NCBI GenBank assembly: GCA_016203175.1
Contig: JACQNH010000067.1
Coordinates: 1 to 39,320 of the forward strand
Reading direction: 5' to 3'
DNA: 39,320 nucleotides
From: Candidatus Woesearchaeota archaeon
GTDB taxonomy: Archaea > Nanobdellota > Nanobdellia > SCGC-AAA011-G17 > JACQNH01
Under the pieces are notes generated by a model. It saw only the letters and a program-made list of their open reading frames with translations. It was not told the DNA's origin and did no database searches. Made by a program: the position numbers and the translations under genes. Shown here in pieces: positions 1 to 39,320 of this stretch. How positions within the stretch are numbered: position 1 is the first letter of the stretch; the number at the start of each line of letters is the position of its first letter.

Positions 1-22
1 ACGCTAAGTGTGCTTTACAGTA

Positions 23-52
23 GCGTAGCATCAACGCTACGCTTTTTTATTA
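23..52 (+). terminator. Hairpin plus T-tract, intrinsic-terminator-like
   Basis: AGCGTAGC-ATCAAC-GCTACGCT followed by TTTTT. Confidence 0.55.
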
Positions 53-121
53 TTTTTTGAGTAAAAATAGATTTCGTTTGGCCCCTAGTCAAAGACTAGT
101 GGAAATCTTTGGATTATAAGA

Positions 122-913
122 TTGGATAAAAATCAAGGGGTAAGAAAATTAATATTTAATACTCTAATAAGGATCTTAAAAAGAGATGAAAGAATTGATT
201 TGGCAACGATATCCGGCTCGGATGCGTCAAAGAAGACTACTGAAATTTCCGATATTGACTTAATTGTTATTCTAAAAGAAGAATCTCTTTTTGACTTGTT
301 TATTAAGGATATTTGGGATATAGCTAATAATTGTGGAGAGTTAATAAGTATTTATAACACAACCCCTTATCATTATTTTCTTATATTTAAAAGAGGGATC
401 ATTGTTGATTTAAATATTATTACAAATGCTCTTTTCTGGACCTTAAAAAAATCTCGGATATTATTTGATAAAAAGGGTTTTATTTCTAGTAAATTCTATA
501 AAATACCTATAAGTGATGAATATATTAACCAGCTAATTTTATCCGGTTTTGTGGGTATAATAAGGGCAATCAATAAGTTAAAGAAAAAAGATTACTGGGT
601 TATTCCAAGATTTATAAATTTTGTAAGAGAGAATTCCATCTTGCCTTTGATAAAAGTATTAAATAAAGACAAGATTGAAAACATAACTAACCTTAACTTG
701 GACAAATTCCCAAAAAAATTAAAATATCAGGTTTATCAGACCTTTGCTAAACCTTTTGAAAAAGATAGTAATAAGGCAATAATTTCTACTTTCTATATAA
801 TGTTGGAATTGTGTACTAAACTAAAAAATAAATTTAAGATAAACGATTTTTCTGATACAATAATTCTTGTTAAAAAACATTTGGGTGAAATAAATAATGA
901 TAAAAAAGAATAG
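122..913 (+). CDS. Nucleotidyltransferase-fold protein
   Basis: ORF with ISGSDASKKTTEISDIDLIVI (GS...DxD) motif; TTG start. Confidence 0.65.
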   Translation: MDKNQGVRKLIFNTLIRILKRDERIDLATISGSDASKKTTEISDIDLIVILKEESLFDLFIKDIWDIANNCGELISIYNTTPYHYFLIFKRGIIVDLNIITNALFWTLKKSRILFDKKGFISSKFYKIPISDEYINQLILSGFVGIIRAINKLKKKDYWVIPRFINFVRENSILPLIKVLNKDKIENITNLNLDKFPKKLKYQVYQTFAKPFEKDSNKAIISTFYIMLELCTKLKNKFKINDFSDTIILVKKHLGEINNDKKE

Positions 914-1763
914 TTTATATGACGTAAAATTTCTAAATAAATTTCATTATAATTCTGGAAAAAAATTAAATATTAGGTTAAATACCTGGAAAAAATATGG
1001 TTCTAATAAAGTAGACCTACCAAATTGGATTACCAATGAGATATTTAAAGATGGGTTTTATCAAAAATTCTTAGATGTAGGCTGTGGCAATTGCAACTTT
1101 GTTTGTGAGTTTATAAAAAAAAAATTGAGTGAAGACATTACTTGTGTGGATATATCCAAAAAGATGCTGAATTCTTGTAGAATTAAATTAAAAGAAACAA
1201 AAAATAAAATTAATTATGTTTTAGCAGATGTGCAAGCCCTCCCTTTTGAAGATGACTTATTTGATTTAGTAGTCGCTATGCATATGCTTTATCATGTTAA
1301 AGATATAAAAAAAGCGTTGAATGAGATAAAAAGAGTTACAAAGAATAATGGACTAATTATAATAACCACTTCTAATTACTATTTTGATAAGGGATTAAAT
1401 AAAATACACTATGATGGTTTGAGAAAGTTTGGATTTCCGAAATTTACTCTAGACAAAAAGATTTATTGTCGATTCACTGAAAAAAAAGCGATGCACCTTA
1501 TGTCTATTTTTAAAGGTCATATTAAAATATTTAGATACCACAACGATTTAATTTTTACTAATCTTAAGGATGCACTAGCATACTATACCTCTTCAATGAT
1601 GTATAGGAATACTTATGGACCTTATGATGAAAGGATTAAAATAGACCTTTGGAAAGAGCTATTAAAATTTATTAATTATAAAATTAATAAAGAAATAATA
1701 GAAAAAGGGTCTTTTGTTTCTCCAGGAGAAGTTATTATATTTAAAATACTAAATAAAAAATGA
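897..1763 (+). CDS. Class I SAM-dependent methyltransferase
   Basis: LDVGCGNCNFV motif I, ADVQALPFEDDLFDLVVAMHMLYHV; overlaps upstream ORF by 17 bp. Confidence 0.85.
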   Translation: MIKKNSLYDVKFLNKFHYNSGKKLNIRLNTWKKYGSNKVDLPNWITNEIFKDGFYQKFLDVGCGNCNFVCEFIKKKLSEDITCVDISKKMLNSCRIKLKETKNKINYVLADVQALPFEDDLFDLVVAMHMLYHVKDIKKALNEIKRVTKNNGLIIITTSNYYFDKGLNKIHYDGLRKFGFPKFTLDKKIYCRFTEKKAMHLMSIFKGHIKIFRYHNDLIFTNLKDALAYYTSSMMYRNTYGPYDERIKIDLWKELLKFINYKINKEIIEKGSFVSPGEVIIFKILNKK

Positions 1764-1770
1764 ATATTAA

Positions 1771-2340
1771 ACAAATGAAATTTTAACTAAATTAAGAACA
1801 AAACTAGCTGAAGATTTAAATCTAATTAAAGACAAGGGTGAATTATATTTTGCTTGGGTAATAGACTTTCCATTATTTGAGTGGAATGAAGAACTAAACC
1901 ATTACACTTCAATGCATCACCCATTTACCGCCCCTAAGAAAGAATTTGAAGATTTAATAGAAAAAGATCTTGGAAAGGTTTTAGGAAGACATTATGATTT
2001 AATATTAAATGGTTTTGAACTAGGTTCTGGGTCAATAAGAATGCATAACCCTGAATTACAGTCCAGGGCATTAAAGGCTTTATCTTATTCAAAAGAAGAT
2101 GCTGAAAAAAAATTTGGCTTTTTATTAGAGGCTTTTAAATTTGGTGCAGTACCACATGGAGGTATTGCTTTAGGTTTAGATAGAATTTGTGCATTATTAC
2201 AGGGAATTTCTGATATAAGAGAGGTAATTGCATTTCCTAAAAATAAGGCGGGACAAAACCCTATGGATGGATGCCCTTCTGATGTTGAGGAAAAACAGTT
2301 AAAAGAGCTTCATCTTAAACTAGAAACAGTAAAGAAATAG
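1771..2340 (+). pseudogene. aspS: C-terminal fragment of bacterial-type aspartyl-tRNA synthetase
   Basis: Open frame from 1771 (ORF track starts at 1912): LRTKLAEDLNLI..FAWVIDFPLFEW..MHHPFTAPK..GSGSIRMHNPELQ..HGGIALGLDRICALL..IREVIAFPK; N-terminal anticodon-binding and most of the catalytic domain absent. Confidence 0.85.
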
Positions 2341-2425
2341 TTCTATTATGGTTTATTGCCAGTTCATAAGATATATTATACTCAACAATAAAGTTTAAAT
2401 ACTTTTAAGAGGCAGTAAAGGAAAT

Positions 2426-2710
2426 ATGCAAATAGACAAAGATATTTTAAATAAAGTAGCAACGATATCCAGATTAAAATTAACAAAGGAGGAGCAAGAA
2501 ACCTTTTTACCTGAGTTAAAAGAGATTTTAAAGGCATTTTCTGAATTAACAAATTTGGATACTTCAAAGATAGAATTATCAATACAACCATTACCAGTTT
2601 CAAATGTTTTTAGGGAGGATATTATCAAAAAATCTTTAGAGCAAGAAGAAGCGCTGTTAAATACTAAACATACAAAAAATGGTTATTTCAAAGCACCAAA
2701 GGTGATATGA
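2426..2710 (+). CDS. gatC: Asp-tRNA(Asn)/Glu-tRNA(Gln) amidotransferase subunit C
   Basis: DILNKVATISRLKLTKEEQETF...LKEILKAFSEL and ..VFREDI.. typical of GatC; upstream of gatA. Confidence 0.85.
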   Translation: MQIDKDILNKVATISRLKLTKEEQETFLPELKEILKAFSELTNLDTSKIELSIQPLPVSNVFREDIIKKSLEQEEALLNTKHTKNGYFKAPKVI

Positions 2711-2713
2711 ACG

Positions 2714-3874
2714 GTGGAAGAAATGAAACTCTCAGAATATTTAAAAGAGAAGAGCATGGGAAATGTTAAGCAGGAACCTTCTATAGATGAATTAGAAGAA
2801 CAAATAGAAAATGCAAGAAGGAAAATTATACTAGAGAAACAAAAATTAAAAGCTTTGAAGAAAAAGGAAGAAATAGAAAGGATACTTGCTGATCCTGGAA
2901 ATGCTTCAACAACACCTAAGTGGGTTTATGGACTTATTGGAATTTTAATTTTGATAATAATTGGTGGAGGGGGATATTTTTATTTAAAAGACGTTAGTAT
3001 AACAGGTTCAACTGTGATGCAGCCTCAAGCTGAGAATACTACAGTTACTGAAACTCCAAAAACAGAAGTGGTTGTTTATGATTTAGATGATAATGTAAAA
3101 ATGGATAATTTAACAATTACGACAACAAATGTAATAGGGAAGAATAAAATTGGAAAAATTACAGGTATTAAATTTGTTGGTGTGGAAGCAGAGGGTGTTT
3201 ATTATGTTGTAACTTTAGAAATAGAAAATAGCGGTAAGAAAAGCATTAAATTTGATCCAGAGATTTTAGTTATTGATGAAGACGAGAGAGAATATAGTGT
3301 AGATGAAACAGCTGAAAGTTATTACGTAGAGGATCTTAAGGTTTTAGATCTGAAAGAAGAGGTTAAGCCTTTATTACTTAGAAAAGGTGTTAAAATATTT
3401 GATGTTCCAATAGCAGCTAAAGGATTAAAATTAGTTATTAAAGATTCAACAGGAGAAATTAGAATAAATTTAGAAAGCAAGGGAAAAATAAAAATAAGCA
3501 ATGGTGAGGTAAAAACAACAACTCCAAAAGAATCAGGTCCTCAAATAAAGGTTAGGTTAACTGATGTTGTAAATAATCCATTAGCTGATAATTTCGTGAT
3601 AAACGGTACTACTGAATTTAATTACTTGTATAAGATTGAAAATTTAGAAAAGTCTACTTTAAGATGTAATGTTGATGAAATTGTAAATAATGTTTTAAAT
3701 GAGAATCACCAAATTTTAAAAATGGATGCATTAGAAATAAATCAATTCCCAGAAGCTATTAAAAAATCAGAGGCTAATAATTTTACAGTAAGTTACACAG
3801 CAAAATGCCATTTCGAAGGCAAGATTACTGAAACAATGGTTGAAAATTCATTTACAGCGCAGTTCATAAATTAA
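2714..3874 (+). CDS. Single-pass membrane protein with coiled-coil N-terminus and extracellular domain (DUF4352-like)
   Basis: Coiled coil, TM WVYGLIGILILIIIGGGGYFYL, beta-rich remainder. Confidence 0.5.
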   Translation: MEEMKLSEYLKEKSMGNVKQEPSIDELEEQIENARRKIILEKQKLKALKKKEEIERILADPGNASTTPKWVYGLIGILILIIIGGGGYFYLKDVSITGSTVMQPQAENTTVTETPKTEVVVYDLDDNVKMDNLTITTTNVIGKNKIGKITGIKFVGVEAEGVYYVVTLEIENSGKKSIKFDPEILVIDEDEREYSVDETAESYYVEDLKVLDLKEEVKPLLLRKGVKIFDVPIAAKGLKLVIKDSTGEIRINLESKGKIKISNGEVKTTTPKESGPQIKVRLTDVVNNPLADNFVINGTTEFNYLYKIENLEKSTLRCNVDEIVNNVLNENHQILKMDALEINQFPEAIKKSEANNFTVSYTAKCHFEGKITETMVENSFTAQFIN

Positions 3875-3875
3875 A

Positions 3876-5264
3876 ATGAGTATTAAACAACAAGTTAGAT
3901 TAATAAAAGAGGGGAAGATTTCTGTAGTAGATTATGTTAAAGATATTCTGAAACAATCTGCTAAAATAAATGATGAATTAAAATGTTTAAATTATTTTGC
4001 TAAAGAAGAATCTATAAAAAGAGCTGAAATTTTAGATAAAGAATTAAAACAGAAAACTAACGGAAAATTATTTGGAATTCCTATAACTGCAAAAGATGAT
4101 TTATGTGTTAAAGGTATGCCTACAACTTCCGGCTCTACAATTTTAAGAAATTATAAACCGCCGTATAATGCTACATGTATAGAGAAAGTTTTAATGGAAA
4201 AAGGGATCATTATAGGAAAAACTTGCCAGGATGAATTTGGTTTTGGAAGTTTTAACACAAATACAAGCTTAGATTTTGAAAGACCTTTAAATCCTTTTGA
4301 CAAAGAAAGAACTACTGGGGGAAGTTCTGGAGGAGCAGCTGCATTTGTTCAAAAAGCAAATTTTCCAACTGTTGCTTTAGCAGAATCTACTGGGGGCTCA
4401 ATTGTAAATCCTGCTTCTTTTTGTGGTGTTGTTGGATTATGTCCTACTTATGGTTTAGTTTCCAGATACGGTTTAATTGATTATGCAAATTCTTTAGATA
4501 AAATTGGGACAATAGGAAAAACTGTTGAAGATGCAGAATTGTTATTGGACATTATAAAAGGATTTGATCCTTTAGATCCAACTTCAATAAAACAAGAGAG
4601 TAAAAAAATAAATATAAAAGAGATAGCTATACAAAAAGAGGCATTAGATGTTGATAAAGAGGTAAAAGATTTATTTTTGGAAACTTTAAAAAAATTAAAA
4701 ATAAAATACAAAGAAGTTTCATTACCTTTAACTGCCAAATATGCGATTCCTGCTTATTATATTATTGCAATGTCAGAAGCTTCTACAAATTTAGCCAAAT
4801 ATTGCGGAATGAGATACGGTAAAGAGGAAGAGATTAAAGATGATTTCAATGAGTATTTTTCTAAAATAAGATCAAGTTATTTTGGGAGGGAAGCTAAGAG
4901 AAGAATTATTTTAGGAACATTTGCGAGAATGGCTGGCTATAGGGATGCATTTTATGTTAAAGCATTAAAGGCCAGGTCATTAATAATTCAGGAATATAAA
5001 AAAGTTTTAAAAGATTATCCTGTTATTGCAACTCCTACAATGCCTTTAATTGCACCTAAATTTAAGGATATTACGAAATTAACTCCTTTACAAAACTATA
5101 TGATGGACATTTTAACTGTTGGACCAAACTTAGCTGGATTGCCTCATTTAAGTGTTAATGCAGGATTTATTTCTAAGATGCCTTGTGGGATAATGTTTAC
5201 AGGGGATCATTTAGGTGAAAATACAATAATTGAAATAGGGAAGAAAGTTGAAAACATATCTTAA
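3876..5264 (+). CDS. gatA: Asp-tRNA(Asn)/Glu-tRNA(Gln) amidotransferase subunit A
   Basis: Amidase signature GGSSGGAAAFV..ALAESTGGSIVNPASFCGVVG..PTYGLVSRYGLI. Confidence 0.95.
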   Translation: MSIKQQVRLIKEGKISVVDYVKDILKQSAKINDELKCLNYFAKEESIKRAEILDKELKQKTNGKLFGIPITAKDDLCVKGMPTTSGSTILRNYKPPYNATCIEKVLMEKGIIIGKTCQDEFGFGSFNTNTSLDFERPLNPFDKERTTGGSSGGAAAFVQKANFPTVALAESTGGSIVNPASFCGVVGLCPTYGLVSRYGLIDYANSLDKIGTIGKTVEDAELLLDIIKGFDPLDPTSIKQESKKINIKEIAIQKEALDVDKEVKDLFLETLKKLKIKYKEVSLPLTAKYAIPAYYIIAMSEASTNLAKYCGMRYGKEEEIKDDFNEYFSKIRSSYFGREAKRRIILGTFARMAGYRDAFYVKALKARSLIIQEYKKVLKDYPVIATPTMPLIAPKFKDITKLTPLQNYMMDILTVGPNLAGLPHLSVNAGFISKMPCGIMFTGDHLGENTIIEIGKKVENIS

Positions 5265-5488
5265 CAATGCCTCATAAATTCTTCTCTGTTAATAATCAAA
5301 TCGTGCTTTATGATTTTATTTAGGAGACCACGATCAACTTCTTCTCCGCCATGATTCGGGATTACTGTTGTCCTCCCATCAGCATGTTCAAAAAACATAT
5401 GGCTGCCTTCTTGTCTCTTCATCTCAAAACCTAGCTTTTTTAGAACCTTAGCAACTTCCTTAGCAGTCATTAAAGGAAGTTTTGGCAT
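5261..5488 (-). CDS. hicA: HicA-type mRNA interferase toxin
   Basis: KEVAKVLKKLGFEMKRQEGSHMFFEHADGRTTVIPNHGGEEVDRGLLNKIIK. Confidence 0.9.
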   Translation of the reverse strand: MPKLPLMTAKEVAKVLKKLGFEMKRQEGSHMFFEHADGRTTVIPNHGGEEVDRGLLNKIIKHDLIINREEFMRHC

Positions 5489-5489
5489 A

Positions 5490-5747
5490 TTATACCTCTA
5501 TTTGCTGTAAACTAAGAAATTTAACTTTTTCTTCGATTGGCTTCTTAACCTTAAGGTATAGTGAAATGGCTTCTTTAGTTCTTTCCATTAACTCGTCATA
5601 AGTCTTTGCCTGAGTATGGCAACCTGGCAATTCAACTACCTCTGAAATAAGATACCCGTCTTCTCCTTGTTCTACTACAACATTAAATCGATTTCCCATG
5701 TAGTTTTGATTCTTGGTAGATTTATATAATTTTCGTTTTAAAATCAT
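5490..5747 (-). CDS. hicB: HicB-type antitoxin
   Basis: FNVVVEQGEDGYLISEVVELPGCHTQAKTYDELMERTKEAISLYL; upstream of hicA. Confidence 0.9.
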   Translation of the reverse strand: MILKRKLYKSTKNQNYMGNRFNVVVEQGEDGYLISEVVELPGCHTQAKTYDELMERTKEAISLYLKVKKPIEEKVKFLSLQQIEV

Positions 5748-5787
5748 TGAACTTGGAAAGAAAGTTGAAAATTTAAGTTCTATGTAA
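5746..5787 (+). repeat. Duplicated gatA 3' terminus
   Basis: ATTGAACTTGGAAAGAAAGTTGAAAATTTAAGTTCTATGTAA encodes IELGKKVENLSSM*; the gatA end at 5229-5264 encodes IEIGKKVENIS*. Confidence 0.7.
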
Positions 5788-6351
5788 AATGAAATAGATT
5801 ACAATAAGAATTATAATTATCAATAAAATTAAAGATGTTATGAAAATAAAGCTAGTGCTACCTTTTTTAGAAATACCCTTAGTAATATTTACTTCGGATA
5901 TAGATTCTACTTTTTCTTCTGAAGCTTTATGAAAACAATTTGATTTTAAACATATATCTTTAGTTTCAGTTTTGTTATCATTGCATTCTACATCATCGTT
6001 ACATTCTGGTAAAGGTAGACCATAACAGGCTAAATTTGAACACTCTTTACCACAGAAACAGTTTTCACAAGGCTCTGGTTGTATTCTTATTTTTAGGAAA
6101 CTAACTCCACTGTCGAAGACCTCTAAACTAACATTTTTAAAATCTATAATTCCTGGCCTAGAAAAGAATAGTATCTTTTTTTCTCCATTTATGCAAACTT
6201 CTGCTTGTTTTTCTGGGTAGTTTATACTTAAAAGAGATATATTTTTACCTTGAGAATAATAACTATCTCCTATTCTCATTGTAACTGCATTTACATTAGC
6301 TGCTAATAATAGTAACATTAAAGCTAATAAGTATAGTTTCATATTAACCAT
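5773..6351 (-). CDS. Secreted/membrane-anchored Cys-rich protein
   Basis: N-terminal signal-like segment, CENCFCGKECSNLACYG, C-terminal TM. Confidence 0.55.
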   Translation of the reverse strand: MVNMKLYLLALMLLLLAANVNAVTMRIGDSYYSQGKNISLLSINYPEKQAEVCINGEKKILFFSRPGIIDFKNVSLEVFDSGVSFLKIRIQPEPCENCFCGKECSNLACYGLPLPECNDDVECNDNKTETKDICLKSNCFHKASEEKVESISEVNITKGISKKGSTSFIFITSLILLIIIILIVIYFILHRT

Positions 6352-6434
6352 TATAACGTTGTAACTTAAAAGCTTTTCTAAATTGAAAATGAAAAATATA
6401 AATGTTTTTAAAGCAGTTATCTAATCTTACTATT

Positions 6435-7793
6435 ATGACTGAGGTAAAAATAGGTTGCGAGTTTCATATTCAATTAAATACTAAAACGAAAATTTTCTGT
6501 TCTTGTTCTACTTCAAGTTCAGAAGAACCAAATACAAATACTTGTCCAACATGTTTGGGTTTACCTGGTTCAAAACCTGCATTTAATAAAGAAGCACTGA
6601 ATCAGGCTTTAAAGGTTGCATTAGCATTAAATTGTAAAATAAATAAAAGATCGTATTTTTCAAGAAAATCTTATTTTTATCCTGATCTTCCTAAAAATTA
6701 TCAGATTACACAATATGAAACACCAATAGCAACTGAAGGAAAATTAGAAGGGATTAGAATTAAAAGAATTCATTTAGAAGAGGATCCTGGAAAGTTGGTA
6801 CATCAAGGAGCAATAACTTTAGTTGATTACAATAGGTCTGGAATACCATTAATTGAGGTTGTTACTGAGCCTGATTTTAAATCTCCTAATGAAGTAAGAT
6901 TATTTTTAAGAAAACTAACAACAGTTTTAGAATATTTAAAAGTCTATCATAGAAAGTCTGAATTAAGTATAAGGACTGATGCAAATGTTTCTATTAATAA
7001 TGGAGAAAGGGTTGAAATAAAAAATATTACTGGTGTAAAACCTGTTGAAGATGCTTTAGAATATGAAATTAAAAGACAGGAGAAGGAGAAAAATATTGTA
7101 AGAGAAACTAGGGGTTATGATGCTGATAAAAATATTACTTATACTTTAAGAACAAAAGAAACTGAAGAAGATTATGGTTACATTTATGATCCTGATTTAC
7201 CTGAGATTTCTTTAACTGATGAAATGCTGAAAGAAAGTAAAGAAAGTTTACCTGAATTAGCTTCTGAAAGGGCAATAAGAATAATTAAGCAATATAAAAT
7301 TTCTAAAGAAGATGCTGAGGTTTTAACACAAGAATTAAAACTAGCAGAATTATTTGAGGCTGTTGCAAAAGATATTTCTCCAGGATTAGCTGCTAAATGG
7401 TTAAGAAGAGATTTGGCTAGAGTATTGCATTATAATAAAAAAGAGCTGCATGATGTTGAATTAGAGGAAAGTCATTTAAAAGAATTATTAAAATTAGTTG
7501 AGGAGAAAAAAATAACAGATCAAGTTGCTGGAAAGATTTTAGAGAAATTAATCGAGAAGCCTTTTTCACCTAAAGAATACGTTGAAAGGGAGAAATTAAT
7601 TAAAATAACTTCTACAGATGATTTAAGGAGGTTATGTTTAGAAGCTATTGCAGAAAATCTAAAAGCTGTTGAGGATTATAAAAAAGGAGAAGAAAAAGCT
7701 TTAGATTTTGTAGTTGGAAGTGTAATGAAAAAAACTAGAGGTAAAGCTGATCCTGTTTTGGTAAAAGAATTAATTAAAAAGGAGATTAGGTAA
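6435..7793 (+). CDS. gatB: Asp-tRNA(Asn)/Glu-tRNA(Gln) amidotransferase subunit B
   Basis: VKIGCEFHIQLNTKTKIFCSC..CPTCLGLPGSKPAFN..SYFYPDLPKNYQITQ; likely start MTEV at 6435 rather than 6402. Confidence 0.95.
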   Translation: MTEVKIGCEFHIQLNTKTKIFCSCSTSSSEEPNTNTCPTCLGLPGSKPAFNKEALNQALKVALALNCKINKRSYFSRKSYFYPDLPKNYQITQYETPIATEGKLEGIRIKRIHLEEDPGKLVHQGAITLVDYNRSGIPLIEVVTEPDFKSPNEVRLFLRKLTTVLEYLKVYHRKSELSIRTDANVSINNGERVEIKNITGVKPVEDALEYEIKRQEKEKNIVRETRGYDADKNITYTLRTKETEEDYGYIYDPDLPEISLTDEMLKESKESLPELASERAIRIIKQYKISKEDAEVLTQELKLAELFEAVAKDISPGLAAKWLRRDLARVLHYNKKELHDVELEESHLKELLKLVEEKKITDQVAGKILEKLIEKPFSPKEYVEREKLIKITSTDDLRRLCLEAIAENLKAVEDYKKGEEKALDFVVGSVMKKTRGKADPVLVKELIKKEIR

Positions 7794-8216
7794 ATGGGCT
7801 ACGAAGAAAGATTTAATCAACACATTGAAGAATGGATAAATCACTGTAATACGCCAAAAGTAAGATTAAGTGCTAAGTTTTTTTTAGAGGCGCTTGATTG
7901 TGAAGCCTATAAAAACATTGTTTCAATGGGTCCTTCTATACTCCCCTTTATAAGAAAGATGTATAATAGAAGCGCAGGAATACACGACTTACCCCCAGAT
8001 AAATTCCTAAAGACCATTGAAGAAATTGAACAGAAGGGTCTTAGTCTTAAATTGTCGGATTATGAATTATCTCTTGCCTTAGTTAAAGATTGTTTAACTA
8101 ATCTTGTTATTGAAATAGTAGGAGATAATTTTAAGGTGCCAGAAGATATTATATATGATCCGTACTTAAGAGGGGAGTATACAAAGAGATGGTTAGAAGA
8201 AAACACGACTGGATAA
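7794..8216 (+). CDS. Hypothetical protein
   Basis: 140-aa ORF abutting gatB. Confidence 0.55.
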   Translation: MGYEERFNQHIEEWINHCNTPKVRLSAKFFLEALDCEAYKNIVSMGPSILPFIRKMYNRSAGIHDLPPDKFLKTIEEIEQKGLSLKLSDYELSLALVKDCLTNLVIEIVGDNFKVPEDIIYDPYLRGEYTKRWLEENTTG

Positions 8217-8298
8217 ATAAAGAATAGAAAAACAAACTATAAATTATTTGAAATTTAATAACCAAAAGCTATTTAAAATAATAAACTTAGTCTGTAGA

Positions 8299-9705
8299 AT
8301 GCAAGATTTAGCTGACTTTGCAATTAAATATCTACAGAAAAAAGGGGCTTCTTATGCAGAAGCTAAATATCAGGAGATAGAGTCTAATAGTTTTATAGTT
8401 AAAAATGGTTCTTTAGATATTTCCAGTTTTGATATCACAAAAGGTGTTGGTATAAGATTTATTTTAAATAATAAATTAGGATTTTTGTCTACGAATATTT
8501 TAAAAAAAGAGGCTTTAATCAAACAATTAGAAAATTCTTTAAAAATGACTTTGAAAACAAAAATATCTGAGAATGTAGAATTTTCTGAGGAAAAGGCAAA
8601 TATAGCAAATTATGAGGTTAAGCAAAAAATAAAATTGTCTAATGTAAGCGCTGATGAAAAAATTTCTATTCTAATGGCTGCTGAAAAAGAGATGAGAAGT
8701 GTTGATACTAAGGTTGAATCAACATATATACATTTATCTGATAATGAGACTCTTAATTACTATACGAATACTGATGGATCAAAAATACAATCCAAAATTC
8801 CTACAGCTAGTTTTATTTATGTTGTTTCTGTTAGAGAGAATGGAAAAACTAGCCAAAGGTATTCTGAATATGGGGGAGGGGGGGGTTTTGAAGTTGTGAA
8901 GAATTTTAAGATTCCTTCTTTATTAAAAAGTGAAGTTGAGGCAATGAAAATTAATTTAAGACATGGTAAAAAACCACCTCAGGGTGTAGTTGATGCTGTT
9001 TTAGGCCCTCAAGTTAGTGGGATAATAGCACATGAATCTGGCGGGCATCCTTATGAGGCTGATAGAATATTTGGAAGGGAAGCAGCACAAGCAGGAGAAT
9101 CTTTTGTTAATAAGGATATGATTGGCTATAAAATTGGGTCAGAGGCTGTAACAATAGTCGATGATCCTACTGTTGAGAGTGGTTATGGTTTTTATTTATA
9201 TGATGATGAGGGTGTTAAAGCAAGAAGAAAATATATTATAAAAAATGGTGCGATAAATGAATTTTTGCACAATAGACAAACTGCTAAATTAATGGGGCTT
9301 AAAAGCAATGGCTCTGCAAGGTCTAATGCATTTGATAAAGAACCGATCATAAGAATGTCAAATACATTTTTTTTACCTGGAGATTATACAGAAGAAGAAT
9401 TAATTGAGGATGTAAAGTTGGGGGTTTATATTAAGAATTTTATGGAGTGGAATATTGATGATAAAAGAATAAATCAAAAATATGTTGGATCAGAATGTTA
9501 TTTAATTGAGAATGGTAAAATAAAAAATCCTATAATTGCACCTAAGATTGAGACAACTACTTTTAAACTTTATCCTTCAATAGACGCTTGCGGAAAAAAT
9601 TTAGAGTATCATGCTGGAGATTGTGGAAAGTCTGACCCGCTTCAGGGCATCCCAGTAATATTAGGAGGACCTTCAATAAGAGTAAGAGGAGTAAAAGTAA
9701 GCTAA
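8299..9705 (+). CDS. tldD: TldD-family metalloprotease
   Basis: IIAHESGGHPYEAD (HExxxH) and EGVKARRKYIIKNGAINEFLHNRQTA; likely start MQDLADF at 8299 (ORF from 8248). Confidence 0.9.
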   Translation: MQDLADFAIKYLQKKGASYAEAKYQEIESNSFIVKNGSLDISSFDITKGVGIRFILNNKLGFLSTNILKKEALIKQLENSLKMTLKTKISENVEFSEEKANIANYEVKQKIKLSNVSADEKISILMAAEKEMRSVDTKVESTYIHLSDNETLNYYTNTDGSKIQSKIPTASFIYVVSVRENGKTSQRYSEYGGGGGFEVVKNFKIPSLLKSEVEAMKINLRHGKKPPQGVVDAVLGPQVSGIIAHESGGHPYEADRIFGREAAQAGESFVNKDMIGYKIGSEAVTIVDDPTVESGYGFYLYDDEGVKARRKYIIKNGAINEFLHNRQTAKLMGLKSNGSARSNAFDKEPIIRMSNTFFLPGDYTEEELIEDVKLGVYIKNFMEWNIDDKRINQKYVGSECYLIENGKIKNPIIAPKIETTTFKLYPSIDACGKNLEYHAGDCGKSDPLQGIPVILGGPSIRVRGVKVS

Positions 9706-9706
9706 A

Positions 9707-11023
9707 ATGGAATTATTAAATTATATTATAAAGGAATTAAAAGAAAAGGGAGCGGATGATGTAATAACTTCTTTAAATGAAAGTTTAGTGAAACAAGTTA
9801 GATTTGCAAATAGCGAGATAAATTTAAATTTGTCTTATAATTTCTCAACAATTTCTATATTTGCAGCAATAAAAAATAGAACAATTAGTACAAGTTTAAA
9901 GGAGTTAACTAAAGAAGCTGCTGATTTAACAATTAAAAAGATTATAAATAATGTTAAGAATTTACCAAAGAATGAGGAGTATAAAGAGATTGCTAAAGGA
10001 AAATTTAAGTATCCTGAAATTGAAGAATTGTATGATAAAAAAGTTGATGATGTGGATGCAATAGATGTAATTGAGGATGCAATTTCAATTTCTAAAAATA
10101 ATGGGGCTTTAAAATGCGCTGGTGTTTTTTATATTACAAAATCAAAAGATCAAATATTAACTTCTAACAATATTGAAAATGAAGGAGAAAGAACGCATTA
10201 TTATTTTTCAATTAGATCATTAAATTCTAAAGATGCTTCTGGTCATTCAACAAGCTCTTCGAATGTGATTTCAAAGTTAGATTATAAAAGTGCTGTAATT
10301 GAATCTGCTGAAATTTCAAAACAATCTTTAAATCCAAAAGAATCTCCTGAGGGCAAGTTTGATGTTATCTTTTCTCCTTTGGCATTTGCTCCTTTATTAG
10401 TCCATACTGGGAATTCTGCTTCTATATACTCTTTAGAATCTGGGTTTTCATTTTTTCCTAAAGAGATTAATAAAGAAATTGCATCTAAGATTGTTACATT
10501 AATTGATGATGGAACGTATAAAAATGGAAGTGGAAGTGGAAGATATGATGATGAAGGCTGTCCAAGGCAAAAGACTGTTGTTGTTGAAAATGGAATTTTA
10601 AAATCATTTTTACATAATACTTCAACTGCAATTAAATATAAAACAAAATCAACTGGAAATGCTGGAATTATTAGTCCTGAACCAACTAATTTTATTTTAC
10701 TACCAGGGGATTTGACAAAAGAAAAGATGATTAAAAATGTAGATAATGGAATTTTAATAACTAATATTTGGTATACTAGATTTAATAATTATTTAACAGG
10801 GGAGTTTTCTACAATACCAAGAGATGGAACTTTTTTAATTAAGAATGGTGAGATTTTAAATCCAATTAAAGGTTTAAGGGTAACAGATAAATTAAGTGAG
10901 ATGTATAAAAGGGTGATAGGTTTAGGAAAGGATTTAAAACAAATAGAAAGCTGGGAGGCTGAATCCCCAACAGTATTGCCTTATGTCTTAGTTAAAGATG
11001 TTGGTATTAGTAAGCCTAAATGA
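9707..11023 (+). CDS. TldE/PmbA-family protein
   Basis: Paralogous fold, DDEGCPRQKTVVVENGILKSFLHNTSTA; tandem with tldD. Confidence 0.88.
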   Translation: MELLNYIIKELKEKGADDVITSLNESLVKQVRFANSEINLNLSYNFSTISIFAAIKNRTISTSLKELTKEAADLTIKKIINNVKNLPKNEEYKEIAKGKFKYPEIEELYDKKVDDVDAIDVIEDAISISKNNGALKCAGVFYITKSKDQILTSNNIENEGERTHYYFSIRSLNSKDASGHSTSSSNVISKLDYKSAVIESAEISKQSLNPKESPEGKFDVIFSPLAFAPLLVHTGNSASIYSLESGFSFFPKEINKEIASKIVTLIDDGTYKNGSGSGRYDDEGCPRQKTVVVENGILKSFLHNTSTAIKYKTKSTGNAGIISPEPTNFILLPGDLTKEKMIKNVDNGILITNIWYTRFNNYLTGEFSTIPRDGTFLIKNGEILNPIKGLRVTDKLSEMYKRVIGLGKDLKQIESWEAESPTVLPYVLVKDVGISKPK

Positions 11024-11944
11024 TTATCTTTTTGGAATGTAATGCAAATATAATGTATTTTTTCCTTCTTTAGGGAGCTTATCTGCCATTTTAATACTGA
11101 TTAATTCTAAATCTATCAAATTTTTAGAGTCAGGAAAGTGAAAGAAAGATCTTACGTTAACATCTCCAGATAAAACTGCAGAAGTGTTTATGAAATAGTT
11201 ATCAACTAATCCTGCATTAATAAGATCTGTAGATAATGTTGGACCACCTAAAGCTAAGAATCTTTCAACACCATATTTAGATTTCAAAATTGTTAACATT
11301 CTGTACATATTAAGCTCCCTTGGTGAAGGACCTATTGATTCAATTGCCACATTTTTATATTTTTTTATTTCTGCTTCAAGTTTAGACAAGCCAATATCTG
11401 AAGTAAAAATTATTGATTTTCCTTCTTGTGTAAAAGCAAGATGATCTAAACCGTTTTCAATTTCACCAGAGCCTGTTACAATTACTCCAATTGGATGCCG
11501 TGATTTTTTTAGAATTTCCTCTCTATATTTTATTAAATCATGATCGTAAAAAGAAAGAAGTAAGGGTCTTTCATTATTTTCTCCACGGTACATATTTTTT
11601 GCAGCTCCCACTGCATCTACATTAAACCTTAAAATTTCTCTAAAATGATACCAATCTGTTAACCCTCCTTTTGCTTTCCATGATGCTTTGAATGCTGCTT
11701 TACCATCTAGCGTTTGAACGTAAATAATCCCTACAGAGGCTCTTTTGGGGTCTGGTGAAGGAATCCAGATTAAATCACCATCATAAATTCTTTTGACTTT
11801 TTCAGGTGCTTCTAGAGCATAATTTTTATAAGCCTCATCTATATGGAGTGTTCTTAAGGAACCTAAATTTTCAGTTTTATATTTAGCTGGATCTTGTTGA
11901 GATTTTAAATATTCTAGATAGTTTAAAATGACCATAATAAACAA
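11024..11944 (-). CDS. RibD C-terminal-type (pyrimidine) reductase
   Basis: GIIYVQTLDGKAAF...DAVGAAKNMYRGENNERPLLL...LALGGPTLSTDLINAGLVDNYFINTSAVLSG. Confidence 0.75.
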   Translation of the reverse strand: MFIMVILNYLEYLKSQQDPAKYKTENLGSLRTLHIDEAYKNYALEAPEKVKRIYDGDLIWIPSPDPKRASVGIIYVQTLDGKAAFKASWKAKGGLTDWYHFREILRFNVDAVGAAKNMYRGENNERPLLLSFYDHDLIKYREEILKKSRHPIGVIVTGSGEIENGLDHLAFTQEGKSIIFTSDIGLSKLEAEIKKYKNVAIESIGPSPRELNMYRMLTILKSKYGVERFLALGGPTLSTDLINAGLVDNYFINTSAVLSGDVNVRSFFHFPDSKNLIDLELISIKMADKLPKEGKNTLYLHYIPKR

Positions 11945-12000
11945 TTCAAAATAAGGCTTTAAAAAACTTTAGTTTAAATATTAAATCAGATTTTGACTTA

Positions 12001-13119
12001 TTAAAGAAATTTTCCATTTTCATAAACTAATTTACCATCTAAAAATATTTTACCATTTTTCATATCTTTAATGAAATCCCAATGGACAGCACTTTCATTT
12101 ACACCACCACATTCTTTGTATGCTGAGCCTATTGCCATATGAATAGAACTTCCAGTTTTCTCATCGAAAAGTATATTTTTAATTCCTTTTTTAATGTTAT
12201 AGTTTAAACCAATACCTAGTTCTCCTAGTTTAGAAGCACCTTCATCAGTTTTAATTACTTGTTTAACAAAATCTTCTCCTTTTTCTGCTTTTACTTCTAC
12301 AATTCTTCCTTTTTTAAAAACAAATCTTACATCTGAAACTTCTTTTCCTGAATAAACTGTTGGAAAGTCAAAATAAATATAACCTTCTGTTTCATCTTCG
12401 AATGGAGCTGTAAAAATTTCTCCATCTGGCATATTATGAGAACCATCACCTTTTACAAATTTTCTTCCATCAATTTTTAATTTAATATCTGTATCTTTTC
12501 CAACAATTCTAACTTCCTTTCCTGATTCCATTATTTTTACAAATTTATCCTGTTCTTTACTTATTTTTTTCCAGTCTTGAATACAGGCGTTATAGACAAA
12601 ATCTTCAAATTCTTCTAAAGACATTCCTGCTTCTTGAGCAAAAGAAGGTGTTGGAAAATCAAAAATAATCCATCTTTTCTTTAATCTTTCAATTTTTATA
12701 GGTTCTAGCAACTTAGATCTATTTGTTATTTTATTTGGATCAACATTTGCCATTTCTTTTAAGTTTTTAGGAGCCCTAATATTTATTAAACAATCAATCT
12801 TCTTTATTTCTTGATAAGCTATTTCTGGAAATGTTTTTAGGATTTTATCAGTTGCATATTTGAAATAAATAGAATGAAATTGATCATCACCTATTCTTGG
12901 AATTGGAAATGCACTTTTTTGTAAGACCTTTTTATATAAAACTTTAATTAATTCTATAGCAGTATATTCCCCTTCTATAACTACATAATCGCCTTCTTTT
13001 ACTTTAGTGCTTTCCAATAAGATGTCTGCTACTTTTTCAATTCTTTGGTCTACCATATGATTTTTTGAATAGATTAAATTAAAAACCTTTCTATTAAAAA
13101 ATAAAATCCCAAATAGCAT
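12001..13119 (-). CDS. M29-like aminopeptidase
   Basis: Family-like pattern VADILLESTKVKEGDYVVIEG.., GEIFTAPFEDETEGYIYFDFP, ELGIGLNYNIKK, HMAIGSAYKECGGVNESAVHWDFI; start possibly MVDQRIEK at 13056. Confidence 0.85.
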   Translation of the reverse strand: MLFGILFFNRKVFNLIYSKNHMVDQRIEKVADILLESTKVKEGDYVVIEGEYTAIELIKVLYKKVLQKSAFPIPRIGDDQFHSIYFKYATDKILKTFPEIAYQEIKKIDCLINIRAPKNLKEMANVDPNKITNRSKLLEPIKIERLKKRWIIFDFPTPSFAQEAGMSLEEFEDFVYNACIQDWKKISKEQDKFVKIMESGKEVRIVGKDTDIKLKIDGRKFVKGDGSHNMPDGEIFTAPFEDETEGYIYFDFPTVYSGKEVSDVRFVFKKGRIVEVKAEKGEDFVKQVIKTDEGASKLGELGIGLNYNIKKGIKNILFDEKTGSSIHMAIGSAYKECGGVNESAVHWDFIKDMKNGKIFLDGKLVYENGKFL

Positions 13120-14254
13120 AGATTATACCACTTAAGTACATTAAAATTAATAACACATAAAGAATGATATTTACTTTTATCCTATATTCTGGTTTTCTTT
13201 CCTGCATAAATTTAGATTGTTTATGCATGTAAATCAACATTAAACCTGATATGCCACCACTAATTGCACCTGTTAAGCTAAGTATATCTGTAAACCCTGC
13301 ATTTTTTCTTAAAATTAGATATAATATTAAAGCGATAAAGGAAACTAAGGCCCAAGATAAAATTTTTCCTAGTTTTAAATCTCTATTGTAGGTATTTTTT
13401 AGTGCAAAACCTAATGCTAAAAAACTTGTAGACATAGCGAAAATAGCAAAAAGATTTCCAAAAAGCCAAGCCCATTTTCCTAAAGCAATATTTAAACCAA
13501 TAGTTGCTACTTGTGTAGTTTCTAAACCTGTAACACCAACAACACCCAATGCAAATAAAAAATAAACAATTATAACTACAATCCCACCTATTAATATAGA
13601 ATTTTTAAGAAATATTTTATGTTTTTGCAATTCATCCCTCATTGTAGGTATTGCACTTTCTCCTAAGAGAGAAAATAAGATTACACCATAGGGGAAAAAT
13701 AGTAGTTTAAATAAAGAAAGATTGGATGGATTTAGGTATGTTAAGTTTGAAAATTTAAGATTGTAAATACTAATAAAAGATATTGTAAGTAAAGCGATTA
13801 GCATCACGAATGTAAATATTGTTTCGATTTCCTCAAATAAGGTAATTCCAGCAAGGAGCAATAAACTTAAGATGAACCAAGTGATTAAAGCGTAAAAAAT
13901 ATTGCTTCCACCAAAAATATTTGCTAATACATCACTTACACCTGTGATATATGCTAATAAAGCGCCATAAACCCATAAAACAACGTTAAATAACATAAGC
14001 CATTTCAATTTTTCTCCTAAAAACTTTTGACAATAACCAACCAATTGATGACTGCCTTTACAACTTAGTGCAATTTCACCAATCATTAAATGGGTTAATA
14101 AGACTGCAATTCCTACTATAATTAATACTAAAGCACCATAAAGAAAACCAACTTTAGAAACAACATAAGGTATACCAAAGATTCCTGCACCTATAACATA
14201 AGCGATATAGGTTAAGATAGTTACAATAACATCTTTAAAACCTCTTTTTAGCAT
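13094..14254 (-). CDS. Amino-acid permease (APC/aromatic amino acid type)
   Basis: ~11 TM; N-terminal YVIGAGIFGIPYVVSKVGF. Confidence 0.8.
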   Translation of the reverse strand: MLKRGFKDVIVTILTYIAYVIGAGIFGIPYVVSKVGFLYGALVLIIVGIAVLLTHLMIGEIALSCKGSHQLVGYCQKFLGEKLKWLMLFNVVLWVYGALLAYITGVSDVLANIFGGSNIFYALITWFILSLLLLAGITLFEEIETIFTFVMLIALLTISFISIYNLKFSNLTYLNPSNLSLFKLLFFPYGVILFSLLGESAIPTMRDELQKHKIFLKNSILIGGIVVIIVYFLFALGVVGVTGLETTQVATIGLNIALGKWAWLFGNLFAIFAMSTSFLALGFALKNTYNRDLKLGKILSWALVSFIALILYLILRKNAGFTDILSLTGAISGGISGLMLIYMHKQSKFMQERKPEYRIKVNIILYVLLILMYLSGIIYAIWDFIF

Positions 14255-14276
14255 AACTAAGTTAAAGAATTTATGT

Positions 14277-14582
14277 TTATATTGATTTTTCTATTAATTT
14301 TTCAGAAGGATATATCATGTAATCTTTATAACCTGGGGGGAAGCCATTATTAAAAACCCTTATTGATATTTCAAATTTTTTTATTTCTTTGTATGCGCCT
14401 AATCTTTCATGCAAACCTATAGTTTTAGGGTCTTTAACACCAACTTCTAATCTTAATAAAGGTTGGTTAGGCAAAGTTTCAGGATCTATATTTCTAGGGA
14501 CTAAAGCTAAAGAGTAAAAGTTACCCTCACCAACTACGTTTTTAACTAAGGAAACTAGTTTATTACTATCTTCTTCATTCAA
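14277..14582 (-). CDS. Hypothetical protein
   Basis: 101-aa ORF with promoter-like AT-rich upstream. Confidence 0.5.
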   Translation of the reverse strand: MNEEDSNKLVSLVKNVVGEGNFYSLALVPRNIDPETLPNQPLLRLEVGVKDPKTIGLHERLGAYKEIKKFEISIRVFNNGFPPGYKDYMIYPSEKLIEKSI

Positions 14583-14649
14583 TTTCTTAACCCCCTTTTA
14601 AGTAATATAATAAAATATGAAACAAATATTTAAAGATGATTATGGTGAA

Positions 14650-14871
14650 TTATCTATTAAAAAAAGAAAATATAAAAAATAATATTATGGCTAAAATAAG
14701 TATTAAGTAAAAGCTTTTTTTGTTTGTAAAGGCTCCAAAAATAGGGAATGGGCCAATAAATATGCCTCCTGCTGCTTTTACATTTGGAGACTTTGAAGTA
14801 AAGGAAGAAGCAAAAACTATGATAAACCCTATAAGAATTAGTAATAAACCTATTTTAAGTAAATTTTCCAT
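14650..14871 (-). CDS. Small DUF131-like membrane protein
   Basis: KIGLLLILIGFIIVFASSF..GGIFIGPFPIFGAFTNKKS, 2 TM. Confidence 0.65.
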   Translation of the reverse strand: MENLLKIGLLLILIGFIIVFASSFTSKSPNVKAAGGIFIGPFPIFGAFTNKKSFYLILILAIILFFIFSFFNR

Positions 14872-14872
14872 T

Positions 14873-15007
14873 TTATGTCATGAAGAAAAGGATAATTGTA
14901 GCAATTGTAACTAAAGTCAATAGATATGCTGTTCTTTTTTCTGCTATTAAAATACCGATGCATTCTATTATTACAGCAAATATTGCTATTGTTGGATTTT
15001 CTATCAT
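14873..15007 (-). CDS. 44-aa membrane microprotein (not in ORF track)
   Basis: MIENPTIAIFAVIIECIGILIAEKRTAYLLTLVTIATIILFFMT*; overlaps the stop of 15004..15186 by ATGA. Confidence 0.55.
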   Translation of the reverse strand: MIENPTIAIFAVIIECIGILIAEKRTAYLLTLVTIATIILFFMT

Positions 15008-15186
15008 TTTACCACCAACCTTGAAAGGCCTAAAACAACCACCCCTCCAGCCATAACTAAACCACCTAAAATAGAGATTACTTCGTCTTTTGAGTATCTT
15101 ATTAATGCACCGCCTAGAAGGATTAATCCAAAACCAACTACGTCTAAAGCGATTAAAAGATTGCTGAAGCCTTTTTTGTTTATCAT
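15004..15186 (-). CDS. 60-aa membrane microprotein
   Basis: 2 TM, ends in the ATGA overlap. Confidence 0.6.
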   Translation of the reverse strand: MINKKGFSNLLIALDVVGFGLILLGGALIRYSKDEVISILGGLVMAGGVVVLGLSRLVVK

Positions 15187-15218
15187 AAGAATAATATATT
15201 TTTTAAGTTTATAAAGAT

Positions 15219-15479
15219 TTACACTAGAGGTTTTGCTATTAAAGGAGAAGAATGGCCAAATTGAACTAATAGGTCTATGGTTTTAATTATTGGATAATCA
15301 CAAGCGCCATAACAATCATCAGCCCAGATTAACACTTTTACATTTCCTTTTTCTTCTATTTCATTTGCTATTGATAATGCTTCTGTTTTTAATCCATCAG
15401 GGAATTGTAATAAAACAGTTTTAGCATTAATTTTATTTATTTCTTCCAATACTTTATTTAATTCAAAGTTGTATTCCAT
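15219..15479 (-). pseudogene. dph2: N-terminal domain fragment of diphthamide biosynthesis Dph2
   Basis: AKTVLLQFPDGLKTEALSIANEIEEKG..IWADDCYGACD..DLLVQFGHS, then stop after 86 aa; remaining two domains absent. Confidence 0.75.
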
Positions 15480-15599
15480 GGTTTTTATATATTAATTAAA
15501 CTTTTAAAGCTTTATGTTTAAAGAAAAGATTAATACCTACTTTATATCCTTACTTTTAGATCTTACCCTTCTTCGGAAGTATATTGTAATTGCGAAAAG

Positions 15600-17249
15600 C
15601 TAATTCACTATATCAAACAACACACTTAAATTCAATTCAAAAGCAGCTACTGGTGTTTCTAAGTTCCACTGAGTTAAAACTAAGGGTGAGATTTCTCCTA
15701 AAGTTGCAATTGATTTTCCTTTAATTAAAACTTCAGCGATTCTACCCGCAATAAAAGAAGGACAATTTGATTCTTTATATGTTGGAGTTAAATTTAAGGA
15801 TAAAAATAAAGAGTCTAAAACCTGTCTTATTTTTGTATAGTCAACATCTGCACTTGCTAAACAAACTGCTAATTTTAATTCTTCCTTAATATTTGTTTCA
15901 AATTTATTATCTTTAGAAAATGAATAACCAATTGTAAATATATTTTGAGGATATTCATTGTGTTTATTTCTATGTAAAGTTTCTATTAAAGAGGGTATTA
16001 ACCAAGCCCTTAATGCATTGTAGTCTTCTGTTAAAGCATTTTCTAACTCTATTAAATCAAAATCATGGTTCATTTTGTTGCATTGATTTTTTTTATTTGA
16101 CAGATGAAATGTATTGATTTCTGTAAAGTTTAAGCCTATAAGAATTTGTTTTATTAATGACTTAAATTTTTCAATTTTATCTTCTTCTGCTATTGTTGAT
16201 ATATTTGGAATTGAATGTTCAAAATTATTATATCCATAAGCAATTGCAATTTCTTCTGCAATGTCAATTTGGTGCATTATATCTGTTCTATAACTAGGAA
16301 TTAAAGCTTTTTTATTTTTATAACCTAAACCCATTTTTGCTAAGTATTTTTCAGTATCATTTTCATTTATTTTTAAGCCTAAAATTTTATTTATATAATT
16401 TAAATCAATTTTTAATTCTGTTGGTGATAAATTTGGTGTTTTAAGTTTTTGATTTTTGTACTGAATTTGTAAAGAATATATTTCTCCACCCATATCTACT
16501 AATGTTGTAACTATAATATTTAGGCATTGGTTGATTGTGTTTAAATCTATACCAGAAACTTCAATGAAAACATTTTTAGTTTTTTCAGTTACTTTTCCTG
16601 TTAATTCAGAATTTATTACTGGTATTAAAGACATGAAATTATTGTTTGAGTCTATAAAACAAGGATATAATTTGAAATCTTCTAATAAATGTTTATAGAA
16701 TTTACCTTTGGAGGTTTTATTTAGTATTTCAATTGCTGTTAATTCCTTTTTTTCCTCTAGAGGCTTAAATTTAATTTTTCCAGGTTCTAATGCTTTATAA
16801 TAAATAGGGAATTTAATTTTATCTAAAGGATAAATGCCAATTGAGGCTTTTTTTCTATTTCTGCAAAATGTAATATGTAATTTTTCCTGCAATTGCATTA
16901 TTTCTGTTATGTTTTCGTCATTGAATTTTACATTTTTAACAATTGCACATGCTGTATACGGCCTAATGTTGGATAATTTTGGATCAACTATTACTTTTTC
17001 TTTTGAGTCTTTTATTTTAAAACTAATTAAACCAGTTTTCTTTCCGATAAATGCTTTGAAAGCTCTTGCAAACCCTTGGTCAGACAGTAAATCCGGTCTA
17101 TTTGGGAAGACTTCCACTATTAAATCATTCCCTTCAATAGATTCCATATCTACGCCTAACATTGGAATTTTTTCTTCTAGTTCTTTATCTGTAAATTTCT
17201 TTCCTACAAGCTTCATTAATGTATTTTTGTTTATTGTTATCTTTGGCAT
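15600..17249 (-). CDS. pheT: Phenylalanyl-tRNA synthetase beta subunit
   Basis: Archaeal-type B3/B5 organisation, EVFPNRPDLLSDQGFARAFKAF, DIAEEIAIAYGYNN. Confidence 0.93.
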   Translation of the reverse strand: MPKITINKNTLMKLVGKKFTDKELEEKIPMLGVDMESIEGNDLIVEVFPNRPDLLSDQGFARAFKAFIGKKTGLISFKIKDSKEKVIVDPKLSNIRPYTACAIVKNVKFNDENITEIMQLQEKLHITFCRNRKKASIGIYPLDKIKFPIYYKALEPGKIKFKPLEEKKELTAIEILNKTSKGKFYKHLLEDFKLYPCFIDSNNNFMSLIPVINSELTGKVTEKTKNVFIEVSGIDLNTINQCLNIIVTTLVDMGGEIYSLQIQYKNQKLKTPNLSPTELKIDLNYINKILGLKINENDTEKYLAKMGLGYKNKKALIPSYRTDIMHQIDIAEEIAIAYGYNNFEHSIPNISTIAEEDKIEKFKSLIKQILIGLNFTEINTFHLSNKKNQCNKMNHDFDLIELENALTEDYNALRAWLIPSLIETLHRNKHNEYPQNIFTIGYSFSKDNKFETNIKEELKLAVCLASADVDYTKIRQVLDSLFLSLNLTPTYKESNCPSFIAGRIAEVLIKGKSIATLGEISPLVLTQWNLETPVAAFELNLSVLFDIVN

Positions 17250-17250
17250 T

Positions 17251-18750
17251 TTATTTCATCCATATTTTTGATTCACGTATATGTTTTAAATCTGCTAAAT
17301 ACAATTCTCTTATGTCACTAATTTTGTAATAATCTTTGACAATTCTTTCTATGCCTAAACCCCATGCTAAAACTGGAATTTCTTTTCCTAATAAAGATTT
17401 AACTACTTCTGGCCTTAAAATCCCCGCCCCCCCTAATTCTAACCATTTATTTTTGGTTTCATCAAAGACAAAAATTTCAAGTCCGGGTTCAACATAGGGA
17501 AAAAATCCAGGACTAAAACGAACTTTCTTGTAACCCATTTTAAGAAAGAATTCTTTTAAGTAACCAATTAAGTGTTTGAAATTTGCATTTTCATCAATTA
17601 CAATACCTTCTGTTTGTGTAAATTCTGCTAAATGAGACCAATCTAAAGTTTCATTTCTAAATACACGACCAATTGAAAAATATTTACCAGGTAATTGTTT
17701 TAAATTGGATAATGTTCTTGCTGATAATGGGGTTGTATGAGTTCTTAATACCAATCTTTTTGCAGTTTCAGGATTCCATTTATATTTCCATCCTTTTTCA
17801 TGCTGCAATTTAACTTGATTTAAAATTTTTTGATTAGGTAATTTTCCATTTTTTGGATCTTTAATAAATAAAGTATCCTGCATTTCTCTTGCTGGGTGAT
17901 CTTGAGGTGTAAATAAAGCATCAAAATTCCAGAAAGAAGTATCTACTAAAGGACCTGTCATTTCTTTAAAGCCTAATTCAAGCCAGATTTTTTTAATATA
18001 ATTAATAGCTTGAGTTAAAGGATGCAATTTTCCTGGATAAATTAAAGGAACATTAATTTCAACATCGTAATGTCTGAATTTATTATCTACCCATGAGCCT
18101 GTTCTTAGCATTTCTGGGGTTAGATTATCAACAAAAGTTTCTTTTAGAATTTTTTCTTTTGATAATATTCTTCCTAATTCTGTTAATTCTACTGTAAATG
18201 TTTTTTCTAAAGTAGTGTTAATTAAACTTTTTCTTCTTTTTAATTCTTCTAAAATAATTTTTTCTTCTTTTGTTAATTTTTCTAAATTTAAAGGAAGTTT
18301 TTTTAGTAATTTTTCTTCTTCAGTTTCTTTGTTGATTAAATCTTTTCCTTTTGGAGTTAAAGAAATAATTAATCCTGGTCTAATATCGATAGCATTTTTT
18401 CTTTTTAAAACTCCTATTGAAGCATTTAATTCTTCAGTAGATAAATCTGACATCCTTTTAATTTCTTCGGCTTTTAGTGTTTCTTTAGTTTTAAAAGCAT
18501 TTAAGAATCTTCTTTCTGGTAAACCGTTTTTTAAGTAAGCTTGACCATTTAAATCTAAGTTAACAATTTCTTTTATATCTTTTTTAATTTTTAAGATATC
18601 TTTATTTTGAAGCCATTGAAAGGCACGCATTACCTCAATTTCCTGCAGACCAGTTTTTTGTGATATTGCTTTTAATTCTCTTAATTCCTGTAAAACTGGT
18701 AAAACCTTTCTTTCAAATGAATGAAGTTTTGAAATCAGCTCTTTTTCCAT
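17251..18750 (-). CDS. pheS: Phenylalanyl-tRNA synthetase alpha subunit
   Basis: HPLTQAINYIKKIWLELGFKEM..FWNFDALFTPQDHPAREMQDTLF..LRTHTTPLSAR..FRNETLDWSHLAEFTQTEG. Confidence 0.96.
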   Translation of the reverse strand: MEKELISKLHSFERKVLPVLQELRELKAISQKTGLQEIEVMRAFQWLQNKDILKIKKDIKEIVNLDLNGQAYLKNGLPERRFLNAFKTKETLKAEEIKRMSDLSTEELNASIGVLKRKNAIDIRPGLIISLTPKGKDLINKETEEEKLLKKLPLNLEKLTKEEKIILEELKRRKSLINTTLEKTFTVELTELGRILSKEKILKETFVDNLTPEMLRTGSWVDNKFRHYDVEINVPLIYPGKLHPLTQAINYIKKIWLELGFKEMTGPLVDTSFWNFDALFTPQDHPAREMQDTLFIKDPKNGKLPNQKILNQVKLQHEKGWKYKWNPETAKRLVLRTHTTPLSARTLSNLKQLPGKYFSIGRVFRNETLDWSHLAEFTQTEGIVIDENANFKHLIGYLKEFFLKMGYKKVRFSPGFFPYVEPGLEIFVFDETKNKWLELGGAGILRPEVVKSLLGKEIPVLAWGLGIERIVKDYYKISDIRELYLADLKHIRESKIWMK

Positions 18751-18788
18751 TATTTAGTGTTAAAGAGCTATGAATTTAAAGGTTTTGG

Positions 18789-18816
18789 TGGTTTAGATCC
18801 TATGGTTTAGATCCTA
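18789..18816 (+). repeat. 14-bp perfect tandem duplication
   Basis: TGGTTTAGATCCTA x2, 5' of pheS. Confidence 0.9.
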
Positions 18817-18856
18817 GATATGTAATACCTTTATACTAAGAAAGTTTAATGAGATT

Positions 18857-18964
18857 ATGAAAAAAGAGTATTTTTGGAACAAAATTGAAAGATTCCAAAA
18901 AAGAAAGGTAAGTGTTAAGCGGCTACAGAAAGAGTTAGAAAAATTGGAGAATAAAAATGACTGA
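18857..18964 (+). CDS. 35-aa basic small ORF
   Basis: MKKEYFWNKIERFQKRKVSVKRLQKELEKLENKND*; overlaps the next ORF. Confidence 0.35.
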   Translation: MKKEYFWNKIERFQKRKVSVKRLQKELEKLENKND

Positions 18965-19091
18965 TATAATAAGTGTTCAAAATTGGATTTTATTACTTGA
19001 ACTACTTATATTCTTAATTTCTGACAAGAAAATGGTATTAATTTATTTTTTGCTAGCTTTATTTAGCGTTATAGTTTTTTATTTTATCTAA
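18957..19091 (+). CDS. 44-aa membrane microprotein
   Basis: MTDIISVQNWILLLELLIFLISDKKMVLIYFLLALFSVIVFYFI*. Confidence 0.35.
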   Translation: MTDIISVQNWILLLELLIFLISDKKMVLIYFLLALFSVIVFYFI

Positions 19092-19092
19092 T

Positions 19093-19290
19093 TTATTCGG
19101 TGGGTTTCATTCCTTCAAAAATTTTTTCATCAAATTTCTCACCAGTTAACTTCCCATATAAAGCTCAACTGCAAGGATGCTGGATAAATCTTTAACAAAT
19201 AAGTTAAATTCAAAACTTCCAATTGGTGCTTCTTCAAATTTGTGAACTTCTATTTTTTCATTTTCTTTTGTAATTAGGTCTAATTTTTAT
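19093..19290 (-). pseudogene. Frameshifted gene remnant
   Basis: Minus strand reads LDLITKENEKIEVHKFEEAPIGSFEFNLFVKDLSSILAVELY, then shifts frame to GKLTGEKFDEKIFEGMKPTE*. Confidence 0.55.
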
Positions 19291-19329
19291 AATACAAATA
19301 TTTAAAAACAAAGATAATCTAAAAAGTAT

Positions 19330-19626
19330 ATGCTTAATGAAATAGATAAGGAAACAATAATGCGAGTGGTTACATTTTTCAACATAGCTTCTCTGAAATG
19401 CTCTTGTTGTGGGGAATTAGGAGAACATATTGACAGTAATAAAGATATAAAAATAATAACGAAGGCAGAATTTTATGGAATAAAGAACATTAAAGGATGG
19501 GAAGAGAGGATGGACAAAGAGCTGATATGGATAAAAAATAATAAAGAAAAAGTTCTTTCTATATTACCAGAGATAGAACAAGAATGGGGAGAATCGTGTA
19601 AAATAATTCAGCAGGTTCTATCATGA
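19330..19626 (+). CDS. Hypothetical protein with CxCC motif
   Basis: 98-aa ORF; stop lies 6 bp from the TnpB right-end remnant. Confidence 0.5.
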   Translation: MLNEIDKETIMRVVTFFNIASLKCSCCGELGEHIDSNKDIKIITKAEFYGIKNIKGWEERMDKELIWIKNNKEKVLSILPEIEQEWGESCKIIQQVLS

Positions 19627-19631
19627 GACCT

Positions 19632-19757
19632 GTGATATCCCCCCTCAGCTAAAAAGCAGGGGGCTTCCAGCGTCTGTTGTCTTTGAAGACTCACCACGTC
19701 TAGTTCCTTGTTCATCCATCCTGCCTAATTTAGAATTTAATAAAGATTTCTAAAAAT
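19632..19757 (-). mobile_element. Solo IS200/IS605 right end / tnpB 3' remnant (candidate omegaRNA)
   Basis: 19656-19732 matches 39124-39200 at 76/77 by eye; minus strand encodes SLLNSKLGRMDEQGTRRGESSKTTDAGSPLL; subterminal hairpin, then GATATCAC; no upstream tnpB. Confidence 0.8.
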
Positions 19758-20262
19758 ATGGTACTTTCAATTGACAATTATTAAAAATTTCCTCCAAACG
19801 TTCTTTTGAATTTCTTTTATTTCTTTCGATTCCCATACATTCTGCTATTATCTTAATAAGTTCATTAGTTTCTATTTTAGTCTGAGAAAGTGCAGTTCTA
19901 AATGCCAATGGTTCCAAATTTGCCTTTTCAAAAGATACCTTTCCATCATTCTTAAAACAATCATCAGAACAATAAATAAAATCAAAAGAAGAGACTCTTG
20001 TATCCCCAGGATTATACATTGACCCATAATAAATACTAATAAAATTTGCAGGCTTATCACATTCTCTTCTACAACAATTCTTAACAGAAACAAAATTACT
20101 AACAACATGCTCAACAAATTCAAAACGCTCTTTTAAAGATCGCTTTGCAACTACATCAATAGCCCAGGTAAAATATTTGTAGTCCCTTAAAACAATCTGC
20201 TCCACAGAAGATCCAGAATATTTTCCAAATGGCATTATTTCAGGCATCAAATAAACTGCCAA
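19750..20262 (-). CDS. MPFGKYSG-type protein with Zn-finger-like Cys pairs
   Basis: MPFGKYSGSSVEQIVLRDYKYFTWAI (ExoX C-terminal/DUF3820-like), CCRREC...YCSDDC; stop sits at the TnpB remnant junction. Confidence 0.65.
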   Translation of the reverse strand: MAVYLMPEIMPFGKYSGSSVEQIVLRDYKYFTWAIDVVAKRSLKERFEFVEHVVSNFVSVKNCCRRECDKPANFISIYYGSMYNPGDTRVSSFDFIYCSDDCFKNDGKVSFEKANLEPLAFRTALSQTKIETNELIKIIAECMGIERNKRNSKERLEEIFNNCQLKVPYF

Positions 20263-20362
20263 AAACCGCTTTTAAACCTTATGGACTTAAAATCATAATA
20301 GTTAATCTTCAAAGGCAATATTTAAATAATCTAAATTCATCTAAAAATAAAAGGAGGCTAAA

Positions 20363-20626
20363 ATGACTGACTTATTAATGTTTTCAGGAACCGAGTGTAA
20401 ACATTGTCATGAAATGTTGCCGTTAGTCAAAAAACTAGAAAAAGAACTAAAGGTAAAAGTAAAAATTCTAGAAGTCTGGCACAATGCAGAAAATGCTAAA
20501 TTACTCCAAGAAAAAGATACAATAGGTTGTGGCGGAATTCCATTTTTTTATAATGAAAAAACAAAAAAAGCATTATGTGGTTCTGTTTCTTATGAAGAAT
20601 TAAAAGCCTGGGCACAAGGAAAATAA
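20363..20626 (+). CDS. Thioredoxin/glutaredoxin-like protein
   Basis: MFSGTECKHCHEM (CxxC) .. GCGGIPFFYNEKT; 1 bp from E1alpha. Confidence 0.75.
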   Translation: MTDLLMFSGTECKHCHEMLPLVKKLEKELKVKVKILEVWHNAENAKLLQEKDTIGCGGIPFFYNEKTKKALCGSVSYEELKAWAQGK

Positions 20627-20627
20627 A

Positions 20628-21698
20628 ATGCTAAAAACAATAGAGAAATTTGAAGTAAAATATCTGCAAATTCTGGATGAAAACGGGAATATAGACAAAA
20701 AACTAAAACCAAAATTAAATAATAATGATATTAAAAAGATGTATGAGTTTATGGTTCTAATAAGAATCTACGATGAAATTGCCTTAAAATTACAAAGAGC
20801 AGGTAGACTAGGAACTTATCCTTCACTAAGAGGTCAAGAAGCAATCCAAATCGGTTCAGCATTTCTAATAAAAGATGAAGATTGGATAGTCCCTAGTTTT
20901 AGATCAGAAGGCGTTTTAATTTACAAAAGAATTCCAATAGAAGATCTTTATGCAGTTTTTGGAGGCGATGAAAGAGGTTACATTACAAATAAAAATATCA
21001 TCCCTTTTGCAATTCCAGTTGGCACTCAAATGATACATGCCTGTGGTATTGGTTATTCTCTAAAATTAAAAAAGAAAAAAGCAGCTTCAATAACGTACTT
21101 TGGTGATGGTGCAACATCAGAAGGAGACTTCCATGAAGCAATGAATTTCGCAGGAGTATTTAAATTACCAGTTGTTTTTATATGTCAAAATAACCAATGG
21201 GCTATCTCAATTCCAGTCGAAAAACAAACAGCATCAGAAACTCTAGCACAAAAAGCAATTGCATACGGCTTTGAAGGCATTAAAGTAGACGGCAATGACA
21301 TATTTGCAGTTTACCAAGCAACAAAAGAAGCCCTAGAAAAAGCAAGAAAAGGAAAAGGACCTACTCTTATAGAATGCTTTACCTACAGAATGTCAGATCA
21401 TACAACAGCAGATGACGCATCCAAATATAGATCTAAAGAAGAAGTTAAAAAATGGGAAAAGAAAGATCCAATTAAAAGATTAGAAATTTACATGCTTAAA
21501 AATAAAATTACAAATCAAAAATATTTCTTAAAAATAAAAGAAGAAGCAGAAAAGAAAGTAAATATAGCAGTTAAAAAATATGAATCAACACCAGAAGCAC
21601 CACCAGATGACATTTTAAAATATGTTTACAAAGAATTCCCAGAAAATCTTAAAGACCAATTAGAAGAATTAAAATTAAGAAAGGAGTTAGCAAAATGA
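20628..21698 (+). CDS. pdhA: Pyruvate/2-oxoacid dehydrogenase E1 alpha
   Basis: SYLGDGATSEGDF-like TPP motif YFGDGATSEGDFHEAMNFAGVFKLPVVFICQNNQWAIS. Confidence 0.92.
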   Translation: MLKTIEKFEVKYLQILDENGNIDKKLKPKLNNNDIKKMYEFMVLIRIYDEIALKLQRAGRLGTYPSLRGQEAIQIGSAFLIKDEDWIVPSFRSEGVLIYKRIPIEDLYAVFGGDERGYITNKNIIPFAIPVGTQMIHACGIGYSLKLKKKKAASITYFGDGATSEGDFHEAMNFAGVFKLPVVFICQNNQWAISIPVEKQTASETLAQKAIAYGFEGIKVDGNDIFAVYQATKEALEKARKGKGPTLIECFTYRMSDHTTADDASKYRSKEEVKKWEKKDPIKRLEIYMLKNKITNQKYFLKIKEEAEKKVNIAVKKYESTPEAPPDDILKYVYKEFPENLKDQLEELKLRKELAK

Positions 21699-22660
21699 TC
21701 TTGAATCTAGTAGAAGCAATAAATTTAGGATTAAAACAAGAAATGCAGAAAGATAAATCTGTAATAATCCTAGGCGAAGATGTTGGTATTGATGGTGGAG
21801 TCTTTAGAGTTACAGACGGTTTATTAAAAAAATTTGGCCCAGAAAGAGTTATCGATACACCATTAGCAGAATCAGGAATTATTGGGATGTCTATAGGAAT
21901 GGCAATGTCAGGATTAAAACCAGTAGCAGAATGCCAGTTTGAAGGTTTTATGTTACCCGCATTTGATCAACTAGTAAACCACGCAGCAAGAATAAGGAAC
22001 AGATCAAGAGGAAGATTTTCTTGTCCTTTAGTTTTAAGATCCCCTTTTGGAGGAATGGTCAGAGCATTCGAACACCACTCAGAATCCCCAGAAAGTTATT
22101 ATGTTCATACCCCAGGATTAAAAGTTGTTATTCCCTCAACACCTTATGATGCAAAAGGTTTAATTGTTTCAGCCATAAGGGATCCAGACCCAGTTATTTT
22201 CTTTGAACCAAAAAGAATCTATAGGGCTATAAAACAAGAAGTTCCAGAAAAAGAATACACAATACCAATAGGAAAAGCAAACATCAGAAAAGAAGGCGAT
22301 GATTTAACATTAATCTCATGGGGTGCAATGGTAAGGGAATGCGAAAAAGCCTTAGAAAATATTAAAGCAAATATAGAGTTTATAGATTTAAGAACTGTAA
22401 AACCCTTAGATGTTGAAACAATAATAAATTCAGTAAAAAAAACAGGCAAGGTTGTCATAGTTCAGGAAGCACCAAAAACCCTAGGTCTAGCATCAGAAAT
22501 AATCTCAATAATTAACGATAAAGCATTATTAAGCCTGGAAGCACCAGTAGAAAGGATTACAGGTTTTGATACAATAGTCCCATTAGCAAGACTTGAAAAA
22601 TATCATAATCCTAGTGTTGAAAGAATAGTTTATGGAATAAATAAAGTTTTAAAGTACTAA
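21695..22660 (+). CDS. pdhB: Pyruvate/2-oxoacid dehydrogenase E1 beta
   Basis: GEDVGIDGGVFRVTDGL..DTPLAESGIIGMSIGMAMSGLKPVAE. Confidence 0.93.
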   Translation: MILNLVEAINLGLKQEMQKDKSVIILGEDVGIDGGVFRVTDGLLKKFGPERVIDTPLAESGIIGMSIGMAMSGLKPVAECQFEGFMLPAFDQLVNHAARIRNRSRGRFSCPLVLRSPFGGMVRAFEHHSESPESYYVHTPGLKVVIPSTPYDAKGLIVSAIRDPDPVIFFEPKRIYRAIKQEVPEKEYTIPIGKANIRKEGDDLTLISWGAMVRECEKALENIKANIEFIDLRTVKPLDVETIINSVKKTGKVVIVQEAPKTLGLASEIISIINDKALLSLEAPVERITGFDTIVPLARLEKYHNPSVERIVYGINKVLKY

Positions 22661-22675
22661 AAAGTAATAGGAGTA

Positions 22676-23590
22676 ATGAGCTTGGAAAATAAAATATGGA
22701 AGGTCATTAAATTATCGCAGTATGATAGCTACTTTAATGTTGCAATAGATGAAGCTTTATTAGAATTAATGAACCACAATACAAGACCAACATTAGTAAC
22801 AACAGAATGGTTTCCAACAATATCAGTAGGCTACTCCCAAGATGTAAACAAAGATGTAGATTTAGAGGCTTGTAAAAAATATAATACAACCCTGGTAAGA
22901 AGAATCTCAGGAGGCCAAGCAGTATATTTAGATGAAGGCTATATAGTTTTTTCCTTAATAGCACAAAAAGAATGTTTTCCAAAAGATTTATCCAAATTAA
23001 GAGAATCTGTTTGTAATGTTATAGTCAAAACACTAAAAGAAAATAAAATACCTTGTAAATTCTATCCCCCAGATAATATAATAACAGAAGAAAATGGGAA
23101 TACAAGAACTATAGGAAATTCAGGTCAAAGGATTAAAAAAAATACAATTGCTTTGCACGGAAGTATAAGATACGATTTATTAAATTTTGAAAAAATGATA
23201 GACATGTTAATGATTAATGGCAACAAATTAAATCCATTTGCAAAGGATATTAAAAAACATCTCGCTTACATTAGAATGTACAATCAAGAAATAACAAAAG
23301 AGGGATTACAGGAAAAATTGATACAGAATTTAATAAAAAATTTTGGAAAAGGCTATGTAAAAGGAAAATTTTCTTCACGAAAAGAATTCTTTGATATTAA
23401 TTCTTTAGCAAATAGAAAATACAGTACAAAAGAGTGGCTTTTCAATAGTGTTTCAAATCCAGAAACAAGAGGTGTTTGTTATCTCTATCTAAATGGAAAA
23501 TGCATTGTTCCAGAAATAGCACGTTTACTGCCATATAATAAACCAAGTGGTATACAAGAAGCAACAATAGAGGTGAATAATGGTATATGA
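22676..23590 (+). CDS. lplA: Lipoate-protein ligase A
   Basis: NVAIDEALLE..ISVGYSQD..VRRISGGQAVYLDEG..NSGQRIKKNTIALHGSI. Confidence 0.88.
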   Translation: MSLENKIWKVIKLSQYDSYFNVAIDEALLELMNHNTRPTLVTTEWFPTISVGYSQDVNKDVDLEACKKYNTTLVRRISGGQAVYLDEGYIVFSLIAQKECFPKDLSKLRESVCNVIVKTLKENKIPCKFYPPDNIITEENGNTRTIGNSGQRIKKNTIALHGSIRYDLLNFEKMIDMLMINGNKLNPFAKDIKKHLAYIRMYNQEITKEGLQEKLIQNLIKNFGKGYVKGKFSSRKEFFDINSLANRKYSTKEWLFNSVSNPETRGVCYLYLNGKCIVPEIARLLPYNKPSGIQEATIEVNNGI

Positions 23591-24806
23591 ATTTAGATTT
23601 CCTGATGTCGGAGAAGGGATTACAGAGGCAGAACTAATTAAATGGCTAGTTAAAGAAAGAGATAAAGTTAAAGAACATCAGGATATTGCTCAAATAGAAA
23701 CAGATAAAGCAGTTGCAGAAATCCCAAGTCCTGCAACAGGAAAAGTTTTGAAGCTATACTTTAAAGAAGGAGCAACAATTAAAGTTGGAGACATTATAAT
23801 TACAATTGATGATGGAAAAAAAGAAGTTACAACTAATCTAAAGGAATTACATAAAAAATCAGTTGCAGTTGTTGGAGAATTAGAAGAAGCTAAAGAAGTA
23901 ACAAAAGTAACTGTTATAGTACCTAAAAAAGTTTCAGAAGGAATCTTAGCAACTCCTAAAATTAGAAATCTTGCAAATAAATTAAATGTCGATATAAATA
24001 AAATACAAGGCACAGGGCCAGAAGAAAGAATATTAGAAGAAGATATTTTAAATGCAGTTAAAGGAGTCCCACAAATAAAAAAAGAAATCCCAAAAGCAAT
24101 TACTGTTAAAAAGAAATATGATATGTGGGGTTATCTTGAAAGAATACCATTAAAAGGAATAAGAAAAACTATAGCAGAAAATATGATTAAGTCATTACAA
24201 ACCACAGCTCAAGTTACCTCAATGGACGATATTGATATTACAAATTTATGGAATAAAAGAGAAAAAGAAAAATTAAATGCAGAAAAGAAAGGTATTAAAT
24301 TAACATTGCTTCCATCTATAATTAAAGCAGTTGTTGAAGGTCTAAAAAAACATCCTTATTTAAATGCTTCATTGCAAGAAGATGAAATTATTTTAAAAAA
24401 ATATTACAATATTGGTATAGCAGTTGCAACAGAAGATGGTTTGTTAGTCCCAGTAATTAAAGGTGCAGACCAAAAAGATCTTTATTCATTAGCAAAAGAA
24501 ATCCAAGATTTATCAGAAAAAGCAAAAAATAGGAAATTAGACTTAATGGACATGAAAGGTAGTTCTTTAACAATAACAAACTATGGCAGCATTAATGGTA
24601 CATATGGTACACCAATAATAAATCCAGGAGAAAGTGCAATCTTAGGATTAGGAAGAACATTTGATAGAGTAGTTTTAATAAACAACAAACCAGAAAATAG
24701 AAAAATACTGCCAGTTTCATTAACCTTTGATCATCAAGTTTTAGATGGAGCAGAAGCAGCACAATTCCTAAAAGACATTAAAGGAATATTAGAAAACTAT
24801 AAGTAA
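23580..24806 (+). CDS. pdhC: Dihydrolipoamide acyltransferase (E2)
   Basis: Lipoyl domain IETDKAVAEIPSP, PSBD LATPKIRNLANKLNVDINKIQGTGPEERI, catalytic LTFDHQVLDGAEAAQFL. Confidence 0.95.
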   Translation: MVYEFRFPDVGEGITEAELIKWLVKERDKVKEHQDIAQIETDKAVAEIPSPATGKVLKLYFKEGATIKVGDIIITIDDGKKEVTTNLKELHKKSVAVVGELEEAKEVTKVTVIVPKKVSEGILATPKIRNLANKLNVDINKIQGTGPEERILEEDILNAVKGVPQIKKEIPKAITVKKKYDMWGYLERIPLKGIRKTIAENMIKSLQTTAQVTSMDDIDITNLWNKREKEKLNAEKKGIKLTLLPSIIKAVVEGLKKHPYLNASLQEDEIILKKYYNIGIAVATEDGLLVPVIKGADQKDLYSLAKEIQDLSEKAKNRKLDLMDMKGSSLTITNYGSINGTYGTPIINPGESAILGLGRTFDRVVLINNKPENRKILPVSLTFDHQVLDGAEAAQFLKDIKGILENYK

Positions 24807-24838
24807 GTTTTAAATATTAATATAAATACCAAATTAGC

Positions 24839-25039
24839 ATGGAAAAAGAGGATATAGAACTGTTAACAAAAGTCACTACTTCATATGCAACAGTCATTGG
24901 TGTTGGTGGTGCAACTCTTTACTACCTCAGCCAAATAAGAGAAATCAAAGGATTATCACTACTTTTTATAATTATCGTTTACATCACAGGCTTATACTTC
25001 GCAATAGTAGGAATAAGGAGGTCAAAATTTCAATGGTAG
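24839..25039 (+). CDS. Small 2-TM membrane protein
   Basis: 66-aa ORF with two hydrophobic segments. Confidence 0.5.
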   Translation: MEKEDIELLTKVTTSYATVIGVGGATLYYLSQIREIKGLSLLFIIIVYITGLYFAIVGIRRSKFQW

Positions 25040-25144
25040 AATCTAAAATTAAAAAAGAAGATTGGGTAGGTTGGTTATATCTCATTATAAGTTTATTATT
25101 AATACTGCTTTTTTTCTATTTAGTTTTTATAAAGCAGTTTTAAA
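25034..25144 (+). CDS. 36-aa membrane microprotein
   Basis: MVESKIKKEDWVGWLYLIISLLLILLFFYLVFIKQF*; overlaps preceding ORF. Confidence 0.45.
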
Positions 25145-25164
25145 ATACTATAAAATGAGGTTAA

Positions 25165-25229
25165 ATGATAAACTTAGATAACTTTTTCAAACCAAAAAGT
25201 ATTGCAATTATTGGTGCTTCAAGAAAAAA
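25165..25229 (+). repeat. Duplicated 5' end of the ACD alpha gene (copy 1)
   Basis: 65 bp, one mismatch to 26328-26392; encodes MINLDNFFKPKSIAIIGASRK in both. Confidence 0.95.
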
Positions 25230-25284
25230 CCAACAACAAACCGAAAGCTTTTTAAATGTGTATTTATCCACACAGTTGAGTAAA

Positions 25285-25863
25285 ATGCTACACAACTATT
25301 GTAAATTATTAAATGAATACCTTGGGGATTATACTAAGAAGGTTCATGGTAGGGGTTTGGTTGGAAAAGTCCCGCTTAGTCAGAAATCTATAGCCGTATC
25401 ACTTAAAGAACTAGAAAAGAAAGGATTATTAAAATCAGATAAAAAAGGGAACATAAAGTTTTTCGGTCTTAATTTACTTAATCCAGAAATAAAAGATGTT
25501 TTAACAATAACTGAAATAGATAGAAAAATTGAATTTTTAAGAAAACATAGAAAAATTGCAAACATATTCAATAAGGACCATAGAGTAATAGGTGTATTTG
25601 GAAGCTATGCAAAAGACACACAAACTAAAGATTCGGACATAGACTTGTTCATAATAGGTAAAAAGATTAAGGGAGATTACGATAAAAAAGGGAAAATATT
25701 TGACCTGAAGATAAGCATAAAATATTTTACTGAAACCATTTTCAGGAAATTGGCAAAAGACAAAGATCCACTTATAAAAGAAATAATAGAAAAACATGTT
25801 TTAATATTTGGGATAGAACGGTTCATTTCTATAATATGGGAGGATTATTATGGTTTCAATTAA
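25285..25863 (+). CDS. MNT nucleotidyltransferase with N-terminal wHTH (antitoxin candidate)
   Basis: HTH-like SQKSIAVSLKELEKKGLLKSD, NTase VIGVFGSYAKDTQTKDSDIDLFII. ORF runs in frame from 25165; own TATA (25249-25256) and palindrome (25257-25274) favour start M41 at 25285. Confidence 0.8.
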   Translation: MLHNYCKLLNEYLGDYTKKVHGRGLVGKVPLSQKSIAVSLKELEKKGLLKSDKKGNIKFFGLNLLNPEIKDVLTITEIDRKIEFLRKHRKIANIFNKDHRVIGVFGSYAKDTQTKDSDIDLFIIGKKIKGDYDKKGKIFDLKISIKYFTETIFRKLAKDKDPLIKEIIEKHVLIFGIERFISIIWEDYYGFN

Positions 25864-26326
25864 ATGGTGCCTAAAACAAAAATTAGGTATTAGAATTTTA
25901 GAACCTAACACGAATATATGTAATTCGTATTTGATGATGGCTGAGGAATCAATAGAAGAATTAGAAAGGATAAAAACAAAGATTTGGATAGCAACTGCTT
26001 CATATTATACTTTTTATTATTCTTTATACGCTCTAATTATAAGGTTAGGAATTAAATGTGAAATACATTCCTGTTCTTTAGAATTTATGAAAGAATATTT
26101 AAAAGAGTTTTATGATGAAATTGATATTGAACTTATTAATAAAGCATTTTTTGCAAGAAATGACCTACAATACTATACAAATCGACCTGTAGAAGAGAAT
26201 ATCATAAATGAAATTAAAATCGGTTGCAAAGATTTTTACATAAAAACAAAAGATATTATAATTAAATTAACCGAAGAGCAAATAAACAATATTAGAGACA
26301 GAATACAATGTTTAAAAGAGGATTAA
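25850..26326 (+). CDS. HEPN-domain protein (toxin candidate)
   Basis: Helical AEESIEELERIKTKIWIATASYYTFYYSLYALIIRLGIK; paired and overlapping with MNT. Confidence 0.7.
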   Translation: MVSIKWCLKQKLGIRILEPNTNICNSYLMMAEESIEELERIKTKIWIATASYYTFYYSLYALIIRLGIKCEIHSCSLEFMKEYLKEFYDEIDIELINKAFFARNDLQYYTNRPVEENIINEIKIGCKDFYIKTKDIIIKLTEEQINNIRDRIQCLKED

Positions 26327-26327
26327 A

Positions 26328-27689
26328 ATGATAAACTTAGATAACTTTTTCAAACCAAAAAGCATTGCAATTATTGGTGCTTCAAGAAAAAAAGGTAAAG
26401 TTGGCAATGTTTTAGTAGAAAATTTATTACATTCCAAATTTAAAGGAAAAATTTATCCGGTAAATCCAAAAGCAAATAAAATACTAAACCTAAAATGCTA
26501 CAAATCAGTTCTAAATATAAAAGAAAAAATAGACTTAGCGGTACTAGCAATTCCAGCAGAAATTATTTTAAAAAGCATCAAAGAATGCAACAAAAAAGAA
26601 GTTAAAGATATTTTAATTATAACAGCAGGTTTCTCAGAAATAGGAAATACAAAATTAGAAAATGAATTAAAACAGTACATTGAAAAAAATCAGATCAGGA
26701 TGATAGGTCCAAATGTTTTAGGAATTCTAGATTTTCATACAAAATTAGACACAATATTCTTACCAAGAACAAGATTAAAAAGACCAGAAGCAGGTTGCAT
26801 AAGTTTCGTTACTCAATCAGGCGCAGCAGGTTCAGCAGTTTTAGACCTAGCAACATTTGAAGGACATAAATTTGCAAAATTCATAAGCTACGGCAATGCA
26901 ACTACAATAGATGAAACAGATATTATAGAATATTTAGGTAATGACAAAGATACTAAAGTTATCTGTTTATACATAGAGGGTATTAAAGATGGAAGAAAAT
27001 TCATGAAAGTTTTAAAAGATGTTACAAAGAAAAAGCCAGTGATAGCAATTAAAGGTGGTATTTCAGAACAAGGTTCTAAAGCAACATTGTCTCACACTGG
27101 TTCTCTAGCAGGGGACTATAAAGTTTATTCAGGGGTATTTAAACAATTAAATATAATCCAAGCTGAAAACCTGGAAGACATGTTAGATTATGCTTATATC
27201 TTTGAAAGCATGCTTAAACCAAAAGGAAATAGAGTACAAATAATTACAAATGGTGGCGGTTACGGAATATTAACAGTAGATGCAATTTCAAAAACTAAAA
27301 ATCTGCAGTTAGCTCAATTAACAGAAAAAACTAAAAATTATTTAAAAAAACAATTCCCAAAAACAGTTACAGTAAATAACCCAATAGATTTAGTTGGAGA
27401 TGCAGACAATAAAAGATATGAGCTAGCAATTAATGCCTGTTTACAGGATAATAATGTAGATCTAATCTTACTAATAGTTTTATATCAAACACCATTATTA
27501 ACATTTGAAATTACAGATTTATTAGCAAAAGAAATCCATAAATCAAAAAAACCAATAGTTATAGTCAGTACAGGTGGAGAGATAATAAACAAATTCAAGA
27601 AAGTTTTAGAAGAAAAAGGCATTGTTACATATACCTTCCCGCATGAAGCTGTAAAAGCTTTGAGCGCACTAGTTGAATACTATTTTTAA
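26328..27689 (+). CDS. acdA: Acyl-/acetyl-CoA synthetase (ADP-forming) alpha subunit
   Basis: FKPKSIAIIGASRKKGKVGNVL..GPNVLGILD..SFVTQSGAAGSAVLD..GGISEQGSKATLSHTGSLAGDYKVY. Confidence 0.92.
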   Translation: MINLDNFFKPKSIAIIGASRKKGKVGNVLVENLLHSKFKGKIYPVNPKANKILNLKCYKSVLNIKEKIDLAVLAIPAEIILKSIKECNKKEVKDILIITAGFSEIGNTKLENELKQYIEKNQIRMIGPNVLGILDFHTKLDTIFLPRTRLKRPEAGCISFVTQSGAAGSAVLDLATFEGHKFAKFISYGNATTIDETDIIEYLGNDKDTKVICLYIEGIKDGRKFMKVLKDVTKKKPVIAIKGGISEQGSKATLSHTGSLAGDYKVYSGVFKQLNIIQAENLEDMLDYAYIFESMLKPKGNRVQIITNGGGYGILTVDAISKTKNLQLAQLTEKTKNYLKKQFPKTVTVNNPIDLVGDADNKRYELAINACLQDNNVDLILLIVLYQTPLLTFEITDLLAKEIHKSKKPIVIVSTGGEIINKFKKVLEEKGIVTYTFPHEAVKALSALVEYYF

Positions 27690-28366
27690 TCTATTAAATA
27701 TTTTAGATTTTTAAGTTTATTAATATCAATATCATATTTCTTCTCCAGAAACACCCCTTTAAATGAATTTATAAATTTTTTTCTATCCAATAGGCTAATT
27801 AAATTTTTTATATTTGATGCAACAATGTTTTTGTCACAATCCTTTAAAAATAATTTTATTTTACTAATGTCTGTATCTTTAATTAACGATGCAATATCTC
27901 TAAAGTCAGTCAACCTCCCAGCCTGTAATTTCAAAGCAATTAATAATTCTTTAACAGGTATTTTTGCTATAATCTCTCTTTCCAGTCCTTTGATTTTATT
28001 TTTTACAGAATTTTCATTTATCTTTTCAAAGCTAATAGATGAATTAGTCTGTCTTATACCCATCCCTCCAACAAGCAAGTCAATATTAATAGACAAATCA
28101 TTTTTCTTTTCATACCTGATGAATACTGTTGAATACAAATTCTCAAGTTCCTTCGAGATGGTTTTCTTAAAGCCGTTTTGAGACAATAAATTTTCAAACT
28201 TTTGAACATCACCAGATCTTACTACAACATCAGCATCGACAGAAAATCTATGCTTAAAGGCAGAAACAGCATATCCACCAACCAAAACAAAGTCAAGATT
28301 ACCATCAATAAAATTCTGCAAAATTTCAAATATGTCATTTTCCCTTTTAATAAATTTTTCAAACAT
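27686..28366 (-). CDS. AbiEii-like nucleotidyltransferase toxin
   Basis: DFVLVGGYAVSAFKHRFSVDADVVV; KLQAGRLTDFRDIASLI. Confidence 0.8.
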   Translation of the reverse strand: MFEKFIKRENDIFEILQNFIDGNLDFVLVGGYAVSAFKHRFSVDADVVVRSGDVQKFENLLSQNGFKKTISKELENLYSTVFIRYEKKNDLSINIDLLVGGMGIRQTNSSISFEKINENSVKNKIKGLEREIIAKIPVKELLIALKLQAGRLTDFRDIASLIKDTDISKIKLFLKDCDKNIVASNIKNLISLLDRKKFINSFKGVFLEKKYDIDINKLKNLKYLID

Positions 28367-29009
28367 AATTAACCTCCTTGTATTTTACTTTAAAATTTTT
28401 ATTATACATTTCCTCAACCATTTCTAAAGCAGGTTGAAAATTATAGACATATTTCTTCATGAATACTATTGTATCTTCGAAGCTATCAACAGGAATATCA
28501 TCCAAAAAAGAAACTTTAAAATCATCTAATATCTCAATATTATAAAATACCCATTTCTTTTTATTTATTTTTAAGCCCAATTTCTTACAATACTCCAAGA
28601 AAATATTACAATCATTTTTTTTTATTTTTATAAAGATAGGATAGTAATCTTTTGACCTTGCAATATTGTATCCACCTTTTGTCCAAACATATACTGCATC
28701 AGTTTTTGTAAAACAATATTTTATCCCAAACAAACCTAAAACTGCATAATTAAAGCCTATATCATGATTAAAATTTGATTTTATATAATTCAAAGTATTC
28801 CTATAAAATTTATTATTTTCTTTTAAATATAATTTTAATCCAACCTGTTTAAAACAATCTAATTTAATCAATTCCTTAACCCACTTATAAGTCCAACCGT
28901 AGCTCAAATTAATCCTTTTAGATATCGCATTAATAGAATCTACCTTTCTTGCGGCTATAATTATTTTCATTACATGCTCATTTAATACATCTATTTCCAT
29001 AGCTATCAT
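28359..29009 (-). CDS. AbiEi-like wHTH antitoxin/regulator
   Basis: N-terminal HTH SINAISKRINLSYGWTYKWVKELIKL; overlaps the AbiEii-like gene; start probably MEIDV at 29000. Confidence 0.65.
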   Translation of the reverse strand: MIAMEIDVLNEHVMKIIIAARKVDSINAISKRINLSYGWTYKWVKELIKLDCFKQVGLKLYLKENNKFYRNTLNYIKSNFNHDIGFNYAVLGLFGIKYCFTKTDAVYVWTKGGYNIARSKDYYPIFIKIKKNDCNIFLEYCKKLGLKINKKKWVFYNIEILDDFKVSFLDDIPVDSFEDTIVFMKKYVYNFQPALEMVEEMYNKNFKVKYKEVNYV

Positions 29010-29019
29010 TATAGTGATA
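29004..29019. promoter_or_regulatory. Near-palindrome operator candidate
   Basis: TATCATTATAGTGATA, between TATA-like TTTAAA (about 29027-29033) and MEIDV start. Confidence 0.45.
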
Positions 29020-29132
29020 ATTAGTATTTAAAACTTTCTATGTCCTAACTAACCTATTTAACAATAGTTTAAATAAGAAAGTTATATTAAAGAAAATAAA
29101 TATTTTTAAACAAGTCACAGTAACAATAAACA

Positions 29133-30959
29133 ATGCGAGAAAAAGGAATTGCTATAATTGACTTTGGTAGCCAATATACTCAAACTATAGCAAGACGCAT
29201 AAGATATTTAAATGTTTTTTCTGAAATTTTTGATTCGAATATTAGACCTTCTGAACTAGAAAACGCTGTTGGGGTTATAGGTTCTGGTGGACCCGCCAGT
29301 GTTTACGAAGCAGAAAGTCCAAGATGTAACCCAAAAATCTGGACAATGAACATGCCTAAATTACTAATTTGCTATGCCTTCCAATTATTTGCACATGAAG
29401 AAGGGGGTCGAACTGTTAAGGGAAATAAATCTGGAGAATATGGAAAAGCAAAACTTATAATAGAGAATGATGCTTCGATATTTAAAGATTTACCGGAAAC
29501 ACAAACAGTATGGATGAGTCATGGAGATAGAGTAGAATCACTGCCCCCTGGAATGTTAAAACTAGCTTACACTAAGGACTGTGAATTTGCTGCAGCTTAT
29601 GATCCGGATTCAAAAACAATAGGTTTCCAATTCCATCCTGAAGTAGATGATACCGAATTTGGAATGCAAATGCTTAATAATTTCCTCAATTTATGTAAAA
29701 GACCTGAAAAAGAATGGACATATCAAAGGTTCATAGAAGAAGTGCCTGAAAGAATAAGAGAATTTGTTGGAGGAAGAAATGTCGTGCATCTTACAAGCGG
29801 TGGAAAAGACAGTTCAATTGCAGCTGTATTTATTGATCGAACTATTAAAGAAGCAAGTAAAAAGAGATTCTTGTATATTAATTGCGGTGTTGGACGCAAA
29901 GATGAAGTTAAAAAAGTAGTAAAGAACTTAAAAGATATTGGGATTGAATTAATAGTTCTAGACACAAGTGAAGAACTTGAGAAAGAGCTTTTTGGTATTA
30001 CAGATGCAGAAGAAAAACGTGAAATTATTGGTAGACATTATATAAGACATGCTCAACTATTTGCAGGACAGGAATATGGCAATAACTGGGTTATTGGTCA
30101 GGGAACAATCTATCCAGACCACATAGAAAGCAAAGGCACAAAAAATTCTGCAAAAATAAAAACCCACCACAACAGAGTTAAAGAAGTTTTAGAATTAATG
30201 AAACAAGGTAAAATACTAGAGCCAAATTTATATTTATTTAAAGACGATATTGAAACAATAGCAAAAATTTTTGCTGAAACTAATGGGTTAGAGGGCTTAG
30301 CTGAAATATTTGCACCACAACACCCATTTCCAGGACCAGGTCTTGCTATAAGGAGTTTATGTAGTAAAGGCGAAACAAGAAACGATTTTAAAGAACTTAC
30401 TTCTGAAGTCAAAGGTATTTCTAGAAAGTATAATTTAGATGCCTTAGTCTTACCAATTTTATCTGTTGGGGTGCAAGGAGATGGAAGAACTTATGCCCCC
30501 CCTGTAGCTATTTGGGGAAAAACAAGATCATGGGATGAACTAGCTGAAATTAGCACTATGATAACAAATACAATGAAAGGTAGAGTGAACAGAGTTATAA
30601 TCCCTTTACAACCCTCTGAAATAAAAAATGTAGATTTAAGAGAATCATATATAACTAGAGAACGATTAAAAAAACTTCAAGAAGCAGATCATATAACTAT
30701 GAAGCACCTAGAAGAATCAAAAGAGATGAAAAATATTCAACAATGCCCAACAATAGCAATTCCACTGGAAATTAATAGCAGTTCAGGAGAAAGTATCGTA
30801 TTAAGGCCGTTTAAAACTAGAGATTTTATGACCGGCACTTTTGGTCGATTAAGTAATCAAGTAATAGACGATGTTGTTAAAGAAATATTAGGTTTAGGTT
30901 ACGGGGCTGTTTTTTACGATATTACAAATAAACCCCCAGGAACAACAGAGTGGGAATGA
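29133..30959 (+). CDS. guaA: GMP synthase (fused glutaminase + synthetase)
   Basis: IIDFGSQYTQTIARRIR, GSGGPASVY, LLICYAFQ, FQFHPEV, LTSGGKDSSIA, GQGTIYPDHIES, HPFPGPGLAIR, YDITNKPPGTTEWE. Confidence 0.92.
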   Translation: MREKGIAIIDFGSQYTQTIARRIRYLNVFSEIFDSNIRPSELENAVGVIGSGGPASVYEAESPRCNPKIWTMNMPKLLICYAFQLFAHEEGGRTVKGNKSGEYGKAKLIIENDASIFKDLPETQTVWMSHGDRVESLPPGMLKLAYTKDCEFAAAYDPDSKTIGFQFHPEVDDTEFGMQMLNNFLNLCKRPEKEWTYQRFIEEVPERIREFVGGRNVVHLTSGGKDSSIAAVFIDRTIKEASKKRFLYINCGVGRKDEVKKVVKNLKDIGIELIVLDTSEELEKELFGITDAEEKREIIGRHYIRHAQLFAGQEYGNNWVIGQGTIYPDHIESKGTKNSAKIKTHHNRVKEVLELMKQGKILEPNLYLFKDDIETIAKIFAETNGLEGLAEIFAPQHPFPGPGLAIRSLCSKGETRNDFKELTSEVKGISRKYNLDALVLPILSVGVQGDGRTYAPPVAIWGKTRSWDELAEISTMITNTMKGRVNRVIIPLQPSEIKNVDLRESYITRERLKKLQEADHITMKHLEESKEMKNIQQCPTIAIPLEINSSSGESIVLRPFKTRDFMTGTFGRLSNQVIDDVVKEILGLGYGAVFYDITNKPPGTTEWE

Positions 30960-31589
30960 TTATCCTGAATTTTTAATAATGTCATCAACAATTTCTTCAG
31001 GCATTTTCATAGCATCCAAATAAATAATTTTAACCCTCTTCTCAATTACTTCATAAAACTGCTTTAAAAACAATTTATTTCTTTCTTTATTAGTCGCATC
31101 ATCGTATTTTCCATCTCTTTCTATAATTCTTTTTCTCTGCCTCTTTTCTAATTCTCTATCCTCAACAACTAAAAAAAGTACATCATTGATATAAATCAGC
31201 AATTTTTTTATTTCTGCTAAAAAATTTTCACTGCATTTATCTATTAAACCAGAAAAGAATGATTCAAATATAACCCTACCCTGATAATTATTCGTTTCTT
31301 TTATTCTTTCTCTAGCCAACTCTAATTTTAATTTTTCAAAATCATTGGAATTATCTTGATATCTATTTTTCAAAATAAAATCCTCTAGTTTATCCTCTAA
31401 TTCCTTTAATCTTAAATTCTTGCTATAAATAATATCCCCGTTAAAATAAGTCCCGTATTCTTTGCTAATAACATTTCTTCTAAATTGAAACTCATGCATT
31501 AAAGTAATGTCTGATTTCTTTCTTATTATAGCTTTAATTACAGTAGATTTACCAGACCCAGGAATCCCCTCTAATAAGATTAAAGCCAT
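30960..31589 (-). CDS. P-loop nucleotide/thymidylate kinase-like protein
   Basis: LILLEGIPGSGKSTVIKAI. Confidence 0.7.
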   Translation of the reverse strand: MALILLEGIPGSGKSTVIKAIIRKKSDITLMHEFQFRRNVISKEYGTYFNGDIIYSKNLRLKELEDKLEDFILKNRYQDNSNDFEKLKLELARERIKETNNYQGRVIFESFFSGLIDKCSENFLAEIKKLLIYINDVLFLVVEDRELEKRQRKRIIERDGKYDDATNKERNKLFLKQFYEVIEKRVKIIYLDAMKMPEEIVDDIIKNSG

Positions 31590-31632
31590 ACTTTATTGAT
31601 TAGATTAGCAATTTAAAACTTTTATCATTTCG

Positions 31633-32190
31633 TTAATTCATTATTAAAGTGTTGATTTTTGAATAGGAAATGTTATTCTTTTTTAATATTTCTTCAAATT
31701 TAATAGAATTTTTTATAGGTAGTTGAAAAACACCGGGAGCTAATTGTCTTCCTTCAAATAATTTAATAAGTCCTTCCTTATTATTTCTGCCACTCAAAAG
31801 ATAATTAAATTTAACTTTTTCTGTATGATTTTTATTTTTTAAGTTATAAAAGAAAATAACTGCACCATTAAAACCTATTTTGTTAGAAAAAGGCTTTCCA
31901 TCAATTAAACTTATTCCTTCAAAGAAAACCCCTGAACGAGCAAAAAATTCTGGTTTAAATAGATCTGCCAATAAAAATCCTTTAATATCAATCTTTTTCT
32001 CAGTTTTAATCCGCCTCTTGATTTGTTGTATTATCTCCAATCTTTCATTCAATAAACCTTCTTTAAAAATAACAGCTATATCAATATCTTCTGGTTCATA
32101 TTTGCCTTTAATTAAAGAACCGTACACTACAATATCAAATATTTTATTATTTAACTTTGGCTTAACACATTTCCTTAATTCTTCTAGCAT
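31633..32190 (-). CDS. MNT-type nucleotidyltransferase
   Basis: DIVVYGSLIKGKYEPEDIDIAVIF. Confidence 0.75.
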   Translation of the reverse strand: MLEELRKCVKPKLNNKIFDIVVYGSLIKGKYEPEDIDIAVIFKEGLLNERLEIIQQIKRRIKTEKKIDIKGFLLADLFKPEFFARSGVFFEGISLIDGKPFSNKIGFNGAVIFFYNLKNKNHTEKVKFNYLLSGRNNKEGLIKLFEGRQLAPGVFQLPIKNSIKFEEILKKNNISYSKINTLIMN

Positions 32191-32537
32191 CTTTTTTAAG
32201 CACCTCGGCTTCTTCCTTTGATAATTTTTTTGTATAGCTATCTTGATAAAATAGAAAGTCCCTATCTAAAAGTTCATAAATTTCTTTATGTTTTTCTTGA
32301 ACTAACTTAAAACGATTAGTATGTGAAGATGGAACAAACCCATCTTTTTTTAATACAAATAAATCAACTGCAGCAACAATAGCCTTGAAGAATAAAGTTG
32401 AAGCAGCATTATACTTTTGATCCTTAAATACCTTGTTGGCTAAATTGAAGTATTCCTCATAATTTTCAATTAAAATCGCTTTTCTTTCATCCACTAACTG
32501 CTCACTTTCATTAAGCTTATCCTCCTTTTCTTCCATA
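32162..32537 (-). CDS. HEPN-domain protein
   Basis: YFNLANKVFKDQKYNAASTLFFKAIVAAVDLFVLKKDG..SSHTNRFKLV; start MEEKEDK at 32537 preferred over 32638 because TATA and operators lie inside the upstream extension. Confidence 0.7.
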
Positions 32538-32538
32538 T

Positions 32539-32631
32539 TGTATATTACAACAATAACGTTATATTTAAGCTTTTCGGTTGTATAATACATCAAAGAAGAG
32601 GAGTTGCGAATAATGAGTTGTACAATACAAC
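32539..32631. promoter_or_regulatory. Three TTGTA-N3-TACAA-type palindromes
   Basis: TTGTATATTACAA (32539-32551), TTGTATAATACAT (32579-32591), TTGTACAATACAA (32619-32631); centres 32545/32585/32625. Confidence 0.75.
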
Positions 32632-32669
32632 AGAACAATCTTTATAATTCTATTAAACCCATTAAATCA

Positions 32670-33188
32670 ATGCCATTAGCAGTAACACACATTATAATAA
32701 CAATAGTTTTAGTAGATCTATACAGGCATTATATTGCAAAAAATTCATTTTCAAGAGTTTATGTTTTAATTGCCGGAATTGCAGGTTTATTACCGGATGC
32801 AGATATACCTTTAAGTTGGCTTATAAGTTTATTTTCAAAAACACCACTAATAGTCCATAGAATCTTTACACATGCAGTAATCTGGTCTATACTTTTTGTT
32901 TTAATTGCTTTTATTATCCATATCTCATCAAAAAAGAAATATTTTAAATTTACAAAAAAACAAGTAGCCTTATTTTTTATAATGATCTCTATTGGCTGGT
33001 TATCACATATTGTTCTAGATTGTACATTACAAGGAAATGAAACAATATCTTGGATACCTATAATTGCAAACCTTAATTTCTGTCCAAAATGGTTAACCCA
33101 AGAAGCAATAACAGGCTTAGATGCAATTATCTTATTAGCCTGGTTAATACATGAAGAAATAAAGCATAAAATAAAAGATTATTTTTAA
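32670..33188 (+). CDS. YdjM/DUF457-type membrane-bound metal-dependent hydrolase
   Basis: LPLAVTHII-like start, GLLPDADIPLSWL, HRIFTHAVIW, GWLSHIVLDCTLQG. Confidence 0.75.
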   Translation: MPLAVTHIIITIVLVDLYRHYIAKNSFSRVYVLIAGIAGLLPDADIPLSWLISLFSKTPLIVHRIFTHAVIWSILFVLIAFIIHISSKKKYFKFTKKQVALFFIMISIGWLSHIVLDCTLQGNETISWIPIIANLNFCPKWLTQEAITGLDAIILLAWLIHEEIKHKIKDYF

Positions 33189-33208
33189 AATATTGCTTTT
33201 AAAAAATT

Positions 33209-33922
33209 TCACCCTAAGTTAATAGTTCCATTAGCTATTAGTATTAACAACCAACCCATTGCTACTAATATTAAACCTACTGCAAGTCTAATAAAACCTT
33301 TAGTTTCTTGTTTCCATTTATGTATTTTATACAATTTCTTTCCAGAAGCAATCAAAATTAAAATGATAATTAATGGAGCAACAAATATAAAGTTGTACAA
33401 AACTAGAAGCATAAAAGCAGTGAAATCAAAATACTGCGACAATAATGTAATAATTGCTAAATAAGGTGCACCAGTACAAGGTAATTCCACTAATGCAACA
33501 AAAGCACCAAAAAACATCACACCTAAAGCACTTCTTGTTCTTTTACTTCCACGTTCAATCTCCTTTGAATATTTATAAGGTATTGTTAAGGAAATCCATT
33601 CTCCATACCAAAAAAAATCTTTAATCTCCAAAATACCCGCAAATACAATTAATAATCCAACAATTATTGAAATATACTCAGTCAACCACAAAGGAATTCC
33701 AGCTAGAAAATAAGTTAATCCCAAACCAGCCAACAAGTAAATACTAAAAACAGTAAATATATACAGTCCACCTAAAAATAACATTCTACCAACAGATTTT
33801 CTTGCAACTAGTAAAACAGAAATTAACAATATTAACACACCAATAGCACAGGGATTAATAGAATCAACAGCAGCTGTTACAGATACGACACCTAAAGTTG
33901 GTAAATAAGCCTCAACTGCCAT
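33209..33922 (-). CDS. CcdA/DsbD-like membrane protein
   Basis: DSINPCAIGVLILLISVLL, ELPCTGAPYLAIITLLS, 6 TM. Confidence 0.8.
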   Translation of the reverse strand: MAVEAYLPTLGVVSVTAAVDSINPCAIGVLILLISVLLVARKSVGRMLFLGGLYIFTVFSIYLLAGLGLTYFLAGIPLWLTEYISIIVGLLIVFAGILEIKDFFWYGEWISLTIPYKYSKEIERGSKRTRSALGVMFFGAFVALVELPCTGAPYLAIITLLSQYFDFTAFMLLVLYNFIFVAPLIIILILIASGKKLYKIHKWKQETKGFIRLAVGLILVAMGWLLILIANGTINLG

Positions 33923-34712
33923 CTAAATCACCTTTTTGGATTGCTGTTTTATAAGTTTCACAAATTTTATCAGTTTTATCCTTTTTAATGTCAAATTCGA
34001 TAATCAAACAATCGCCTGGTGGAACATAAGAATAAGAGGAAATTACATAATTTTCAAAATCTTTTATCTTTTGCTGATAATACTTTTTGTCTTTAGTTTT
34101 ATAAACAAAAACCTGCAGTTCACCATTTTCATTATCGCACAAATCTCCATTCTCAAATTCAACTAAACCTTCATCTGTATTCACAATTATTTTATTATCA
34201 TCTAAAGCACCACCAGTCACTTTTAAAAAATTCTTCAAAGTAATCTGTCTTAAATTCAAAACTAAACCCTCAATATGAATCCTGTTATCCCCATGCTCAT
34301 GAAACGTAGAAGTTCCAACCCTATTAACCAATCCTTTAGGACTTGCTAAATCTATTTTTTTACCGCAAGCAAAAATCTCAAAATCAGCATGCCAGTGAAC
34401 AGGTCCTCTAGTTTCAGCCATAATATTCAAATATATTGTACTAAAAGCCATATATAAAGTTACTAAAACAATAGGGATTATAATTGCTAAAAATAAAAAT
34501 TTCTTTTCCCTTTTAAAAACAACAGGATAAGTCCTCATATAAACAGCATCGCATATAAATATAATAGAGACTATCGAAGCAATTAATAAATAAAATAAAG
34601 TTCTATCATTAAATTGCCCGTTTAAAACTTCTCCATTATTTTGCGCAAAAACTATTAAACCAAATATTAAAACAACCAAAACTACAATAAATAACTTTTC
34701 TCCCATTTTCAA
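33912..34712 (-). CDS. Membrane protein with His-rich HWHADF/HEHGDNRIHIEG domain
   Basis: TM segments, then VHWHADFEIFACGKKI..TFHEHGDNRIHIEGLV. Confidence 0.6.
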   Translation of the reverse strand: MKMGEKLFIVVLVVLIFGLIVFAQNNGEVLNGQFNDRTLFYLLIASIVSIIFICDAVYMRTYPVVFKREKKFLFLAIIIPIVLVTLYMAFSTIYLNIMAETRGPVHWHADFEIFACGKKIDLASPKGLVNRVGTSTFHEHGDNRIHIEGLVLNLRQITLKNFLKVTGGALDDNKIIVNTDEGLVEFENGDLCDNENGELQVFVYKTKDKKYYQQKIKDFENYVISSYSYVPPGDCLIIEFDIKKDKTDKICETYKTAIQKGDLDGS

Positions 34713-34786
34713 CAGTATTCACAAACATTCTTCTTTTTTATAATTCTTTTCTTAGAACTACTTTTCTTTGCTCTTTTTTTAGCCAT
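34709..34786 (-). CDS. 25-aa Lys-rich peptide ending CEYC (not in ORF track)
   Basis: Minus strand GAGGTG-ttta-MAKKRAKKSSSKKRIIKKKNVCEYC*; stop overlaps start of next gene. Confidence 0.5.
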   Translation of the reverse strand: MAKKRAKKSSSKKRIIKKKNVCEYC

Positions 34787-34837
34787 TTTAAATCACCTCA
34801 TTAATTTTAATATTTTATATTATTTAAAGGTTTTTAA

Positions 34838-35086
34838 TTATTGTTTATCTTTGTGGTATAAATCAAGAAAAATTATCTTTTTTTCTTCCTTTAAATAAGC
34901 GTATGACAATCTACAAGATCCTATATAGACTTCTCTTGTACCTTTCCTATTGAAACGCATTGGTTTACCAATTTCAGGATCCTCTTGTATTTTAGCAAAT
35001 TGTTTTATCAACCTATCCTTTAATGCTCCATCCTTAATCTTAGAAAAAACCTCTTTGAAATTAGAATGAAATGCTAAAATTACCAT
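34838..35086 (-). CDS. RelE/ParE-superfamily toxin
   Basis: FSKIKDGALKDRLIKQFAKIQEDPEIGKPMRFNRKGTREVYIGSCRLSYAYLKEEKKIIFLDLYHKDKQ. Confidence 0.88.
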   Translation of the reverse strand: MVILAFHSNFKEVFSKIKDGALKDRLIKQFAKIQEDPEIGKPMRFNRKGTREVYIGSCRLSYAYLKEEKKIIFLDLYHKDKQ

Positions 35087-35346
35087 TTTTTAAGTTCTTT
35101 TAAGAATTCATCAAACTCCATCTCAACAAATTCGCCTTTCTCGTACTTTCTCCAAGCTTCCTCAGTTCTTCTTGCAAACTCTAAATCTTCTTCTAATTTT
35201 TTAGAAAATTCACTTACTTTCTCTACAATTATCTGATTTTTATTTCTGATTATAACTAATTTTTCACCTTCTCTAATGTCTTTTCTCATCTCCACAGGTA
35301 TTACAATTTGTCCTTTTGAACTTAATTTTGTTACACTCATGTCCAT
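35080..35346 (-). CDS. AbrB/MazE-type antitoxin
   Basis: TKLSSKGQIVIPVEMRKDIREGEKLVI. Confidence 0.9.
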   Translation of the reverse strand: MDMSVTKLSSKGQIVIPVEMRKDIREGEKLVIIRNKNQIIVEKVSEFSKKLEEDLEFARRTEEAWRKYEKGEFVEMEFDEFLKELKKW

Positions 35347-35354
35347 TTTAATCA

Positions 35355-35372
35355 GGTAAGAATAATCTTACC
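35355..35372. promoter_or_regulatory. Perfect palindrome operator candidate
   Basis: GGTAAGA-ATAA-TCTTACC between TATA (about 35374-35384) and antitoxin ATG. Confidence 0.65.
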
Positions 35373-35388
35373 ATATATATAAAGATTT

Positions 35389-36132
35389 CTATTCTGACAA
35401 TTTCCAAATAATATCGAATATCTCTTTTTGAAATTTTGCTAGTGCTTCATCTTCTACATAAATTCCGAGCTGCTCCTTCTCATTAATCCTTAGAAGAAGT
35501 ATAGACTCAGGTAAGATATAAAGTAATGTATCTTTGTCTTTCATTAATTTATTATTGTATCTAACCTCCCTAAGCTCTTTTTTTCCTGTTTTTCTGAGAT
35601 TCTCCATAAATTCTGACTTTTCACCTATAACTTTTAGGAAGACTTTGTTTTCTCTTCTTCTCCTTCTAAAATATGGGTGAAAGGTCGGCAGTAAATGTAC
35701 TGGTTTTTCAGGCACATAAGCATAAACTGTTTGGCCTTTGGCTTCTAAAACATTTGAGATTGCTGTTTTAAATCCTTCAACACCTTCATAAACCTCTACT
35801 TTTGGGCGTTTGAAAGCAACTTTTTGCAAGGACTCAAGCTCAGGTAAGATCTCTTTAATGGTTTCAATCTTATGTTGTCTTTCATCCTCAAATATATCAA
35901 GAATTCTTTTTGGGGATATTGCACTATAGTGTTTAACACCTGATTTTATAGTTTCACTAATAAAACCCTTTTCCTGCAATAATTTTAAAATATAATAACA
36001 AGCTTCCCTTTTTATTAAAGATTTTTGGGCTATCTCACTTGCCTTTGCTGTTCCAAGCTTTAAAGTATTTATGTAAACAGTTGCTTCTTGTCTACTTAAA
36101 CCAATTCTTTCCAATCTAACTTCAAAGTCCAT
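35389..36132 (-). CDS. TrmB-family transcriptional regulator
   Basis: LERIGLSRQEATVYINTLKLGTAKASEIAQKSLIKREACYYILKLLQEKGFI. Confidence 0.88.
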   Translation of the reverse strand: MDFEVRLERIGLSRQEATVYINTLKLGTAKASEIAQKSLIKREACYYILKLLQEKGFISETIKSGVKHYSAISPKRILDIFEDERQHKIETIKEILPELESLQKVAFKRPKVEVYEGVEGFKTAISNVLEAKGQTVYAYVPEKPVHLLPTFHPYFRRRRRENKVFLKVIGEKSEFMENLRKTGKKELREVRYNNKLMKDKDTLLYILPESILLLRINEKEQLGIYVEDEALAKFQKEIFDIIWKLSE

Positions 36133-36174
36133 GAGCTCTTTAGGTTTTTGAACTATTTAAAACTTTCTTTTTGT

Positions 36175-36190
36175 TGTAAATTTTTTTACA
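36175..36190. promoter_or_regulatory. TGTAAA-N4-TTTACA inverted repeat in the trmB/livK-like divergent region
   Basis: TGTAAATTTTTTTACA. Confidence 0.45.
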
Positions 36191-36292
36191 CCATAATTAT
36201 ATATACTACAATATATGTTTGTAAGAAGTGATAAAAATAATAACAAAAAGAGGATAGAAATATATATATACTAAAATCCGAAAAAAATAAAA

Positions 36293-37351
36293 ATGATGAA
36301 AAAAATACTAACATTAATAATTTTAAGCTTATTACTTTTAACAGCTTGCGGAAAAGAAGACACAATTAAAATTGGTCTAATCTTACCATTAACAGGTCCT
36401 GGTTCAAGCATAGGACAAATCTTTCTAGAAGGAACTCAATTAGCTGTAAATGACATAAACAACAAAGGTATACTGGACAAAAAAATAGAGTTAGTAGTAG
36501 AAGATACAGCTTCAGATCCTAAAAATGCAGTTACAGCAATGAAGAAATTAATTGACGTTAATGGCGTAAAATTATTCATAACTACTTTAAGCTCACACGG
36601 TCTAGCAATTAAACCAGTAGCAATAGAGAATAATGTTCTATTATTTGCAGATGCTGCCCATCCCAAAATCACTGGAGATAATGAATTAATTTTTAGACAC
36701 GCAAATGTAGCAGATGAAGAAGGAATATTATTGGCAAACAAAGCTATAAATCTTAAAGCAAAGAACGTTGGTATCCTTTATGGTAACGATGAATATGGGG
36801 TTATATTCAAAGATAATTTAATAAACAGTTTAAGAAAAGAAGGTATAAATACAAAAGTAGAAGCATTTGATCTAAAAGGTAATGATTTCAAAACAGAAAT
36901 CCTAAAAGTCACAAAAGACGTCGATACTGTAATAATTGGTGCATTTGGACCTGCATTTAATATAGTAGTAAAGCAAGTAAAAGAAAGTGGATTCAAAGGA
37001 AATATAATTCTAAATGTTGGAGCTGTTCTCGGAGATTTATTTCAGGTCGGAATAGCTATAGATGAGATGTATTACTCTGATTATCCATATACATATTTAG
37101 ATGCATGGCAAGAATTTAAAGAGAAATATAAAGCAGTTTATAAAAAAGAACCAAAACCATTTCATCCTATACCCTATGGAACTCTAGAATTAATTACAGA
37201 AGGAATAAAAAGATCAGAAAGTAAAGATCCTGTAAAAGTTGCAAAAGCTATAAAAGAAATCAGAGAATTTAAAGGAACCTATGAAACAATAAAAATTAAT
37301 GAAAAAGGAGACGCTATAATCCATTTGGTAATAAATCAGTTTAAATCCTAA
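36293..37351 (+). CDS. LivK-like ABC substrate-binding lipoprotein
   Basis: LLLLTACGK lipobox; IKIGLILPLTGPGSSIGQIFLEGTQLAVNDINNKG. Confidence 0.9.
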   Translation: MMKKILTLIILSLLLLTACGKEDTIKIGLILPLTGPGSSIGQIFLEGTQLAVNDINNKGILDKKIELVVEDTASDPKNAVTAMKKLIDVNGVKLFITTLSSHGLAIKPVAIENNVLLFADAAHPKITGDNELIFRHANVADEEGILLANKAINLKAKNVGILYGNDEYGVIFKDNLINSLRKEGINTKVEAFDLKGNDFKTEILKVTKDVDTVIIGAFGPAFNIVVKQVKESGFKGNIILNVGAVLGDLFQVGIAIDEMYYSDYPYTYLDAWQEFKEKYKAVYKKEPKPFHPIPYGTLELITEGIKRSESKDPVKVAKAIKEIREFKGTYETIKINEKGDAIIHLVINQFKS

Positions 37352-37486
37352 TTTTCTTTCAAAATATATAGAAGATTTTCAAGAATTTTTATATTTAAAT
37401 TTGAGCAAAATTCATCTGAAATTTAAAAATTGCAGTTTTCTTTCGCAGAGGAATAAAATAAAAATAAAATTATATTACTAAATGAC

Positions 37487-37948
37487 TTAAATATCAATAA
37501 TTACCCTTGCAATCCATTTCCCTTTTTCTTTTTTAACTTCATATTGGTGTAAAGTAACAGCTTTTGCATCCACTTTGAATTCATGCTTCTTAAAGTCTAA
37601 TTTGTCACCCTTACACACCACATTTAAAAAATATTTTCCATTTCTTGTTATGCTAACCTTAAATTTAGAAAATATTAATTTCTCAGCATCCTTTAAATAT
37701 ATTAACTCCTGTAAAAAATCAAATAATAACATCTCAATAGACTCATTCTCTATTTGAATAGTCTTTTCTTCTTTGGGTTCAACATTTTTTGTATTAACCT
37801 GAATTTCTTCTAAAGCTAACCCTGAATTCTCAAATAACCCATTTAAATCCTTACCATAAGCCTCAAATCTAGCATCTGCTGTATGTTCTAAAAACTTGAA
37901 TTTCACCATTAAAATACAAAGTTTTCTAGTTTTATAAGCATTTCTCAA
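37487..37948 (-). CDS. Archease
   Basis: FKFLEHTADARFEAYGKDL..VEPKEEKTIQIENESIEMLLFDFLQELIYL..KAVTLHQYEVKKEKG. Confidence 0.92.
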   Translation of the reverse strand: MRNAYKTRKLCILMVKFKFLEHTADARFEAYGKDLNGLFENSGLALEEIQVNTKNVEPKEEKTIQIENESIEMLLFDFLQELIYLKDAEKLIFSKFKVSITRNGKYFLNVVCKGDKLDFKKHEFKVDAKAVTLHQYEVKKEKGKWIARVIIDI

Positions 37949-37972
37949 AATACCGCAGCAAAGCGAGGATAT

Positions 37973-38842
37973 CTAAATTTTCTTTAATTCATTAATAATT
38001 TTATCTTTTAATTTTTCAATCCTTTCACCTATGAATACAATTTCTTGTCTTCCTTCCTTCTTCTCTAAATCATACCTTCCATTTACATAATTAACCAAAT
38101 AACAACCATCTTCAAAAGGAACAAAACCTTTCAATCTATAAATACTTTTATCTAAACTTTTTAACCATTTCTCAAATTTATTTTTATTAATCCTCATATC
38201 AAATTTATAAGTAAAATATTCAAATTTAGTTTTATGTACATGATGGATCTCTTTAACATGATGCTCAACTTCAATTCCAAACAATAAATCTATATCAACA
38301 TCACAATATTTAGCTTCTACTATAGGAGCTTTTTCATTATACATTTTTATCTTACCCTTAACATTTTCCAATTCTTCCTTACCTACTAAATCTATCTTAT
38401 TCAAAACAATTATATCAGCCATCTCTAACTGCACAATACCAGTTCTTCCCATTACAGGAAATTTTAAAATCGCATCTGCATCAGCAACACAAATAACAGA
38501 GTCAATCTTAACATTTTCTAAATTCTCACTAATATCAAAAATCAAAGCGTCTGGTTCAGCAACACCTGTTGTTTCAACAATAATAATTTCAGGATCATAT
38601 TCTTTAATAATTTCCTTCACAGCTTCCTCAAATTCTCCGGTTAAAGAACAACAAACACATCCACCTAATAATTCCTTAACATTAACATTCTTTCCCTTAA
38701 TAATATCAGTATCTACACTTATATCACCAAATTCATTCATTAGAATAGCAAACTTTCTATCTAATTTATCTATAATTCTTTTTAATAAAGTAGTCTTTCC
38801 AGTCCCTAAATAACCAGATATAATTGAAATTGGTATTTTCAT
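37973..38842 (-). CDS. CobW/YjiA/Zng1-type G3E GTPase metallochaperone
   Basis: ISGYLGTGKTTLLKRI, GGCVCCSLTG (CxCC), VETTGVAEP, LNKIDLV. Confidence 0.92.
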   Translation of the reverse strand: MKIPISIISGYLGTGKTTLLKRIIDKLDRKFAILMNEFGDISVDTDIIKGKNVNVKELLGGCVCCSLTGEFEEAVKEIIKEYDPEIIIVETTGVAEPDALIFDISENLENVKIDSVICVADADAILKFPVMGRTGIVQLEMADIIVLNKIDLVGKEELENVKGKIKMYNEKAPIVEAKYCDVDIDLLFGIEVEHHVKEIHHVHKTKFEYFTYKFDMRINKNKFEKWLKSLDKSIYRLKGFVPFEDGCYLVNYVNGRYDLEKKEGRQEIVFIGERIEKLKDKIINELKKI

Positions 38843-38865
38843 GTAATTAAAGTAAACAAAATGCT

Positions 38866-39102
38866 TTAAAAAATATTGCTATCAAAAAGTTTCGCCTTTT
38901 TGCCATAAAATAATCTTTCCTTAATCTCATCATAAGCATAGTCTTCTGCCCTTTTATGAGTTCTTCTATGCATTAGGACAACTAATCTTGCCCAGAACTT
39001 AAGGGCTTCATTTCTACTTACAAATTCTCCTTCATTAACTAAATCATCAATTTCCACAGCAATTCCTTTTGGTAAAGCTATATGTATTATTTTACTTTTC
39101 AT
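38866..39102 (-). CDS. Ribbon-helix-helix (CopG-like) protein
   Basis: KIIHIALPKGIAVEIDDLVNEGEFVSRNEALKFWARLVV. Confidence 0.7.
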   Translation of the reverse strand: MKSKIIHIALPKGIAVEIDDLVNEGEFVSRNEALKFWARLVVLMHRRTHKRAEDYAYDEIKERLFYGKKAKLFDSNIF

Positions 39103-39320
39103 GTGACATCCTCCCTAGCTAAAGCAGGGGGCTTCCAGCGTCTGTTGTCTTTGAAGACTCACCACGTTTAGTTCCTTGTTCATCCATCCTGCCTAATTTA
39201 GGAATTAATAAAGATTCCTGATATTTAGGTCTTACATGATGTCCGAAGGCGTTAATTAGGACTTGTCCAGCCCTACGAAGTACATTTCTTGCAGCATTTA
39301 CATCTCTATCTATTTTTAAT
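39103..39320 (-). mobile_element. IS200/IS605-type right end with tnpB 3' terminus (runs off window)
   Basis: tnpB tail plus subterminal hairpin CCCCCTGC-TTTA-GC-(T)-AGGGAGG and GATGTCAC end shared with 19632. Confidence 0.85.
39119..39320 (-). CDS. tnpB: TnpB C-terminus, partial
   Basis: Minus strand reads LKIDRDVNAARNVLRRAGQVLINAFGHHVRPKYQESLLIPKLGRMDEQGTKRGESSKTTDAGSPLL*. Confidence 0.9.
   Translation of the reverse strand, partial: LKIDRDVNAARNVLRRAGQVLINAFGHHVRPKYQESLLIPKLGRMDEQGTKRGESSKTTDAGSPLL

Follow-up and report, generated by a model that had tools for sequence, protein, structure and literature searches.

A hicBA toxin–antitoxin pair between two copies of the gatA 3′ end, and similar repeat-bracketed modules in related archaea

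Results

A second gatA 3′ end lies beyond hicBA

The window, which is the whole 39,320-nucleotide stretch of DNA analysed here (contig JACQNH010000067.1 from a Candidatus Woesearchaeota genome of 92 contigs, 83% complete and with 5% contamination), carries gatA, an essential gene, followed by hicA and hicB, which are convergent to it (Table 1). The gatA reading frame terminates in TIIEIGKKVENIS and a stop codon. A direct-repeat search identified a 33-nt segment of the gatA end that recurs at a spacing of 517, with 28/33 positions identical (85%). The second, or orphan, copy belongs to a tail that spans ~5739 to a stop codon at 5787; its frame ends in KIIELGKKVENLSSM, and the tail extends into the end of the 5773-6351 gene. 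The second gatA C-terminus that had been described on the far side of hicBA is thus present. The final 60 nt of gatA matched positions 5489-5900 with a score of 20.5, which was equalled by 0 of 5000 dinucleotide shuffles (shuffle maximum, 17), and elsewhere in the window the gatA tail scored at most 15.5. The shuffled-sequence comparison that had been proposed for the orphan match therefore argues that it is not due to chance. A second GatA C-terminal fragment, 64% identical, was noted in the window's own genome bin (G000:C30 9270-9713) and is possibly a contaminant.

The repeat copies enclose hicA and hicB and no other genes. HicB matches PF15919 at E 1.5e-5 and 25.6 bits, slightly under the curated cut-off of 27 bits, and the hicA-hicB pairing is conserved across 63 loci. 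Judged by sequence, a HicA-family toxin gene and an adjacent HicB-family gene appear to make up one operon. The original prediction had the ~480 bp between the copies consisting of exactly hicA and hicB; these are indeed the sole genes, and the interval of 484 bp includes the core promoter as well. Two further details of that prediction do not hold. The orphan copy does not begin at the hicB start codon, since position 5747 is merely the first ATG of the open reading frame and homology starts with MGNRF at 5699, where, by alignment with the HicB proteins of relatives, hicB probably starts. Nor does the orphan tail supply the hicB promoter: the TATA-like box (TTTATATAATTTT, 5721-5733) is sited between hicB and the orphan, outside the orphan and within the cassette itself, and boxes like it occur at the equivalent place in other cassettes (L036, L108, L096), which excludes the orphan tail from this role.

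Table 1. Features of the gatA and acdA loci (positions in the window).
Feature	Position	Strand	Evidence
gatA (amidase, PF01425), target gene; 3′ end is copy 1	3876..5264	+	PF01425 E 6.7e-101
Direct repeat, body-linked copy: final gatA codons TIIEIGKKVEN, then IS and stop	5222..5254	+	repeat search
Inserted cassette, 484 bp: core promoter, hicB and hicA	5255..5738	-	missing from same-genus G001
hicA toxin gene, stop codon overlapping the gatA stop	5261..5488	-	PF07927 E 4.6e-20; resembles PDB 1whz
hicB antitoxin gene, probable ATG 5699-5697	5490..5699	-	homologues align from MGNRF; PF15919-like
TATA-box-like element of hicBA, ~25-30 bp upstream of hicB, within the cassette	5721..5733	-	sequence
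Direct repeat, orphan copy: native gatA 3′ end	5739..5771	+	flank continuous with G001 homology
Orphan frame, IELGKKVENLSSM and stop	5746..5787	+	sequence
gatA neighbour in the uninserted arrangement	5773..6351	-	homologue directly after gatA in G001
Orphan copy, 67 bp of the acdA 5′ end (66/67 identical)	25163..25229	+	repeat scan
MNT nucleotidyltransferase gene with wHTH	25165..25863	+	PF18765 E 3.8e-10, PF01909 E 4.2e-9
HEPN-like partner of MNT	25850..26326	+	resembles G032 HEPN protein, E 1e-7
Direct repeat, body-linked copy at the acdA start	26326..26392	+	repeat scan
acdA-like CoA ligase gene, second target gene	26328..27689	+	directly after E2 gene in G001

A sister genome has an empty gatA site

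The sole same-genus genome compared, G001 (contig JAHFIJ010000014.1, Ca. Woesearchaeota nzgw36; loci L003/L062), carries a gatA with 80% DNA identity to that of the window, and no hicB homologue was found in it. This gatA terminates in IEMGKKVEELS (VIEMGKKVEELS and stop) and the homologue of the 5773-6351 gene follows directly, which is the hicBA-free arrangement that had been predicted for a relative. Window positions 5746-5850 align to the native gatA end and flank of G001. This alignment identifies the orphan as the native gatA end and hicBA as the insert, which leaves the body-linked end as the product of duplication or replacement. Of the original att-like reading, insertion at the gatA 3′ end, regeneration of that end and the lack of a recombinase on board stand, with the orphan as the native end; an att mechanism is no more than a possibility. 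Between gatB and a TldD-like gene, G001 also lacks ~500 bp of the window (7789-8293), which contain a 140-aa ORF without a known family; no bracketing repeat was detected around them.

An MNT-HEPN pair is bracketed by copies of the acdA 5′ end

When the window was scanned for direct repeats at 0.2-3 kb spacing with a score of at least 18, three were recovered: the gatA pair, a repeat within a single ORF, and a 67-bp repeat that corresponds to codons 1-21 of an acdA-like CoA ligase gene. The MNT protein encoded between the acdA copies matches PADLOC PDC-M05A (E 5.9e-15) and MntA (E 1.5e-6); its own start is probably at 25285, with the ORF reading through the orphan copy. Its neighbour gave no Pfam match. 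An MNT gene with an adjacent HEPN gene is present at 25165-26326, the HEPN assignment being drawn solely from a similarity at E 1e-7. The MNT-HEPN module is missing from G001, where acdA and the stop codon of the E2 gene upstream overlap, so that this site too is empty there. Between its E2 gene and the acdA orphan copy, the window has a further 356 bp (24807-25162) that include a membrane-like ORF of 66 aa; their absence from G001 indicates that the acdA site has been altered more than once. In convergent orientation to acdA, positions 27686-29009 encode an AbiEii-like nucleotidyltransferase (weak PF08843 match) together with a wHTH-like protein. G001 lacks both this stretch and guaA at the corresponding site, and no repeats bracket the stretch.

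Bracketing repeats recur at TA loci in related archaea

Usable hicBA loci from the same class (63, mostly from MAGs) were surveyed by comparing the 200 bp left of each pair with the 200 bp right of it. The cut-off score of 18 was set after the first matches had been seen, and the controls, mispaired flanks and 747 same-spacing placements inside the same loci, used the identical cut-off. Tight bracketing direct repeats were found at 13/63 hicBA loci, compared with 0.12 expected from mispaired flanks and with 1/747 control placements (Fisher p 1.5e-14). The lone control exceedance (L127) brackets an MNT-HEPN pair. Two of the 13 brackets are doubtful, L034 with its two similar TA promoters and L055 with a REP-like palindrome; the 11 that are left show that the gatA bracket is not an isolated case. 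RelE/ParE loci (PF05016) were bracketed in 6/29 cases versus 0.22 expected, and housekeeping loci in 0/35 (apt, 0/19; an alkylation-repair gene, 0/16). A third empty site was found in G211, where tatD directly precedes the gene that is sited beyond hicBA in G305, a member of the same genus; in G305, hicBA is accompanied by a 33/33 duplicate of the tatD tail.

Some longer brackets contain two or three TA pairs (L056, L098). At L098 (437-2876), a 233-bp repeat surrounds three tandem pairs, two of them hicBA and one AbrB-like plus RelE-like. Loci L046 and L119 (G038:C1 and G073:C71), from bins of different families, share a hicBA stretch that is 99.5% identical over 1.2 kb, which probably represents cross-bin contamination.

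The TA sample comprised the two surveyed families and two complete genomes, G032 and G007. G032 (same order; 829,411 bp, rebuilt from pieces) has 37 repeats scoring at least 20 at 0.2-2 kb spacing versus 1 at 20 kb. After removal of within-ORF repeats and paralogues, the majority of its brackets contain TA or TA-like genes, with RelBE (twice), MNT and/or HEPN (four times), Fic (twice), and DUF5678 with an aspartyl protease as cargo; the bracket at 825825 is an interspersed repeat. Twenty random small proteins from G032 served as a control: none was recognised as TA by eye, and the ten that were searched against Pfam gave no TA match. Among G032 repeats at 2-15 kb spacing, no larger element with extra cargo was recognised. 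G007 has a single bracket with a TA-like pair, which indicates that abundance varies among genomes. In both genomes, tRNA-like segments are duplicated ~0.5-0.8 kb apart (G032:C1 499702-499733; G007:C1 134617-134650), and one of these pairs has a LAGLIDADG-like ORF between the copies.

One G032 site, at a VanZ-like gene (G032:C1 386493-389140; L237-L238), holds three copies of the gene 3′ end and two tandem TA-like cassettes, HEPN plus wHTH-MNT and then a 213-aa ORF without a Pfam family. The stretch common to copies 1 and 3 is 127 bp long, that common to copies 1 and 2 just 95 bp. Between the two orphan copies 1/97 positions differ, against 7/95 between the body-linked copy and the second, and all seven lie in the right half.

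Repeats derive from the target and differ at every locus

The sequence of each bracketing repeat is its own and derives from the target. Targets at the 3′ end are gatA, lpdA, tatD, apt, RNase Z, and DHFR-like, HAD-like and VanZ-like genes; at the 5′ end, they are acdA and a pilin-like gene, and the other repeats are intergenic DNA. Repeat lengths range from 18 to ~130 bp and so differ from the fixed-length target duplication of DDE transposons. As in tyrosine-integrase elements, hicBA entered at the 3′ end of a gene, gatA, and the direct repeats leave that gene restored; no shared att sequence was found among related elements. The gatA cassette itself contains no transposase or integrase gene. 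All ten genomes tested encode tyrosine recombinases, with 5 matches in the window's genome.

Cassettes occur in both orientations relative to the target. The spacing of hicBA brackets clusters at 457-564 bp, with few longer, and cassettes cease to be homologous near the TATA box at one end and near the hicA stop at the other. When cassettes were read by eye, neither a terminal motif or terminal inverted repeats at their ends nor a site shared among them, as in integron attC, was visible. A pair of near-identical cassette copies at two sites, from which the ends of the mobile unit could be defined, was not found.

The youngest repeats are identical (33/33, 27/27, 19/19) or almost so (66/67). 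After the repeat, body-linked tails are short everywhere, ending within 0-5 codons like true gene ends. A comparison of C-termini showed that the apt orphan (L106) has lost a Gly that nearly all relatives conserve, and the G007 orphan copy contains a stop codon. Counted manually over the pooled gene-end cases, codon differences between copies were synonymous in 18 cases and non-synonymous in 20. As a test of coding constraint on the two copies, the outcome was mixed and decides between neither of the insertion models discussed below.

HicBA appears to move between lineages

HicB copies from other families and orders share 78-83% identity with that of the window's genome; GatA, by contrast, is just ~50-60% identical across most of the order. 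In a tree of the 63 HicB+HicA sequences, orders are intermingled, and the topology requires at least 6 well-supported changes between the window's own order and others. The virus and plasmid collections that were searched for a vehicle yielded only weak matches: a partial one to one viral contig, and others to one archaeal virus and two cyanobacterial plasmids.

Discussion

The explanation that we favour, and consider likely, is that hicBA is a minimal mobile TA cassette (core promoter, hicB and hicA; ~484 bp) which was inserted in the last gatA codons with duplication of the target, may have been joined by staggered-break capture or template switching in preference to a transposase, and would have been retained by addiction. 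Insertion would have duplicated ~33 bp of the gatA target, leaving the gatA body with a working 3′ end (VENIS and stop) and stranding the native end (VENLSSM and stop) behind hicB. As the cassette has no recombinase, joining was presumably carried out by host or other functions: a short DNA may have been captured at a staggered break whose overhangs of 20-130 nt were filled in, or the replication template may have been switched. Duplications of variable length, element ends that are neither shared nor inverted, and insertion in both orientations fit break capture or template switching better than a dedicated transposase. The pair would then persist through addiction, its loss being toxic. This may also account for the dominance of TA operons among such insertions, since an insert bracketed by direct repeats is easily deleted but deletion of a TA pair would be punished by the toxin, and insertions near gene ends would survive because the duplication spares the gene. 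The identical young repeats, the Gly lost from the apt orphan and the stop codon in the G007 orphan favour plain target duplication followed by decay.

Three observations count against this explanation, namely the divergence pattern at the VanZ site, the short body-linked tails, and the single TA-like bracket in G007. The VanZ pattern would be easier to explain if the body-linked end came along with the cassette, as expected from homology-driven (Campbell-like) or att-like entry of a small circle or fragment that carried hicBA and the gatA 3′ end of another strain. The body-linked tail would then be donor-derived and the orphan native, with any recombinase acting in trans. We regard this as the less probable course of events, and on balance unlikely, although a diverged body-linked copy alongside near-identical orphans, with a second cassette accreted there, speaks for it at the VanZ site. 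It is also in keeping with body-linked tails that finish as true gene ends do, with gatA tails (NIS and stop, NLSSM and stop) that both resemble gatA ends, and with a ratio of codon differences that is more synonymous than unconstrained drift of both copies would give; the tyrosine recombinases in all ten genomes, the window's included, make help in trans possible. Against these points, a different repeat at each locus would call for many specific integrases or for the capture of a gene end each time, and repeats that differ in sequence and length and lack shared ends argue against one att-recognising integrase. The apt and G007 orphans look like decaying target duplications, and a donor arrangement, another gatA with adjacent hicBA, was absent among ~50 gatA loci.

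The cassettes could instead be what remains of a provirus or plasmid that integrated at a gene end and lost its interior, the addictive TA pair alone surviving. Integration is classically seen at gene ends and tRNA parts (G032 499702, G007 134617), TA genes resist deletion, and brackets with several TA pairs exist (L056, L098), but cassettes with identical and hence young repeats are already minimal (L090, L036, L096), few brackets are longer than the 457-564 bp cluster, and close HicB homologues are almost absent from the virus and plasmid collections searched; we find such an origin improbable. That the gatA repeat is a chance match, an interspersed repeat or an assembly artefact is scarcely credible. 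A few brackets elsewhere are indeed interspersed repeats (the REP-like L055, G032 825825) or similar TA promoters (L034), but the shuffling result and the empty site in the sister genome speak against this at gatA, and the repeats are diverged, variable in length and found in single-contig genomes too.

The same signature marks other hicBA pairs, RelE/ParE loci and MNT-HEPN modules at differing targets, and its occurrence at many TA pairs in related archaea suggests that selfish pairs spread as bare, recombinase-free cassettes. More tentatively, and with somewhat less than even confidence, TA operons of unrelated families (HicBA, RelE/ParE, MNT-HEPN, Fic) in these DPANN archaea may form a general class of minimal cassettes that share one in-trans process, long and variable target duplications, tandem accumulation and fixation by addiction, with neither a mobility gene nor defined termini.

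That TA systems are mobile is old knowledge; the loci described here bear on how a bare, recombinase-free TA operon of 500 bp enters a chromosome. They offer a readable footprint across many genera, in which the site can be seen empty, the target duplicated and the borders of the cassette defined, which permits comparative study of the insertion process and accounts for TA pairs that sit at gene ends and pile up. They show a route by which compact defence or addiction systems can spread through reduced archaeal genomes. Annotators should be aware that a gene end next to a TA pair may have been replaced recently or may be an orphan copy.

A full-text literature search, with subscription papers outside its reach, returned no description of target-duplicating TA insertions in DPANN. 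Work by Ramisetty and Santhosh from 2016 reportedly treats E. coli chromosomal TA pairs as the smallest horizontally moving operons and may report something close; as here, though in different organisms, a bare TA operon is reported to lie between host genes or at their edge and to alter the flanking coding ends.

TA pairs, HicAB included, have been described as mobile two-gene modules that are patchily distributed and spread horizontally (Makarova et al. 2009, PMC2701414). The present pair resembles type II HicAB systems (PF07927/PF15919) in its two small adjacent genes, HicA family match and patchy spread, whereas a bracketing target duplication like that of the present loci is unmentioned in that study. 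The same work traced a recent HEPN-MNT insertion or deletion in Deinococcus, also without mention of direct repeats (PMC2701414). In Microcystis, a ParE/ParD-like module is fenced by identical 152-bp direct repeats (PMC7935541). This too is a TA pair between direct repeats by a gene 3′ end, but those repeats contain inverted repeats, lie 147 and 120 bp from the genes, and are not described as target-derived gene ends (PMC7935541). The vapBC pairs of Sulfolobus islandicus are likewise mobile archaeal TA pairs; their mobility was ascribed to flanking degenerate IS copies (PMC3718332), whereas the present brackets have no IS or transposase. Tyrosine-integrase elements at gene 3′ ends duplicate and regenerate the gene end with repeats of tens of bp, as seen here, but the present cassettes are ~0.5-1.3 kb long, have no integrase and carry a different repeat at each locus.

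DPANN archaea are enriched in AbiE, SoFic and PDC systems, PDC-M05 being a nucleotidyltransferase with HEPN (PMC12988326), and both Fic and MNT-HEPN occur among the bracketed cargoes of the present survey. The acdA module is related to type VII HEPN-MNT/MntA toxin–antitoxin systems and to the candidate defence system PDC-M05 through its MNT, which matches PDC-M05A and MntA, and its HEPN-like partner. PDC-M05 and HEPN-MNT were previously known as gene content only, and the insertion signature at acdA is new.
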